Origin: Enterococcus sp. DIV0212c | GTDB lineage: Bacteria > Bacillota > Bacilli > Lactobacillales > Enterococcaceae | Direction of reading: 5' to 3' | DNA: 64,000 bases | Assembly (NCBI RefSeq): GCF_017377505.1 | Contig: NZ_JAFREN010000015.1 | Location: 41,934 to 105,933, forward strand | In this document: positions 1-64,000 of the stretch, one piece after another | How positions within the stretch are numbered: the first letter of the stretch is position 1 | Layout: each line of letters starts with the position of its first letter | Translations under genes and position numbers: made by a program | The notes under the pieces: generated by a model | What the model saw: the letters and a program-made list of their open reading frames with translations, nothing else | What the model was told of the DNA's origin: nothing | Databases searched by the model: none

Positions 1-2
1 CA

Positions 3-377
3 GGTATTGAAGAAGGCGGAAAAACAGGCATAACATCGATCACTAGTGGTATCTGTTTCTTTTTAGCGTTATTAGCCTTACCGTTTCTTTCCTACATTCC
101 TGATTCGGCGTTGGCACCGGCGATTATTATAACGGGGTTCTTGATGATTCAACAGATCAAAACACTACATTTTGAAGATTTCAGTGACTATTTTCCTGCG
201 ATGCTGATGATTGTTTTGATTCCATTTACAATGAATATTTCTGATGGTATGGCTTTTGGTTTTGTGGCATATCCATTAACAAAATGGGTTGCAGGGAAAA
301 AATCAGAACTATCGCTACCAATGTGGTTTATTTCAGGTTTATTCTTGATTTATTTGATTGTTAATGTACTGATTTAA
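3..377 (+). CDS. NCS2-family purine permease (guanine/hypoxanthine type), 3' part
   Basis: This is the C-terminal ~124 residues of a membrane permease whose start lies before the window. The reading frame is open from base 3 to the TAA at 375-377. The GIEEGGKTGITS segment at the edge matches the conserved acidic/glycine loop of the AzgA/PbuG branch of NCS2 transporters, which take up adenine, guanine or hypoxanthine by proton symport. It is followed by hydrophobic helices, an FEDFSDYFPA segment and a charged end. Family knowledge gives purine uptake; the exact base cannot be told from this fragment. Two hairpins follow the gene. Confidence 0.8.
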   Translation, partial: GIEEGGKTGITSITSGICFFLALLALPFLSYIPDSALAPAIIITGFLMIQQIKTLHFEDFSDYFPAMLMIVLIPFTMNISDGMAFGFVAYPLTKWVAGKKSELSLPMWFISGLFLIYLIVNVLI

Positions 378-385
378 TAAATAAG

Positions 386-422
386 TAAGTGGGACATAAC
401 TCTTTGAGTCATATCCCACTTA
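386..422. terminator. Hairpin after purine permease
   Basis: A 17-bp stem with a TTT loop and two G-T type mismatches (arms 386-402 and 406-422). There is no T-run directly after it on the + strand, so it may be an RNA stabiliser or act together with the next hairpin. Confidence 0.55.
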
Positions 423-439
423 CATGGAATCCGGATAAA

Positions 440-486
440 CGGTTGGAGCGGAAGCAATCCCTTCTGCTCCAACCGTGCATTTTTTA
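440..486. terminator. Bidirectional terminator between permease and ktrB
   Basis: Arms 440-454 and 461-475 pair over 15 bp with one G-T mismatch, followed by a T-run at 480-485. It lies between the convergent permease and ktrB genes and can serve both. Confidence 0.75.
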
Positions 487-1884
487 ACCAATAATAATTT
501 TTTCAGAAGGATACTCATACCCAATATCACGTGTTTCTTTCGGTACAAATAACATCAAGGTATACAACATACCGATACGTCCAATAAACATTAAAAGAGC
601 GATCATTAATTTACCTACCGTTGTTAAATCAGAGGTAATGCCTAAAGACAAACCAGTTGTTCCAAAGGCGGAAGCAACTTCAACGATAATTGCAATCAGC
701 GGATGATCTTCAGTAGCTGTTAAAAATAAAACCGCAAAGAAACACATGATCAGTGAAAGCATAAAGACAACAATTGATTTTTTTACATCATCATCATCGA
801 TTCGTCGACCAAAGACATTGATCTTGTCTTCGCTTTTCAAAAAAGCATACAAGTATAAACCGATGATCGCAACCGTTGTTGTCCGAATTCCGCCACCGAC
901 TGAACTAGGGCTACAGCCGATAAACATCAATAGCGAAAATACGATCAATGTAGTCACTTGAAAATCACCTAAATCATTGATCTGTAAACCAGCATTCCGA
1001 GTTGTCATAGAATAAAACATTGACGTGATCCAGCGCTGAACTTCGCCCATTCCCACAAATAAATGATCTTTTTCCAATAAATAAATCAAAATCGTTCCGC
1101 CAACAAACAAAATCACAAATGCCAATACTGCAATCTTGCTGAACAGTGAAAAACGGAACGGCAGACCACGTTTTTTCTTCTTAAAAAACAACCATTCACG
1201 AAATTCCATCAAAACAGGGAACCCGATCCCACCGACAAAAATCAAAAACATGATCACGATCAAAAAAACATAGTCATTAGCAAAAGGCATGATTGAATCA
1301 CCAGTAACATCGAATCCTGAGTTAGTCACAGCTGAAATGGATTGATAAAAACCAAAGAAAATCGCTTGCGACCAGCTTTTATAATAACCAGAAAAATAAA
1401 AATAGATAGAAAAAAAAGTTCCGAAAATCACTTGAAACCATAAAATAATCGTAAATGTGATTCGAATCAAACGAACAATACCACTCAATTTAGGCTGATT
1501 CATATCTGTCATGATCAATTGCCGCTGCTTTAAAGAAATTCTGCGTTTTGACAGAATAATAAAAGCTGTCGAAATCATCATGATCCCCAAACCACCGATT
1601 TGAAAAAGAACTTCCATCAAAATGACCCCACGATCATTAAAGACAGAATTAATATCAAACGTTGATAAACCAGTCACACTTACCGTACTGATTGCCATAA
1701 ACAACATGTCGATAAAACCCACATGAGAATCTGGTTCTCTGAAAAATGGTAGGCAAAAGAGTAGATAAGAAATCACAGTCATAATAATATAGTATGAAAC
1801 AATAATTTGTATAGAAGAAAAATTATTGGAAATAAAACGCCTTCCTTTGCGTTGAGCCAACCATAAAAGCCGCATTTGATTCAT
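484..1884 (-). CDS. ktrB: KtrB/TrkH-family potassium uptake channel subunit
   Basis: This 466-aa membrane protein is the ion-conducting subunit of a Ktr potassium/sodium uptake system, normally paired with the cytoplasmic KtrA ring protein, which is not in the window. The four pore loops of the family are visible: VSVTGLSTFD, SAVTNSGFDVTG, SMTTRNAGLQ and SAFGTTGLS, each with its selectivity-filter glycine. An open frame runs 44 codons further upstream, but the ATG at 1884 is chosen because a GGGAGGT site lies just before it and the product then starts MNQMRLLWLAQRKG, giving the usual KtrB length. The gene is divergent from the fumarate-reductase-like gene and ends at a shared terminator. Confidence 0.9.
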   Translation of the reverse strand: MNQMRLLWLAQRKGRRFISNNFSSIQIIVSYYIIMTVISYLLFCLPFFREPDSHVGFIDMLFMAISTVSVTGLSTFDINSVFNDRGVILMEVLFQIGGLGIMMISTAFIILSKRRISLKQRQLIMTDMNQPKLSGIVRLIRITFTIILWFQVIFGTFFSIYFYFSGYYKSWSQAIFFGFYQSISAVTNSGFDVTGDSIMPFANDYVFLIVIMFLIFVGGIGFPVLMEFREWLFFKKKKRGLPFRFSLFSKIAVLAFVILFVGGTILIYLLEKDHLFVGMGEVQRWITSMFYSMTTRNAGLQINDLGDFQVTTLIVFSLLMFIGCSPSSVGGGIRTTTVAIIGLYLYAFLKSEDKINVFGRRIDDDDVKKSIVVFMLSLIMCFFAVLFLTATEDHPLIAIIVEVASAFGTTGLSLGITSDLTTVGKLMIALLMFIGRIGMLYTLMLFVPKETRDIGYEYPSEKIIIG

Positions 1885-2080
1885 AACGGACCTCCCGAAT
1901 ATCATTAAATCAAGTATAGCAGAAAATAAAAGATGGGCAAACAAAGAATAAACGCTTAAAGGAAATAAGAAATTGATTAAAAAAAGCGAGAATATAGCAC
2001 AAATCAAACGGAACATGCTATTTTATTGAAAGGAGAATAACATCTAAGCTTGTAATCAGATTGTTAGGGCTTAATTACTT

Positions 2081-2098
2081 ATGTGATTAATTTCACAT
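2081..2098. promoter_or_regulatory. Crp/Fnr-type palindrome upstream of fumarate-reductase-like gene
   Basis: ATGTGA-N6-TCACAT is a perfect 6+6 bp palindrome with the spacing of the Crp/Fnr regulator family. It lies 70 bp before the start of the flavoprotein gene, in the gap between divergent genes. Binding and the regulator are inferred. Confidence 0.5.
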
Positions 2099-2167
2099 TT
2101 TTAGTTGATTTGAACTGAAAAATAAAAAAGTTTGTTTTGGTTAAAATGTACAAGAGGTGGGAAAAAG

Positions 2168-3685
2168 ATGAAAAAAGTAATCATGAGTTTACTATCATTA
2201 AGTTTATTTGTAGGAGTCGCAGCAGGTTGTACGAGCGATCAAGAAAAAACAACCAAGAAAAGCAAAGAATCAAAAGAAAGCACTGAAGTTACTTCAGGTG
2301 CGTCAGCCAATGGCTATACAGATTTAAGTGAATTAAAAGACAAATATGATATTGTTATTGTTGGTGCTGGCGGTGCAGGTATGACAGCAGCTTTACAAGC
2401 AAAAGAAGCAGGCATGAACCCAGTGATTTTAGAAAAAATGCCAGTTGCTGGTGGAAATACGATCAAATCTTCTTCTGGAATGAACGCATCACAAACTAAA
2501 TTCCAAAAAGAAGACGGCATCACAGACAGCAATGACAAATTTTTTGAAGAAACATTAAAAGGCGGAAAAGGCACAAATGATAAAGAATTACTACGCTTTT
2601 TCGTTGATCATTCAGCAGATGCAATCGATTGGTTAGACAGTAAAGGCATTGTTCTTAGCAATCTAACGATCACTGGAGGAATGAGTGAAAAACGTACCCA
2701 TCGTCCAGCAGACGGTTCTGCAATTGGCGGCTACTTAGTTGATGGACTGGTCCGTAATGTCAAAGAAGAAAAAATTCCTCTGTTTGTTAATGCAGACGTG
2801 ACAGAATTACTTGAAAAAGATGGTCAAGTAGATGGCGTTAAAGTAAAATTAAACGACAAAGAAACAAAAGAAATCGAAACCAATGCAGTTATCGTTACAA
2901 CTGGCGGATTCGGTGCAAATAAAGAAATGCTTGAAGAATACGATCCAAAATTAAAAGATTACGTAACAACAAACCAAGAAGGTACAACTGGTGACGGTAT
3001 CAAGATGATCGAAAAATTAGGCGGCGCAACTGTTGATATGAAAGAAATTCAAATTCATCCAACCGTTCAACAAGACAAATCATTCTTAATCGGTGAAGTG
3101 GTTCGTGGCGAAGGTGCTATCTTAGCTTCACATGAAGGAACACGTTTTGTCAATGAAATGGATACTCGCGATAAAGTTTCTGCTGCAATTACAGCACTAC
3201 CTGAAAAATCAGCATACTTGGTATTTGACCAAGGTGTTCGTGATCGTGCTAAAGCTATCGATTTTTATGATGAACAAGGCTTTGTTGTTGAGGGAAAAAC
3301 AATCGAAGAACTTGCTAAAAAAATCGATATGCCAGAAGCAAAACTAAAAGAAACTTTAGATCAATGGAACAAAGATGTTGCAGCTAAATCTGATACTCAA
3401 TTTGGCCGCAAAACAGGAATGGACAACGATTTATCAACTGGTCCTTACTACGCAATCAAAATCGCACCAGGTATTCACCACACAATGGGTGGCGTGAAAA
3501 TCAATACTAAGACAGAAGTACTAAAAGAAGATGGAACTCCAATCAAAGGATTGTACGCATCGGGTGAAGTTACTGGCGGATTACATGGTGCAAACCGTAT
3601 CGGCGGAAACGCTGTAGCAGACATCATTATCTTTGGTCGCCAATCTGGAACTGAAGCAGCAAATTTTGCGTCAGCACAAAAATAA
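2168..3685 (+). CDS. Lipoprotein fumarate-reductase-like flavoprotein (flavocytochrome c family)
   Basis: A 505-aa FAD-dependent reductase of the fumarate/urocanate reductase family, exported as a lipoprotein. Residues 1-20 are a signal peptide ending AAGC, with Cys21 the likely lipidated residue. Residues 22-55 are a charged Ser/Lys/Glu linker. A Rossmann FAD site follows (DIVIVGAGGAGM, 61-72), then the EKMPVAGGNT region and a C-terminal ASGEVTGGLHGANRIGGN block typical of the family. There is no separate FMN-binding domain, but the linker contains EVTSGAS (residues 40-46), close to the flavin-transferase motif Dxx(S/T)GA(T/S). The ATG at 2168 is preferred over an ATG 36 bp upstream because it follows AGAGGTGGG and gives a normal signal peptide. 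A role as an extracellular electron acceptor enzyme is inferred from characterised Gram-positive relatives. Confidence 0.85.
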   Translation: MKKVIMSLLSLSLFVGVAAGCTSDQEKTTKKSKESKESTEVTSGASANGYTDLSELKDKYDIVIVGAGGAGMTAALQAKEAGMNPVILEKMPVAGGNTIKSSSGMNASQTKFQKEDGITDSNDKFFEETLKGGKGTNDKELLRFFVDHSADAIDWLDSKGIVLSNLTITGGMSEKRTHRPADGSAIGGYLVDGLVRNVKEEKIPLFVNADVTELLEKDGQVDGVKVKLNDKETKEIETNAVIVTTGGFGANKEMLEEYDPKLKDYVTTNQEGTTGDGIKMIEKLGGATVDMKEIQIHPTVQQDKSFLIGEVVRGEGAILASHEGTRFVNEMDTRDKVSAAITALPEKSAYLVFDQGVRDRAKAIDFYDEQGFVVEGKTIEELAKKIDMPEAKLKETLDQWNKDVAAKSDTQFGRKTGMDNDLSTGPYYAIKIAPGIHHTMGGVKINTKTEVLKEDGTPIKGLYASGEVTGGLHGANRIGGNAVADIIIFGRQSGTEAANFASAQK

Positions 3686-3700
3686 ATGAGTTTAAAAGAG

Positions 3701-3742
3701 CCAATAGATTGAACGTCTGCGTTTGTCTATTGGTTTCTTTTT
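3701..3742 (+). terminator. Terminator after fumarate-reductase-like gene
   Basis: CCAATAGA (3701-3708) pairs with TCTATTGG (3726-3733), extended inside by GAACG/CGTTT, and is followed by TTTCTTTTT. Confidence 0.85.
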
Positions 3743-3858
3743 ATACATAAATAGACCTATAATCAAAAACTAAGAAAGCAATTTTTCAAAAATACTGCTT
3801 TTTTGTTGAAAATATAGTAAAATACGAGAGGAACTAAACGAGAGGTGACGACGGACAA

Positions 3859-4452
3859 ATGGCACAATTATTTTTTAAGTATGGCGCAATGAACAGTGGT
3901 AAAACGATTGAAATATTAAAAGTAGCGCACAATTATGAAGAACAAGACAAACCTGTTGTGATTATGACAAGCGGACTTGATACTAGAGATGGTATTGGTG
4001 TCGTTTCCAGCCGTATCGGCCTTAGAAGAGAAGCTACACCGATCTTTAAAGAGACAAATGTTTATGAACTGATCCAAAATTTAGACTATCAGCCTTATTG
4101 TATCCTAGTAGATGAATCACAATTTCTAGAAAAAAAACATGTGATCGAATTTGCCAAGGTTGTGGATGAATTGAATATTCCAGTCATGGCATTTGGCTTG
4201 AAGAACGATTTTCGTAATGAACTATTTGAAGGCTCAAAATATTTGATGCTTTATGCAGATAAACTAGAAGAACTAAAAACGATTTGTTGGTTCTGCCACA
4301 AAAAAGCTACGATGAATCTGCATTATATCAATGGTCAACCTGTTTATGAAGGAACACAAGTCCAAATCGGCGGCAATGAAGCCTATTATCCAGTCTGTCG
4401 CAATCACTATTTCCATCCACCAATTGACGGTGAACAGGAAAAAAATAATTAG
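3859..4452 (+). CDS. tdk: Thymidine kinase
   Basis: This 197-aa cytoplasmic enzyme phosphorylates thymidine to dTMP in the pyrimidine salvage pathway. It is a type II (tetrameric) thymidine kinase: the P-loop GAMNSGKT is at residues 9-16, the Walker B-like ILVDESQFL at about 88-96, and a zinc-binding lasso is formed by CWFC and a later VCRNHYF. The length is normal. The start follows GAGAGGTGA with a slightly long spacer. It heads a same-strand housekeeping run leading to prfA, with a 57-bp gap, and its function pairs naturally with upp further down. Confidence 0.95.
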
Positions 4453-4509
4453 CTAAGAAAAAATGAAAAATAAACGATACCTATTAAATAAAAAGAGGAG
4501 CAACTAACT

Positions 4510-5583
4510 ATGTACGATCAGTTACAATCAATCGAAGATCGCTATGAAGAATTGGGCGAGTTATTAAGCGATCCAGAAGTTATTAGTGATACAAAACGTT
4601 TTATGCAATTATCCAAAGAAGAAGCGAATACTCGTGAAACAGTCGACGTTTATCGTCGCTACAAGCAAGTAGTCGATGGAATCAGTGACACCGAAGAATT
4701 ACTAGGTGAAAAACTAGATGCTGAAATGGCTGAAATGGCCAAAGAAGAACTTTCAGAATTAAAGAAAGAAAAAGAAGTGTTAGAAGAACGAATCAAAATT
4801 TTACTATTGCCAACAGATCCAAATGATGACAAAAATATCATCATGGAAATCCGTGGAGCAGCAGGCGGCGATGAAGCTGCTTTATTTGCTGGTGATTTAT
4901 TTGGGATGTACCAAAAATATGCGGAATCACAAGGCTGGAAAACAGATGTGATGGAAGCTAGCATCACTGGTATCGGCGGCTACAAAGAAGTAATCATGAT
5001 GATTTCAGGAGACAACGTTTTCTCTAAGCTAAAATATGAAAGTGGTGCACACCGCGTTCAACGTGTTCCATCAACTGAGTCACAAGGTCGTATCCATACA
5101 TCAACAGCTACTGTGGTTGTTTTACCAGAGGCTGAAGAAGTAGAACTAGATCTTGCGGATAAAGATATACGTACAGATATCTATCATGCAAGTGGCGCTG
5201 GTGGTCAGCACGTCAATAAAACCGCTTCTGCTGTTCGTTTGACTCACATACCAACTGGAATTGCTGTTGCGATGCAAGATGAACGTTCGCAAATCAAAAA
5301 CCGTGAAAAAGCTATGAAAATTTTACGTGCCAGAGTGTACGATCAAATGCAACAAGAAGCACAAAGCGAATACGATGCAAATCGTAAATCAGCTGTTGGT
5401 ACAGGCGATCGTTCTGAACGAATCCGCACCTACAACTTCCCACAAAATCGTGTAACGGATCACCGCATTGGTTTAACGATCCAAAAACTAGACCAAATTC
5501 TAGCTGGGAAATTAGATGAAATCGTAGATGCATTAGTCTTATACGATCAAACATCAAAATTAGAAGAGATGCAAAATGGGTAA
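4510..5583 (+). CDS. prfA: Peptide chain release factor 1
   Basis: RF1 (357 aa) recognises UAA and UAG stop codons on the ribosome and triggers peptide release. The catalytic GGQ is at residues 231-233 in the [21 protein letters not shown] context, and the preceding domain carries [17 protein letters not shown] lies before the ATG. The 3' end overlaps prmC by 8 bp. This is the usual pairing, because PrmC methylates the glutamine of the GGQ motif. Confidence 0.97.
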
Positions 5584-6409
5584 CCGTTATTTTGAAGTCC
5601 TTGAACGGGCTTCTTCTTTTTTAGAAAAACAAGGCAAAGAAGGCTATAGTATTTTATTCGTTTTCCTTGAAAGAAAAGGCTGGACAAAAACAGATTGGCT
5701 GCTTCATCTAAAAGAAGAAATTTCACCAGAAGATGAGCAACAACTTAATAACGACCTAAAACGGCTTGCAGAAAATTATCCACCGCAATATTTATTAGGC
5801 TATAGCAATTTTTATGACCATCGTTTTCTAGTCAATGAGCATACATTGATTCCTAGACCAGAAACGGAAGAATTAGTTGACCGCTGCTTAAAAGAAGATC
5901 CTAACGGACAGCTGAATGTTGTTGATGTGGGAACTGGAACAGGGGCAATCGCAATCAGTTTGAAATTCGCTCGACCTGATTGGCAAATAACAGCAATCGA
6001 TATTTCAGAAGAAGCATTGAAGGTTGCAGAAAAAAATGCCCAGCTTTTAGAAGCGCCGATTCAATTTATTCATGGAGATGGACTAAAACCAATGAGTGAT
6101 CAAAGAATCGATATCTTGATTTCAAATCCTCCTTACATCAGTAATACTGAATGGGACTTAATGGATGAAAGTGTTCGGACATTTGAACCGAAAACGGCAC
6201 TTTTCGCAGAAAATGAAGGCTTAGCGATTTATCAGCAACTAGCCGAAGAAGCAAAAGATATACTGAATCCCGACGGTAAAATTTATTTAGAAATTGGTTT
6301 TCAACAAGGAGAATCTGTAAAGAAGATTTTCCAGCAAACATTCCCGCAAAAACAAGTACGCGTTGCTCAAGACTTATCGGGAAATGATCGAATGGTAATC
6401 ATTTCATAA
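5576..6409 (+). CDS. prmC: Release-factor glutamine N5-methyltransferase
   Basis: PrmC/HemK (277 aa) transfers a methyl group from S-adenosylmethionine to the GGQ glutamine of release factors. Residues 1-80 form the helical N-terminal domain. The SAM-binding [13 protein letters not shown] loop is at about 115-127 and the substrate-clamping NPPY at 184-187. Translation probably couples to prfA, whose end it overlaps. Domain order and length match the family. Confidence 0.95.
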
Positions 6410-6428
6410 AAAAGAGGAGGGATAAAAA

Positions 6429-7466
6429 TTGGAGACAAAACAATTTACAGGTGACGAGATCGACCAAGCCTCAGCGTTGATTTGTAAAGGAGAATTGATC
6501 GCTTTTCCAACTGAAACAGTTTATGGACTTGGTGCAAATGCATTAGATGAGCATGCCGTGAAACAAGTTTACGCAGTCAAAGGACGTCCCAGCGATAATC
6601 CGCTGATTGTTCATGTCAGCGATTTTGAGATGGTTAAACAATATGTAACTGATTTCCCCTCAAACACCAAAGCGTTAGTGGATTCCTTTTGGCCCGGCCC
6701 TTTAACATTAATCTTCACTGTAAAACCAAATACATTTTCATCTACTGTCACTGGCGGTCTAAAAACAGTTGCTTTTCGGATGCCTAAAAATGATAAAACA
6801 TTAGCGCTGATTAATAAAGCTGGCGTGCCATTGGTAGGTCCAAGCGCTAATACTTCTGGCAAACCGAGTCCAACAACAGCTCAACATGTGTTTCATGATT
6901 TACATGGGAAAATCGCGGGTATCTTAGATGACGGAGCGACTCAGATTGGTGTGGAATCAACGGTGTTGGACTTAACCGCTGCAGATGGAGTTCCAGTTAT
7001 TTTAAGACCAGGAGCAATCACCAAAGAAAGTTTGGAAGAAGTTGTCGGTAAGGTACGTGTAGATCAGCATTTAATCAGTGAAAAAGAAGCCCCTAAAGCA
7101 CCAGGGATGAAGTATAAACATTATTCCCCAGATACTCCTGTATGGATTGTTGATGGCAATCTGGATGTATTTGAAAAAGCGATAACATGGGCTAAAAACA
7201 AAAACCAACGAATTGGTTTATTTGCGGATAATCAAATTATATCAGCATTTTCTGATGAAATAGATGAAGGCTTTTCTTTTGGAGAAGATTCGGTTGAACA
7301 GGCAACTAAGCTATTATTTGCTGGACTTCGATCGTTAGATGAAAAAAATATCGACATAATTTTTGCCCAAGCGTTTCCAGAAACTGGATTGGGTATCGCT
7401 TACATGAATCGACTGAAGAAAGCTGCAAACCAAAATATTTTAAAAATTGATTCGATTTTCGAGTAG
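6429..7466 (+). CDS. L-threonylcarbamoyladenylate synthase (Sua5 type)
   Basis: This 345-aa enzyme makes threonylcarbamoyl-AMP from threonine, bicarbonate and ATP, the first step of the tRNA t6A37 modification. The YrdC domain (residues ~10-200) shows [10 protein letters not shown] near the start and the [12 protein letters not shown] and [14 protein letters not shown] motifs. The extra ~130-residue C-terminal Sua5 domain follows the [14 protein letters not shown] linker, so this is the long Sua5/YwlC form. The start is TTG at 6429, because AAGAGGAGGG lies just upstream and no ATG fits. The gene is the fourth in the tdk run. Confidence 0.93.
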
Positions 7467-7521
7467 AGAGCTTTTAAGTATGATACAATCGGTACAAACA
7501 AATGAAATGGAGGCTTGTTTA

Positions 7522-8760
7522 ATGGATTATAAAACATTTGATCCTGATTTATGGGATGCAATTGCAAAAGAAAATGATCGTCAAGAAAACAATCTGGAGC
7601 TGATTGCATCAGAAAACGTTGTTTCTAAAGGTGTTATGGCAGCACAGGGAAGTATTCTTACAAATAAGTATGCAGAAGGCTATCCTGGCAAACGTTATTA
7701 TGGAGGTTGCGAGTTTATTGATATCGTTGAAGATTTAGCAATTGACCGTGCCAAAGAATTGTTTGGTGCAAAATTTGCGAATGTTCAGCCTCACTCAGGC
7801 TCTCAAGCGAATACAGCTGCATATCTTTCATTGATTGAACCAGGGGATACCGTTTTAGGGATGGATTTGTCTGCGGGAGGACATTTAACTCACGGTTCAC
7901 CAGTCAATTTTAGTGGGAAAACTTATAACTTTGTGAGCTACGGCGTTGATCCGACAACAGAAGTGATCGATTATAATGTTGTGCGTATTTTAGCGCGTGA
8001 ACATCAGCCTAAATTGATCGTTGCAGGAGCCAGTGCGTATTCTCGTACGATCGACTTTGAAAAATTCCGTGAAATCGCAGATGAAGTCGGCGCAAAATTA
8101 ATGGTAGATATGGCTCATATTGCAGGGCTTGTAGCAGCTGGCTTACATCCTAATCCAGTACCATATGCTGATATCACAACATCAACAACACATAAAACTC
8201 TACGCGGACCTCGTGGTGGACTTATTTTAACAAATGACGAAGATTTAGCGAAAAAAATCAATAGCAATATTTTCCCTGGTATTCAGGGCGGACCATTAGA
8301 ACATGTCATTGCCGGTAAAGCAGTTGCTTTTAAAGAAGCACTAGACATTACCTTTAAAGAATATAGCGAACAAGTCATTGAAAATGCTAAAGCGATGACC
8401 AAAGTTTTCAATCAAACACCAGAAGCTCGTTTAGTGAGCGGTTCAACAGACAATCATTTATTATTGATCGATGTTAGTGGTTTTGGTTTAAACGGAAAAG
8501 AAGCAGAAGCGATTTTAGATAGCGTGAATATCACGGCTAATAAAAACTCAATTCCATTTGAACAGCTTAGTCCTTTTAAAACAAGTGGTATTCGTATTGG
8601 TACACCTGCAATCACGACTCGAGGATTTAAAGAAGACGATTGTGTGGAAGTGGCTAAATTAATCGTGAAAGCTTTAAATGATCATGAAAATGAAGCAACT
8701 CTTTCTGAGGTTCGTGCCTCTGTTAGTGAGCTGACAAAAAAATATCCACTTTATAAGTAA
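7522..8760 (+). CDS. glyA: Serine hydroxymethyltransferase
   Basis: GlyA (412 aa) is a PLP enzyme that interconverts serine and glycine while loading tetrahydrofolate with a one-carbon unit. The PLP lysine is Lys225 in [15 protein letters not shown], and [13 protein letters not shown] precedes it. The frame is open 75 bp further upstream, but the ATG at 7522 follows ATGGAGG at normal spacing and gives the family start [14 protein letters not shown]. Its gap to the preceding gene is short (55 bp); a weak -10-like TACAAT at 7484-7489 could add a separate promoter. Confidence 0.96.
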
Positions 8761-8766
8761 AAGTTT

Positions 8767-8802
8767 CGAGTGATTGACTAGTCAATCGCTCGATTTTGTT
8801 TT
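8767..8802 (+). terminator. Terminator between glyA and upp
   Basis: CGAG-GATTGAC arms pair around 8767-8792, followed by ATTTTGTTTT. Confidence 0.75.
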
Positions 8803-8839
8803 ACAATAGGAAGGAATAAATTATTGAAGGAGAATGAGC

Positions 8840-9469
8840 ATGGGAAAATTCCAAGTTATTGATCATCCACTGATCCAACACAAATTAACAATCATTAGAG
8901 ATAAGGATTGTGGTACAAAGGTTTTTCGTGAAGTCGTGAATGAGATTGCAATGCTTATGGCATATGAAGTTTCAAGAGATATGCCTTTAGAAGACGTTGT
9001 TATTGAGACACCAATCTGCAAATCAACACAAAAAACATTATCTGGTAAAAAGGTAGCAATCGTGCCTATTTTACGCGCAGGTATTGGAATGGTAGATGGT
9101 ATTTTGGAATTGATTCCAGCAGCAAAAGTTGGACATATCGGTTTATACCGTGATCATGATACATTAGAACCAGTTGAATATTTTGTGAAAATGCCTGAAG
9201 ATATCGATGCACGTCAATTATTCGTCGTTGATCCAATGTTAGCAACAGGCGGATCTGCAATTATGGCGATCGATGCATTAAAAGCACGTGGCGGCAGCAA
9301 CATTAAATTTGTTTGTTTAGTTGCAGCGCCAGAAGGTGTGAAAGCTTTACAAGAAGCTCATCCAGATATCGATATTTATACTGCAGCATTAGATGAATAT
9401 TTAGATAAAGATGGCTACATCGTTCCTGGTTTAGGGGATGCTGGTGATCGTTTGTTTGGAACAAAATAA
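8840..9469 (+). CDS. upp: Uracil phosphoribosyltransferase
   Basis: UPRT (209 aa) converts uracil and PRPP to UMP in pyrimidine salvage. The PRPP loop [12 protein letters not shown] is clear, and the C-terminal [14 protein letters not shown] is the uracil-binding end of the family. The ATG at 8840 ([11 protein letters not shown]) is preferred over an ATG two codons upstream because AAGGAG then has a spacer of 8 rather than 2 bases. A strong terminator follows. Confidence 0.96.
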
Positions 9470-9480
9470 TTAAACGATTT

Positions 9481-9527
9481 AATAGCTGATCAGAAATAGT
9501 TTCATATTTCTGATCAGCTATTTTTTT
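9481..9527. terminator. Strong bidirectional terminator after upp
   Basis: Perfect 18-bp arms (9481-9498 and 9505-9522) with a 6-nt loop, then a T-run. It lies between convergent upp and the DUF2187 gene. Confidence 0.92.
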
Positions 9528-9567
9528 ATAAACAAAAAATCCATCCAATAATAATGGATGGAAGAAG

Positions 9568-9804
9568 CTATACTTTTTTTAGTTTTTTGTAATTGATGAC
9601 GATCACACCATTACTTTTAACCATTAAATCTGTGTTATCAGAGTTTTCATCAATTTCCACAACAGCAGAATTATTTAATTGTTTAGTGATAATTCCAGTT
9701 TGTGGCTGACCATGCATCAAGAAAGTGACCTGAGTATCAACAGTGAATAAATCCCCCTCCGCAGAAGGCTCAACAGGACGATTAAAGTTACCGAAATTAG
9801 ACAT
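9568..9804 (-). CDS. DUF2187 (YkvS-like) small protein
   Basis: A 78-aa protein with a small beta-rich, KOW-like domain. The central GIITKQLNNSAVVEIDENSD and the end IVINYKKLKKV resemble Bacillus YkvS (DUF2187), whose function is not established. No signal peptide or membrane segment is seen. AAAGGAAG precedes the ATG. It stands alone, convergent with upp. Confidence 0.75.
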   Translation of the reverse strand: MSNFGNFNRPVEPSAEGDLFTVDTQVTFLMHGQPQTGIITKQLNNSAVVEIDENSDNTDLMVKSNGVIVINYKKLKKV

Positions 9805-9901
9805 TCAAAAAAACTTCCTTTCTTAACTAACTCTATTATACCATAAATGAAGAAAAATTTCAGAAAACTAATTTTATTTTAAAAAAGGAACAGTTTCTAC
9901 C

Positions 9902-9930
9902 TTTACAAAAGGTAGGTTTAGTTTTATAAT
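9902..9930 (+). promoter_or_regulatory. Promoter of tRNA-Thr
   Basis: TTTACA (9902-9907), a 17-bp spacer and TATAAT (9925-9930) end 12 bp before the tRNA. Confidence 0.85.
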
Positions 9931-9942
9931 TTTGAGTGTATC

Positions 9943-10015
9943 GCCAGCTTAGCTCAGTCGGTAGAGCAACGCACTCGTAACGCGTAGGTCGTAGGTTCGA
10001 TTCCTACAGCTGGCA
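9943..10015 (+). tRNA. tRNA-Thr(CGT)
   Basis: The 73-nt cloverleaf folds with acceptor arms GCCAGCT/AGCTGGC, D arm GCTC/GAGC, T arm GTAGG/CCTAC with TTCGATT loop, and anticodon loop CTCGTAA, so the anticodon is CGT (codon ACG). Discriminator base is A and CCA is not encoded. The anticodon stem ACGCA/CGCGT has an A-C mismatch at pair 31-39 next to the loop. Confidence 0.95.
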
Positions 10016-10028
10016 TTAATTAAAAGAG

Positions 10029-10079
10029 AAACAGGCATATCAAAGTTTTTGAACTTTCGGTATGTCTGTTTTATTTTTA
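10029..10079 (+). terminator. Terminator after tRNA-Thr
   Basis: AAACAGGCATA pairs with TATGTCTGTTT (one G-T), with an inner AAAGT/AACTT helix, then TTATTTTTAT. Confidence 0.85.
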
Positions 10080-10196
10080 TGTTAACTAAAACAAAGTGTT
10101 CTATTATTTCATTTTATTAAAATAAAAAAACAGGATTGAAGAGAATACTGTGTTACGATCTTTTTGACAAAATAATAGAAAAGTGAGAGGTTACAG

Positions 10197-11657
10197 ATGA
10201 AAAAAATTTTGCACTGTATAGGATTCCTAGTAATAGGAGCTTTGATGTTTTATTCTTCATCAGCTTTTGCACAAGGAAATGTATCTAGTTCTGGAATGAA
10301 AACTTCTGATGACGGGACAGACTATGTTCTTGTGGGAAAGGCTTTTCATGATATTTTCTCTGAACCGACGGAAATAGACTTAAACACAAATAAGTTAGTT
10401 TATTTCCAACAAGAATTAACAGTCAATAACGGAACTATGACGAAGTATTTAGCAAAATTTACAAACCAAGACAGCACAGGAGATTCTTGGTTTCAATTTG
10501 CCTCGTATCCTACAGTCACTAAAGGGAATGCTAAGTTAACGTATACCACAGACGGAATAAATTATAGTGATATACTACCCGATTTAAATGATCTAGTTGG
10601 TTATAAGATGGAGCTTACGCAAGCGATCGTCCATCCAGATGATGGAAACAACCGAGAGCCGGATTTACTTATTTCATTTACAATGACGCCAAAAAGAGAC
10701 TTTATTCTTGAAAATAATGCCTTGAATAAAGATATTGTTCCTTTTAGCGGTGGATATGATTCGGGTGGTTATGGTACCTATATTGATTGGAGATTTGGAA
10801 GAGGGGTACATTTTACTAATATCCCAATACTTGGGGAAGATGTTCAGGTCGTTTATGAAGAGGAAGATGGCACCGTAATTCATGAGCCTCAATTAGTGAA
10901 GGGCAATATTGGTGATATGTATGATGCTACTACAGATCAATATAAATTGGTCATTCCAGGCTATACCTTAAATCAAAATAAACTTCCAGCTAATGCCATA
11001 GGTCTTTTTACCGCCGAAAAACAAAGCGTAAAATATGTATATAGTAAAGATCCCGTTGCTGCAGCAGATGTAACAGTAAAATATCAAGATACAAATGGAA
11101 AAAGCCTTGCGGATGCGATTGTTAAGACAGGAAACATTGGCGATTTGTATTCTACAGAACAAAAAGAGTTTGATGGTTATACATTTAAAGAGGTTCAGGG
11201 AAATACTACAGGGATATTCATGGATGAAGCTCAAACAGTAATTTATATCTATGAAAAAAATCCATCTAAGATATCGAATGTAATAGTAAAATATCAAGAT
11301 ACCGATGGAAATAATTTAAGTGCCGAAGTGGTGAAAATTGGAGTAATTGGCGATTCATATACCACTGAACAAAGAGAATTTGATGGCTATACATTTAAAG
11401 AAGTTCGAGGAATAGCAAAAGGAGCTTTTACAGATAACGTTCAGGTTGTAACGTATGTTTATGAAAGAAAGATAGAAGCAATGACCAATAATCAATCAAA
11501 CACTAAACCTGCACAAAAAACCACGCTATTTCCGCCATTGGGTGAAAACAATCAATATTCAAAAGTATTAATGATACTTGGAAATGTGCTAACTATGTGC
11601 GTGCTTATATTTTGGATAGGATTAGTGAAGAGGAAAAACAGGAACAATCATGGATAA
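10197..11657 (+). CDS. Secreted MucBP-repeat surface protein with unusual C-terminal anchor
   Basis: A 486-aa exported protein. Residues 1-25 are a signal peptide (cut near SAFAQG). Residues 40-210 are a beta-rich region I cannot name. Three MucBP repeats lie at about 215-283, 290-353 and 361-423; the last two are near copies (VKYQDT-G, EFDGYTFKEV). The C-terminus has the layout of a sortase signal: motif FPPLGE (445-450), a hydrophobic stretch and the tail KRKNRNNHG. The motif lacks the Thr of LPxTG, which sortase A cleaves after, so wall attachment is doubtful and the protein may stay membrane-anchored. MucBP domains bind mucin-like or glycan ligands in lactobacilli and listeriae; an adhesin role is inference. 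GAGAGGT precedes the ATG and a good terminator follows. Confidence 0.8.
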   Translation: MKKILHCIGFLVIGALMFYSSSAFAQGNVSSSGMKTSDDGTDYVLVGKAFHDIFSEPTEIDLNTNKLVYFQQELTVNNGTMTKYLAKFTNQDSTGDSWFQFASYPTVTKGNAKLTYTTDGINYSDILPDLNDLVGYKMELTQAIVHPDDGNNREPDLLISFTMTPKRDFILENNALNKDIVPFSGGYDSGGYGTYIDWRFGRGVHFTNIPILGEDVQVVYEEEDGTVIHEPQLVKGNIGDMYDATTDQYKLVIPGYTLNQNKLPANAIGLFTAEKQSVKYVYSKDPVAAADVTVKYQDTNGKSLADAIVKTGNIGDLYSTEQKEFDGYTFKEVQGNTTGIFMDEAQTVIYIYEKNPSKISNVIVKYQDTDGNNLSAEVVKIGVIGDSYTTEQREFDGYTFKEVRGIAKGAFTDNVQVVTYVYERKIEAMTNNQSNTKPAQKTTLFPPLGENNQYSKVLMILGNVLTMCVLIFWIGLVKRKNRNNHG

Positions 11658-11691
11658 GTTATTTCAGAGATATTTTATCTAAATAAAATGT

Positions 11692-11731
11692 AAACTCAAA
11701 ACCGTACTTATTGAAGGTTTTGAGTTTTTTT
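11692..11731 (+). terminator. Terminator after MucBP protein gene
   Basis: 12-bp arms AAACTCAAAACC/GGTTTTGAGTTT with a 12-nt loop, followed by T's. Confidence 0.9.
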
Positions 11732-11835
11732 AACTATTTTCCATCTATATAAAGAGAATCTATTCATAATCTTTGTATATTTACAAAAAAGAGCCTACAC
11801 TAAATTTATAACTAATTATATAGGAGGAATGCATC

Positions 11836-12021
11836 ATGTCAGAAAAAATTGATAAAATCAATAAATTAGCCAATGAAGCAAAGAAAGAAGTCGAGCGCTT
11901 AGAAGACAAACGTCAAGAAAGTCTTGGAAACTCTATCAATTATATTGAAAATGAATTGCAGGTCCAACGTTTATATGCACAAATCGAAGCTTATGAAAAA
12001 GTTTTGGATATTGTAAAATAA
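11836..12021 (+). CDS. Small coiled-coil protein, unknown function
   Basis: A 61-aa, highly charged, helix-forming protein (MSEKIDKINKLANEAKKEVE) without signal peptide or membrane segment. TAGGAGGAATGCATC before the ATG and a perfect terminator after the gene support a real, separately transcribed gene. I do not recognise the family. Confidence 0.7.
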   Translation: MSEKIDKINKLANEAKKEVERLEDKRQESLGNSINYIENELQVQRLYAQIEAYEKVLDIVK

Positions 12022-12066
12022 TTAAGGTCATGCAAAAATGTTCCGTATAAAATAATTTTTTAGATA

Positions 12067-12112
12067 AATAGGCCATACAAAATGAATTTAGTTTTGTATG
12101 GCCTATTTTTTG
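12067..12112 (+). terminator. Terminator after small coiled-coil gene
   Basis: Perfect 16-bp arms (12067-12082, 12092-12107) with a T-run. Confidence 0.92.
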
Positions 12113-12232
12113 TCGAATTTATTTCAACGAATAAAAATTACCAATAGAAAGGTGAAAGAATAATGGGAGGATTGTGAACGGTAGCTTCCCATAAAATAAA
12201 TTAATATTAGTTCATAGCAATTGCCGAGATAA

Positions 12233-12544
12233 ACTTGCAAAAGGGAGAGAGTTAAAATCGGGGGAAATCAAGAATATAAGTATACAGATGCTGATGTAGA
12301 TAGAATCGTCAAACAAAAGCATCATCGTTGGCAAAAAAGGAGAAAAGCAAAAGATATTTATAAAAACCAAGAGAAAAAACCGTCTTCTTCATATAACGAA
12401 GCGGCCGCTATTTTTTTTAAAAATAATCTACCCTTGGATATAGATATTATTGAGTGTGTTGCTAATGAGAGCGTGGAAGTGACTAAAAAAAATGCACAAG
12501 CAATTGTAAAATTTGTTTCTTCTATAAGTAAAGAAAGAGTTTGA
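12233..12544 (+). pseudogene. Truncated phage scaffold-like gene (DUF4355-like)
   Basis: The open stretch encodes EYKYTDADVDRIVKQK near the front and LPLDIDIIECVANESVE with a K-rich end, matching the two conserved ends of DUF4355 capsid scaffolding proteins. The middle is far too short, and no ATG, GTG or TTG lies at the front. A GGGAGAG site precedes an ATC at 12257, so weak initiation there cannot be excluded. It is most likely an internally deleted relic of the head module. Confidence 0.5.
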
Positions 12545-12647
12545 TCGAAGGACTCACCGTCCAAGCATTGATGACATAAAAAGCAATGGAAACGTGCAAG
12601 CATTTATCCACGTAAAAAGGTCTGGTAAAGTAGCTAAGCTGCAATAA
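12537..12647 (+). pseudogene. 3' remnant of a second phage structural gene
   Basis: In the frame one base from the scaffold relic, about 35 codons (THRPSIDDIKSNGNVQAF to the TAA at 12645) read like the C-terminus of a head-tail connector or tail terminator protein. No start exists. The scaffold stop lies inside this frame, so a deletion probably fused two distant phage genes here. Confidence 0.4.
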
Positions 12648-12678
12648 AAAATAAGCAATCAAGAGGAGAGAATCAATT

Positions 12679-13236
12679 ATGGAAAAAGCAATTCATGGTA
12701 AAAATGTCAAATTAATGTTTCGTTTATTAAAGGAACGTGCACACAAAAAAGCGGGGTTACTAGCATTAGAAATGAGTCATACGTATAACCGCGAAACAAA
12801 CGTAGAAACACAAGCGACTAAAGATGGAAGTGTAGCTACCGGCGGCAGTATCGAATCAAATATCGAAATGGAATTTCTAAAAACAAATACAGAGGTTTTC
12901 AGTATGCTAGAGTATGCTTATGAAAATGGTGAAGAGATCGAAGTATGGCGAATTTTCTTTGACAATCCAGTAGAAGGTGTAAAACGTAAGTATAAAGCGC
13001 AATACGGTACTGGTATCTTAGGAAACTTCCCAGATGCTGCAGAAGCTGAAAGTAATGCATCTGTTTCGACGATGTTAAATCTAAATGGTTTATTAGTGAA
13101 TGGAGAAGCGACAGTGGACGCTGAAAATGATGAGCTAGCGAAAGCATTCTTCTACGATACTGTGGTAGATGCTAAACCAGAAGAACCCAAAGCTATTTAC
13201 GAGCCACAAACAACACCAACAGCGCCAGCTGAATAA
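12679..13236 (+). CDS. Phage major tail (tube) protein
   Basis: A 185-aa TP901-1-type major tail protein that would polymerise into the tail tube of a siphophage. The evidence is size, the sequence style (EMSHTYNRETNVETQATKDG, then FDNPVEGVKRKYKAQYGTG), the acidic Pro/Thr-rich tail, and position directly before the tail chaperones and tape measure gene. GAGGAGAG precedes the ATG. The frame is intact. Confidence 0.8.
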   Translation: MEKAIHGKNVKLMFRLLKERAHKKAGLLALEMSHTYNRETNVETQATKDGSVATGGSIESNIEMEFLKTNTEVFSMLEYAYENGEEIEVWRIFFDNPVEGVKRKYKAQYGTGILGNFPDAAEAESNASVSTMLNLNGLLVNGEATVDAENDELAKAFFYDTVVDAKPEEPKAIYEPQTTPTAPAE

Positions 13237-13324
13237 ATATTGATTTAATCAAACATGACGATGTAGAGGCAAGACTCGTTCAGTTTTGTCTCTCATTGTT
13301 AAAAAACTTATTGGAGGAATAACC

Positions 13325-13732
13325 ATGGCTAAAAAAGCAACGAAAGCAGTAGTAACGATCGCAGACAAAAAATATCCTTTGATTTTTGGATTCAAATTTT
13401 TAAATGAAATCAATGCACTTCCAAAAGAGTCGGAACAAGTAGATAATTTAACACTATTGATCGGTGGATTGATTGATGGTGATCCTAACGCATTAAAATT
13501 AGTTCTAATTGCAAGTTTAAGCACGTATGATGAGTTGGACGAACGTGACATCATTGAATACTTAGAAACGTCAGATGAGGTTGAAGTACTTTTTGAAAAT
13601 TTTATCGAGTTCTTAACATCGGCGCCGTTGTTGAAAAAACGAACGATGAAGATCAAAGCGACGATCGAACAAATGATGAAAACGGTCGAAGCGCAAGCCA
13701 AAGCCGGTTTGGAGCAAGCTATGACGAAATAG
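13325..13732 (+). CDS. Phage tail assembly chaperone (gpG type)
   Basis: A 135-aa protein of the tail-assembly chaperone class, which coats the tape measure during assembly. It starts at the ATG at 13325 after TTGGAGGAATAACC; the open frame 39 bp further up lacks a ribosome site. The product has a helical core (FKFLNEINALPK, YLETSDEVEVLFENF) and a Lys/Ala-rich end. A second frame overlaps the 3' end without stops and leads into the next gene, suggesting a programmed -1 frameshift. Confidence 0.75.
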   Translation: MAKKATKAVVTIADKKYPLIFGFKFLNEINALPKESEQVDNLTLLIGGLIDGDPNALKLVLIASLSTYDELDERDIIEYLETSDEVEVLFENFIEFLTSAPLLKKRTMKIKATIEQMMKTVEAQAKAGLEQAMTK

Positions 13733-13785
13733 TTCTTAGCTGTTTTCGTTATTTTTCAGATATAACATTAAAAGAAATCGAGCGA

Positions 13786-14091
13786 ATGACTCCTTGGGAA
13801 TATTCATTGAGAACGAAAGCTTATTTACTGAACGAAAATGAAAAAGAACGAAGAGTATATGCGACCGCTTTTGCTAATCGTTTATTTAAGGCGGAGAAAA
13901 AGGGACGTTTCGCTATAAAAGATGTAAAAAGTATTTATGATTACGAGAAAAATGAGCAAAGGATTTTAGCGGATTTTAAACAAAAAAGTATTCAAAAACA
14001 GGAGAATACTGAAGATTTGTATGAAATGCGTAAACGTCTTTTACTAGCAAAAGAAGTAGTGGCAAAAAAGAACAAGGGAGGAGGTAAATAA
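13786..14091 (+). CDS. Phage tail assembly chaperone extension (gpGT type)
   Basis: From its first ATG this frame encodes 101 residues, but it is open further upstream, through YDEIVLSCFRYFSDIT and over the end of the preceding gene. The block YDEI-IERMTPWEYSLR resembles the T domain of gpGT fusion proteins. The ATG has no clear ribosome site, so the product is probably made mainly by frameshifting from the gpG-like gene. It overlaps the tape measure start by one base after AGGGAGGAGG. Confidence 0.65.
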   Translation: MTPWEYSLRTKAYLLNENEKERRVYATAFANRLFKAEKKGRFAIKDVKSIYDYEKNEQRILADFKQKSIQKQENTEDLYEMRKRLLLAKEVVAKKNKGGGK

Positions 14092-17000
14092 TGGAAAAAA
14101 CAAACGAATTAAAAAGTTCGATTACCCAGACAACTCAATTTTTAGAGGCGTTTTCGAAAACAGCACAATCGGTTAGTCAGGTAAGTATTCAGTTAGGTAA
14201 TGATATAGGAACAGTTGCAGGATCTATGGATTTGCTAGGTGCTTCAACTGGTTTAGTATCGAATATTTTAAAAGAATATGGGGAATCTAGAGAGACTTTT
14301 AGTAATGTTAAAGATGGTTTAGTGATTTTGAATCAAACACTTGGTAGTGATTTTTTAAATAGTATTTCAAGTACAGGGAGTAAGATTTCAGAATTTTTCT
14401 CAAACATTGAATCATCAGCAACAACAGCAATGTCCAACTTTCGTTCTACTATCGAAGAATCTGGTGGATCTATTCTTTTTTTTCAAGATAAAATCAGTGG
14501 AATGGCTACAAGTACAACTGAATTATTTGGAAGTATGGGTTCTTTTGTCACATCTTCAATGAGTAGTCTAGGAGCTGCAATGAAAGAGGCAGGCGGAGTC
14601 GTTCCCTTCTTTCAAAGTACACTTGGAAATATGGCAACAAGTGCAATAGGTTCTATGAAAAATATAGGTCAATCAGCCATGATCGGAATGACTGGTTTCA
14701 AACTTTCGATTGCAAATGCAGGAGGGATCATGCCCGTTTTTCAAACTCAGATTGCCAATATGACTACTGGGGCAATGGGAATCTTTAAAGCACTTGGAGC
14801 TTTTCTACTAGGTAATCCAATTGGACTTGGGCTAGCTTTGATTATTGCCGCCGTTGCAGCAATGACAGTTGCTTGGAAATCAAACTTCAATAATATTCAA
14901 GGGTTTGTCTCTTCTGCCTTTGACGTTATCAAGGGATCGGTTACAAGTTTAGCACCTGTCTTTAATCAGCTAATGTCTGTATTAAAACCAGTGGGCGCTT
15001 TTTTAATTGAGACTCTAGTGGTTGCGGCAGCAGCGGTAGTTGACGCCTTCAGATTTTTAGTGGTGTCTGTTATGTCTGTTGTGAATGGCTTTATGACACT
15101 ATTAACACTAGGAAAGAGTGTTTGGAAACTTCTAACGGGTGATTTCAAAGGTGCTGATGAGGAATTTAGTAAAGTCAAAGATAGTATCAGTGGAATTGTC
15201 GACGATTTCAAAAATTTAGGCGAGAATTCAGCTGTTAAAGGTGTATTGACTGAATCAACGAAAGAACTTGGAAAAGAAGCCGCCATCACAGGTGAGCAAG
15301 TCAAAGAAATGGGTGAATCCTACAAGACAAGTTTAGATGAAGCTGGAACGAGGATTGACAGCTTAAAATCTAAATATTCCGAAGTTGGACAAGCAGCAAT
15401 TACAGCCTTTTCAGGTGAAGGAATGGAACAATCAACAGCCCGTTATGAAGCAGCAGAACAAATCATGGGACGACATGCTGATACTATGAAATCAATGAAA
15501 GAAAAAGTTGGCGAAGAACTTGCAAAAGCTGATGAATTAACAGGTGAAAAACAAATTGCTGCACAGAGTAATGCCTATTCAATGATGATTACTGAAGCTA
15601 GTATCGGCTCTAGTGAAATGTTGACCATTGCAAATGCGAACAAAGAAATGCTGCTAAGCAATAAAACTCTTGAAGGTCAGGAACTATCCGAAGAACAACG
15701 GAAAACACTACAAGAGCAAAATAACGTAGTTCGTGAAGGTTTAATGGAACAACAACAATTACTCATAGAAGCAAGCCAAAATAAATTGAAATTAGGCCAA
15801 CAACTAAGTGAAACTGAACTACAAGCAACAGTTAGTGCTACGCAAGCTCTTTATCAAAATAGAAAAGAGCAGATGGTCACGAATGAAGAAGAAATTGCTT
15901 CTTTACAAAATCAAATCAATGAAACATCTGATGAAGTACAAAAAGCAAATTTAAATCAGCAACTTACAGCTTTATCATTACACAATGAACAAGCCAAAGA
16001 GCAACAAACTCAAGCTGGTGTCGACATGTTGACGATGTTACAGCAAAATGAACAGCTAAAAGCTGAAACAGTCTCTAATGGTCTAAAAGGGATGGGCGAA
16101 ATGACGGGGCAAGAATTGGCCTATATTGTAAGCAAATATGGTGAATCAAATAATAGTGTCAACGATCAAATGACCGTGCTTGCTGGGATTTTACAAAGTA
16201 GAGGACTTGAAGCTAATGACAGTCTTGTAACAGCTTTACAAAGTGGTGATCTGACTCAAGTTGGCGCACAATTAAGTCAAAATGCAGTAGCTGGAATCAG
16301 TAGCCTGCCAGATGAATTATTTCTACAAGGTGATATTGGGAAGAATAAATTGATTGAGGGATTGAAATCAGGAGAGCTAGATGCTAATGAGGTCGGGGCA
16401 TTGTTGATTAGTTCAATGAATACTGGTTCAGCTTCTAAAATCGGAGATGTTCAAACTGGAAGTAAATTAATTTCAACAGCTGCAACGGATACATTGAAAC
16501 AAAGAGATACCCAATTTAATGCAGCCGGTGGAGGTAATACAGGTGCTTATGCCGTAGGGGTTGTACAACATAAAGATCAAGCAGAAAGTGCTGGGCGTGA
16601 AATTGGGATAGCTGCTAGTAATGCAGCAAAATCAGTAGATTTTAATTCAGTAGGCTCAAATATGGCAGCTGGTGTTGCTGCAGGGATAAATGAAGGAAGA
16701 GAAACAGCTGTTGAAGCGATGCGTCAATTGGTAAATGCAGTAAACGAAGAAGCGAAGAAAAAAGCTATAATCAAATCCCCTTCAAGACTATTTAGAGATA
16801 CTGTGGGTAAATTTATCGCACAAGGTGTGGCAGTCGGCATCGAAGAAGATACAGACGTTGCAGTTGCAAGCGCCAGAAATATGGTCACTGAAATTCAAAA
16901 TGCTGTATCAAATACCAATGCCAATACACCTACAGCAACAGTAAAAGTAGAACATGATGTGCAAAATAGTATGGTCAATCAAATACATGAGATGATCGAA

Positions 17001-17114
17001 ACTATCAAAAATATGAAAGTCGTTTTAGAAAGTGGTGCCTTGGTTGGCGGAATTGGCAATCAAATGGACGGCTTTTTAGGAAATCAAGCAGGCTTTACAG
17101 GGAGGTATCGCTAA
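14091..17114 (+). CDS. Phage tail tape measure protein
   Basis: This 1007-aa protein would set tail length and pass into the host membrane during injection. Three imperfect repeats (SGGSILFFQ, AGGVVPFFQ, AGGIMPVFQ, each followed by MAT/MTT) occupy about residues 105-235. Hydrophobic segments follow (GLGLALIIAAVAAMTVAW and a second around 300-345), then long helical coiled coil, and the family C-terminal block IKSPSRLFRDTVGKFIAQGV. The frame is uninterrupted over 3 kb, which is striking in a module that has lost its head genes. The stop codon overlaps the next ATG. Confidence 0.9.
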   Translation: MEKTNELKSSITQTTQFLEAFSKTAQSVSQVSIQLGNDIGTVAGSMDLLGASTGLVSNILKEYGESRETFSNVKDGLVILNQTLGSDFLNSISSTGSKISEFFSNIESSATTAMSNFRSTIEESGGSILFFQDKISGMATSTTELFGSMGSFVTSSMSSLGAAMKEAGGVVPFFQSTLGNMATSAIGSMKNIGQSAMIGMTGFKLSIANAGGIMPVFQTQIANMTTGAMGIFKALGAFLLGNPIGLGLALIIAAVAAMTVAWKSNFNNIQGFVSSAFDVIKGSVTSLAPVFNQLMSVLKPVGAFLIETLVVAAAAVVDAFRFLVVSVMSVVNGFMTLLTLGKSVWKLLTGDFKGADEEFSKVKDSISGIVDDFKNLGENSAVKGVLTESTKELGKEAAITGEQVKEMGESYKTSLDEAGTRIDSLKSKYSEVGQAAITAFSGEGMEQSTARYEAAEQIMGRHADTMKSMKEKVGEELAKADELTGEKQIAAQSNAYSMMITEASIGSSEMLTIANANKEMLLSNKTLEGQELSEEQRKTLQEQNNVVREGLMEQQQLLIEASQNKLKLGQQLSETELQATVSATQALYQNRKEQMVTNEEEIASLQNQINETSDEVQKANLNQQLTALSLHNEQAKEQQTQAGVDMLTMLQQNEQLKAETVSNGLKGMGEMTGQELAYIVSKYGESNNSVNDQMTVLAGILQSRGLEANDSLVTALQSGDLTQVGAQLSQNAVAGISSLPDELFLQGDIGKNKLIEGLKSGELDANEVGALLISSMNTGSASKIGDVQTGSKLISTAATDTLKQRDTQFNAAGGGNTGAYAVGVVQHKDQAESAGREIGIAASNAAKSVDFNSVGSNMAAGVAAGINEGRETAVEAMRQLVNAVNEEAKKKAIIKSPSRLFRDTVGKFIAQGVAVGIEEDTDVAVASARNMVTEIQNAVSNTNANTPTATVKVEHDVQNSMVNQIHEMIETIKNMKVVLESGALVGGIGNQMDGFLGNQAGFTGRYR

Positions 17115-17833
17115 TGGCCATTGAAATAAATGAATATATCGAAATGGGTCGCTTCAATAGTAAAGATGCTGGTTATTATGTTTTAGAACACGATGCCCCC
17201 AGTCCAGATGAACAAGAAATTATTGAAAGTGTTCCTTTTATGCAAGGGATTTATGATTTTTCAAGGTTATTGGGTGAACGTGTTTTTGATAATCGCAAGC
17301 TCACAGTGAAATTATATCGTCCGTTAACAAATTATGAGGAACGAAAGCGTTTAGAACAAGAAGCCAAAGAACAGTTGATGTTAAATGACATATCGGCAAT
17401 CACTGATTCATGGTTGGATGGGTGTCACTGGTTAGGTAAATGTACAAGTGTAAGTGCAGAGGACGATCAGAGTCGAAATTCACTGACATTAACGTTAAGC
17501 TTTGATTGTTATCCATTTGCTTTGAAAGATGCTGCCGGATATACTGACGAATTCGATGTTGATTGTTTTGTCGACGGCGTAGATCAGTGGACTGGTTTTT
17601 GGGTGAAAGGTCAACGAACTATTTTGTTGATCAATGAAGGTGTAAATGCAACGAGCCCAATTATTACGGCAACTGAAAAAATGCAATTGATTACAGAAGC
17701 TGGGGAATCATTAGATATTCAAAAAGGGCAAAACCAAGATTTGTTCTTTAAATTAAAAAGAGGAGAAAATCGCCTCACGATTCTTGGAAACGGCCATATT
17801 CGATTTATTACTGAGACTGAGGTGATGGTGTAA
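17114..17833 (+). CDS. Phage distal tail protein (Dit)
   Basis: A 239-aa Dit-type protein, the hub between tail tube and tip. Its position between tape measure and Tal, its size and the C-terminal galectin-like part (VNATSPIITATEKMQL, GENRLTILGNGHI) support this. Start and stop each overlap a neighbour by one base, so translation is coupled along the tail operon. Confidence 0.82.
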   Translation: MAIEINEYIEMGRFNSKDAGYYVLEHDAPSPDEQEIIESVPFMQGIYDFSRLLGERVFDNRKLTVKLYRPLTNYEERKRLEQEAKEQLMLNDISAITDSWLDGCHWLGKCTSVSAEDDQSRNSLTLTLSFDCYPFALKDAAGYTDEFDVDCFVDGVDQWTGFWVKGQRTILLINEGVNATSPIITATEKMQLITEAGESLDIQKGQNQDLFFKLKRGENRLTILGNGHIRFITETEVMV

Positions 17834-19245
17834 TGTACCGGGTAACGCTTTTCAAGGATGCTCAAGATAAAAAAGGAACAGTGATACATGAACCAGCCAA
17901 TTTCGGAAATAAAGTGAACTCAGGTGATTTGGAACTTTCTTTGGAAGGATTAGGGATCAGTACGTTTGAATTTTCGATCAATGTCAATAATCCCTTATAT
18001 AGAAAAGCAGAGCCTATCGTTAATTTAGTCACGGTTTCTGATCGAAATGGCCAATTATTCAAAGGAAGAGTTGCAAAAATTTCTAATGTGATGAACAGTC
18101 AAGGCCATTTTATCGAAAAAATATTGTGTGAAGATCAAAAAGCATTTCTGTATGACAGTACGCAAAAATATATGAAATCTAAAGTAATGACTGTTCGTCA
18201 GTTTTTAGAAAAGATATTGAATGAACACAATACTCAAGTAGAATCGTATAAAAAGATTTATATAGGGACTGTAACTGTCACAGATTCTGAACAAATTTAC
18301 CGTGGTTCAGACTATGGTAAAACAGCAGAAGTGATTAAAAATCAGTTGCTTGATCGTTTAGGCGGATATTTGATTCTTAGAGAAAAAAATGACCAATTGT
18401 ATTTAGATTATTTAGCAGATTATGGTTCAACGTCTAACACTCCGTTACAAATCGCCCGTAATTTAAAAAGTGCTAGCCGTGAAATCGATATTTCGGAATT
18501 AGCTACGAGAATCGTACCTACAGGTAAAGATTTAGAAACAGACAGTACAACAGATGCGCAAACGAATCAATTTCGTCCTAAAACTACGATTGAGAGTGTC
18601 AATGATGGCAAAAACTTTTTAGAAGATGCATCACTTGTTAAAAAATTTGGCGTGATTCAATCAATCGTCGACTTTCCTAATATAACCGATAAAAATACTT
18701 TAAAACTTAGAGCACAGGAATATCTCAACAATCAACGTTTGATGCTGGTTACCTGGAGTGCAGAAGTAGTCGAACTAGGTTTACTAGACAATCGCTATGA
18801 AATCATTAAGTTGGGGAATTCATATCCAGTATCCAATCCTTATTTGTACGAAAAAGAAACATTGCAAGTAATCGAGAAAAAAATCGATATTTTAAATCCG
18901 CAAAAAATCAGATTAACGATTGGTAGTGGAAAAAAGACATTTTCCCAATATCAGTTAGAGTATAAAGGAATGCGGGAAACATTAGAAACAGTAAAGACAA
19001 ACGTCGGAGCAAGCAGTCGAACAATTGATAACTTAAAAATACAAGCGCAACAGTTAGAAAATCAGACCGCTATTTTACCACATGTCGAACAAACTTTAAA
19101 TCAACAACAAGAAGGATTACAAGAACAATCCAATACGTTGAATGAGCAAAAAGAAAGGATTCAAACACAAGAAATACAATTAACAGAACAACAAAAGAAA
19201 ATAGAAGAACTCTATACATTAGTAAAAGAATTACAGAAAAAGTAG
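17833..19245 (+). CDS. Phage tail-associated protein (Tal, prophage endopeptidase tail family)
   Basis: A 470-aa tail-tip protein. Residues ~1-380 are the beta-rich gp27-like baseplate domain; the segment with ARNLKSASREIDISELATRI and IVPTGKDL is typical of the prophage endopeptidase tail family. Residues ~385-470 are a Gln/Glu-rich coiled coil. No separate lytic enzyme domain (lysozyme, CHAP) is visible, so any wall-cutting activity is uncertain. Confidence 0.8.
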   Translation: MYRVTLFKDAQDKKGTVIHEPANFGNKVNSGDLELSLEGLGISTFEFSINVNNPLYRKAEPIVNLVTVSDRNGQLFKGRVAKISNVMNSQGHFIEKILCEDQKAFLYDSTQKYMKSKVMTVRQFLEKILNEHNTQVESYKKIYIGTVTVTDSEQIYRGSDYGKTAEVIKNQLLDRLGGYLILREKNDQLYLDYLADYGSTSNTPLQIARNLKSASREIDISELATRIVPTGKDLETDSTTDAQTNQFRPKTTIESVNDGKNFLEDASLVKKFGVIQSIVDFPNITDKNTLKLRAQEYLNNQRLMLVTWSAEVVELGLLDNRYEIIKLGNSYPVSNPYLYEKETLQVIEKKIDILNPQKIRLTIGSGKKTFSQYQLEYKGMRETLETVKTNVGASSRTIDNLKIQAQQLENQTAILPHVEQTLNQQQEGLQEQSNTLNEQKERIQTQEIQLTEQQKKIEELYTLVKELQKK

Positions 19246-19253
19246 GTGGAAAA

Positions 19254-19985
19254 ATGCCGGAACAAAAATTTTATGACACTCAACCCACAGGTGAAAATCA
19301 TGAGGTCGACTACAAAGATCCTACAGATGTAGACGAAATCGAAGAAGCTATTAAATTCGGTGTCATAGATCCATTAACGCAAAAATACGCATTGTGGGTA
19401 AGAACCAAAATGTGGCGGCGTCATGTAAGGGAAGCTATTGCTAGAATTTCGGAATACTCTAGCGTTTTATTTAATCGAATCAAAGAAATTGCTGAAAAAA
19501 CTGAAAAAAGACAAACTCAAGTTGAACAGCGACAAACGATAATAGAAGATCAATTTAGAGAGGTTCAACAGAATGCAACGGTAGATAGTGAATTGATTAA
19601 TGCGAGAAGCAGTGAACTGTATGGGAAATTTCCAGTGTTGGATGATCGATTAGAAAATATTGAGCAGTTACTTGTTAAATTCTTACCAATAGGTTTTGAT
19701 ATAACTCTTCAACATGATCTGGGTATACAGCCAGAAATCAACGTTCGAACATGGACACATGGAATTGGAGTCATGGATATAGGAACAGAACCTGTAGGAC
19801 TATTCGGAGGTTCGGCAAGTCAGTCTATACCTTGTCAGATTACACATGTTGGTGCTAGTGAAAGTATTGTGTCGCTACCAGTTGAATATAAAACGGATGC
19901 AAAAATTATGATGATAGATGAATTGAATTATATGCTCGTTGACGAGGAGAATCTACGTTCGATTATGTTTGAACTACGTAAATAA
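19254..19985 (+). CDS. Phage tail-tip/baseplate structural protein
   Basis: A 243-aa protein with an acidic N-terminus, a coiled coil (~85-120, Gln/Glu rich) and a C-terminal beta domain (LPIGFDITLQHDLGIQPEIN onward). The gene sits 8 bp after Tal behind AGGTGG. Position and layout suggest a baseplate or short fibre protein; the exact role is not known. Confidence 0.6.
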   Translation: MPEQKFYDTQPTGENHEVDYKDPTDVDEIEEAIKFGVIDPLTQKYALWVRTKMWRRHVREAIARISEYSSVLFNRIKEIAEKTEKRQTQVEQRQTIIEDQFREVQQNATVDSELINARSSELYGKFPVLDDRLENIEQLLVKFLPIGFDITLQHDLGIQPEINVRTWTHGIGVMDIGTEPVGLFGGSASQSIPCQITHVGASESIVSLPVEYKTDAKIMMIDELNYMLVDEENLRSIMFELRK

Positions 19986-20000
19986 GAAGGGGGAAAAAAG

Positions 20001-20612
20001 ATGGAATTAGAAAAGATTTATAGAGGAATGGAAAATGGAGCAGAAACGATTCAGGGTAATTTTGAAAACACTGTAACAAAAACAAGTGATCAAGATATCA
20101 CAGGGTCTAAGAATTTTATTCAAGCACCTTTATTTGCAGGGATGAAATTATTAGATGAAGGTAATTTTCAGCTATCTGTTGTAGATGGAAAGGAAGGGCA
20201 ACTATCGGGTACAGCTTTGAATGGGAAGATAGTTGGGTTTGGTAATACTGTTGGTAATCTTTTGGGAGCATCTGGGCAAACGCCTGTTACAGTAAACAAA
20301 ACAACGCATGAAGCCATTGTTAATAAAGATGGGTATTATGCAATTTTGATTCAATCTTGGTGTCAACCATCAGGGACTGTTGATGGTTATTGGTACTATA
20401 ATTTTGTTAAAAATGGTGTGAGAGCAGGCGGTGAAGATCGAATTGCAGGTTGGGGATCAAATGCTTGGAAGAATAGAAATGATGGTTTTGGAATTTATTA
20501 TGGTAGACTAAAAAAAGGAGATCGCTTAGGAGCAACGATTGAAACTAATATTACAGGACAGATAATTAGTTGTGGCCTAAAAACGGCTATTTTTGTTAGA
20601 TTGCAAGATTAG
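20001..20612 (+). CDS. Phage receptor-binding-type tail protein
   Basis: A 203-aa protein. The N-terminal VTKTSDQDITGSKNF resembles the fibre-repeat motif of tail fibres, and the Gly/Trp/Tyr-rich C-terminus (GYYAILIQSWCQ, GYWYYNF, GFGIYYGRLKKGDRLG) suggests a C1q/TNF-like trimeric head used for host binding. It is the last tail gene; a terminator follows and no holin or endolysin gene is found after it. Confidence 0.6.
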   Translation: MELEKIYRGMENGAETIQGNFENTVTKTSDQDITGSKNFIQAPLFAGMKLLDEGNFQLSVVDGKEGQLSGTALNGKIVGFGNTVGNLLGASGQTPVTVNKTTHEAIVNKDGYYAILIQSWCQPSGTVDGYWYYNFVKNGVRAGGEDRIAGWGSNAWKNRNDGFGIYYGRLKKGDRLGATIETNITGQIISCGLKTAIFVRLQD

Positions 20613-20636
20613 GAGTAGCTATATAAAATTTTATAA

Positions 20637-20689
20637 ATTAAAAAGAGTGAGATAATAATGATTTTTTCTGATTATCTCACTCTTTAATT
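20637..20689 (+). terminator. Terminator ending the tail module
   Basis: Arms AAAGAGTGAGATAAT (20642-20656) and ATTATCTCACTCTTT (20671-20685), with further A/T pairs outside. Confidence 0.85.
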
Positions 20690-20817
20690 GGTAATTAAAA
20701 TAAACTCAAATTGATAATTTCCCTAAAGTTTTTCCAAAATCATCAAGTCTATACTTTCTTTTCTTCCTATAGAAAGTTATAATAAAAGGCGTATGATTTA
20801 AGGAAAAGGGATGACGA

Positions 20818-22002
20818 ATGAATAAAAATAAATTAATGCGCAACTTAGATAATAGAATTGATTATGGTGTAATCTTACCTGTGTTCCTTCTTTCGATCAT
20901 CGGTATACTGTCACTTTATGTAGCTTTAAGTAATGATCCAAACCGACCAGAAATCGGCAATATGTTAATGAAACAAGGCCTATGGTATTTAGTCGGTGGT
21001 GTCAGTATTGTGATTGTTATGAATTTTAGCTCTAAACTTCTCTGGCGGTTAACCCCTGTGTTTTATGTAATTGGTTTGATCATGATGGGATTGCTTTTAA
21101 AGTTTTATGACCCATATTTAGAAGCGCAAACGGGTTCTAAAAACTGGATCAGTATTGGTGGAACAACTTTTCAGCCTTCAGAGTTAATGAAAGTGGCTTT
21201 TATTTTGATGCTGGCCTATGTTGTAACGATGCACAACGTGAAGAATATCAACCGAACGATCAAATCTGATTTTTGGTTGATTGGAAAAATGTTGCTGGTC
21301 ACAATGCCAGTGATCATCCTAATTTTACTTCAAGATGACTTTGGAACAATGTTAGTTTTCTTAGCTATTTTTGGCGGTGTGTTCTTGATGTCAGGGATTT
21401 CTTGGAAAATTATTTTGCCAACGTTTTTGGCGGCATTATTATTGGGAGCGGGTACGATTTATTTAGTAACAACGACTACTGGACGTGAATTTTTGTATTC
21501 AGTTGGTTTTAAACCGTATCAGTTTGACCGAATCGATTTATGGATGAATCCTTTCCATCATGACCCGGATCGTTCTTTCCAACCAGCTTTAGCAATCACA
21601 GCGATTGGTTCTGGCGGTTTGCTTGGTAAGGGATTTAATGTCAGCGATGTATATGTACCTGTTAGAGAATCGGATATGATTTTCACTGTTGTAGGTGAAA
21701 ACTTTGGGTTCATTGGCGGATGTTTTATTATTTTGCTATACTTTATCTTGATTTACCGCATGATTCGTGTTTGTTTCGAGACGAATAATGAATTTTATGC
21801 CTACATTGCAACAGGAATCATCATGATGATTTTATTCCACGTGTTTGAAAATATTGGAGCTAATATTGGACTATTACCTTTAACAGGGATTCCGTTACCA
21901 TTTATCAGCCAAGGTGGTTCCTCGATTTTAGGCAACATGCTAGGGGTAGGATTGATTATGTCAATGAAATATCAAAAAGAAGCAACGATCGAAGAATATT
22001 AA
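20818..22002 (+). CDS. SEDS-family peptidoglycan glycosyltransferase (RodA/FtsW)
   Basis: A 394-aa membrane protein with about ten helices. SEDS proteins polymerise lipid II together with a class B penicillin-binding protein. The large loop reads DPDRSFQPALAITAIGSGG, with the conserved Asp, followed by VPVRESDMIFTVVGENFGF and the C-terminal LPFISQGGSS. The RESDMIF version fits RodA (elongation) better than FtsW, but the two cannot be fully separated here. A TATAAT at 20778-20783 upstream, flanked by ACTTTCT/AGAAAGT arms, is a likely -10. The gene starts a run with the arsC-like gene and gcvH. Confidence 0.85.
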   Translation: MNKNKLMRNLDNRIDYGVILPVFLLSIIGILSLYVALSNDPNRPEIGNMLMKQGLWYLVGGVSIVIVMNFSSKLLWRLTPVFYVIGLIMMGLLLKFYDPYLEAQTGSKNWISIGGTTFQPSELMKVAFILMLAYVVTMHNVKNINRTIKSDFWLIGKMLLVTMPVIILILLQDDFGTMLVFLAIFGGVFLMSGISWKIILPTFLAALLLGAGTIYLVTTTTGREFLYSVGFKPYQFDRIDLWMNPFHHDPDRSFQPALAITAIGSGGLLGKGFNVSDVYVPVRESDMIFTVVGENFGFIGGCFIILLYFILIYRMIRVCFETNNEFYAYIATGIIMMILFHVFENIGANIGLLPLTGIPLPFISQGGSSILGNMLGVGLIMSMKYQKEATIEEY

Positions 22003-22020
22003 ATGAAAGAAGGCGTTAAA

Positions 22021-22377
22021 ATGTACACATTTTTCTGGTATCCAAAATGTTCAACTTGTAAGAAAGCAAAAGCTTGGTTAGATGCTAAACAGGTAAAATA
22101 CGAAACAATTGATATGATCGAAAATCCTCCAACAGCAAAACAATTAGCAAGCTGGATGGAGCAAAGTGATTTACCAGTTCGCCGTTTCTTTAATACAAGC
22201 GGTATTCGTTATAGAGAACAAGGGCTGAAAGATAAAGTCAATGATTTTTCAATCAAAGAAGCAAGCGAGTTATTAGCGACTGACGGTATGCTAATTAAAC
22301 GTCCAATTTTTGTTAAAGGAGATCAATTTTTAGCAAATGGATTTAAAGAATCTGATTATGAAGGAGCTATTAAATAA
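22021..22377 (+). CDS. ArsC/Spx-family thioredoxin-fold protein
   Basis: A 118-aa small redox protein. It has a CSTC motif at residues 10-13 and the conserved KRPIFVKG segment of the arsenate reductase-like/YffB/Spx superfamily. The start is ATG 22021, after AGAAGG, rather than the ATG at 22003 that abuts the rodA-like stop. The stop overlaps the gcvH ATG by one base. It is a single-domain protein not next to arsenic genes, so a general thiol reductase or regulator role is as likely as arsenate reduction. Confidence 0.8.
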   Translation: MYTFFWYPKCSTCKKAKAWLDAKQVKYETIDMIENPPTAKQLASWMEQSDLPVRRFFNTSGIRYREQGLKDKVNDFSIKEASELLATDGMLIKRPIFVKGDQFLANGFKESDYEGAIK

Positions 22378-22712
22378 TGGCTGAAGAATTGAAAGTAATC
22401 GATAATCTATGGGTTTTAAAAACGAACGATGGCTATAAAATCGGTTTAACGAATGAAGCACAAGAAGACTTAGGCAATATAACCTTTGCAACGATGCCTA
22501 AAGTCGGTCAAACATTAAAAAAAGGTGATTCATTAATTGAAGTAGAAGCGGAAAAAGCGGTTAGTGAGTTTAGCTCACCAATCAGTGGAACGATTGCTAC
22601 AATCAATGAAGCGGCTGAACAAGATCCAAGTGTATTAGATGATGCAGATCAAACAAATGCCTGGATTGTTATTTTAACCGATGTTGATGAGTCAGAATTG
22701 AACCAAGCGTAA
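22377..22712 (+). CDS. gcvH: Glycine cleavage H-like lipoyl carrier protein
   Basis: A 111-aa lipoyl-domain protein. Lys60 in VEAEKAVSEFSSP is the lipoylation site. No other glycine cleavage genes are near. In Firmicutes such stand-alone GcvH proteins act in lipoate relay to 2-oxoacid dehydrogenases; that role is inferred. Translation is coupled to the preceding redox protein. Confidence 0.88.
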   Translation: MAEELKVIDNLWVLKTNDGYKIGLTNEAQEDLGNITFATMPKVGQTLKKGDSLIEVEAEKAVSEFSSPISGTIATINEAAEQDPSVLDDADQTNAWIVILTDVDESELNQA

Positions 22713-22718
22713 AAATAA

Positions 22719-22747
22719 TTGACAAGCCATTTGGATATTGCTATAAT
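22719..22747 (+). promoter_or_regulatory. Consensus promoter of the metNIQ T-box transcript
   Basis: TTGACA (22719-22724), 17-bp spacer and TATAAT (22742-22747): a perfect sigma-A promoter. Confidence 0.93.
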
Positions 22748-22754
22748 TTCATCA

Positions 22755-23040
22755 ATAAAAGTAAAAGCTTTGAAAAGAAGAGTACATGTCGAAAGTGTTT
22801 GAAGAGAGCCTTGTTTGCTGGAAATGGGCAACATGATTGAGATGGAAGATGGTCTTTGAGCGGAATAAGTGAGCAGAGGTGAACTTATTACGGGAGTGCC
22901 CGTTATAGCACGACAGTATGCGAATTCAAGTACTGTATAAGGCTATTATTGTGAAATAATGGTAAATCAAGGTGGTAACACGAAAGACAAGCTTTCGTCC
23001 TTATGTCAGATTCAGACATTTGGGCGGAAGCTTTTTGCAT
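22755..23040 (+). ncRNA. T-box leader (probably methionine-specific)
   Basis: The leader has an AGTA-type element at 22780-22784, the stem I distal loop around GCTGGAAATGGGC, the T-box sequence AAGGTGGTAACACG (22969-22982) and a terminator helix 22989-23000/23022-23033 followed by T's. The 3' part of the T-box region can instead form the antiterminator. An ATG at 22849-22851 lies where the specifier codon is expected. Together with the downstream methionine importer it indicates tRNA-Met sensing, so the operon is turned on when tRNA-Met is uncharged. Confidence 0.88.
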
Positions 23041-23087
23041 GTTCAACATCATGTTATAAAGTAACTTGATGTTGAACATGCAAAAAG
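23031..23087 (+). repeat. Perfect 21-bp inverted repeat overlapping the T-box terminator
   Basis: Arms 23031-23051 and 23067-23087 are perfectly complementary with a 15-nt loop. The 5' arm begins inside the T-run of the T-box terminator. No T-run follows the 3' arm, so this is not an ordinary terminator. Confidence 0.85.
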
Positions 23088-23175
23088 AACTAATCTACAA
23101 GATGTTACTCACAATGACACGTATCCTGTAGTATAATAAAACAGAAGCAAAACCAAAGAAAGCGGAGGGGAAAAA

Positions 23176-24213
23176 ATGCCTCTAATCGAATTAGAACACG
23201 TACAAAAACAATTTTCCGGAAAAAGCGGACAAGTAACAGCGGTTAACGATGTTTCACTAACCGTCGATCAAGGGGATATTTACGGAATCGTTGGTTACTC
23301 TGGTGCTGGTAAAAGTACTTTAGTTCGTTTATTAAACGGCTTGGAATTACCAACACAAGGTGAAGTTATCATCCAAGGGCAAAATGTCGCGAAAATGGCA
23401 AACCGAGAACTACGTCAATTTCGTAAAAAAATCGGGATGATTTTTCAACATTTCAATTTATTATGGTCAAGAACGATTTTAGAAAACATCATGTTACCGT
23501 TAGAATTAGCAAATGTTCCAAAGAATGTGAGAAAAGAACGTGCACAGGAACTTTTAAATTTAGTTGGATTAGAAGGGCGTGGAGATGCTTATCCAAGTCA
23601 ATTATCCGGTGGACAAAAACAACGTGTAGGGATCGCTAGAGCTTTAGCTAATAATCCTGAAATCTTACTTTGTGACGAAGCAACTAGCGCACTGGATCCA
23701 CAAACAACTGATGAAGTATTGGATTTATTATTAGAAATCAATAAAACATTGAACTTAACGATTGTATTGATTACACACGAAATGCATGTTATTCGTAAAA
23801 TTTGTAATAAAGTTGCGGTCATGGAATTAGGCCAAATCGTCGAAGAAGGCGATGTGTTAGAAGTCTTTAGACATCCGAAACAAGCTGTTACAAAACGTTT
23901 TGTGCAACAAGAATTAGAACCAAAAGAAGATACAGAAGAATTATTACAAGAATTGATCAAAGAAAATCCAGCTGGATTAGTAGCTACTCTTCAATTTAGT
24001 GGTGACAATGCGAATGAACCAGTCATTTCTCAAGCAATCCGTAAGTTTGCTGTAGATATCAATGTGGTTCAAGGACAAGTTCAACAAGCTAAAGAAGGCG
24101 CGTTTGGTTCCCTAACTGTTATGATTATTGGATCAGCAAGTGAAGTAGACAAAGCATTAACGTTCTTTAAAGAAAAAGAAGTTGGTTTGGAGGTGATTCA
24201 CCGTGGCGAATGA
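23176..24213 (+). CDS. metN: Methionine ABC importer ATP-binding protein
   Basis: MetN (345 aa) drives D/L-methionine uptake. Walker A is GYSGAGKST, the signature LSGGQKQRVGIARAL and Walker B ILLCDEATSALDP. The extra ~90-residue C-terminal NIL (ACT-like) domain, which senses intracellular methionine in MetN proteins, is present (residues ~255-345). AGCGGAGGGG precedes the ATG. It overlaps metI by 11 bp. Confidence 0.95.
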   Translation: MPLIELEHVQKQFSGKSGQVTAVNDVSLTVDQGDIYGIVGYSGAGKSTLVRLLNGLELPTQGEVIIQGQNVAKMANRELRQFRKKIGMIFQHFNLLWSRTILENIMLPLELANVPKNVRKERAQELLNLVGLEGRGDAYPSQLSGGQKQRVGIARALANNPEILLCDEATSALDPQTTDEVLDLLLEINKTLNLTIVLITHEMHVIRKICNKVAVMELGQIVEEGDVLEVFRHPKQAVTKRFVQQELEPKEDTEELLQELIKENPAGLVATLQFSGDNANEPVISQAIRKFAVDINVVQGQVQQAKEGAFGSLTVMIIGSASEVDKALTFFKEKEVGLEVIHRGE

Positions 24214-24892
24214 GACATTTGTAGAAAAATATTTAAATTTTAGTCGGGTGAATCCAGAATCAATGCAGCAGGCGGCGATCGATACTATATTCATGACGGT
24301 TGTTGCGATGGTTTTTGTTATTATCATTGGATTTTTACTAGGTCTATTACTTTATAGCTTGAGCCGTAACAAATCACCTTATGCAAAAGTTTGTTACAGC
24401 ATTTTATCCGTTGTCAGCAATATTTTTCGTTCTATCCCATATATTGTCTTGATTATCTTGTTGATGGATTTCTCAAGAAAATTAGTGGGTACAGGAATCG
24501 GTGCAAAAGCAGCAATTCCGTCGTTGATCGTATCAGCAGCTCCATTTTACGCTCGCTTAGTTGAAATTGCGTTTCGTGAAGTTGACAGTGGTGTGTTGGA
24601 AGCGGCAGATGCAATGGGCGCTTCTAGAATCCAAAAAATCTTTAAAGTATTGATTCCTGAAAGTACCCCAGCGTTACTATCGGGTGTGACGCTTACGACA
24701 ATTACGATGATTGGTTTCACTGCAATGGCAGGGATCATTGGTGGTGGCGGACTTGGTGGCCTAGCTTATCAAGAAGGATTTAGCCGTAACAATAATACCG
24801 TTACATTAGTCGCAACAGTTTTAATCTTGGTTATTGTGTTTATCATTCAATTTGTCGGCGATCAATTAGTGAAACGTTCTGACAAACGATAA
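24203..24892 (+). CDS. metI: Methionine ABC importer permease
   Basis: MetI (229 aa) has five to six hydrophobic segments and the EAADAMGAS...IFKVLIPESTP coupling loop of binding-protein-dependent permeases. The start is GTG at 24203, behind a strong GGAGGTGA inside the end of metN. Confidence 0.94.
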   Translation: MANETFVEKYLNFSRVNPESMQQAAIDTIFMTVVAMVFVIIIGFLLGLLLYSLSRNKSPYAKVCYSILSVVSNIFRSIPYIVLIILLMDFSRKLVGTGIGAKAAIPSLIVSAAPFYARLVEIAFREVDSGVLEAADAMGASRIQKIFKVLIPESTPALLSGVTLTTITMIGFTAMAGIIGGGGLGGLAYQEGFSRNNNTVTLVATVLILVIVFIIQFVGDQLVKRSDKR

Positions 24893-24927
24893 ACAATCAA
24901 AATAGAAAATAATTGGAGGAAATAAAT

Positions 24928-25779
24928 ATGAAAAAGAAATTATTCGGTTTAGCAGCATTGGCAGTTGTTACGTTTGGATTAGTCGCTTGTGGTGGAGCAA
25001 AGGATAAAACAGATGATAGTAAATCGGCAGGATCAGATAAAAATTCTTCCGTTTTAAAAGTTGGCGCATCCGCTTCACCTCATGCAGAAATTTTAGAACA
25101 AGTTAAACCAATTCTAAAAAAAGAAGGCATTGATCTAGAAATCGTTCAATTCGATGATTACATTTTACCAAATAAAAACTTAGCTGAAGGCGATATCGAT
25201 GCTAATTACTTCCAACATATCCCTTACTTTAATTTACAAGTCAAAGAAAACAAGTATGATTTCGCAAATGCTGGCGGTATTCATATCGAGCCAATGGGTC
25301 TTTACTCAAAACGAATCAAAGATATCAAAGATTTAAAAGATGGTGCAACGATTATTACATCAAACTCTGAATCTGACTGGGGTCGTATTATTACGATTTT
25401 ACAAGATGCTGATTTAGTTACCGTTAAAAAAGGTGTAGATTTAGAAACTGCAACATTTGAAGATATCGATAAAAATCCTAAAAACTTGAAATTTATCCAT
25501 AACATCAATCCAGAAGTTCTAACAACAACTTACAACAATGATGAAGCAGATCTTGTGGCAATCAATGCTAACTTTGCTTATGGAGCTGGCTTAAATCCGT
25601 TGAAAGATTCAATTTTACTTGAGAAAGATAACTCACCATACGTAAACATTGTGGCTGTTCGTTCAGAAGACAAAGATAGCGATAAAATCAAAAAATTAGT
25701 AGATGCATTACACAGTAAAGAAATCCAAGATTGGATCCTTGAAAAATGGGATGGATCTGTAAAACCTGTAGATAAATAA
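24928..25779 (+). CDS. metQ: Methionine-binding lipoprotein
   Basis: The substrate-binding lipoprotein (283 aa) of the methionine importer. A signal peptide ends GLVACGG with the lipid-accepting Cys; the NlpA/MetQ domain follows, with ANYFQHIPYFN and ATIITSNSESDWGR motifs. The ATG at 24928 follows TTGGAGGAAATAA; an upstream TTG in frame lies inside that ribosome site. A bidirectional terminator follows. Confidence 0.94.
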   Translation: MKKKLFGLAALAVVTFGLVACGGAKDKTDDSKSAGSDKNSSVLKVGASASPHAEILEQVKPILKKEGIDLEIVQFDDYILPNKNLAEGDIDANYFQHIPYFNLQVKENKYDFANAGGIHIEPMGLYSKRIKDIKDLKDGATIITSNSESDWGRIITILQDADLVTVKKGVDLETATFEDIDKNPKNLKFIHNINPEVLTTTYNNDEADLVAINANFAYGAGLNPLKDSILLEKDNSPYVNIVAVRSEDKDSDKIKKLVDALHSKEIQDWILEKWDGSVKPVDK

Positions 25780-25781
25780 TA

Positions 25782-25824
25782 AAAAAAGACAGAAAAAATC
25801 TTAATTGATTTTTCTGTCTTTTTT
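25782..25824. terminator. Bidirectional terminator between metQ and hemH
   Basis: AAAAAGACAGAAAAA/TTTTTCTGTCTTTTT arms with a short loop and T-run, between convergent genes. Confidence 0.92.
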
Positions 25825-25825
25825 A

Positions 25826-26767
25826 CTATTTTTGTATGATTTTCTCTAAAATATCAACAAAGATCGGGTCAGCATTAAACGGATGAATATAGTGGAAATG
25901 TTCGCCACCGTTTTCCATAAAATAGCCATAGTTTTCTTTTTCAATTTCTTCAACTGTTTCTAAACAATCAGAAACGAACCCAGGAGTGATGATCAAAATG
26001 TTTTTACCCCCTTGTTTAGGTAACTCTTTTAACGTTTGATCAGTTGCTGGAGTCAGCCATTCAGCTGGGCCAAATTTTGATTGAAACGTACTAATGAAAG
26101 GAACATCACCAACTTGTTTCATTACAGCTTGAGTCGTTTGCTCGCAGTGCTCTAAATAATGATCGCCTTTTTCCACGTAAGAAACCGGGATACCATGATA
26201 AGAGAAAACAATCTTATCGAACTCTTTTTCAGCTAATGCTTGTTTGATTTGATTGGCTAAAGCTTCAATATATAATGGCTCATCGTAAAATGATTGAATA
26301 AAATGTAAACTAGGAATCGCTTCAGCTTTCAAATAAAATTTGGCTACTTCATCGAATATCGGCGCAGTAGTCGTTGTTGAGTATTGCGGATACAATGGAA
26401 TAATCGTTAAATCGGTAACACCCAGATCATGCATTTCCTTTAAAACTTCTGGAATCAAAGGTTTACTGTAAGACATAGCGTAGCGAACGATGTGATCTGG
26501 AAAACGTTCTTGCAACTGTTCCGTTTGTGATTGAGTATAAATAAGTAACGGTGAACCAGCTTCTTGCCAAACTTTTTGGTACAAAGCAGCTGATTTTTTC
26601 GGTCTAGTTCGTAAAATAATTCCATGTAAAACAGGTAACCAGATTAAACGGTTAGTATCAATTACTCGTTTATCACCTAAAAAACGCTTTAAGTAAGCAC
26701 GAACTTCTTTCGTTTCCGGTTTATCCGGAGTACCTAAATTAACAATGATGATTCCTTTTTTAGACAT
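25826..26767 (-). CDS. hemH: Ferrochelatase (HemH/CpfC family)
   Basis: A 313-aa enzyme that inserts ferrous iron into a porphyrin. The metal-binding His191 is in FSYHGIPVSY and Glu270 in DCLETVEEIEKE. AGAGGT precedes the ATG on the minus strand. No other haem-synthesis gene is nearby, and enterococci as a group do not make haem, so it is probably an orphan that uses imported or scavenged porphyrin; that is inference. In Firmicutes the substrate is usually coproporphyrin III. Confidence 0.9.
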   Translation of the reverse strand: MSKKGIIIVNLGTPDKPETKEVRAYLKRFLGDKRVIDTNRLIWLPVLHGIILRTRPKKSAALYQKVWQEAGSPLLIYTQSQTEQLQERFPDHIVRYAMSYSKPLIPEVLKEMHDLGVTDLTIIPLYPQYSTTTTAPIFDEVAKFYLKAEAIPSLHFIQSFYDEPLYIEALANQIKQALAEKEFDKIVFSYHGIPVSYVEKGDHYLEHCEQTTQAVMKQVGDVPFISTFQSKFGPAEWLTPATDQTLKELPKQGGKNILIITPGFVSDCLETVEEIEKENYGYFMENGGEHFHYIHPFNADPIFVDILEKIIQK

Positions 26768-26789
26768 TAAAAAACCTCTTTTCGGATGG

Positions 26790-26815
26790 CTGGGACAAAA
26801 TGATTTTTGTTCTAG
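26790..26815. repeat. Degenerate GGGACAAAA hairpin in hemH/TPM gap
   Basis: CTGGGACAAAA pairs with TTTTGTTCTAG through two G-T pairs. The TGGGACA core recurs in the hairpin at 386-422. Confidence 0.45.
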
Positions 26816-26972
26816 TCAAAATTTTTCTGAAATCGTTGTAAATTATCTCACAAAGATTGAGGAAAATCAAAAGACGAATGATTTTAAGACTGTCGATTCA
26901 TATTGAAGTTTATAAAAGCGTATGGAATAATTGAATGATAGGGAGTCTAAAAAAGATATTGGGGTTTAAGGG

Positions 26973-28571
26973 ATGAAAAATAACTATAAGTATAAACAAA
27001 TAAAAATGATCAAAAGATTTATATTTTTACTGATTTCATTAGGGATTGTTGCATTATATTTTGGGGAAGATGCTGTGGCGGAAAGTTTTTATGTCGATGA
27101 TGAGGCACAGCTTTTATCTGAACAAACAAAAGAGTTGATTATCCGTGCCAATGAGCAAGATTTTCAACAACTGACCGGTAGTCCGCAATTTGTTGTAAAA
27201 ACAATTAAACATCTACCGAAAAATCAGTCGATTGAGTTATACGCAGTCGATACGTTTGAAGCGTTAGGTATAGGTACTAAGGAACTGGATAACGGTTTTT
27301 TATTTGTCATTGCACTTGATGATCGAAAATATCGATTGGAAGTAGGATATGGCGTAGAGGAAATTATAACCGATAGTATGAAAAGAGAAATCATTCCTTT
27401 CGAGATAGAAAAACTTTTCAGAGCAGAAAAGTATGATGAAGGAATCCGAAAAATTAGTCAAAATGTAATTACTACAGTGAAACAAAGATATGGAAGTTAT
27501 GATATTTCCAAACAAGAAGTAGCAAAAGCAAATGAATACATTAATACTTATCAAGAACCAAAGAAAAGCCTGTTCGATTATGTTACTTTAGTCGTAAAAT
27601 GGGGATTTTATCTAATTATTTTAGTTATACTAGTCGTTGTGATTTATGTAGGATCAGTTTATTTGATAAAAAGTGATGCTAAAGATAGCTCACTAATGGC
27701 TCCAATGCGCAATAAAAAGATTTTTATTGTGAGCAAAACAAAAAAAGTGTCAATATTTGAGAAAATCGACGGGAGTTATTTAGTCCCAATGCTTTTTGCT
27801 CATTTTAATAAATATGAACGCGTGCAAAAGAAAATATCCGAATGCTTGTTTGAAGACGTTATAATCGATTTGGCAAGAAGTATTGGCAAAAGAAAACTAG
27901 AACAAATGCCACAAAAAAATAGACAAACCTATTGTGAAATGTGTATAGAACTTGCGACTCCATTTTGGCCAGACTATTATCTGAAAACTAAGGATATTTT
28001 AGTTGACCAAACGCATTTAGAACAGGCAAATGAGCATCTTAAAAGTCGATTGACGGAAAATTATGAACAGATGCAACAAGTATTGGATAGCTTTTTGTTG
28101 GCGCGTAAGAATTTTTTTAAAACTAAAACTCTTGTTCAAACATTTTTTAAGACACAGACACTTAAAAAGCCTAAACAGGAATTGCTATTAATCATGTTGA
28201 CGACTTATTTTTTACTATTAAATGAGAACACATTAGCACTAGATTTTTCAGATAGATTAACGGAAAAATTGTCAGATAGAATTCCTAAAGCTTACAAGAA
28301 AGCAAAAAAGAAAATTAAAAATATTGACGCTTCATACTATAGAGAAGCAAACAAAGATATTCACGATATGCTTTTTATCACAACTCTTCCAGGTATTGAT
28401 TTATCAAACTATAAATACATTAAGCGCCTAAGTATCATTTCATACATTGATTTCAGTAATATATCATTCAGTAGTGGCTCAGATTCTTATCATAATAGTT
28501 CAAGTTCTAGTGGTGATTCTTCTGGTGATGGCGGTTCATCAGGAGGCGGTGGCTTTTCTGGTGGTTGGTAA
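26973..28571 (+). CDS. TPM-domain membrane protein with Gly/Ser tail (YgcG-like)
   Basis: A 532-aa membrane protein. A hydrophobic segment lies at residues ~14-30, then an extracellular TPM (DUF477) domain at ~39-172 (VDDEAQLLSE, DNGFLFVIALDDRKYRLEVGYGVE), a second membrane segment at ~209-232, a ~270-residue helical, lysine-rich cytoplasmic part, and a final SSGDGGSSGGGGFSGGW tail. This architecture is that of the YgcG/DUF2207-like group; TPM domains have been proposed to be phosphatases or to act in photosystem or membrane-protein upkeep, and no role is established in Firmicutes. The ATG follows GGGGTTTAAGGG. It is divergent from hemH. Confidence 0.75.
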   Translation: MKNNYKYKQIKMIKRFIFLLISLGIVALYFGEDAVAESFYVDDEAQLLSEQTKELIIRANEQDFQQLTGSPQFVVKTIKHLPKNQSIELYAVDTFEALGIGTKELDNGFLFVIALDDRKYRLEVGYGVEEIITDSMKREIIPFEIEKLFRAEKYDEGIRKISQNVITTVKQRYGSYDISKQEVAKANEYINTYQEPKKSLFDYVTLVVKWGFYLIILVILVVVIYVGSVYLIKSDAKDSSLMAPMRNKKIFIVSKTKKVSIFEKIDGSYLVPMLFAHFNKYERVQKKISECLFEDVIIDLARSIGKRKLEQMPQKNRQTYCEMCIELATPFWPDYYLKTKDILVDQTHLEQANEHLKSRLTENYEQMQQVLDSFLLARKNFFKTKTLVQTFFKTQTLKKPKQELLLIMLTTYFLLLNENTLALDFSDRLTEKLSDRIPKAYKKAKKKIKNIDASYYREANKDIHDMLFITTLPGIDLSNYKYIKRLSIISYIDFSNISFSSGSDSYHNSSSSSGDSSGDGGSSGGGGFSGGW

Positions 28572-28699
28572 TTTATTTTCTTCAAAAAACTGCGTGTATA
28601 GTGATATCAATAATAATAGCCATTTTAGAAAGATTCTAATTAAGTCCGTTTTTTCACAAACAAAACCTAGATTAAATAAGAATTATTCTAGTAAAGAGA

Positions 28700-28742
28700 T
28701 TGCTTATCATTCTCAATTAGGATAAAATGAATGAGAACGATA
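28700..28742 (+). promoter_or_regulatory. suf operon promoter with inverted repeat around the -10
   Basis: TTGCTT (28700-28705), 17 bp, TAAAAT (28723-28728). TATCATTCTCA (28705-28715) and TGAGAACGATA (28732-28742) are inverted copies flanking the -10, which would suit an operator. Confidence 0.6.
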
Positions 28743-28774
28743 AAATACTTATTTTAAGTTGGAGGGAATTGTAC

Positions 28775-29545
28775 ATGTCCGTTTTAGAAATTAAAAATTT
28801 ACACGTATCAATCGAAGATAAAAAGATTTTAAAAGGGGTTAACCTGACGATGAAAACAGGTGAAATCCACGCAATCATGGGGCCTAACGGAACTGGTAAA
28901 TCTACCTTATCTGCTGCGATCATGGGAAATCCTAATTACGAAGTCACAGAAGGCGAAATCTTGTTTGACGGAGAAAATGTATTAGAACTTGAAGTGGACG
29001 AACGTGCCCGTTTAGGTCTATTCCTTGCAATGCAATATCCAAGTGAAATTCCAGGAATCACAAATGCTGAATTCATGCGTGCGGCAATCAACGCCAAACG
29101 TGATGAAGACGACAAAATTTCAGTTATGGAATTCATCAAAAAATTAGATAAAAAAATGGATCTACTAAATATGCCAGAAGAAATGGCTGAACGTTACTTA
29201 AACGAAGGCTTCTCTGGTGGAGAAAAGAAACGTAACGAAATCCTACAATTATTGATGTTGGAACCAACATTTGCTATTTTAGATGAAATCGATTCTGGTT
29301 TAGATATCGATGCCTTAAAAGTTGTATCAAAAGGCGTAAACGAAATGCGCGGCGAAAACTTTGGCGCGTTGATCATCACTCACTACCAACGTCTATTGAA
29401 CTACATCACACCAGATGTGGTGCACATCATGATGGAAGGCCGTGTGGTTAAAACTGGCGGTGCTGAACTTGCGAAACGTTTAGAAGCAGAAGGCTATGCT
29501 GGAATCAGCCAAGAATTAGGTATTGAATACAAAGAAGAAGCATAA
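28775..29545 (+). CDS. sufC: Fe-S cluster assembly ATPase SufC
   Basis: SufC (256 aa) is the ABC-type ATPase of the SufBCD scaffold for iron-sulfur cluster assembly. Walker A is GPNGTGKST, the signature LNEGFSGGEKKR and Walker B AILDEIDSGLD. The ATG at 28775 follows GGAGGG; the frame extends 16 codons upstream without a ribosome site. It is the first gene of sufCDSUB, followed by sufD 14 bp later. Confidence 0.96.
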   Translation: MSVLEIKNLHVSIEDKKILKGVNLTMKTGEIHAIMGPNGTGKSTLSAAIMGNPNYEVTEGEILFDGENVLELEVDERARLGLFLAMQYPSEIPGITNAEFMRAAINAKRDEDDKISVMEFIKKLDKKMDLLNMPEEMAERYLNEGFSGGEKKRNEILQLLMLEPTFAILDEIDSGLDIDALKVVSKGVNEMRGENFGALIITHYQRLLNYITPDVVHIMMEGRVVKTGGAELAKRLEAEGYAGISQELGIEYKEEA

Positions 29546-29559
29546 GGAGGACAAGATAA

Positions 29560-32532
<2,973 letters not shown>

Positions 32533-32546
32533 TATCGAATCGGTGT

Positions 32547-32655
32547 GAAGTCAGGCTGATTTTCGGCAACTTCCCTACCATCTTTTAATCCAAAAAGCGG
32601 ATTTAAAGCTGTTAGGTCCAGTTGCTCAAATCAAAGCACCTGATTCTCAACCTAA
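32547..32655 (+). ncRNA. Structured tandem element, unit 1 (sufU-sufB gap)
   Basis: A 109-nt unit that folds into one long hairpin: TCAGG/CCTGA (32551-32555/32639-32643), TGATTT/AAATCA (32557-32562/32628-32633), GCAACT/AGTTGC (32566-32571/32620-32625), an inner arm, and AATCC/GGATT (32587-32591/32599-32603) closing an AAAAAGC loop. It lies exactly 121 bp before a second copy whose arms differ in sequence but pair at the same places. Confidence 0.75.
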
Positions 32656-32667
32656 ACTAATCAGTGA

Positions 32668-32776
32668 GAATTCAAGCAGGTTCTCGGCTGTTTCCTAAAA
32701 TAATCAAAATCCAAAAAACGGATTGTGCTTATTTTAGTCCAACAGCTCGAACCTAAACGCTTGATTCTCAACCTAA
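32668..32776 (+). ncRNA. Structured tandem element, unit 2 (sufU-sufB gap)
   Basis: Second 109-nt unit. Helices: TCAAGC/GCTTGA (32672-32677/32759-32764), AGGTTC/GAACCT (32678-32683/32749-32754), GCTGTT/AACAGC (32687-32692/32741-32746), TAAAATAA/TTATTTTA (32696-32703/32729-32736), AATCC/GGATT (32708-32712/32720-32724). The internal-loop TTCC and GTCC, the terminal loop and the 3' end TGATTCTCAACCTAA are kept from unit 1 while the helices changed in a compensating way. Confidence 0.75.
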
Positions 32777-32795
32777 GAAAGGAACGTGAGATAAT

Positions 32796-34190
32796 TTGAG
32801 TACTGTACCTGAGTTAGAAGAATATCAATTTGGTTTTCATGATGATGTGAAACCGATTTTCAGTACGGGAAGTGGACTAACAGAGGAAGTTGTTAGAGAA
32901 ATTTCACGTAAGAAAGAAGAACCAGAATGGATGTTGGAATTCCGTTTGAAATCATTAGAACAATTCCACAAAATGCCTATGCAAGAATGGGGACCGGATT
33001 TATCGGATATCGATTTTGAAAAAATCAAATATTTCCAAAGAGCCAGTGACAAACCCGCTCGTGATTGGGACGATGTACCAGATAAAATCAAAGAAACCTT
33101 TGAAAAAATCGGGATTCCAGAAGCAGAACGTGCGTATCTAGCGGGAGCTTCAGCGCAATATGAATCAGAAGTTGTTTACCACAATATGAAAGAAGAATTC
33201 CAAAAATTAGGAATCATCTTTACCGATACTGATTCAGCATTGAAAGAATATCCAGATATATTCAAAAAATATTTCGCAAAATTAGTCCCACCAACAGATA
33301 ATAAATTAGCAGCATTAAACTCAGCAGTTTGGTCTGGTGGAACGTTTATCTATGTACCAAAAGGCGTTCGTGTGGATGTGCCATTACAAACCTACTTCCG
33401 AATCAATGCGGAAAACACAGGACAATTTGAACGTACGCTGATTATCGTGGATGAGGGCGCAAGTGTTCACTACGTAGAAGGCTGTACAGCACCTACGTAT
33501 ACAAGCAATAGCTTACACGCAGCGATCGTTGAGATCTTTACCCATAAAGATGCCTACACACGTTATACAACCATCCAAAACTGGTCTGATAATGTTTATA
33601 ACTTGGTAACAAAACGTGCCAAAGCCTATGAAGGTGCTACAGTTGAGTGGATCGATGGGAACTTAGGTGCCAAAACAACGATGAAATACCCAAGTGTGTA
33701 TCTAGATGGGAAAGGCGCTCGCGGCACAATGCTTTCAATTGCATTTGCTGGAGAAAACCAAATTCAAGATACAGGTGCGAAAATGATTCATAACGCACCA
33801 AACACATCAAGTTCGATCGTTTCTAAATCAATTGCCAAAGACGGCGGTGAAGTGAATTACCGTGGTCAAGTAACGTTTGGGAAAGATAGTGCGGGCTCGA
33901 TTTCACATATTGAGTGTGATACGATTATTATGGATGATAAGTCGAAATCTGATACGATTCCGTTTAATGAGATTCATAACAGTCAAGTGGCGTTGGAGCA
34001 TGAAGCGAAGGTTTCGAAGATTTCGGAAGAGCAGCTTTATTATTTGATGAGTCGTGGGTTGACTGAGGTTGAAGCGACTGAGATGATCGTTATGGGATTT
34101 GTGGAGCCGTTTACGAAAGAATTGCCGATGGAGTATGCGGTTGAACTTAATAGACTGATTTCTTATGAGATGGAAGGCAGTGTGGGGTAA
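32796..34190 (+). CDS. sufB: Fe-S cluster scaffold protein SufB
   Basis: SufB (464 aa) is the main scaffold on which [Fe-S] clusters are built. The start is TTG at 32796, giving the family start [24 protein letters not shown] lies upstream with a long spacer. Conserved parts include [37 protein letters not shown] and [17 protein letters not shown]. It ends the suf operon. The structured pair of repeats sits directly before the start and may affect its translation. Confidence 0.96.
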
Positions 34191-34200
34191 AACCTTTTTT

Positions 34201-34247
34201 AGCGCTAGAAACGTTGATTTATCAATGTTTCTGGTGCTTCTTTTTTT
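34201..34247 (+). terminator. suf operon terminator
   Basis: Arms pair across 34201-34238 around a GTTGATTTATCAA-type tip, then seven or more T's. The tip resembles that of the terminator at 52775-52818. Confidence 0.88.
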
Positions 34248-34256
34248 CGGGAAAGC

Positions 34257-34280
34257 AAACTAACTACAAAACTAACTACA
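34257..34280. repeat. Two 12-bp direct repeats beside the integrase
   Basis: AAACTAACTACA occurs at 34257-34268 and 34269-34280, back to back between the suf terminator and the integrase 3' end. Their place suggests integrase arm-binding sites at the element end. Confidence 0.6.
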
Positions 34281-34287
34281 ATTTCTT

Positions 34288-35478
34288 TTAGAAAAGATAT
34301 TTTTCCTTTTCAATAAACTGAGCGAATTGGTCAGCGCTACGCTCCTCACGTTCGGGGTAGAAGTAGTTATATACTTGTCGAGTCATCTTGGAATCTTTAT
34401 GGCCGACACGGTACATAATATCCTCTAAGTTCATATCTGCCATTGCACAAAGTGAGACATGTGTTTTACGGAATTCATGAAGCGTAATTCTCTTTAATTT
34501 GTATTTAGTCGCGATGACATCGTACCAATCATTCGCTTGACCAGGACGACAAAATTTATTCTCTTTGTTAGGAAAAACTAGTTGATGCTTGTTCGTTGCT
34601 CTAATGCCTAAAACTTTAAACTCGAACTGCTGTCTAGTTTGCCATTCCTGTAACATAGCCATTGTTTCTGAATCAATTGAAATAGTTCTTTTACCAGCAT
34701 TTGTTTTGGCACTTTGACTAGCTACTTTGGTTATTTTAGTATTAGGATCACTTTCGACCTCAGCTAATGTTTTACTGATAATTAATTTCTTAGTTTCAAA
34801 ATTAATATCATTCCATTCAAGAGCAAGTATTTCCGATTTCCTAGCACCTGTATAGGATAAGACTCGAAAATAAGTTTCGATTTTCTTGTTTCCATGCTTT
34901 TTACAGCAATCCAAGAAGATAGCAAGCTCCTTTGGAGTGTAAACACTCATTGTTTCAGTAGCCACTAAATTTTCATCAATTTCTTGACGTTTAATAGCTT
35001 CAGTTTTGCGCATGGGATTTTCATTGATAAGTTCTTGTTGAACACCGTATTGTAAAATCTGAGCAACTGCGCGACGAAAGTAATAAGCTTGCTTGTATCC
35101 ATCTCTTATCCAACGACGATTGACCTGAGTACAGAAACGTACTGAAATATCATTCAATTTTTTGTCTCCAAAATATTCAAGCGCATGATCTTCAATGGCT
35201 CTTCTCGTAATCATGATAGTAGATGGTTTGACTTTTAATCGGTACTGTTCAATGAATTCCTCATATAACTCCTTAAAAGTGATATTACCACTCACTTTCA
35301 GTAGATTCTTATCAAAATCTAGTTGCAGTTGCCTATATACTTGTTGTGCTTCTTTTTTTGTTTGGAAGCCACTCCTAGTTGTGCGAATCTCTTCTCCAAA
35401 CTCAGTTTTTCCAAAATAGCATTGAAATTTCCAGAGTTTTTGATTGTACTTGGTGTATTGCTTAAAAGAAACAGACAT
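34288..35478 (-). CDS. int: Tyrosine recombinase/integrase
   Basis: A 396-aa site-specific recombinase. The N-terminal AP2-like arm-binding part (GFQTKKEAQQVYRQLQ) is followed by a SAM-like core-binding domain (~65-160) and the catalytic domain with Arg213 (TGARKSE), His334-x-x-Arg337 (LHEFRKTH), His360 (VGHKD) and a Tyr near 370. All catalytic residues are present, so it should be active. It is the outermost gene of the accessory region, pointing towards sufB, with an excisionase gene upstream. Confidence 0.92.
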   Translation of the reverse strand: MSVSFKQYTKYNQKLWKFQCYFGKTEFGEEIRTTRSGFQTKKEAQQVYRQLQLDFDKNLLKVSGNITFKELYEEFIEQYRLKVKPSTIMITRRAIEDHALEYFGDKKLNDISVRFCTQVNRRWIRDGYKQAYYFRRAVAQILQYGVQQELINENPMRKTEAIKRQEIDENLVATETMSVYTPKELAIFLDCCKKHGNKKIETYFRVLSYTGARKSEILALEWNDINFETKKLIISKTLAEVESDPNTKITKVASQSAKTNAGKRTISIDSETMAMLQEWQTRQQFEFKVLGIRATNKHQLVFPNKENKFCRPGQANDWYDVIATKYKLKRITLHEFRKTHVSLCAMADMNLEDIMYRVGHKDSKMTRQVYNYFYPEREERSADQFAQFIEKEKYLF

Positions 35479-35560
35479 ATAAATCTTCCTCCTAATTCAT
35501 TCATTGGATTAGGATATTTTTGTCTTTAGCAAGATTTTAATATTTGAGGTTTTAATTAGG

Positions 35561-35758
35561 TTAATCATTTTTTAATTGATTGAAAATATCCTTTACATCT
35601 TCAATATCGTACAAATGTTGCCTACCAATAATAATGACTTCTAATCCGTTGAGACGAAGCGTTCTTAAGGTTTCATAACCAATGTGCAATTCTTTCATTA
35701 GAGTTTGTTGATTAACATATCTTCCAAGAATTAGTGACGGATTATTAGGCGTATTCAT
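35561..35758 (-). CDS. xis: Excisionase-like small HTH protein
   Basis: A 65-aa protein with a winged-helix-like DNA-binding motif (VNQQTLMKELHIGYETLRTL, then a GRQHLYDIEDV end). Position directly upstream of the integrase in the same direction is the usual place for Xis. AAGGAAGG lies before the ATG. The assignment rests on position and fold style. Confidence 0.7.
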   Translation of the reverse strand: MNTPNNPSLILGRYVNQQTLMKELHIGYETLRTLRLNGLEVIIIGRQHLYDIEDVKDIFNQLKND

Positions 35759-35847
35759 ATGAAATTACCTTCCTTTGTTTACTATTTAGATTGTTGGCTG
35801 ATTCATCCTTTCTTTGTATGAAAATAAAGTATTACCTCAAGTTTTGC

Positions 35848-35898
35848 GAGCTAGAACGAAATACTATAACTAGATTATAATCCGTTCTGCTCTTTTTT
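35848..35898. terminator. Hairpin upstream of xis
   Basis: GAG-AGAACG (35848-35858) pairs with CGTTCT-CTC (35883-35892) around a long A/T-rich loop and is followed by TTTTTT on the + strand. Confidence 0.45.
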
Positions 35899-36474
35899 CC
35901 TATAAGAAATTGTAATTATGTGTTGTTTTTACTTTATTCTAATTGAATAATATTATTGCATAAAACCAAAAGACTTACATTTGCAAGCCTCTTGTACTTG
36001 TCGATTTTCAACTTAAACATCAAGTTGTTTCTTGTTAGGAAACACATAGGAATTTCACCTCTCCCCAGTTTATGGCGAGCCTTACGGAAGTATCATTATG
36101 CTCTTGGTATGTTGCCGCAGATGAGGAACAACCTCATTTTAGTGAGTCTAGTTTTCGCTTTAAAAACGGATCTTGGCGTAGTACTCACAAATGCTTATAC
36201 AAAGAGGAAAGTACTTGATGCTTTTATTTGATTGTCAAAGAACAGGTTAAATTTTGTAACTCATAAATAAGATGATTTTTGACATGAAAAAAGCAACATC
36301 TATTTACAATGATTTTTTTGTAATATGAAATGTTTGTTTTATAGAAATTTTTATTAAGGAAAAAATAAGGTGAATCTAAGGAAATAGTTAAAAAATGAGA
36401 CTTCATTTTTGGTTAAATGTTCTTAAGAGATAAATTCTCTGAGCTATGTACTAGAAAGGAGTCGAATTGTAAAT
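35899..36474. other. Gap of ~575 bp without a supported gene
   Basis: A 91-codon open frame (35956-36231) has no ribosome site and no recognisable product, so I do not call it. The segment 35950-36220 is less A/T-rich than its surroundings and might be a decayed piece. Near the end TTGGTT (36409-36414) and TAAATT (36431-36436) may form a promoter for the exporter operon, with AGAGA/TCTCT arms over the -10. Confidence 0.4.
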
Positions 36475-37704
36475 ATGAGAATAAACAAAAGGTATTTGGT
36501 CATGTTAGTAATCATATTAATCATTAGTGGTGCTGCATATACAAACATTAATCGAAATAAGAACGAGTTGTCGATTAAGTCAATAAAGTTAAGTGAGTTA
36601 CAAAATAATTCAGAGTTTTATTTAACAGGTGTGGTTGAACCCAAAAACATAATTGACTACAAGTTGGATAAAAACAAAGGCATTATTAGCGAACGGAAAG
36701 TAAACGTAGGAGATGAAGTAAAAAAAGGCCAGGTCTTATACGTATATAAGAATCCAGATGGTGATATGGAAATTCGAGAAGCAGAATTAGCGGTCAGCAA
36801 CAGTGAAAAGATTGTGGAACAAAAAGAGATAGAATCTAATTTGAAGGCCCAACAATATCAAACTTTAATTTTACGTCAACAGGAGCTTGATAAAAATTTA
36901 GCAGATAACAAAAGTGAAGAAGAACGAAAGGAGCTAATTCAGAAGAAAGAAGAATTGACAGCATCAGTAACTCAGGCTGAGATAGAAACTAATGCAGCTA
37001 GTGCAGAAATTGAAAATGCAAAATTAGAAGTTGAGAAAGCAAGCTTAGAATTGAATAAAATCAAAGAAATTCAAGGAAATCATGAAATTATATCAGACAT
37101 AGACGGAATTGTTATGAATCTTGATGAATCTCAATTGAATTTAACTGTGACGGACAAAGCACCTGATAAACCTTTCTTGTCTATTGTAGATACTAGTGTC
37201 TATTTTTTAAGGGGAAAAGTAGATGAATATAGAAAGAAAAATTTGACGGTGAATCAAAAAGTCAAAATGATAGACAGAAATGATTCATCAAAAATATGGG
37301 AAGGAAAAATTACTCAGATTGGTAACTTAGCTGCAGGCGGAGTAGTTGATGAAGAACAAGGTGGAAATCCTAACCTTTCTCAGTTTTCTTTTGAAGCAAC
37401 AATCGATCCAACAGATAGCCCACCAAAAATTGGACTACATTGTTTTGCTGAACTAGATAACATGAACAAGAAAGAAGAATTAACGATACCAAAGGAATAT
37501 GTAATAAAAGATAAAAAAAGGTATTACATTTGGACAGTGAAAAATAAAAAAGTAGAGAAACAAGCAATTGAAATTGAAGAAAACAAGGAAAATAATGGGC
37601 GCTACACTGTAAAAAATAAACTCTCAGAAAGTATTGAAGTTGTTTATCCAAGTTCAAAGGTATCTGAAGGAATGGAGGTACCGAAAATTGATTCAACTAA
37701 TTAA
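36475..37704 (+). CDS. MacA-like membrane fusion protein (HlyD family)
   Basis: A 409-aa adaptor of a MacAB-type ABC exporter. One N-terminal membrane anchor (residues ~8-25) is followed by a first half-lipoyl segment (GIISERKVNVGDEVKKGQVL), a long Glu/Lys-rich coiled coil (~100-200), the second half (DIDGIVMNLDESQLNL) and beta-barrel domains. AAAGGAG lies 13 bp before the ATG. Its 3' end overlaps the ATPase gene. Gram-positive versions export peptides or antibiotics, or confer resistance to them; the substrate is unknown. Confidence 0.82.
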   Translation: MRINKRYLVMLVIILIISGAAYTNINRNKNELSIKSIKLSELQNNSEFYLTGVVEPKNIIDYKLDKNKGIISERKVNVGDEVKKGQVLYVYKNPDGDMEIREAELAVSNSEKIVEQKEIESNLKAQQYQTLILRQQELDKNLADNKSEEERKELIQKKEELTASVTQAEIETNAASAEIENAKLEVEKASLELNKIKEIQGNHEIISDIDGIVMNLDESQLNLTVTDKAPDKPFLSIVDTSVYFLRGKVDEYRKKNLTVNQKVKMIDRNDSSKIWEGKITQIGNLAAGGVVDEEQGGNPNLSQFSFEATIDPTDSPPKIGLHCFAELDNMNKKEELTIPKEYVIKDKKRYYIWTVKNKKVEKQAIEIEENKENNGRYTVKNKLSESIEVVYPSSKVSEGMEVPKIDSTN

Positions 37705-38356
37705 TGTAAGTAAATCGTTCCAACAAGCTGAAAATGAAGTTAGAGTTCTAAAAGACATCAATTTAAGCATCCAGAAAAATGATTACATTGCTATTACAGG
37801 TGCTTCAGGATCTGGCAAGTCTACACTTATGAATATTATCGGTTGTTTAGATCAAGCAACTTCTGGTGAGTACTTGTTCAACGAATTAGATATTCGCCAA
37901 CTAAATGATAATCAACTTTCTGAAACTCGTAATCAATTGATTGGTTTTGTCTTTCAAAATTTTAACTTGATGCCTCGCTTAACTGCTCTTGAGAATGTTA
38001 TGCTTCCACTTGTTTATGCACAAGTTCCAGAAAAAGAAAGAAAAGAGAGAGCAAAGATAGCTCTAGCACAAGTAGATTTAAGTGATCGGCTTCATTTTTT
38101 ACCAACAGTGCTTTCAGGAGGTCAAAAACAGCGAGTAGCTATTGCTAGAGCATTGGTTACTGAAGCACCATTAATATTAGCAGACGAACCTACAGGAGCA
38201 TTAGATTCAAAAGCTAGTGGACGTATTATGGAAATCTTTCAACAGTTGAATGATCGTGGCAAAACAATTATTACAATAACGCATGAAAAAGAAGTTGCTA
38301 ATTGTGCTAAAAGGCAAATACGATTGAAAGATGGCTCTATTATTGAGGAGAGATAA
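37688..38356 (+). CDS. MacB/LolD-type ABC transporter ATPase
   Basis: A 222-aa ATPase. Walker A is GASGSGKST, the signature LSGGQKQRVAIARAL, Walker B LILADEPTGALDS and the switch His in TITHE. The start is TTG at 37688, since GGAGG lies 9-10 bases upstream within the adaptor gene and the product then begins MIQLINVSKSF; an upstream ATG has no ribosome site. It is coupled to both neighbours. Confidence 0.92.
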   Translation: MIQLINVSKSFQQAENEVRVLKDINLSIQKNDYIAITGASGSGKSTLMNIIGCLDQATSGEYLFNELDIRQLNDNQLSETRNQLIGFVFQNFNLMPRLTALENVMLPLVYAQVPEKERKERAKIALAQVDLSDRLHFLPTVLSGGQKQRVAIARALVTEAPLILADEPTGALDSKASGRIMEIFQQLNDRGKTIITITHEKEVANCAKRQIRLKDGSIIEER

Positions 38357-38359
38357 TCC

Positions 38360-39568
38360 ATGAAAGAAAATATTAAAATGGCTTTACAGTCTATTATTAC
38401 CAATAAAATGCGTTCGATTTTAACTATGACTGGGATTATTTTTGGAATAGGTGCTGTAATTGTAATTTTTAGTATCATTAATGGGAATACTGAAAATATG
38501 AAAAGGCAAATAATTGGTGGTGCCACCAATTCAATGAAAATTGAATATGGAACCAGAAGTACTTTTTTAGGCGGAACTACCAAAGGGGATAAAGAAAAGA
38601 AGCCAGATTACACCCCAAAAATAACAAAAAAATATTTAAAACAGTTAGAAATGATTCCTAATGTTGTCAATGCTAGTGTTTTCTACCAAGAACATCTTTA
38701 TCTCTTTGTAAAGGATAAACAGTTTGATAGTGATGTATTGGCAGTTGATGATCACTATTTTGATATACTCCCTTATAAACTTTGTCAAGGGCGATTGTTT
38801 CTAGCGAATGAATATGAAATTATGAGTCAGGTCTGTTTAGTTTCAACTAACTTTGCACGTTCAGAATTAAAAACTGAAAATCCAATCAATCAATTCATTG
38901 AAATCTCTGGTGTTGCTTTCAAAATTATTGGTGTTGTCACTTCAGAAACAGAAGAAGAATCGGAGAAAAAAGTTTTTATACCGAGTGAAACTGCTTTGAT
39001 TGTACAACAGAAATACAATCAAAAACCGACTGTTTTACTACAGGCAAATACTTCAGAAGAATTAGAGGTGGCTGCTAAGCTAGCATCTATTAAATTAACT
39101 GAGTTAGTACCACCGTCTAACTATATTTTTTCAATTAAAAATTCTGATGATATTAGACGAACAACGAAGGAGATTAATCAATCAAATATGGTGTTACTAG
39201 GAGGAATCGCTAGTATTTCATTACTTGTAGGAGGCATTGGAGTGATGAATACAATGTTAGTTAGTGTTACCGAAAGAACAAGAGAAATTGGTCTAAAAAA
39301 AGCTTTAGGAGCAAAACAAAAAATTATATTACAACAATTTCTAACAGAAGCGATTGTTTTAACTGTTTTAGGTGGACTTATAGGAATAGTATTGGGATTG
39401 ATAATCAGTAAGATAAGCACCTATTACTTGGGATATCCATTTTTAATCTCGTACTTTTCAATTGTAATAAGTGCTGCGTTTTCACTAAGTGTAGGTATTA
39501 TTTTTGGTTTTACACCAGCATATAGAGCATCAAAAATGAGTCCAATTGATGCATTAAGATATGAATAA
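38360..39568 (+). CDS. MacB-like FtsX-family ABC permease
   Basis: A 402-aa permease. One N-terminal helix (~17-40), a ~230-residue extracellular MacB core domain, then three helices near 278-300, 325-355 and 365-390. The conserved GIGVMNTMLVSVTERTREIG and ALGAKQ motifs and the PAYRASKMSPIDALRYE end identify the family. It starts 3 bp after the ATPase. Confidence 0.9.
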   Translation: MKENIKMALQSIITNKMRSILTMTGIIFGIGAVIVIFSIINGNTENMKRQIIGGATNSMKIEYGTRSTFLGGTTKGDKEKKPDYTPKITKKYLKQLEMIPNVVNASVFYQEHLYLFVKDKQFDSDVLAVDDHYFDILPYKLCQGRLFLANEYEIMSQVCLVSTNFARSELKTENPINQFIEISGVAFKIIGVVTSETEEESEKKVFIPSETALIVQQKYNQKPTVLLQANTSEELEVAAKLASIKLTELVPPSNYIFSIKNSDDIRRTTKEINQSNMVLLGGIASISLLVGGIGVMNTMLVSVTERTREIGLKKALGAKQKIILQQFLTEAIVLTVLGGLIGIVLGLIISKISTYYLGYPFLISYFSIVISAAFSLSVGIIFGFTPAYRASKMSPIDALRYE

Positions 39569-39589
39569 AATAGGAGAGAAGGAATCACG

Positions 39590-40084
39590 ATGAAACGATC
39601 AAAGAAAATTGCATTACTCATTATTACACTAATAATCTCTACTTCTTTAGTCGCATGTAGCAATAATGAAGAAAAATCCGAAGCGGTTGATGTGCCACAG
39701 AATAATCAAGAAAAAGGAAATAAGAATGTAAAGGAGAAAGGGAATGAAGCGAACGATGTTGATAATGAAATAGAGAACCCAGATTTATCTGGTGGCGTTG
39801 CAGAAATAACCTCTACTGGTATATTAATAAATGAATCTAATGATGAAGGGACTAACGAAGAAGGTGAGAGTATAGCTGCTACTAATAAAGATGGAGTAAA
39901 AACAACTGTTGAATTTACCGAGAAGACAGAATTTAAAAAATTACTTATAAAAAATAAAAAAGATGGACGACTAGAAAAAGGAAGTCGAGCAGATGTAATT
40001 GTTGATACAGGAGTCCTTTTATATGGTTCTTATGCTGGTAGTAAGTTTGTAGCGACAAAAGTTATCATTACTATTAACGAATAG
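39590..40084 (+). CDS. Small lipoprotein linked to the MacAB-like exporter
   Basis: A 164-aa lipoprotein: signal peptide ending LVACS, an acidic Asn/Glu/Lys linker (~25-65), then a small beta domain (GGVAEITSTGILINESND, GSRADVIVDTGVLLYGSYAG). I cannot name the domain. It lies 21 bp after the permease behind AGGAGAG, so it is probably a fourth part of the exporter. A perfect ATTAACGAAT inverted repeat overlaps the stop codon (40073-40097). Confidence 0.75.
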   Translation: MKRSKKIALLIITLIISTSLVACSNNEEKSEAVDVPQNNQEKGNKNVKEKGNEANDVDNEIENPDLSGGVAEITSTGILINESNDEGTNEEGESIAATNKDGVKTTVEFTEKTEFKKLLIKNKKDGRLEKGSRADVIVDTGVLLYGSYAGSKFVATKVIITINE

Positions 40085-40148
40085 CAAATTCGTTAATATC
40101 TACTAGGTTTATTTTTGATAAACTATTTTGAGTTCCTACGAATACAAA

Positions 40149-40177
40149 TTGATGAATAAACAAAAGTGAACTATAAT
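40149..40177 (+). promoter_or_regulatory. Promoter of the VanRS-like pair
   Basis: TTGATG (40149-40154), 17-bp spacer, TATAAT (40172-40177). Confidence 0.75.
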
Positions 40178-40220
40178 TAGTACAAATAGTTAGTAGTCAC
40201 ATTATGAAAGGGCTGATTGT

Positions 40221-40937
40221 ATGTCTGGAAAAATATTGATCGTAGAAGACGAAAAAGCAATTGCAGAACTGATACAACTTTATTTAGCTGGGGAACAATA
40301 TGAAGTTTTTGTGGCTTACAGTGGAGAAGAAGCGTTTAAAATACTTGAAACCGAAATTCCTGACTTAGCAATTTTGGATATCATGCTCCCAGATATTAGT
40401 GGTTTTGATATTTGTAAATTTATTCGCAAAACATTTAAGTATCCCATTTTATTTTTAACTGCTAAGGATGATCAAATTGATAAAATTCAAGGGTTGACAT
40501 TAGGGGCAGATGATTACATTACTAAGCCATTTAAACCACTTGAATTAGTCGCTAGGGTAAAAGCAAATTTACGAAGATATAAAGACTACAATGATGATAG
40601 TGACGATAGTCTAAATAATTTAAATCAAGACAGTATTCAATTTGGAGATATTAGATTAAACACGAATAGTCATGAAGCAACAATAAATGATGAAAAATTA
40701 GAACTGACTCCTAAAGAATTCGGAATCTTATCTTTATTATTAAGTAAACGCGGAATCGTTATCAACTCAGAAGATATTTTTTATTCAGTTTGGGGAGAAA
40801 AATATTACGATTGTGCAAACAATACGATTATGGTCCATATTAGACATTTGAGACAAAAAATGAATAAAAAAGAAGGCGACATGGGCTATATAAAAACGGT
40901 CTGGGGAGTGGGGTATATGATCGATGCTCAAAAATAA
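40221..40937 (+). CDS. OmpR-family response regulator (VanR-like)
   Basis: A 238-aa regulator. The receiver has the acidic pair at 9-10, phospho-acceptor Asp53 (LAILDIMLPD), Thr and Lys (LTAKDD, DYITKPFKP) and a winged-helix output domain (ELTPKEFGILSLLL, TVWGVGYMI). The sequence style around LGADDYITKPF-PLELVARVKA is close to VanR. No van resistance genes are in the window. It overlaps the kinase gene by 14 bp. Confidence 0.9.
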   Translation: MSGKILIVEDEKAIAELIQLYLAGEQYEVFVAYSGEEAFKILETEIPDLAILDIMLPDISGFDICKFIRKTFKYPILFLTAKDDQIDKIQGLTLGADDYITKPFKPLELVARVKANLRRYKDYNDDSDDSLNNLNQDSIQFGDIRLNTNSHEATINDEKLELTPKEFGILSLLLSKRGIVINSEDIFYSVWGEKYYDCANNTIMVHIRHLRQKMNKKEGDMGYIKTVWGVGYMIDAQK

Positions 40938-42045
40938 AAAAGTTTATTTTATATTGGGTATAGTTTTGATTGTTGTCTTATTTTATTGGTTTAGTTTGTA
41001 TGGCAATGTTTTACTTGGAAATTGGGCAGAGCAAACGTTTATTTCAACTTATGATAATGCTAAAACAGGTGCTGAAATAAAAGAATTTAATTGGCCCGCA
41101 TTTAAATTCTTTTCGCAAGTAATGTTTCTTGTAGCTATGATTATTAGTCTGACGATTATTATTTCAGTTTCCAGATTCCTGAATAAAAGAAAAGAAAGAG
41201 AAACAATTGAATTTATTTCTAATCGCATACAGGTATTTATGGATAATGAATACACTGATGAAAATTTCTTTCCAAATAACTATTCAGAAATTGCTTTTCA
41301 AATGCTAAAAATAAAAAATAAAACAAGAGAGCAACAGGAAGCATTAAAAAAAGAAACGCAACAAAAACATGATTTAATTACTTATTTAGCTCATGATTTA
41401 AAAACACCTTTAGCATCAGTAATCGGTTATCTAAACTTATTAAACGATGCTCAAGATTTACCAAGCGAGCAGCGAAATAAATATACGGCAGTAGCTTTAG
41501 AAAAAGCATATAGACTAGAGCAGTTAATAAATGAATTCTTTGAAATTAGTAGATATAACTTGCATAGTCTAGCATTAAATAAGAGTAAAATTAACTTAAC
41601 GAGGTTGTTGTATCAAGTAATGGATGAATTTTTCCCATTAATAGAGGAAAAAAGACAAACAGTTAATATTGATAAACTAAAAACGGTGATGGTTTATGGT
41701 GATGCAGATAAACTGTCTAGGGTATTTAACAACCTTTTGAAAAATGCAATTGCCTATGGACATGAGAATAGTGAAATTTGTGTAACGTTAGAAATAGAAG
41801 AAAAAAATACTGTTGTCGCTATCTCGAACGAGTGTCAACAACTTACAGAGTATCAATTAGAAAAAATCTTTCAAAAGTTTTACAGAGTTGATAGTTCCAG
41901 ATCAACTGAAACTGGTGGAGCAGGTCTTGGATTGGCAATAGCAAAACAAATTATTGAGGTTCATGGAGGAGAAATCACGGCTGAAAGTAGTAAAGAAAGA
42001 ACAACATTTAAAGTAAAATTACCTTTTGAAGAAATAATTGAATAA
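40924..42045 (+). CDS. Sensor histidine kinase (VanS-like)
   Basis: A 373-aa membrane kinase: helices at ~7-26 and ~58-80 enclosing a short ~30-residue extracellular loop, a HAMP-like linker, the H-box LAHDLKTPLASVIGYL (His about 154), N-box NNLLKNAIAYG and G-box GGAGLGLAIAKQI. The short loop suits direct sensing of membrane-active or cell-wall compounds. With the MacAB-like genes it probably forms a sense-and-export unit; that is inferred from proximity. Confidence 0.9.
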   Translation: MLKNKKVYFILGIVLIVVLFYWFSLYGNVLLGNWAEQTFISTYDNAKTGAEIKEFNWPAFKFFSQVMFLVAMIISLTIIISVSRFLNKRKERETIEFISNRIQVFMDNEYTDENFFPNNYSEIAFQMLKIKNKTREQQEALKKETQQKHDLITYLAHDLKTPLASVIGYLNLLNDAQDLPSEQRNKYTAVALEKAYRLEQLINEFFEISRYNLHSLALNKSKINLTRLLYQVMDEFFPLIEEKRQTVNIDKLKTVMVYGDADKLSRVFNNLLKNAIAYGHENSEICVTLEIEEKNTVVAISNECQQLTEYQLEKIFQKFYRVDSSRSTETGGAGLGLAIAKQIIEVHGGEITAESSKERTTFKVKLPFEEIIE

Positions 42046-42061
42046 TTTTTTGAAACTATCT

Positions 42062-42086
42062 GAAGCTAAAAGTATTTTTTAGCTTC
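42062..42086 (+). terminator. Hairpin after the kinase gene
   Basis: GAAGCTAAAA/TTTTAGCTTC, with T-rich sequence about 10 bp further on. Confidence 0.6.
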
Positions 42087-42112
42087 ATTAAAAAGTATTT
42101 TTTTTGGAATTT

Positions 42113-42146
42113 AAAGAGCCTTTGAAAATAAAAGGCTCTTTTTTCT
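42113..42146. terminator. Bidirectional terminator
   Basis: AAAGAGCCTTT (42113-42123) and AAAGGCTCTTT (42131-42141), then T's, between convergent genes. Confidence 0.8.
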
Positions 42147-42201
42147 ATCCAGCTAATTTGGATTTCAAACAAATAGGTGTCGTCATTCCAGAATTGTTAA
42201 A

Positions 42202-42786
42202 TTACAATTTTATAAATTGTACCGTGAATGGTTCAGAAATCTCCCATCCTTGTGGAACATGGATGGGCACAATATACGCACTTGTTGGTTGATAGAAAAG
42301 AGGTCCATCATCCGTGTTGATAGCATATTGATTATTTCCTACATCTTTAAAATCGAAGTTACAGCTATAATCAACTTCTGGTTTTAAATATAATCCACCC
42401 CATAAATCTATAGCAGAAGGGTTTTCGTAAAATGGATACTTAACTGTAAAGCCATTATCTTCAACTACTCGAGTTCCTAAACGGTATGTTTTATCAGTTG
42501 TTACTTCTGCCCCGACGCTAGCATCATGAGAAGCAGATAGAATTTCTTCTGAATAGGCACCAAAAGGATCACCGATTAAATAGGTACTAACCCAGCTTCC
42601 GTGTCTATAATGCATAAAAGTAGTATGATTTGTTGAAATCATTTTAATTTTGTAAACCGAATATTCTTGAACCGGATTACCTTCTACATCCTTGACTGTA
42701 TCAGCACTTACAGGATTAGTAAAAACAAATAAACTCATTGCACAAATTAAAGACATGGAAAAAAGAATACTTACAATTTTTTTCAT
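42202..42786 (-). CDS. Secreted protein of unknown function
   Basis: A 194-aa exported protein: a signal peptide cut near PVSADT, then an aromatic-rich beta-type domain (YSVYKIKMISTNHTTFMHY, IDLWGGLYLKPEVDY, IVPIHVPQGWEI). No wall-anchor motif, so it is likely released. I do not recognise the family. AGGAGGAATTAAA precedes the ATG. Confidence 0.7.
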   Translation of the reverse strand: MKKIVSILFSMSLICAMSLFVFTNPVSADTVKDVEGNPVQEYSVYKIKMISTNHTTFMHYRHGSWVSTYLIGDPFGAYSEEILSASHDASVGAEVTTDKTYRLGTRVVEDNGFTVKYPFYENPSAIDLWGGLYLKPEVDYSCNFDFKDVGNNQYAINTDDGPLFYQPTSAYIVPIHVPQGWEISEPFTVQFIKL

Positions 42787-42984
42787 TTTAATTCCTCCTA
42801 AAGTAATAAAATCAGCTACCTAGTTACAGAATGACAACACCTATTTGGCCAGAATCTGTACATAATACTGATATATTAATTAAAGCATATTCTAGTACGT
42901 TCATTTATCTAAAATGGGGTTACATCAATTTAAAACGTGATAATAATTTTATATAAAGGTTTGAATACTTAGTATTTGTACACA

Positions 42985-43023
42985 AAAATAACTCTAAAGA
43001 CATAATGCCTTTAGAGTTATTTT
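42985..43023. terminator. Terminator after the HTH gene
   Basis: 15-bp arms AAAATAACTCTAAAG/CTTTAGAGTTATTTT just past the stop of the minus-strand HTH gene. Confidence 0.85.
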
Positions 43024-43026
43024 TCT

Positions 43027-43230
43027 TTATTCTTTACAGTTACAACGTACTTCATACTTGTAGATATGCTCTATGAAACGTTCTCTAAGCTCTTGTAGAC
43101 AATCTGGATCTAATTGACCACAACGAGTAGCTTCTTTTAAAAACAAAGGCTCAAATCTTTTTAAGAGCTCAAGCATTGCCTCTTCATTGCCGGCCTTTGC
43201 TTCAATAACTAAATCAATTAATTCTTTCAA
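43027..43230 (-). CDS. Small helical HTH protein (Tn916 Orf8-like)
   Basis: A 67-aa helical protein (AKAGNEEAMLELLKRFEPLF, then CLQELRERFIEHIYKYE) that resembles the short sigma-like HTH proteins of Tn916-family elements. The start is TTG at 43230 behind AAGGAGG. It follows the sigma-like gene in the order found in those elements. Family placement is from memory. Confidence 0.6.
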   Translation of the reverse strand: MKELIDLVIEAKAGNEEAMLELLKRFEPLFLKEATRCGQLDPDCLQELRERFIEHIYKYEVRCNCKE

Positions 43231-43305
43231 ATTAAGGCCTCCTTTTTATTCTGAGAGTTGATACTTTAAGGAGGTCCTCTTGAAGGGGAAAGAAGTAATG
43301 AAATG

Positions 43306-43710
43306 TTACGAACTTTTAAGATAATAATGTAATTTTGTTAAAATTCTTTTTTTCAAAATGGAAACACCTTGTCTGGAAATACCAAGCTTTAGTGCAATTT
43401 CTTTATCTGTTTTACATAAAATATATTTGTCATAAATAAATGCTTTTTCTTTATTTGAAAGCTTGCTTAAAGCGAAAGATAGGGAATCATTTATTGTATA
43501 TTGTTCCATTTCATTTATATTGGCTGGTAAAAGATAGTCAAAGAGAAAGGCATTTTCGTAATAAGGAATGAGGTAGTCATGAAGACTAACACAAAGCAGC
43601 GTTCTGTTTTGATAAAGATATTTTTTTCTGAAATATGCTAGAGCAGTATTTTTAGTTACTTGATGAATGTAGTTAATAAAAATATTGTTTAATGTTTGTT
43701 TTGTACACAT
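43306..43710 (-). CDS. Sigma-70-like regulator (Tn916 Orf7-like)
   Basis: A 134-aa protein. The C-terminal half is a region-4-type helix-turn-helix (LSNKEKAFIYDKYILCKTDK, IALKLGISRQGVSILKKRIL). The N-terminal half is helical and weakly region-2-like. The ATG at 43710 is preferred over a GTG three codons upstream, which would sit on the AGGA ribosome site. Orf7-type proteins activate transfer genes in Tn916; no transfer genes are in the window. Confidence 0.65.
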   Translation of the reverse strand: MCTKQTLNNIFINYIHQVTKNTALAYFRKKYLYQNRTLLCVSLHDYLIPYYENAFLFDYLLPANINEMEQYTINDSLSFALSKLSNKEKAFIYDKYILCKTDKEIALKLGISRQGVSILKKRILTKLHYYLKSS

Positions 43711-43738
43711 AACAATCACGTCCTATAGTCTATTTGTC

Positions 43739-44200
43739 TTATTTTTGCCGATATTGATAGAAACCTCGATAAGCTTTCTCTACATTGATTGAGTTATCTC
43801 TAATCGCACGTGGAAGAATATTATTAGATAAATTTTTGTATGTTACAGCAAATAAAGAGTCTTTAGTGAGCGTACAATAGATTTGTTTTGTGTTTAAGGG
43901 CGTCCCAGCTTCTTTTAAAATGGAACTGATTTTTCTAGATATTTTATCGTAAGGTATGGAATGTTTTGTCTTTAAAGACAGGACATATTTTTGATGTTCA
44001 ATGTCTTTTTTTGAAATACCATGAGCAGAAATAGGCGAAGCTCTAGAAATAGGTTCAGGTTGTATCCCTGTACCTTTTTCGTTATTCAGAAAATCTAATC
44101 GTTCCTTTAATGCATAATATTGTTGTGTAATTTCTCGTCGCTCTGCAATTAATTCATGTAATAATTGGTAAATTTTTTCTTTTTCATCATGTCTTTCCAT
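43739..44200 (-). CDS. Unknown protein with coiled coil and winged-helix-like end
   Basis: A 153-aa protein. Residues ~5-45 form a coiled coil and ~85-150 may form a winged helix (ISSILKEAGTPLNTKQIYCT, then LPRAIRDNSINVEKAYRGFY). It precedes the sigma-like gene on the same strand behind GAGGAGGAATTCTT. I cannot name the family; a DNA-binding role is a guess from the fold. Confidence 0.6.
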   Translation of the reverse strand: MERHDEKEKIYQLLHELIAERREITQQYYALKERLDFLNNEKGTGIQPEPISRASPISAHGISKKDIEHQKYVLSLKTKHSIPYDKISRKISSILKEAGTPLNTKQIYCTLTKDSLFAVTYKNLSNNILPRAIRDNSINVEKAYRGFYQYRQK

Positions 44201-44355
44201 AAGAATTCCTCCTCTAGAAATAAGATGATTTTTTTAGGTTAAAAGGCAACATTTTTTTCAAAAAAAATAGAACCTATTCATCATCTTTTTTTAATAGATT
44301 TAGAATAAGTTCATTCAGTTATTTATCTAAAGGAATGCGAAAATACAGTCAACTT

Positions 44356-45864
44356 TTAGTACAAACTAATCAGATTCTTTGTTGCAAAATTATTGATAAA
44401 ACACTTCTTTTTATAAAGAGTGGTGGTGATAAATGATAAAACATTAGTCCAAGAATCATTGCAGTATGGATTATCAAAATGATATATTTTTTCGATGGCC
44501 ATACCTTCTTGGTAAAAATCAGTCAAAATGATATCTGCTTCTATCTGAGAATTTGTTAATTCAATATTGTTATTACCAAATATAGCAATCAAGTTTTTAT
44601 TAATCATCTGTGTCGAATAATTATTTTGTGTTAACTCAACATAGATATAAACTTTTTTTGTATCCGTACAGTAATCCAATAAAAAGTAGCTAAAGTTAAC
44701 CATGTATACAAAATTTACTTCAGAAATACGCAATTGATAGTGGTCATTATTTGTCGTTAATTTTTTATAAAACTGTAATAAGTCTGCCTCTAAATCAACA
44801 AAGCTTAACTCTTTTGTGGAAAGACCGCTTAATCTAGGAGCTGATTCTAATGTATTAAAGAAGTCGACATTTACATATTTCAAAAAAATATGTATAACCA
44901 ATGAATGATACAAGCAAATATTGTATTGAAACTCATTTGGCTTAACTGGGTAAGTTTCAAAAAGAGTATCTAAAAAAGTGGTAGATAAAATGACGATTTC
45001 ATTATTGTCTAGCTGAGCTGCTAATTGGGCAATACGTAATTTAGATAAGTCTGAGTCAAATTCTGGGATGAATAACCGGATAAAGAAGTTTTCTAAAGGG
45101 CTGATTAGCAACTCAAAAGGGTCAGCTTCTTCTGAATTTACCAGGTTGTGATTGAATTTAGAAAATATCTCGCAAATGTCTTTTAAATTAGGATCAATTT
45201 TATTTTTGTTAATCTTGATTGCAGGATGCTTTGTGACTGATAGGAGTTGTTGCATCCTTTTTTCTTGAAAAGAAGACAAGGTGGCTGTCCTATACAAAGA
45301 GGAATTATCCGTTAAAAATGGTGGAAATTCAATTATCTTGTAGATGTCCCAATAATAGATACTAAGAAAATACAATTTATGAATTTCAGTTCCAATTAAA
45401 CTAGTATTCATCGTTGCATCTGCTGAAAAGGTAATATCTAGTTTGTATTGAGAAAGAAAAACGCGAATGCTTTTAATGTATTTGTATAGATGCGATGGAC
45501 TAATATTTATTTGTAGCGACAACTGGTTGACGCTTGCGTAACGCTTGGAAATCAACGTATTTAGAATAATAAACTCATTTGAGTTCTTTATATAATAAAG
45601 TTTCATTGAATCAAGGAGAAAGCTATTTTGTATTTCATTAGCTACAAGAGAATAACCAGTTCTTAAAGAACAAATTGAAATATTAGATTTTGGAAAAACT
45701 TCAGATAGTTCTTCATTAATTTCGAATAGGCATCGACGGATACTCGTGGAAGATACGTCTAAATGAACTTTAATATCACGCATTTCAATCGTTCCATTTT
45801 TTATTATTGCTTTTAAAAGTTTATACTTTTTTCTCTCCTTTTCGTTCAAAAAAAAATACTCCAT
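44356..45864 (-). CDS. Mga-like transcriptional regulator 1
   Basis: A 502-aa regulator with two N-terminal HTH motifs (MRDIKVHLDVSSTSIRRCLF and VNQLSLQINISPSHLYKYIK), then a long PRD-like helical body and an EIIB-like end (LIAIFGNNNIELTNSQIEAD, ADIILTDFY). This is the Mga/AtxA layout used to control surface and virulence genes in Gram-positive cocci. The ATG at 45864 follows GAGGTGA; the frame extends 16 codons upstream without a ribosome site. It lies between the sigma-like genes and the surface cluster. Confidence 0.82.
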   Translation of the reverse strand: MEYFFLNEKERKKYKLLKAIIKNGTIEMRDIKVHLDVSSTSIRRCLFEINEELSEVFPKSNISICSLRTGYSLVANEIQNSFLLDSMKLYYIKNSNEFIILNTLISKRYASVNQLSLQINISPSHLYKYIKSIRVFLSQYKLDITFSADATMNTSLIGTEIHKLYFLSIYYWDIYKIIEFPPFLTDNSSLYRTATLSSFQEKRMQQLLSVTKHPAIKINKNKIDPNLKDICEIFSKFNHNLVNSEEADPFELLISPLENFFIRLFIPEFDSDLSKLRIAQLAAQLDNNEIVILSTTFLDTLFETYPVKPNEFQYNICLYHSLVIHIFLKYVNVDFFNTLESAPRLSGLSTKELSFVDLEADLLQFYKKLTTNNDHYQLRISEVNFVYMVNFSYFLLDYCTDTKKVYIYVELTQNNYSTQMINKNLIAIFGNNNIELTNSQIEADIILTDFYQEGMAIEKIYHFDNPYCNDSWTNVLSFITTTLYKKKCFINNFATKNLISLY

Positions 45865-46117
45865 TTGCTTCACCTCATGTATACATGATTCTATCATCTG
45901 TGTGGTAGTCAATTTTCTTCAATATTGGCGGTGAGCGAATCGAATAAAAATAAAATCATTAAATTATTGTGAAGGTTTACAATAGCGACGTAAATGGAAA
46001 GTAATAGGAATATTATTTAATTCTGGAGGTCTACAATGTAATATTGAATAATAAATTTGACATTAGAAGAGTACACTTACCTTATATAAAACAATTGTTA
46101 GAGAGGAACTAGATAAG

Positions 46118-46567
46118 ATGATAACTCAAAACTTCATAGACTTAGATCTTTATTTCGTAGTGTACGGTTCAAAAGAAAAAGACGAGATTGGGCAGTATAT
46201 AATAGTTAAAGATGGGATTGAGGGACTTAATTTGTTAAACATATTAAGTGAAACTTTAAAGGAAATTGGATGTGAAGAAATAAAAGAACTTGATTCTTGG
46301 GGATTTGTGCAAGTTAAAACATCTAGATGTTCATTGGACTGTGTAGAAGATCGATTATCAAGAAATAAAATAATGATGCTTAATAAAGATAACTCATTAG
46401 GATACAAGTCTGTATATACCATAGTATTTGTAGGTGCAAATGAAAATCGATTTACGAGAATAGTTGCTTTACCAGAATTTGTTGTTGGAATAGAAGATAT
46501 CATCATAGAGGTAAAAGACATGTATAAAAATGTTACTAAAATTATTTCTGTTACAGAATTGAAGTAA
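46118..46567 (+). CDS. Hypothetical protein, 149 aa
   Basis: A soluble, mixed alpha/beta protein (LDLYFVVYGSKEKDEIGQYI to YKNVTKIISVTELK) without signal peptide. I do not recognise it. AGAGGAAC lies before the ATG and a strong terminator follows. A TTGACA at 46057-46062 with TTATAT at 46082-46087 could be its promoter, though the spacer is long (19 bp). It is divergent from the Mga-like gene and may be its target. Confidence 0.6.
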   Translation: MITQNFIDLDLYFVVYGSKEKDEIGQYIIVKDGIEGLNLLNILSETLKEIGCEEIKELDSWGFVQVKTSRCSLDCVEDRLSRNKIMMLNKDNSLGYKSVYTIVFVGANENRFTRIVALPEFVVGIEDIIIEVKDMYKNVTKIISVTELK

Positions 46568-46656
46568 AATTATCTATTCTGAAGATTATTTGTAGTAGCT
46601 CTAATCTCAACAAGGGGGATAGATATATTGTGTCTTAAAATAAACAATCAAATATA

Positions 46657-46705
46657 AAAGCGGATGAAAGTGACTTTATCAAAGTGAATTTCATCCGCTT
46701 TTTTG
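46657..46705 (+). terminator. Terminator after 149-aa gene
   Basis: AAAGCGGATGAAA/TTTCATCCGCTTT arms with a T-run. Confidence 0.9.
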
Positions 46706-47133
46706 AAAAGACATTTTTTAATGAATTTGTAAATTTCTTTGGTATAAGATATAAAATTTTTTTAAAATAAACACTGTCTTTCAATCACTCACATTACTGA
46801 CTTAAAAATAGAAATAAGCAGCAGTTTGACGAAATCGTTTGTAGTGGCTCCTGAAATTGTCTAGTAGAATTTGTACATATATTATAAGAAATTTGTGAAA
46901 CAATTATTTGAGTGCTGGATGCAAATCAATAATTTAGCTTTCTTTGTGAAATTGTTCGATGTACTTAACCCAAAGATTTTTATTTTATTTTGGATTAGTG
47001 CGGAACAGATAACGATAAAAAAAAATATCTTTAATATGATTAAATGGATATGAGTAAATCAGGTGTGGAACAAATAATATTAGTTTAGAGTAATCTGGGC
47101 TTGAAATTTTAAATGAAAGGTGGTTTCAATAAA
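46706..47133. other. A/T-rich gap before the surface cluster
   Basis: About 430 bp, very A/T-rich. A 60-codon frame at 46871-47053 lacks a ribosome site and a credible composition. The promoter of the surface operon should lie here; I see no clear consensus boxes, which fits activator-dependent (Mga-type) transcription. Confidence 0.4.
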
Positions 47134-50100
47134 TTGGAAAATAAAATAATAAAAAAGGCTGTATTTGTGTTCTTATGTATGTTCTTAATATTTGGATACA
47201 TGTTAGAGGCGGTTACAGTATTTGCAGAGAGTACCACAGAAAACTCTGAAATTGCAGATAATAAAAATGAGAAATCACAAGAAACAATGGATTCAAGTGC
47301 TGTAGATTCTAGTACAGTCATTAGTGACCCAGAAGTGAATTCTACAGAACAACAAGAAACAGATACTTATACAATTGAAAATAGCTCAAATGAGCAAGAT
47401 AATAGTAGTTTTAAATCATCCTCAGAACAAGCGGAGAATACAAAACAAAATAATAATAGTCAAATCGTACCTAGAATTTGGCCTACAGGGTCCGGAAGAC
47501 GGTTTCCCAACGGACTAATGTCTGATAATGAAATTATGGAAGGCAATCCAAATTTGAATGGTTACCGTGAATATGGAGATGATTGGTGGCATGTTGCGAA
47601 TCATATTTTCACACGTCGCATTATTGATAATTACCTTTACACACAATGTTTAGGTAAAAGCTTAGGTTACCGTAAAGGAGATAAGGTTAGTATTCCAATA
47701 GTAAAACAATATTTAGATTTTTCTAGTGGAAAAGGTGGAAAAGAAAAGAATAACAGGCAAGATGGTCAAAGATATGCATTTCAAGAGTTGGTTTCTTGGA
47801 ATTTAAGAACAAAGAGCTGGGTGTCTACTACAGATTGGTCATATGATCCGATACCCTATCTAGCCATTGATTGGAGTGATATACCTAGATCAGCAAGACC
47901 AGATAAATGGGAACTTAATCATTATCGCTCTGCATTTTTGGTTGACGGATCAAATTCTTACTTAGAGATTAGTTGGGCAAAAGGAAAAGATTCGATAGCG
48001 GGTACAATAGGTGATTCAATCAGGTATGAAATCAAAAATATTACTAGGCCATTTAATGCAGTTATAGAATTCGAACGAATAAAAACTACTTTGACTCCTG
48101 AAAGTGTTAATAAAACGAGGTTAAGCGATACGATTTATTATGTAAGTGACTACGGTGGGGCAGATAGTGATTATTCTAATGGGAGCTATTCATGGTGGGG
48201 TCGTGATGGAGATAAACGCGATGGATATTTTAAACCGAGTATATCAATTAATTCAGTTCAGCCAACTAAAATAGAAGCCGAGCAAGATAAACCTGTGGAC
48301 GTGATACTAGGAGAAAGTCTTAGTGCGGCAGATGTTAACTTAAATGATGTTGTTAAAGTTTTAAAACGTACTGACGGTACTGCAATTAAAATTGAAGCAG
48401 ATAGTTACACTCAAGCATTTCAAACGATTGGAGAGCATACCGTTAACGTTAAAGTTACTCAATTATTAGATGGAGCTTCTCAATCAACTATAGTACCTTT
48501 AAAAGTAAATGTTAGATGGGGAAGTACAGTTTTAATGAATGGTTATAATAGTAACTCAATTGGTGCAATTACACTTCACCAAAAAGGTGGCTCTGATTTA
48601 GAGTTGACAGATACTGTAGGATGCACTAGAGAATCTGGTGAAACACAAGTGCATAAGTATTTTAGTGGCGAATCGTATTATGATTTGAGATTGTTGGGTG
48701 TAACGGATATAGTTCAAAAACCAAAAGATTTAAAACCAGTAACAAAAGAAAATTCTTTGACTTGGGCGCATGGTGAAGCGGACGCTCAAGCTAGAATTAA
48801 TGCATTCGGAGATAACTCAGATGGAAGACAAAAAGCTAGTGTTGGAAATATCCTACAAGTAACGCATGTAGAAGCATACTTTCGAGAGTACTTAATGGTC
48901 AATGAACAAAAGACAAAAGAAAATGATGATCAGAAAATAGTTTACTATGAATTGACGAAAAATGGATTTATTCCATTGCGTGTTAATCAGTTGGAAGCCA
49001 AAAAAAGTAGTATTCCACAATTTGCTACGGAGCAGTATTTGAATAAACATATTAAAGAATATATTGATTTAAAAGGTTATTCAAACATTGAAGTGAAAAA
49101 ATTTAGTTCCTATCCAACAACAAATAAAGTTGGGGAGACATCAGGGAAAATAGTCGTTGAAGAAAGATTAAAATCAGGGAAAAAAGTGCAGGAGGAATAT
49201 GAGGTTCAATTTACAGTAAAGGAAGATAAGTCGTCAATCAAAACGAAAGATATAACGATATATCAAGGCCAAAGTTGGAAGAGAGAAGATAGTTTTGTAT
49301 CAGCAACAGATGAAGTTGGAAAGTCTGTTCCATTTTCAGATGGAAGAGTTGATACTAACGGAGCAACTATAGACACCAATAAACCAGGAGTATACGAGCT
49401 TAAGTACACTTTCAAGGGGAATCGAAATGTTGACTCCAAATGTAAAGTGACGGTAAAAGAAGATAAAACAAAAGCAAAATTAAAGCCTGTGGAGATATAT
49501 GTTGGAAACGAATATGATCCGGATTTACCTTTTGAGAATGTGACAGATAAAGATGGAAAGAAACTTAGTGCGAAAGAGGTAAATTACTATTACATTGATG
49601 GTAAAGAAACAAAGACATTCAAATTGGATACATCAATACCTGGTGAGCATGAAGTTAAAGTAGTCGTTAGAAATGCGCAACCAATTTCTGCTGGAGTTAA
49701 CAAGTACTGGACGCATAGTAATAAAGTAAAAGTAACAGTTAAAGAGTATCCAGCACTCACAGCAGAGTCCATTGAGCAAAAAACAATTTTAGGAACAGAT
49801 ACGTCAAAATGGGATGCTAGCAAGTTAATCAAGAATGTTAAAAAAGAAGAAAATAAACCAGCGGACTCAAAAGAGTATACAACAAGAATCAAAGAAGTAG
49901 CAGATACCAAAATGGTTGGGACTAAGAATTTAATTGTTGAAATTAAAAGAACGTCAAATGGCAAAATAACTGATATCGAAGTGCCCGTTACGGTCAAGTG
50001 GGGTTCGACAATAGTTGTTGATAATGTTCCTTACCCTGGAAATTCAAGCTACGCATTAACCATACTCACGGGTGATTCACCGAGGATTATAGCAACATAT

Positions 50101-51138
50101 GGAAACAATAGTGATTACCGATCTAGCTGGATTAATGATTACAGAGGAAATAAAGAATATTTGAGAACAATGATTTACGAAAACATGAACTCCGATACGG
50201 TTTTAAATAATCAAAAATCAGATTATCAATACAGCATGACAGGTGAAGGGATGGTAGAAGACGCTGTAAAAAACTTTGGTACTTCTGGGGAATATCCAGT
50301 AAATAATGGAGATGTTGTTGGACAATACGTCTACACAGTTGATAACAACCAATCTTACCCAGATAACAATCGACTTTTTAAAGATGAAAAAGTAACTCAA
50401 GAGAACAATGGTTTAGATACTGTTTACTATGAAGTAACTAAAACAGGTTTTCAACCGTTAAGAGTGAACCAAATGAAAATGAAAGGCGATATTTCGACGA
50501 TTAGACATATCAGTAATACTGACTTGGAAAAAGATCTTAAAGAAAATCCGGATAAATATTTTGAGAATCCCAATAAATACAACGATGTTAAATTAGTTGG
50601 ATTCGCTAAATATCCAGATACATCAAAATCAGGAAAGCAACCAGCAACAATTAGATTTGAAGAAACGCTGAAATCGGGTAAAAAAGTTCAGTACGATTAC
50701 GATATACAGTTAAATGTGGATAATAGATGGGTGAACGTGACCATTCCAACTAAGATGTTGTTCTTTTCAGATATGAAAAGCGGAAAGAAAGATAAGGTTA
50801 TTTCCGAAAGTTATTCCATCACAAACAACTCTGATAATACGTCATTGGAAGTAGAGATGGCCTCGTTCTCTGTTGCAAAAGATAGTGAAGTGACTTACTT
50901 ATCACCAACAGAAAAAGATCCAGTTAACGGTGAGAATAAATTACGACTTAATTTACTTGTAAATAGTCAACCAAAAGTACAGGGGTTAACTAACGAAACG
51001 AAACCAACTCATTTGATAGATTTAGACGTTAAAAAATCAACTAACCTAACATTTGAAGGGCAATACTTTAATGCTAAGTCAGAAGATTCTCCGGAAGCAA
51101 AAAGTAGCATGGTATTGAAATTTAACATTAAAAAATAA
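47134..51138 (+). CDS. Large secreted multi-domain surface protein
   Basis: A ~1334-aa exported protein. The start is the TTG at 47134, behind AAAGGTGG, rather than the ATG at 47113 that overlaps this site. A signal peptide (to VFAES) is followed by a Ser/Glu/Asn-rich region (~30-115), a Trp-rich N-terminal domain, and Ig-like segments. A ~230-residue module occurs twice, at about 459-695 and 953-1196: both start V(R/K)WGST and contain VYYE(L/V)TK-GF-PLRVNQ, then EE(R/T)LKSGKKVQ. The last ~135 residues (RWVNVTIPTKMLFFSD on) resemble the separate 216-aa protein of the same cluster. No LPxTG is present, so surface retention must come from partners. Function unknown; an adhesin or matrix protein is likely. 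Confidence 0.75.
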   Translation: MENKIIKKAVFVFLCMFLIFGYMLEAVTVFAESTTENSEIADNKNEKSQETMDSSAVDSSTVISDPEVNSTEQQETDTYTIENSSNEQDNSSFKSSSEQAENTKQNNNSQIVPRIWPTGSGRRFPNGLMSDNEIMEGNPNLNGYREYGDDWWHVANHIFTRRIIDNYLYTQCLGKSLGYRKGDKVSIPIVKQYLDFSSGKGGKEKNNRQDGQRYAFQELVSWNLRTKSWVSTTDWSYDPIPYLAIDWSDIPRSARPDKWELNHYRSAFLVDGSNSYLEISWAKGKDSIAGTIGDSIRYEIKNITRPFNAVIEFERIKTTLTPESVNKTRLSDTIYYVSDYGGADSDYSNGSYSWWGRDGDKRDGYFKPSISINSVQPTKIEAEQDKPVDVILGESLSAADVNLNDVVKVLKRTDGTAIKIEADSYTQAFQTIGEHTVNVKVTQLLDGASQSTIVPLKVNVRWGSTVLMNGYNSNSIGAITLHQKGGSDLELTDTVGCTRESGETQVHKYFSGESYYDLRLLGVTDIVQKPKDLKPVTKENSLTWAHGEADAQARINAFGDNSDGRQKASVGNILQVTHVEAYFREYLMVNEQKTKENDDQKIVYYELTKNGFIPLRVNQLEAKKSSIPQFATEQYLNKHIKEYIDLKGYSNIEVKKFSSYPTTNKVGETSGKIVVEERLKSGKKVQEEYEVQFTVKEDKSSIKTKDITIYQGQSWKREDSFVSATDEVGKSVPFSDGRVDTNGATIDTNKPGVYELKYTFKGNRNVDSKCKVTVKEDKTKAKLKPVEIYVGNEYDPDLPFENVTDKDGKKLSAKEVNYYYIDGKETKTFKLDTSIPGEHEVKVVVRNAQPISAGVNKYWTHSNKVKVTVKEYPALTAESIEQKTILGTDTSKWDASKLIKNVKKEENKPADSKEYTTRIKEVADTKMVGTKNLIVEIKRTSNGKITDIEVPVTVKWGSTIVVDNVPYPGNSSYALTILTGDSPRIIATYGNNSDYRSSWINDYRGNKEYLRTMIYENMNSDTVLNNQKSDYQYSMTGEGMVEDAVKNFGTSGEYPVNNGDVVGQYVYTVDNNQSYPDNNRLFKDEKVTQENNGLDTVYYEVTKTGFQPLRVNQMKMKGDISTIRHISNTDLEKDLKENPDKYFENPNKYNDVKLVGFAKYPDTSKSGKQPATIRFEETLKSGKKVQYDYDIQLNVDNRWVNVTIPTKMLFFSDMKSGKKDKVISESYSITNNSDNTSLEVEMASFSVAKDSEVTYLSPTEKDPVNGENKLRLNLLVNSQPKVQGLTNETKPTHLIDLDVKKSTNLTFEGQYFNAKSEDSPEAKSSMVLKFNIKK

Positions 51139-51151
51139 AGAGGTGCTAGCA

Positions 51152-51673
51152 GTGGAATCAAAAGAAAAGAACAACAAAAAGAAATGGATATGTCTCTTGT
51201 TATTACTTCTTTTAATCATTGGAGCAGCTGGAGGATATTACTGGTATAAAACCCATCAAAATCCTAAAGAATTGATTGCCGGAGATTACCCAGATGTAAA
51301 AGATGCGCAGAAAATGACTGAAAAAGAATTAAAAGAGTATCGAAAAAAGAAAATGGATGAGACACAATTTACTTTAACAATATTTCCAGAAGCAACGTTT
51401 AGTAAAGAGACTTCTGAAGGGAATATTTATATAAAAAATGAGCCAGTTAACGCTTACCCAATTAATGTAAGAGTCATTCTAGATGAAGGCAACAAACAGA
51501 TTTATGAGTCTGGAATGGTTGAACCCGGTTTTGAAGTAACTAAAGCCAAACTAGACAAACCTTTAGAACCAGGAACATATAAAGCAACGGCTTATGTTGA
51601 TATTTACGATAACAAGACAAAAGAAAAAAGAGGTACGACACAAGCAGTGATAGAAATTACTGTTACAGAATGA
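51152..51673 (+). CDS. Membrane-anchored accessory protein of the surface cluster
   Basis: A 173-aa protein with a Lys-rich start, one membrane helix (WICLLLLLLLIIGAAGGYYW) and an extracellular beta domain (FTLTIFPEATFSKETSEGNI, ending GTTQAVIEITVTE) that resembles an Ig-like or DUF-type fold. The start is GTG at 51152 after AGAGGTG. It lies 13 bp after the large protein gene, so it probably anchors or folds it. Confidence 0.65.
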   Translation: MESKEKNNKKKWICLLLLLLLIIGAAGGYYWYKTHQNPKELIAGDYPDVKDAQKMTEKELKEYRKKKMDETQFTLTIFPEATFSKETSEGNIYIKNEPVNAYPINVRVILDEGNKQIYESGMVEPGFEVTKAKLDKPLEPGTYKATAYVDIYDNKTKEKRGTTQAVIEITVTE

Positions 51674-51730
51674 ATTTAGTAGCGAAAAGCTATTGAAGAT
51701 AAATAAAAAAACTTTGAGGAGAGATCGATT

Positions 51731-52381
51731 ATGAAGAAAAAAGTATTTGCAACATTATTATTAGCAGGAATGGTTTTAGGAACAGGACAAGCAGCTTTTG
51801 CTGCTGAAACCCCGGATGATAATAACCGTACAATAATTAATAACTCAGATGGAAGTCTAACTGACAAGCTTAACAAGGGATACGAAATACCAGTTAAGGG
51901 AACACTTGGTGATCTTGATCCTGAAAATCCTGAAGAAAATATTACAGAGGGGGATAGTAAATGGATTAAAGTTGAAATCCCAACTAATGCATTTTTTAGA
52001 ACTGATGGTCAAAAAGAAACGATTATATCTGACCCCCACCAAGTTAAAAACCTATCTGGTCGTCCAGTAAAAGTTAGTTTAGCAAAATTTAGTGAAGCTA
52101 CGCCAGGTCAAAAAGGTGTTGTAGAATTAAGTTTAAAATCACTTTCAGATACGAAGGTAATTCCACTTATAAAAAATAGCGCAGTAGCAACTATAACAGA
52201 AACCGAATTGGCCAAAATACCTGCAAAGACAAAAACTAAAACTTCTGACTACTCATTTGGGTATACCGGGAAAGCAGACTTTACTGGATTAAACAAAGCT
52301 AAAGATAATCATGTTAACTACAAAATGGACTTGAAATTTGAAGCATTAAATAAAAATAGTGAGTCTGTAGTTAAGCCGTAA
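51731..52381 (+). CDS. Secreted beta-domain protein related to the end of the large protein
   Basis: A 216-aa exported protein (signal peptide cut near AFAAET). The domain WIKVEIPTNAFFRT, then IISDPHQVKNLSGRPVKVSL, and YKMDLKFEAL parallels the C-terminal domain of the 1334-aa protein. No wall-anchor or WxL motif is visible. GAGGAGAG precedes the ATG. It may be a repeating partner subunit. Confidence 0.7.
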   Translation: MKKKVFATLLLAGMVLGTGQAAFAAETPDDNNRTIINNSDGSLTDKLNKGYEIPVKGTLGDLDPENPEENITEGDSKWIKVEIPTNAFFRTDGQKETIISDPHQVKNLSGRPVKVSLAKFSEATPGQKGVVELSLKSLSDTKVIPLIKNSAVATITETELAKIPAKTKTKTSDYSFGYTGKADFTGLNKAKDNHVNYKMDLKFEALNKNSESVVKP

Positions 52382-52382
52382 T

Positions 52383-52733
52383 ATGAAAAAAAAGAATCTG
52401 TTAGTTTTACCAATTATGATTACTTGTTTTCTTTTGGGAATATTTGGAATGGAATCTAGTGCATATGGTAAAGAGCTGAATGGTGAAGCAGAAGTCAGTA
52501 TTCCGGTTACTGGAATACTGACTGACGGAAAAACAGATGAACAAAATGTCGATGATAAGAATACTGGGGAAGATATAAGTGGAAATGTCGCGACTGTCAT
52601 AAAAGATAAATCAATTCAGAGATTACCAACTACGGGGGAAAAGTTAAGCATGTTTTTATTGCTTGTTGGTATATTCTTGTTGGTTGTTGTGTTAGGTATG
52701 AAGAACAAAAAGATTTTTGTAAAAAGTAGATAA
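52383..52733 (+). CDS. Small LPxTG wall-anchored protein
   Basis: A 116-aa protein: signal peptide to about residue 28, a short acidic region (~30-80) and a full sortase signal, LPTTGE, a hydrophobic stretch and the tail KNKKIFVKSR. It starts one base after the preceding stop and has no ribosome site, so translation is coupled. It is likely to be the only covalently wall-linked member of the cluster. Small LPxTG proteins accompany enterococcal WxL clusters; the layout is similar but no WxL domain was found. Confidence 0.82.
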   Translation: MKKKNLLVLPIMITCFLLGIFGMESSAYGKELNGEAEVSIPVTGILTDGKTDEQNVDDKNTGEDISGNVATVIKDKSIQRLPTTGEKLSMFLLLVGIFLLVVVLGMKNKKIFVKSR

Positions 52734-52774
52734 AAGATCAAAAAATGAAAAACATAGATTTCCATATAAGTGAA

Positions 52775-52818
52775 TGTCCTTAGAATGTTGATTTATCAAC
52801 GTTCTAAGGACATTTTTT
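52775..52818 (+). terminator. Terminator of the surface cluster
   Basis: 18-bp arms 52775-52792/52795-52812 with one G-T pair, then six T's. Confidence 0.93.
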
Positions 52819-53285
52819 ATTACGAAGAATGAATTCAGTTTGCTCCATAAATAATTTGAAAATTCGTTAGTAGAGATAGTTGTATTTTTAAGAGTTATTA
52901 AGCCAATAAAGAGAATTTGAGAGTAAAAGATCTTAATCAGAGTTTACTTTTTAAGTTTGTTTTTTGTTTTATTTAAATATTTGTTCTTTTAACATCTTTA
53001 ATTAGTTGGCTCTAAAAATGCAATTCTCCCCAATCTAAGAACTGTAACCTATTCGTTTGCCTTGTTCATCATATAGTCATTCTTGATGCTTAGAAGCAAG
53101 AAATCAGCTATTAAACCTGCTGCTAAACGATAAGTTATTGCCCGTGGTTTTTATTTTCCATTATAGGTTTGCTAGTATTGATTTCAGAACTAGTTTTGTG
53201 AATAGTAATAAATCTTAGTCAGTCAACTTAAACTATAGAGGTTAAGTGATTTAATTAGAGATAGTTGGGTATACTATTTATACTA
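52819..53285. other. Gap of ~465 bp without a supported gene
   Basis: A/T-rich. On the minus strand around 53035-53075 the frame reads LYDEQGKRIGYSS before a stop and looks like the decayed end of a gene, but no open frame of useful length extends it. No bacteriocin precursor (YGNGV motif) was found on either strand. Confidence 0.4.
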
Positions 53286-53582
53286 TTAATTCCCATATCT
53301 AATATTGGATATAGAAGTCAGTTCTTTTAGTTTTTTAGATTGATGGTCAGATAAAGCAACCCCATCATTTCTGATTGCTTTAGAAATATCTAAGTTCATA
53401 CGACTCAAGATCATCGGAACAGAAGCGCTCTTTTGTTTTAATTCTTCAAGATAATTTTCTAACACTTTTTGTAGCGATTCGTTATCTGTGCCTGTTTTTA
53501 AATCATCCAATAAATCAGTAATAATGTTTTCTGCTTGTTTTCCTCGTTCGTTTCCCCCAGAAAACCATTTCAATTTATCCAT
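53286..53582 (-). CDS. Class IIa bacteriocin immunity protein
   Basis: A 98-aa helical cytoplasmic protein. The C-terminal part PMILSRMNLDISKAIRND followed by LSDHQSKKLKELTSIS and IRYGN matches the enterocin A/pediocin immunity family, which protects the mannose PTS from the matching bacteriocin. AAGGAGTGG precedes the ATG. No bacteriocin or ABC export gene lies nearby, so it is an orphan. Confidence 0.85.
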   Translation of the reverse strand: MDKLKWFSGGNERGKQAENIITDLLDDLKTGTDNESLQKVLENYLEELKQKSASVPMILSRMNLDISKAIRNDGVALSDHQSKKLKELTSISNIRYGN

Positions 53583-53812
53583 AAAATACCACTCCTTAAT
53601 TCTATTTATTTATGATTTTAGTTTTTAGCGTAGCGTTTTTGATATCCTATTGAGATGAATCTTTTTTGATAGAATACCCTAATTGTTGAAAGTATAACTA
53701 AATCCTAGCATATTCCTAGGTTGATCTTTGTTTCAAAGATTACTTAGTTAAATAAATACCCAGATAGGCCATATAACAATGTAGGTATTGGTGCACTAGG
53801 TACTTTTATTTT

Positions 53813-55312
53813 TTATTCAGGCAAAGTGAAATTTTTTTTGTAAAGTAATTCCGTAATAGCTGCAATCATTGCCTTCCAATTATGTTCATCAAAAATGTCA
53901 TACAAGTAAAAATATTCAGCATTCGATTCACCCTGATAACTATCTGAAATAATTAAATCAGCGTCTTTAGGAGTGTCTATATATTCAATATTTCGAAACA
54001 CTAAGTTGATATTGTATTTTATTTGATCATTTAAATAGAACAATCGACCATACTGAACGCATATTTTTAATGGTTCTATGGGTGCGTTACTATCAATAAT
54101 AAAGAAAAGGTAGTGAGCGATATATTTTATGACTTCATCTGTAAGTTCAAATGGAGGCGGCAATTGGGATAGCGTATTTTTGTAATACGAGATAAATTCT
54201 TTTTCAAAGGATTTCACTATTGGATTAACTGAATTCGGATTCAAAAAACTATCTTTTTGTTTGTGCCAATCAGAGTAATCTAGACCAACATATTTGATAT
54301 AAAGACAGATAGTATTTAAATTGTAGTAAGAAATTAACCAACGTTCCATTGAAACGGTAACATTAAATGTTCTAAATAAATGGTTTAGCAATTTTTTACT
54401 ATATTGGGTTAAAGGTGTAGATAAATTTAAAAATTCTTGAGCCATCTCAATCTGCTGTTCCTGAGTATCACAACCTGAAATATAAAAACGTACTAAGAAG
54501 TTGAAAAATAATTTCTCTTGATAGAACACATGGTCAGGTATTTTGTAATCATCTGAATAGAGAACTTGACTGAAAGTTTTGTTTGTCTCAAATGGTGATA
54601 AATCTTTTATACATTCGTCATTTAAAACGACGTGCTTTTTTCTTGAGTACATTCTGTATTTTGATATTACTACTAAATAATTGAATCGTTGTAATTGAGA
54701 ACGTTTAAAGAGTTTTGTTTCTTCAATCATAGGTACCTGGGATTGAAGAACTTTTTTAAATGGCCATTCTAATCCTTTGAAAATTGACCAATAATAAAAA
54801 CAGAAAAATATTCGAATATTTCGTTCTTTTTCACTCACGATATTACTAGAAATATCGGTTGTTTTAAAAGTTATTTCTATTTTAAAAGTTTCTAACAGCG
54901 AATTTAAGTCCCTAATGGCTTTGTACAAGTGAGGAGGGCTTATGTGCAAGTATTCAGATAATTCATTAATACTTTGAAAGTGTTTATTCAAGAAAGCTTC
55001 AATAATTTTAAATTTAGTTGTATCTCTGAAATAGTTTAGACGAAGAATGTCATTAACATAGGGAATGGGTTTACCAGAATCATTTTGTAAATAATAAAGA
55101 TTATTAATACTTACTATCTTTACAGAATCATTTTGGAAAATTTGTTGAAAGTCTTCATTTAATTGCCGAATATACCTGTTTGCAGAAGTTGTTGAAATCA
55201 GAAAAAAATCTGCAATGTCATTAATTGTAATGTTTTCTTCATTAAAATAGATAAAAACAAAAAGATCATATTTTTGTTTGTCAATTGGTTTCATGTAAAA
55301 ATTGTTTATCAT
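53813..55312 (-). CDS. Mga-like transcriptional regulator 2
   Basis: A 499-aa regulator with the same layout as regulator 1: HTH motifs at INDIADFFLISTTSANRYIR and INELSEYLHISPPHLYKAIR, a PRD-like body and an EIIB-like end (INLVFRNIEYIDTPKDADLI). The two are related but clearly diverged. The ATG follows GAGGTGGTGA. It is divergent from the pseudo-receiver regulator, sharing a 230-bp intergenic region. Confidence 0.82.
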   Translation of the reverse strand: MINNFYMKPIDKQKYDLFVFIYFNEENITINDIADFFLISTTSANRYIRQLNEDFQQIFQNDSVKIVSINNLYYLQNDSGKPIPYVNDILRLNYFRDTTKFKIIEAFLNKHFQSINELSEYLHISPPHLYKAIRDLNSLLETFKIEITFKTTDISSNIVSEKERNIRIFFCFYYWSIFKGLEWPFKKVLQSQVPMIEETKLFKRSQLQRFNYLVVISKYRMYSRKKHVVLNDECIKDLSPFETNKTFSQVLYSDDYKIPDHVFYQEKLFFNFLVRFYISGCDTQEQQIEMAQEFLNLSTPLTQYSKKLLNHLFRTFNVTVSMERWLISYYNLNTICLYIKYVGLDYSDWHKQKDSFLNPNSVNPIVKSFEKEFISYYKNTLSQLPPPFELTDEVIKYIAHYLFFIIDSNAPIEPLKICVQYGRLFYLNDQIKYNINLVFRNIEYIDTPKDADLIISDSYQGESNAEYFYLYDIFDEHNWKAMIAAITELLYKKNFTLPE

Positions 55313-55542
55313 AAAATCACCACCTCATCTTAGAATGTTTCATCACTTTATTATAGCATCTTTTTATTATTATTTAATAATGTTCTCTTGAGAGACATAT
55401 TTAGATAAACGAAAGGTAGAAAAAAAGTATAAAATCTAAAAGTAAAGGTTTATTCTTTTACCTGTAAAAGTAAAAACATAGAACACAGGAACCATCATTT
55501 ACCATTTCTTTAGAACTTAAAATGAACTTAGGAGAGATCGAA

Positions 55543-56250
55543 ATGCATACAATTGGTGTATTGTCCTTAACGGACGTAAAAGAAAACAAACACATAACCT
55601 TTTTAGCTGAAAAAGGTTGGGCTATTCAAGAAGTTGAAGTGAAAGAATTAACAAAGATAGAACCAAAAATTCAGACTATCTTGCTTGAAGAAAGTACAAT
55701 GCCGGCAACATGTTGTCTTCTCACTGAGCTGACTCGAGGAACTAGAAATATGGATATTCCAATCTATATAATATCTAAAAATAGTTCAGAGTATAATTTG
55801 GTTTATTTGCAGCTAGGTGTTGAGGCTTGTTTCTCTGTAGAAATGGCTCCAGATGAACTTTGTTTGACGTTAACTAATTTGTTAAATCATTATGATCACT
55901 TTTCATCTCAGAATAATACAGAGCAAATAGAAGACGCAGCATCGATTGAAATGAATAACTTAAAATTGGTACCAGAAAATCTTAGTGTGATAATTGATGG
56001 AAAAAAAGAGGTGAATTTAACTAAAATAGAATTCCAAATTATGGGTGTTCTATGTAATAATCCCGATAAAACAGTCTGTTATGCTGATCTTATGAAACAA
56101 GTATGGTCCAATGAATCAGATGGAACAGTAAGAAATTACAAAATTGCCAATGCGGTTTTTCACATAAGAAATAAAATTGAAAAAAATCCTAAATTTCCTA
56201 GATTTATTAAAACGGTTCGTTCTAAGGGATACATGTTAAGTCTTAATTAA
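55543..56250 (+). CDS. Winged-helix regulator with degenerate receiver
   Basis: A 235-aa OmpR-like protein. The output domain is intact (VNLTKIEFQIMGVLCNNPDK, then FIKTVRSKGYML). The receiver-like N-terminus has Glu (ILLEES, 49-50) where the phospho-Asp should be and lacks the acidic pair and the KP lysine, so it is unlikely to be phosphorylated in the usual way. The ATG at 55543 follows AGGAG; the frame extends seven codons upstream. No kinase is adjacent. Confidence 0.8.
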   Translation: MHTIGVLSLTDVKENKHITFLAEKGWAIQEVEVKELTKIEPKIQTILLEESTMPATCCLLTELTRGTRNMDIPIYIISKNSSEYNLVYLQLGVEACFSVEMAPDELCLTLTNLLNHYDHFSSQNNTEQIEDAASIEMNNLKLVPENLSVIIDGKKEVNLTKIEFQIMGVLCNNPDKTVCYADLMKQVWSNESDGTVRNYKIANAVFHIRNKIEKNPKFPRFIKTVRSKGYMLSLN

Positions 56251-56372
56251 ATTCTTTAAAATAAATTAGGGATTCTTAAAGATCATACTTAAAATAAAAC
56301 AGTAATATAATATATCTTGATTAAATTGGGACTTTTGGAAACGAATAGCCCTGTTCAGTAACGAGTTCATTG

Positions 56373-56415
56373 ATAAGCAATTAGTATGCTAGTCCATATT
56401 AATTGCTTATTTTTT
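56373..56415 (+). terminator. Terminator just before the IbrA-like gene
   Basis: ATAAGCAATTA-TATG (56373-56388) pairs with CATA-TAATTGCTTAT (56395-56410), then T's. The IbrA ribosome site begins only 5 bp later, so this could also be an attenuator. Confidence 0.8.
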
Positions 56416-56431
56416 ATAAGGAGGGTTTAAG

Positions 56432-57721
56432 ATTAAGTATTTTGAAGAAACGTCAGTGTTAGAAAAATCTATAGAGAGATTGACCTTTATGTTCAATACT
56501 TTTGACAGAGTCTATTTTTCTTTTAGTGGTGGAAAAGATAGTGGTGTCATGGTGCTGTTAGCAAATATGGTCGCAAAAAAAATGGGGAAAAAGTTTGATC
56601 TATTAATTCTAAATATTGAGGCAAACTATGACAGTACTGATTCATTTATTTCTACGTTAGAAAAGTTAGAAAGCATAGAATGTATTTATCATTTTTGTTT
56701 GCCGTTCTATGAGGATAATACACTAAGTATTTTTCAACCCCAATGGAAAATGTGGGATGAAAAAGTGAAAAATCTGTGGGTGCAGGAAATGCCTGAACAT
56801 GCATTAACACTCAATAACATCCCAACTGAACTAAGGGCACTATTTGACTCTTGTTATGGAAATCCAGATGTGTTTCTTTCGAAGTTTGGAAATTGGTATT
56901 ATCAATTTCATAAGGGGGAAGATGAAAACTTTAAAGTTGTTTGTGGTATTGGAATTAGAACGCAAGAAAGTCTAAATAGATATTTAGCAATCACTAAAGG
57001 TAAGCATAAATGGGCCAATAGAAGCTGGCTGAATCTTTCATTGGGAAACTGCATCAAAGCGTATCCTATTTATGATTGGTCAGTAGAAGACATATTTGCT
57101 GCTTATTCTTATTATGATTGGCCAATAAATCAATTTTATGAAAAGTGTTACAAATTAGGTATCCCACTTTCTTTAATGAGGATATGCCAACCGTTTGGCC
57201 TACATCAAAGAAGGAGTCTAACAATGTATGCAGCAATCGAGCCTGCAACGTGGGAGAAAATTGTTAAAAGAGTTAGCGGTGTAAATTTTGGAATGTTATA
57301 CGCGCAAACCTCTGTACTTGGGCACTTTAAAACATCAAAACCAGCTCATATGACATGGCAAGAGTATGCTATTTTTCTTTTGGAATCAATTGGTTTAGTG
57401 TCACCAGCACTTAGAGATCATTACTACAGAAAAATCAAAATATTAATGGATTACTACGAAAAAAACTTTGGAATGAGTATAGCTGACATTGTTGATGAAG
57501 CAAAGGCTGCTGATTGGAAATATGATGAAAAGCTTTGGCATAACTGGAAAGGGATTGCTAGAGCAATAGAAAAAAATGACTTTTCTTTATCAACGCGACA
57601 ATATAGTTTCACTCAAGCGGATGCAAAAGATTTGTATGCAATTTATGACGATTACAAGGGCAGTTTAAATTTTGACGATTCACCAAACCGAGCAGTTAGG
57701 GAATTTAAGAAAAAAATTTAG
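56432..57721 (+). CDS. ibrA: IbrA-like PAPS-reductase-family protein (DUF3440)
   Basis: A 429-aa PP-loop ATP-pyrophosphatase-type protein. SFSGGKDSG (residues ~31-38) is the nucleotide-binding loop of the PAPS reductase/N-type ATPase group, and the long C-terminal DUF3440 part (RTQESLNRY, KAYPIYDWSVEDIF, LMRICQPFG) identifies IbrA. The first usual start codon is a GTG at 56456, but GGAGGG lies at 56420-56425 and the in-frame residues KYFEETSVLEKSIERL look like the true N-terminus, so initiation at ATT 56432 is proposed. In E. coli IbrA and IbrB affect expression of surface immunoglobulin-binding proteins; the chemistry is not known. Confidence 0.8.
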   Translation: MKYFEETSVLEKSIERLTFMFNTFDRVYFSFSGGKDSGVMVLLANMVAKKMGKKFDLLILNIEANYDSTDSFISTLEKLESIECIYHFCLPFYEDNTLSIFQPQWKMWDEKVKNLWVQEMPEHALTLNNIPTELRALFDSCYGNPDVFLSKFGNWYYQFHKGEDENFKVVCGIGIRTQESLNRYLAITKGKHKWANRSWLNLSLGNCIKAYPIYDWSVEDIFAAYSYYDWPINQFYEKCYKLGIPLSLMRICQPFGLHQRRSLTMYAAIEPATWEKIVKRVSGVNFGMLYAQTSVLGHFKTSKPAHMTWQEYAIFLLESIGLVSPALRDHYYRKIKILMDYYEKNFGMSIADIVDEAKAADWKYDEKLWHNWKGIARAIEKNDFSLSTRQYSFTQADAKDLYAIYDDYKGSLNFDDSPNRAVREFKKKI

Positions 57722-57730
57722 GAGGAAGAT

Positions 57731-58135
57731 ATGGAGTTAATGATATTTAGTCCGCCTTACAAAAAAGATATTTTTTATAGATTGATGGGAAAATATTTTG
57801 CTGAAGATATCTATCAGAACAAGTTTCCTTATCTAGTTAATACATCGACGACTACTTGGTATCTACTTGTCAAAGATCAAATGGTTAAAGGGTTCATGTC
57901 TTTTGATTGTCAGAAGAAGAAAACAATCCTCGGTGAAATGTACTTTGAAAATGTTGAGGATGAATTAAAATATGAAAAACTAATTTTAAAAAAATTGATA
58001 AAAGCTATTAACAACAATTCCTCTTACCCAATTGAGACGGCAGTTGAAGATGGTCGACAAAAAATGCTATTAGAAGAGTTCGGATTTATCCAATATAAAC
58101 AAACGAAAAACTACTATTTTTTACGAAGGAGTTAG
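57731..58135 (+). CDS. GNAT-like acetyltransferase between ibrA and ibrB
   Basis: A 134-aa protein with an alpha/beta layout like a short GNAT N-acyltransferase (KGFMSFDCQKKKTILGEMYF, then LLEEFGFIQYKQTKNYYFL). The usual acetyl-CoA loop is not obvious, so the activity is uncertain. AGGAGGA precedes the ATG; gaps to both neighbours are under 12 bp, so the three genes form one operon. Confidence 0.55.
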   Translation: MELMIFSPPYKKDIFYRLMGKYFAEDIYQNKFPYLVNTSTTTWYLLVKDQMVKGFMSFDCQKKKTILGEMYFENVEDELKYEKLILKKLIKAINNNSSYPIETAVEDGRQKMLLEEFGFIQYKQTKNYYFLRRS

Positions 58136-58138
58136 AAC

Positions 58139-58657
58139 ATGAGTGAAATAGATTTTCCTGTTATGAATGTAAAGATGGTTGAAATCGGAAAAATTCAGAA
58201 AAATTTTTATAACCCTAATCTTGTTGCGAAGCCTGAGCTTGAATTGTTAGAACACTCAATTAGAGAAGATGGGTTCACTCAACCGATTGTTTGTTACTAC
58301 AGTAAAGAAAAAGATGTTTACATCATTGTTGATGGTTTTCATCGATATCTCGTTGCAAAAGAGCGATTAAATTTGACGCATATTCCGGTAACTATTATTG
58401 AAAAAGACTTAAGTCACCGTATTGCATCAACCATTCGTCACAATCGAGCAAGAGGAACACATGGCGTTGAATCAATGAGCAATGTTGTTCAACAATTGTT
58501 GCTACAGGGATGGACAGATGAAGAAATAGGACATCATTTAGGGATGGAAAGAGAAGAGGTTTTACGGTTAAAACAAACGGGAGGATTGAAGACATTGTTT
58601 TCTAATCATAAATTTAGTAATTCATGGGTTACTTTTGAAGAAAGATATTACAAATGA
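58139..58657 (+). CDS. ibrB: IbrB-like ParB/sulfiredoxin-fold protein
   Basis: A 172-aa ParB-N-domain protein. Motifs are NPNLVAKPELELLEHSIRED, then GFTQPIVCYY and DGFHRYLVA (ParB box), then TIRHNRARGTHG. A helix-turn-helix-like end (WTDEEIGHHLGMEREEVLRL) follows. ParB-N/Srx-fold proteins act as CTPases or ATP-dependent enzymes. Pairing with IbrA is conserved in proteobacterial plasmids and phages. Confidence 0.82.
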   Translation: MSEIDFPVMNVKMVEIGKIQKNFYNPNLVAKPELELLEHSIREDGFTQPIVCYYSKEKDVYIIVDGFHRYLVAKERLNLTHIPVTIIEKDLSHRIASTIRHNRARGTHGVESMSNVVQQLLLQGWTDEEIGHHLGMEREEVLRLKQTGGLKTLFSNHKFSNSWVTFEERYYK

Positions 58658-58834
58658 TTTTTGCTGACTGCTCACTACGAGTGAATTTAAAGTAGGCGTA
58701 AATAACCATAAAAATATGATATTTTTTATCTTTATATGTTCTATATCGCGCTAAAGTATAATAAATACTTCGCTTTAAGTGTGTTTAAATAAAGTAAGAA
58801 CGTTCTAACAATAAATTGATTGAGGTGGTTTACG

Positions 58835-59410
58835 ATGAAAAAAAAGATTAAAACTAGAGATATTACATTTGTTGGGGTTTTAAGTGCATTGGGTTTTGTA
58901 TTAATGCTATTTTCATTTCCTGTTTTGCCAATGTTTTCTTATCTGAAAATTGATTTTAGTGATGTTGCTGTAATAATTGGGATGTATATCATTAGCCCTG
59001 TAGCTGGCGTTTGTATTGCGCTAATTAAAACCATCCTTCATTATCTATCTACAGGAGGTGATATCGCTAAGTTAATTGGAGATGTGACTAGTTTTATTGC
59101 ATCGTTGTCAGTTACATTACCATTTTACTACTTTACTAAAAATAAACTTTCAAAAAAAAATATCTTGTTGGGCGGGTTATCCAGTACGATTTTTCTCACT
59201 GTTATTTTGGCATTAGCAAATTACTTTGTCATTACGCCACTCTATTTATCTGTCCTTAACATGGACTTTGGAATGACTACTTTAAAACTTATTACAGTAA
59301 GTATAATTCCATTCAATTTAATCAAGGGCCTAATATTAAGTGTGATGTTTTTGATTGTTCTTACAAAACTTATTCCTGCTATTTCCAAATTTTCTAGTAA
59401 AAAATATTGA
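58835..59410 (+). CDS. ribU: ECF transporter S component, riboflavin type
   Basis: A 191-aa membrane protein with about six helices. It resembles RibU: FVGVLSALGFVLMLFSFPV start, then FSYLKIDFSDVAVIIGMYI and PVAGVCIALIKTILHYLSTG. S components bind the vitamin and dock onto a shared EcfAA'T module that is not in the window. The ATG at 58835 follows GAGGTGG; the frame extends five codons upstream. No FMN riboswitch is visible. A copy of its 3' end lies at 60865-60963. Confidence 0.8.
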   Translation: MKKKIKTRDITFVGVLSALGFVLMLFSFPVLPMFSYLKIDFSDVAVIIGMYIISPVAGVCIALIKTILHYLSTGGDIAKLIGDVTSFIASLSVTLPFYYFTKNKLSKKNILLGGLSSTIFLTVILALANYFVITPLYLSVLNMDFGMTTLKLITVSIIPFNLIKGLILSVMFLIVLTKLIPAISKFSSKKY

Positions 59411-59528
59411 AGTGGATAATTTAAGATTAATATAATTTGTTAACTACTTAAATATTTACAGTCAGTCAACTTGTTTTCTCTTAATAATTTGACTAGTAAT
59501 AATTATTTGAATGATTAGAGGGGATTAG

Positions 59529-60035
59529 ATGGAGAAATTGATTTATAACATGAAACCTATCGGAAAGATTGTCTCAAAAAATAAAAAATATTTCTTAACC
59601 ATACTACCTAGATATATGAATGGAGTTACTGGCTGTAGTGAATATAGCCATTTAATTGTCATCTGGTTATTTACAAAACAATCTACAACTCTTGAATCTC
59701 AAAATTATGTTTGGAAGCAGCCCTATTTAGAGGGACCAGAATATATGGGTGTTTTTGCCTTAAGACAACCTGAACGACCTAATCCAATTGCTTTAAGCAT
59801 TGTTGAGATTGTAGATCAAAATCTAATTGAGGGTTATATAGAGGTTGATTATATTGATGCCGATAATGAATCAGCAATACTTGATATCAAACCCTACATA
59901 CCAAGTATGGACTATGTGGAAAATGCTAAAGTTCCAGAGTGGTCAAAACACTGGCCACAAGAAAGAAAAAAATCCCTTGGTTATGACTTTAGAAAAGATA
60001 TTAATCCACAAATTTTGTCTGAAAACAAAAAATAG
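59529..60035 (+). CDS. trmO: tRNA m6t6A37 methyltransferase TrmO
   Basis: A 168-aa SAM-dependent enzyme of the TsaA/YaeB family that N6-methylates t6A37 in tRNA-Thr. The PIGKIVSKNKKYF start, GCSEYSHLIVIWLF, and the strongly conserved FALRQPERPNPIALSIVEIV followed by a DIKPYIP segment are visible. The C-terminal KDINPQ is near the usual end. AGAGGGG precedes the ATG. The product uses the substrate made by the Sua5 pathway (6429-7466). Confidence 0.88.
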   Translation: MEKLIYNMKPIGKIVSKNKKYFLTILPRYMNGVTGCSEYSHLIVIWLFTKQSTTLESQNYVWKQPYLEGPEYMGVFALRQPERPNPIALSIVEIVDQNLIEGYIEVDYIDADNESAILDIKPYIPSMDYVENAKVPEWSKHWPQERKKSLGYDFRKDINPQILSENKK

Positions 60036-60052
60036 TAATGGAGGACTAATCA

Positions 60053-60700
60053 ATGAAAAAACTTTATATTATACGCCATAGTGAAACATTGCTGAATACA
60101 TTGAATAGATTACAAGGAGCTATTGATAGTCCTTTAACACAGTGTGGAGAAGAAGAGTGTGTGTTGCTTGCCAATTGTTTAAAGAAGACTACTATTCAAA
60201 ATATCTATTCTAGCGATAGTTTACGAGCTGTGAAAACAGCTAAAATAATTGAAAATAGTAACGAAGAATTTCACTTTATTTCTAGTGATGAACAGTTTAG
60301 GGAGTGGAATTTTGGTGTTTTAGAAGGTTCTAAAATAAGTACACTTAACGAATTTCTGAAAACTAAAATGAAGGATACAAGTTTTTCATATCTTAATTCT
60401 CATCTAAATGAATTAGCTGATACTATTGCTCAAGAAAGTGTAGATAAAATAGAAACATATAGTGAATTATCTTCTAGGTTGATGAATGGACTAAATAATT
60501 TAATTCAGAATGATCTATCTGAAAAAGATATTTTATTAGTAACCCATGCATTTTCTATGAAAACAATTTTGAATGAGTTGAATTATTCGGGTTTGAGTAG
60601 TTTAAAAATTAAAGGTGCAAATACAGTTATCATTCTTGAAATAGTTAAAGAGGACATACAATTGCGAGAAGTGACTAATCTGGCTGATGCTATTTTGTAA
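60053..60700 (+). CDS. Histidine phosphatase superfamily protein
   Basis: A 215-aa phosphatase of the phosphoglycerate-mutase-like branch. The nucleophile motif is LYIIRHSETLLNTLNRLQGA, with RHS where most members have RHG, and the second histidine is in LLVTHAFSM. Arg in SSDSLRAVKTAKII is as expected. The substrate cannot be predicted. It starts behind AATGGAGG, 17 bp after trmO. Confidence 0.82.
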   Translation: MKKLYIIRHSETLLNTLNRLQGAIDSPLTQCGEEECVLLANCLKKTTIQNIYSSDSLRAVKTAKIIENSNEEFHFISSDEQFREWNFGVLEGSKISTLNEFLKTKMKDTSFSYLNSHLNELADTIAQESVDKIETYSELSSRLMNGLNNLIQNDLSEKDILLVTHAFSMKTILNELNYSGLSSLKIKGANTVIILEIVKEDIQLREVTNLADAIL

Positions 60701-60799
60701 AAGTGAGTGGGTTTTACTAATAAAATAGCTAGTTCTTTGTAATATATACAATTAAAATAATTCAAGTTCTATTGTTAGACAAAAATATTTTTATTTATA

Positions 60800-60836
60800 A
60801 GAGAGTTTCTAGATATTCTAGATACTCTCTCATTTT
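60800..60836 (+). terminator. Terminator after the phosphatase gene
   Basis: 13-bp arms AGAGAGTTTCTAG/CTAGATACTCTCT with one mismatch, followed by CATTTT. Confidence 0.75.
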
Positions 60837-60864
60837 AAATTTACCAATTTAGTAATAGTTCAAT

Positions 60865-60963
60865 TTTAATTTAATTAAAGGCTTGATATTAAGTGTGATA
60901 TTTTTGATAGTTCTTACAAAATTTATCCCTGCTATTTCTAGATTCCCTAGTAAACAATACTGA
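60865..60963 (+). pseudogene. Duplicated 3' fragment of the ribU gene
   Basis: 32 codons and a stop, FNLIKGLILSVIFLIVLTKF then IPAISRFPSKQY, nearly repeat the last codons of the riboflavin S component gene (59309-59410), with several silent and a few coding differences. No start or upstream part exists. The match begins around 60855. Confidence 0.8.
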
Positions 60964-61022
60964 AGAGAAAAATCTAAAGGTACAACCAAAATCTTTTAAG
61001 GATCGAAGGAGGCCAATTTACT

Positions 61023-61277
61023 ATGCTTAATTACTGTTATTTTTGTTCTAAGTGTATTCGTAGCAAAGATCAACTAACAGATGAAAAAGGAAACAGTTAC
61101 TGTTCTATCGAATGTAAAGAAAAGGAACTGATTCTTGAAGTTGATGCAATAAATAATTATTTTCCAAAGAGGATGTTAAGGAAGCATCAACTGAGAGAAA
61201 CTCCCACGAATAATTACAAGCTAAGTAGAAAATTAAAAGGATATTTTTGTAATTATAAATTCATTTTTAGGAGCTGA
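61023..61277 (+). CDS. Small zinc-knuckle-like protein
   Basis: An 84-aa protein with a possible zinc site: CYFCSKC near the N-terminus and YCSIECKE at about 27-34. The rest is basic and helical. I do not recognise the family. AAGGAGGCC precedes the ATG. It lies 8 bp before the AbiGi-like gene and so is probably co-expressed with it. Confidence 0.65.
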   Translation: MLNYCYFCSKCIRSKDQLTDEKGNSYCSIECKEKELILEVDAINNYFPKRMLRKHQLRETPTNNYKLSRKLKGYFCNYKFIFRS

Positions 61278-61284
61278 TGAACTG

Positions 61285-62007
61285 GTGGGAAGTGCAGCGA
61301 ATTTGGTTGACCGTACAGATATATCAAGATTTTTGACACATTTAACTAGAAGTACGGTTGAGTTATCTGCCTTGGATAATTTAATATCCATTCTAAATGA
61401 TCACAAGATAAACGCCTCTACTTTTTGCTGTATGTTTAATAAAGAGCTAGCTAAATTATCGCAAAAGCAGCAGAAGGAATTCAGTGTAACTTGCTTTACA
61501 GAAACACCATTAGACCGTTTAAAAGTAGTTGTTAAAACCTTAGTACACAACAATAGGAGGTTTGAACCCTATGGATTGATTTTTTTGAAAGATACTCACT
61601 GCATAGAAACTGGTTTCGGTATTAATCCTGTTATTTACGTTAGAGATCAAAATAGGAATCTTACAAAATCATTTTGGAACCAATTTAATAATTGGAAAGA
61701 AAAGCCTAATGAAAATATTACTTTTCCTACTTTGGGTTGTTTAGTGAATCACGTTAGTTTAGAAAATGATTTTCAATGGCAACGAGAATGGCGTATGAAA
61801 GGCGATTACTCTTTTGATTATGCACAAGTAATTGCGGTAATTGCTCCACAAGAGGAGCATGGCAGGATAAAGAAATTCTGTATATTTGAAGATGTTAATA
61901 AATTAACATTTATTGACTCCGAATGGGATATTGAAGAGATTTTATATCAACTTTCTAAAAAATATTGGCAATTGAGTGAGCAAGTTTTGAATGTGTTTAA
62001 AGAATAA
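61285..62007 (+). CDS. AbiGi-like protein (abortive infection antitoxin family)
   Basis: A 240-aa protein. DISRFLTHLTRSTVE at the start, then TCFTETPLDRLK, PYGLIFLKD, NPVIYVRDQN and FQWQREWRMKGDYSF, are the features I associate with AbiGi, the antitoxin-like part of the lactococcal AbiG phage-exclusion system. The start is probably GTG at 61285, after AGGAG with a rather long spacer. No AbiGii gene follows; instead there is a PIN-like nuclease. The family call is moderate. Confidence 0.55.
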   Translation: MGSAANLVDRTDISRFLTHLTRSTVELSALDNLISILNDHKINASTFCCMFNKELAKLSQKQQKEFSVTCFTETPLDRLKVVVKTLVHNNRRFEPYGLIFLKDTHCIETGFGINPVIYVRDQNRNLTKSFWNQFNNWKEKPNENITFPTLGCLVNHVSLENDFQWQREWRMKGDYSFDYAQVIAVIAPQEEHGRIKKFCIFEDVNKLTFIDSEWDIEEILYQLSKKYWQLSEQVLNVFKE

Positions 62008-62147
62008 AATTTGGTACTAAATTCTCGTTCTAAGAGGGAATATTAGTATTGAGGTTAAGATAAAAATACTAGAGAAAAGTTGTCTTTTTCATAATATAAA
62101 TGGATAATAGATTAGATAAGAGTACTAATAAGGTTGGAGGAGAAAAC

Positions 62148-63758
62148 ATGTTAAAAAATTCTGAAGAGTTGATAAATTTTTTGAATCAAGAAGAGGTTCT
62201 AATTGTTTTGGATAGTTCTGCTATCTTAGACATATATAAACACGATCAAGCTTATTCCCATAATTTATTAAAGACTTACCAAATAAACTTGGATAAGGTA
62301 TGGGTACCTAATCATGTTAGTGTAGAAGTAGAACGTAACCAACATAGTGTTGAGGCATCACGGAAAACAGAAATTGATAGACTTCCAAAAAATATTAATG
62401 AATCTATAAGAAAATTCAAGCAAAACATTTCAGCTTTACTGAAAAATCCTCGGAAATTTAATTATCCTTCTGTACCAACTTTAAGTAGTCAACTAGAATC
62501 TAAAATAGATGAACTAGAACAGATAGTTTCTGATTATGAAAATCGAGTTTGTTCAATTGTAGAGGATAGACAACCAGGGATTGTTTCAGAATTTCTAGAG
62601 AAACTTAAAAGTTCTGGAAAGGTCGGGGAGGGTTACGATATTTTTGATAAGTTAGCTATTTATACTGAAGGCAATATAAGATACGAGTTAAATATACCAC
62701 CTGGATTTAAGGATGCTAAACCTAAAGATAAAAAAGATGAAAAAGGTAAGAAAAATAAGAAAGATAAGAAAGACAAGCAAGATGAAACAGGTACTAGAAA
62801 ATTTGGAGATTTAATTATTTGGAAAGAGATTCTTGATAAGATCAATTCAGATAGACAATCTCTTTTATTTATAACAAGTGATGTAAAATGTGATTGGTGG
62901 GAATTAGACGAGGATAAAAAGATAATAGACAAACACACAATGCTAAATGAAGAGTTTGAAAAGGTAACTGGATTACCCAAAGCTAACTTTGAAATGTTAT
63001 TTACAGGAACCTTTTTCAATTTAATGCTGGGTACAGAAGATTTTATTAATCAAAGTTATGATAAAACTATTGAATTAATTGTGACAGATTATTCATTAAA
63101 TGCATTAGATAAAGTGGAACAGTTTATCACGGTTAGTGACATTGAAGATGAATTAAATGAAAAACTTAATTTGGCATTTGAATTTAGTAATGGAGATTTT
63201 ACAAATTACGTGGAAGAACCTTTCACCGAATTAGATGTTAATGAGTTGACTGATACGGATATAACAGAAGTAAATGTCTCAAATGAGGAAGACTGCTTAA
63301 AAATGAGTATTGAGTTAACCTCTATTTGTGATGTTGAGACAAAATGTACGATTTATGGGGATAACGAAATAGATTACGGGTATGATGTATATATAAATTA
63401 CATGATGTACATTACCATACCCATTAATGAAAATGAGGATATAGATACAGATACTGATGGAAGTTCGTATCTAGTATTTAATGAAGAGAATATGCTTGAT
63501 TTAGACAATGTCGAAATTGACTACGAATATGGTGAAATTTACCAAGTTATTACTACATCGTCACCATTTGATGCTGACGATGAGTATGACGAACTATGTG
63601 TAAAATGTAAAGTTAGACAAGGTGAATACAGAACCTTTGAATATGAACCACTCTGTTCGCCTTGTTCAGAGGAAATGTCGCCTTGTCCAGATTGTGAATT
63701 ATTTTTCCCATCTGGATCAATAGGAGCATTTTGTGATGTTTGTGCTATGAATCATTAA
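62148..63758 (+). CDS. PIN-like domain protein with zinc-ribbon end
   Basis: A 536-aa protein. The N-terminal ~300 residues look like the PIN_8 class: acidic residues in IVLDSSAILDIY, VWVPNHVSVEVERN, and the pair FGDLIIWKEILDKI and LLFITSDVKCDWWELD. A long Lys-rich stretch (~190-215) interrupts it. Residues ~325-480 are acidic and unplaced. The end carries four CxxC pairs (CVKC, CSPC, CPDC, CDVC), likely zinc ribbons. The ATG at 62148 follows GGAGGAG; the frame runs 16 codons further up. PIN domains are usually RNases, so an RNA-cleaving defence effector is inferred. Confidence 0.75.
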   Translation: MLKNSEELINFLNQEEVLIVLDSSAILDIYKHDQAYSHNLLKTYQINLDKVWVPNHVSVEVERNQHSVEASRKTEIDRLPKNINESIRKFKQNISALLKNPRKFNYPSVPTLSSQLESKIDELEQIVSDYENRVCSIVEDRQPGIVSEFLEKLKSSGKVGEGYDIFDKLAIYTEGNIRYELNIPPGFKDAKPKDKKDEKGKKNKKDKKDKQDETGTRKFGDLIIWKEILDKINSDRQSLLFITSDVKCDWWELDEDKKIIDKHTMLNEEFEKVTGLPKANFEMLFTGTFFNLMLGTEDFINQSYDKTIELIVTDYSLNALDKVEQFITVSDIEDELNEKLNLAFEFSNGDFTNYVEEPFTELDVNELTDTDITEVNVSNEEDCLKMSIELTSICDVETKCTIYGDNEIDYGYDVYINYMMYITIPINENEDIDTDTDGSSYLVFNEENMLDLDNVEIDYEYGEIYQVITTSSPFDADDEYDELCVKCKVRQGEYRTFEYEPLCSPCSEEMSPCPDCELFFPSGSIGAFCDVCAMNH

Positions 63759-64000
63759 ACAATCATCCTTTAATTATTAACTTTTGTGTAAGTGAATAAA
63801 ACAATTAAAATTTCTAAAAAGTTGAGGAGCAGATCATTATTGGAAATTGGAGTGAGCAACACTGAACTTTGATAATTAAAACCAATTACTCTTGATACAA
63901 TTTAGTAAAGGATGTTCTTGTCTAAAACTTTAAAAAGAAAAAATATATTAAATTTTTTCGTTACCTTAACTAATAAATTAAAAATAGAAAAGACTGATTT

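Follow-up and report, generated by a model that had tools for sequence, protein, structure and literature searches.

The two hairpins between sufU and sufB in Enterococcus sp. DIV0212c belong, as derivatives, to a repeat family of a known kind. The fold of the suf units is the second hairpin (SL2) of a two-hairpin repeat of about 170 nt found in E. faecalis. The explanation we favor, and consider probable, is that the pair consists of SL2 modules of a repeat of the Efa-1 kind, with arms that have been template-switched, and that it is read through between the two cistrons. The compensatory changes that separate the two units are real, yet they are weak evidence for an RNA function. Covariation of this sort does not prove a regulatory RNA because copying of one arm from the other can give matching changes as well.

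The window, meaning the whole stretch of 64,000 nucleotides that was analyzed, carries sufC, sufD, sufS, sufU, and sufB in a single direction. The features around the sufU–sufB gap are given below. R1 is a covariance model built on 15 copies from the same genome, and in the counts below a T-run means four consecutive T no farther than 13 nt from the 3' end.

32065 to 32532, + strand: sufU (TIGR01994, 197 bits)
32543 to 32655, + strand: suf unit A, the first SL2-type hairpin (R1 match 32543-32654, 83.9 bits)
32557 to 32562, + strand: unit A, helix 2, 5' arm TGATTT (3' arm AAATCA at 32628-32633)
32566 to 32571, + strand: unit A, helix 3, 5' arm GCAACT (3' arm AGTTGC at 32620-32625)
32656 to 32663, + strand: linker from unit A to unit B (unit plus linker make the 121-nt period)
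32664 to 32776, + strand: suf unit B, the second SL2-type hairpin (R1 match 32664-32774, 95.2 bits)
32678 to 32683, + strand: unit B, helix 2, 5' arm AGGTTC (3' arm GAACCT at 32749-32754)
32687 to 32692, + strand: unit B, helix 3, 5' arm GCTGTT (3' arm AACAGC at 32741-32746)
32777 to 32795, + strand: spacer; GAAAGGA, picked out by eye, is the likely ribosome-binding site of sufB, and the hairpin is not followed by a T-run
32796 to 34190, + strand: sufB (TIGR01980, 731 bits), start codon TTG at 32796

The sequence and its alignment bear out what the initial annotation had described here: two units of 109 nt that recur at an interval of exactly 121 nt and contain the loops and helices described, the helices changing together. 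TGATTT/AAATCA in unit A is AGGTTC/GAACCT in unit B, GCAACT/AGTTGC is GCTGTT/AACAGC, and TCAGG/CCTGA is TCAAGC/GCTTGA. The placement between sufU and sufB, ahead of the TTG start, is likewise confirmed by the two TIGR models. The units share 38 pairs, 23 of them identical (one a G-U) and one a one-sided mismatch; the other 14 have changed on both sides, are paired in both units, and are G-U in none. The same pair counts come out when an A unit and a B unit of two relatives are compared. Both units are of the SL2 type only, without SL1 (window 32543-32776), and their common 3' end is TGATTCTCAACCTAA in the alignment. Unit A folds at -33.0 kcal/mol (z -4.96) and unit B at -37.6 kcal/mol (z -8.62), values that 0 of 200 shuffles equal in either case. 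RNAalifold drops the outer stem and pairs TCG with CGA in place of helix 2.

Other features of the window can be noted in passing. Directly 3' of sufB (34288-35478, - strand) lies a tyrosine recombinase with weak matches to XerA, XerC, and XerD, all below cut-off, which suggests an integrated element. A pemK RNA (Rfam, 62.9 bits) is present at 36044-36099 on the - strand and a T-box leader (Rfam, 104.2 bits) at 22761-23005 on the + strand. Besides the suf units, the best R1 match of the window is a weak one at 12038-12132 on the - strand (21.8 bits, E 0.0018 for the window), which may be a degenerate relative of the repeat.

The fold common to the suf units recurs at many unrelated genes when R1 is used as the probe. 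In the genome of DIV0212c, a DNA search finds 12 additional places at E < 0.001, and R1 gives 39 matches: 20 sense places (the two suf units included), 18 antisense shadows, and one weak match. Among the R1 copies, 21 of 45 pairs have changed on both sides, and 0 of 500 shuffles reach as high. At E 0.01 or better, R1 matches 23 of 41 genomes, namely 19 of the 22 inside the genus (DIV0212c counted in both figures) and 4 of the 19 outside it. The covariance-model search thus finds enterococcal copies dispersed near unrelated genes, with covariation present, and the alternative that had been named at the outset, a repeated element that spreads as a folded unit, is the better fit.

An exact 29-mer of the consensus from DIV0212c has no match among the genome contigs searched, which may have left out that genome itself, and the suf units have none in the plasmid search. 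With three different copies as queries, the plasmid searches return 71, 71, and 117 records, nearly all from Enterococcus; the rest include some from Lactiplantibacillus, Lactococcus, and Lacticaseibacillus and single records from Escherichia, Pseudomonas, and Klebsiella. A phage search with the dispersed consensus matched no record. In another phage search, the enterococcal repeat matched 60 records that carry the name of a Listeria phage and 25 that carry the name of an Enterococcus phage, and the Listeria-named records may hold enterococcal DNA.

For a closer description, 158 copies were tabulated from the top-scoring matches listed, and weak copies are under-represented among them because the best matches are the ones listed. 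Out of 125 matches in one search, 25 were left out, that is, 22 antisense shadows, two matches on L298, and one weak match on L357; the copies of L071, L072, and L189 and the E. faecalis loci also lie outside the 158. Many of the listed copies are mutually orthologous (the guaA leader, metG, and the L066/L309 group), so counts over them are not independent. The architecture runs AATAAACG-GTG, helix 1, helix 2, TTCGG, helix 3, an inner loop, and an apical helix 4. The inner loop commonly reads TTYC on the left and TCC on the right, and the return strand carries CTC, TAAaCG, and CAACCT. Stem sequences vary between subfamilies while this architecture is constant.

The full form of the repeat is best seen in E. 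faecalis, where the element is SL1 plus SL2 and the span from SL1 to CCT is 169 nt in all nine copies measured. L193 and L190 each fold into two hairpins. By a simple pattern, SL1 stands upstream of SL2 in 46 of the 137 listed copies that are neither at suf nor at atp. The 747-kb E. faecalis record NZ_CP143580.1 holds 7 model matches, all 7 in intergenic gaps between annotated coding sequences, and 10 places by DNA search. This record is labeled a plasmid; the 50 kb of it that were listed carry the housekeeping genes gatABC, ligA, pcrA, and tig, and it looks like a piece of the chromosome.

The same 137 copies were used to study genomic context, with gene neighbors taken from open reading frame (ORF) calls made here and not from annotation. 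The strands of the upstream and downstream neighbors are +- at 65 copies, ++ at 28, -- at 25, and -+ at 0, with 19 unresolved, and 0 of the 137 lie inside an ORF of at least 150 amino acids. A T-run follows 57 of the 137, compared to 250 of 1781 background windows. It is seen in 19 of 28 copies in the ++ context, in 32 of 65 convergent (+-) ones, and in 3 of 25 in the -- context. This means that the T-run is found mainly where the upstream gene points into the element (51/93 versus 3/25 among listed copies), as an intrinsic terminator of that gene would show. From its sequence and placement, the dispersed repeat looks like a portable stop signal and is a candidate terminator. The mirror image of this signal, an A-run 5' of SL1, is present in 6 of 9 listed copies in reverse context and in 22 of 37 in forward context.

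Orthologous gaps that hold the repeat in some species and not in others are informative here. The gap before metG is matched by all 22 genus genomes; 16 loci were taken, 15 of them with both flanks. In 11 of these 15 species there is no repeat, and a short hairpin is followed by a T-run. The other four (G013, G018, G007, where it is rearranged, and G003) have the repeat, and its 3' end joins the same T-run. At a second gap (16 loci, read by eye), nine hairpins were taken as ordinary, with G015 ambiguous. G008 has a full repeat there, G010 a repeat in the opposite orientation, G007 another subfamily, and G005 an SL1-like hairpin alone; G020 has no hairpin, and two loci are single-flanked. A third gap (13 loci, also by eye) has seven ordinary hairpins, the repeat in G003, other repeat-like hairpins in G007 and G010, and three unreadable loci. 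At the three compared gaps, then, the repeat occupies the place of the terminator-like hairpin of the relatives. Target duplication is unreadable at these gaps because the relatives' own hairpin is missing there, and a candidate empty site at L025 is too diverged to read.

Across the genus, the sufU–sufB gap itself differs between genomes. Full sense units are found in 8 of 22 genomes, 15 units in total, one to three per genome and of types A and B. Their order is A-B in G000, G011, and G006, A-B-A in G003, and B-A-B in G008, and G009, G020, and G014 have a single B unit plus a remnant (remnants judged by eye). The other 14 genomes lack a full sense unit: three hold a remnant alone (by eye), five have a gap of 51 to 54 bp, two carry another subfamily in antisense, and in four nothing was recognized. 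The 51-bp gap may be a deletion scar with the 5' arm left behind. Among the best 80 of 153 named sufU loci, four have a model match in the gap, and they belong to E. quebecensis, E. ureilyticus, Enterococcus sp. 5H, and E. rivorum. A tree built on the suf genes to either side of the gap places E. rivorum (G014) apart from the rest of the unit-bearing genomes, outside their branch, and the intact, remnant, and short-gap states are intermixed in the main clade, where inner forks are mostly weak. We read these states as an old insertion followed by repeated expansion and loss. A specific role in tuning sufB, once thought plausible, is weakened because 3 of the 22 genomes hold just a remnant and 5 just the short gap. 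A T-run follows 0 of the 15 suf units, and therefore they should not act as intrinsic terminators. In another genome (G012, locus L108), the 291-bp sufU–sufB gap has no model match and looks palindromic by eye.

Units of this type are also present in another operon. In 6 of 22 genomes, R1 finds sense SL2 units between atpG and atpD, two in tandem in G001, G005, and G017 and one each in G000, G019, and G020 (the loci with two units are L359, L367, and L374, and those with one are L358, L363, and L365); 16 of 22 have no match. Several other genomes have short outer-stem hairpins at this place when judged by eye. The guaA leader holds a copy that, by its flanks, is orthologous in G000, G002, G009, and G017 (loci L034, L073, L053, and L059), carries a T-run, and is possibly an attenuator or the terminator of the upstream gene. 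The atp units and the guaA copies are the best reason for keeping a functional role in view. Head-to-tail pairs with periods near 117-137 nt are seen at other sites too (L074:1501-1748, L191, L189:2012-2243, L278:879-1112, and L350:889-1113), and in L074 and L191 two different subfamilies are joined. In several species, an SL2-like copy lies within a longer conserved stretch that comes in two related versions (L066, L290, L305 and L309, L315, L330, L332, L344).

The initial annotation took changes on both sides of three helices as strong evidence for selection on structure, and this is unsupported by what the copies reveal. If each copy were under selection as a sense RNA, G-U pairs should be favored, and no such preference is seen. 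The suf orthologues have four pairs changed on both sides, with one-sided changes being two of the G-U type and eight of the A-C type. Four subfamilies (31, 18, 25, and 12 copies, or 86 of the 158 listed) show 44 G-U-type versus 65 A-C-type distinct one-sided transitions, or 79 versus 146 when counted by cell, all in copies that are related and not independent, so that a p-value computed by cell overstates the contrast; both-sided Watson-Crick changes amount to 29 distinct events. The claim that loops are kept while helices change stands for the comparison of unit A with unit B and fails among orthologues, where the loops vary too. In nine B-unit orthologues, 10 of 32 unpaired columns (one being a gap column) and 10 of 41 pairs are variable, and in six A-unit orthologues, the figures are 8 of 36 (again with one gap column) and 6 of 39. 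Divergence in the four genome-wide subfamilies is 0.119, 0.091, 0.218, and 0.081 at unpaired positions versus 0.059, 0.081, 0.125, and 0.020 at paired ones.

In some copies, one arm has been overwritten with the complement of its partner. For example, the right inner loop of the metG copy in G018 (L075) has changed to the complement of the left arm, which is not the case in the G013 orthologue (L057), and the left arm of the guaA copy in G000 (L034) has changed to the complement of the right arm, which is not the case in the orthologues L073, L053, and L059. A stem that runs across the inner loop, with at most two mismatches in 16 nt, occurs in 13 of 153 tested copies, a raw count that carries no chance expectation. 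Seven of these come from asymmetric-loop subfamilies (L263, L266, L286, L317, L331, L034, and L075), and the remaining six from the GAAATAAG subfamily, in which the inner loop is small; L258 is an additional case outside the 153-copy test. Such multi-base arm conversions are what template switching would leave. Most copies keep their unpaired inner loops, though arm copying could erase them.

Putting these observations together, an SL2 module would have entered the sufU–sufB gap in an ancestor of the clade and would then have been duplicated head to tail. The complementarity of its arms may have been upheld largely by template switching during replication. The hairpins, having no T-run, would not stop transcription but would be read through as intercistronic hairpins, which may be neutral or may mildly affect how the downstream sufB message is processed or how stable it is. 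The B unit of E. rivorum and the atp units point to a persistence inside operons that goes beyond plain neutrality. It is possible that the suf pair plays a mild part in the processing or stability of mRNA; that it is a dedicated regulator of suf is unlikely.

The arm conversions bear on a different account of the covariation, which has a little less than an even chance of being right and is compatible with the favored explanation. It holds that the source copy, as it spreads, is selected for its fold, either in RNA or in single-stranded DNA, and that the individual copies decay neutrally. The architecture kept across subfamilies with different stem sequences agrees with this, as do one-sided changes in single copies with no pairing preference, which is what neutral decay predicts; however, multi-base conversions are seen between orthologues, and a mutational process alone can give both-sided changes. 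The excess of A-C over G-U could instead mean that pairing is kept in an antisense transcript, an idea that arises because A-C in the sense strand is G-U in the antisense strand. The 65 versus 44 events in the 86 listed copies lean that way, and unpaired sites lack such an asymmetry (C>T 0.039, G>A 0.043, A>G 0.021, and T>C 0.018 events per cell). Selection on the antisense strand is nevertheless very improbable, given that the T-run lies at the sense 3' end, that sense orientation prevails, and that the excess is modest and the copies related.

A functional reading that we think rather unlikely is that the suf and atp hairpins have been exapted and are kept in their transcripts because RNase III cuts at them or exonucleases are blocked by them, which would fix how much downstream protein is made relative to upstream protein. 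The units are in sense orientation and end about 20-30 nt ahead of the start codons of sufB and atpD, they are present at atpG–atpD in six genomes, and both E. rivorum and the main clade have a suf unit. Against this, the genomes with only a remnant or only a short gap at suf are mixed over the tree, most genomes have no match at atpG–atpD, G-U is not favored either in the suf orthologues or family-wide, and the loops are as variable as the stems among orthologues. Least probable of all, and hardly to be expected, is a suf-specific regulatory RNA, such as a riboswitch or protein-binding leader responsive to iron or sulfur. Its position inside the suf gene cluster and the deep fold would suit such an RNA, but the same fold is found at many unrelated genes and the full sense unit is missing from most sufU–sufB gaps. 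Rfam gives no family here at gathering score or at permissive thresholds, only sub-threshold matches.

The suf pair can serve as a warning case: the compensatory changes between its units look like those of a textbook, yet the repeat is one in which the arms visibly copy each other. Anyone who would claim a functional RNA from covariation in a hairpin repeat should first check for template switching. The case also suggests that, at a number of enterococcal loci, the terminators are repeat modules that can stand in for one another. A broader and more tentative proposal, about which we are doubtful as a whole, is that a family of portable Enterococcus terminators spreads by replacing native terminator hairpins, stays palindromic by arm-to-arm template switching, and has become domesticated, without the T-run, as tandem hairpins between cistrons of the suf and atp operons. 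We take the published Efa-1 to be probably the same as EFAR (Venditti et al. 2007). A literature search on EFAR, enterococcal intergenic repeats, and terminator repeats found, among the results listed, no description beyond that in PMC2267715, and it is by this search that the suf units and the terminator exchange would be called undescribed.

Among known systems, the closest is Efa-1 of E. faecalis, an intergenic element of 163 nt made of an adjacent stem-loop pair, with a published copy number of 65 (18 in brackets) (Cozzuto et al. 2008, PMC2267715). The two-hairpin repeat fits Efa-1, being dispersed and intergenic, with two adjacent hairpins and 169 nt to CCT compared to the published 163 nt; the identity is drawn from the published description and not from the Efa-1 sequence. 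The suf units differ in being SL2 alone, in tandem, inside an operon, and without a T-run, and they are filed as derivatives of the Efa-1 kind and not as full members, as they do not have both stem-loops. Like an intrinsic (Rho-independent) terminator, the repeat has a hairpin and a T-run at gene ends and stands where relatives have terminator-like hairpins. It differs from one in that its sequence is shared across loci, that the suf units have no T-run, and that its terminator role is predicted. The small palindromic repeats ERIC, PU-BIME, BOX, and RUP of other bacteria, named in PMC2267715, are likewise short, mostly intergenic, and hairpin-forming. The same can be said of NEMIS. As for the arms, template switching is reported by Monttinen and Loytynoja (2022, PMC8794818) to create and maintain RNA hairpins. 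The repeat resembles those hairpins in its both-sided changes and multi-base arm conversions; there the process was inferred in RNA genes, whereas here it concerns a dispersed bacterial repeat.
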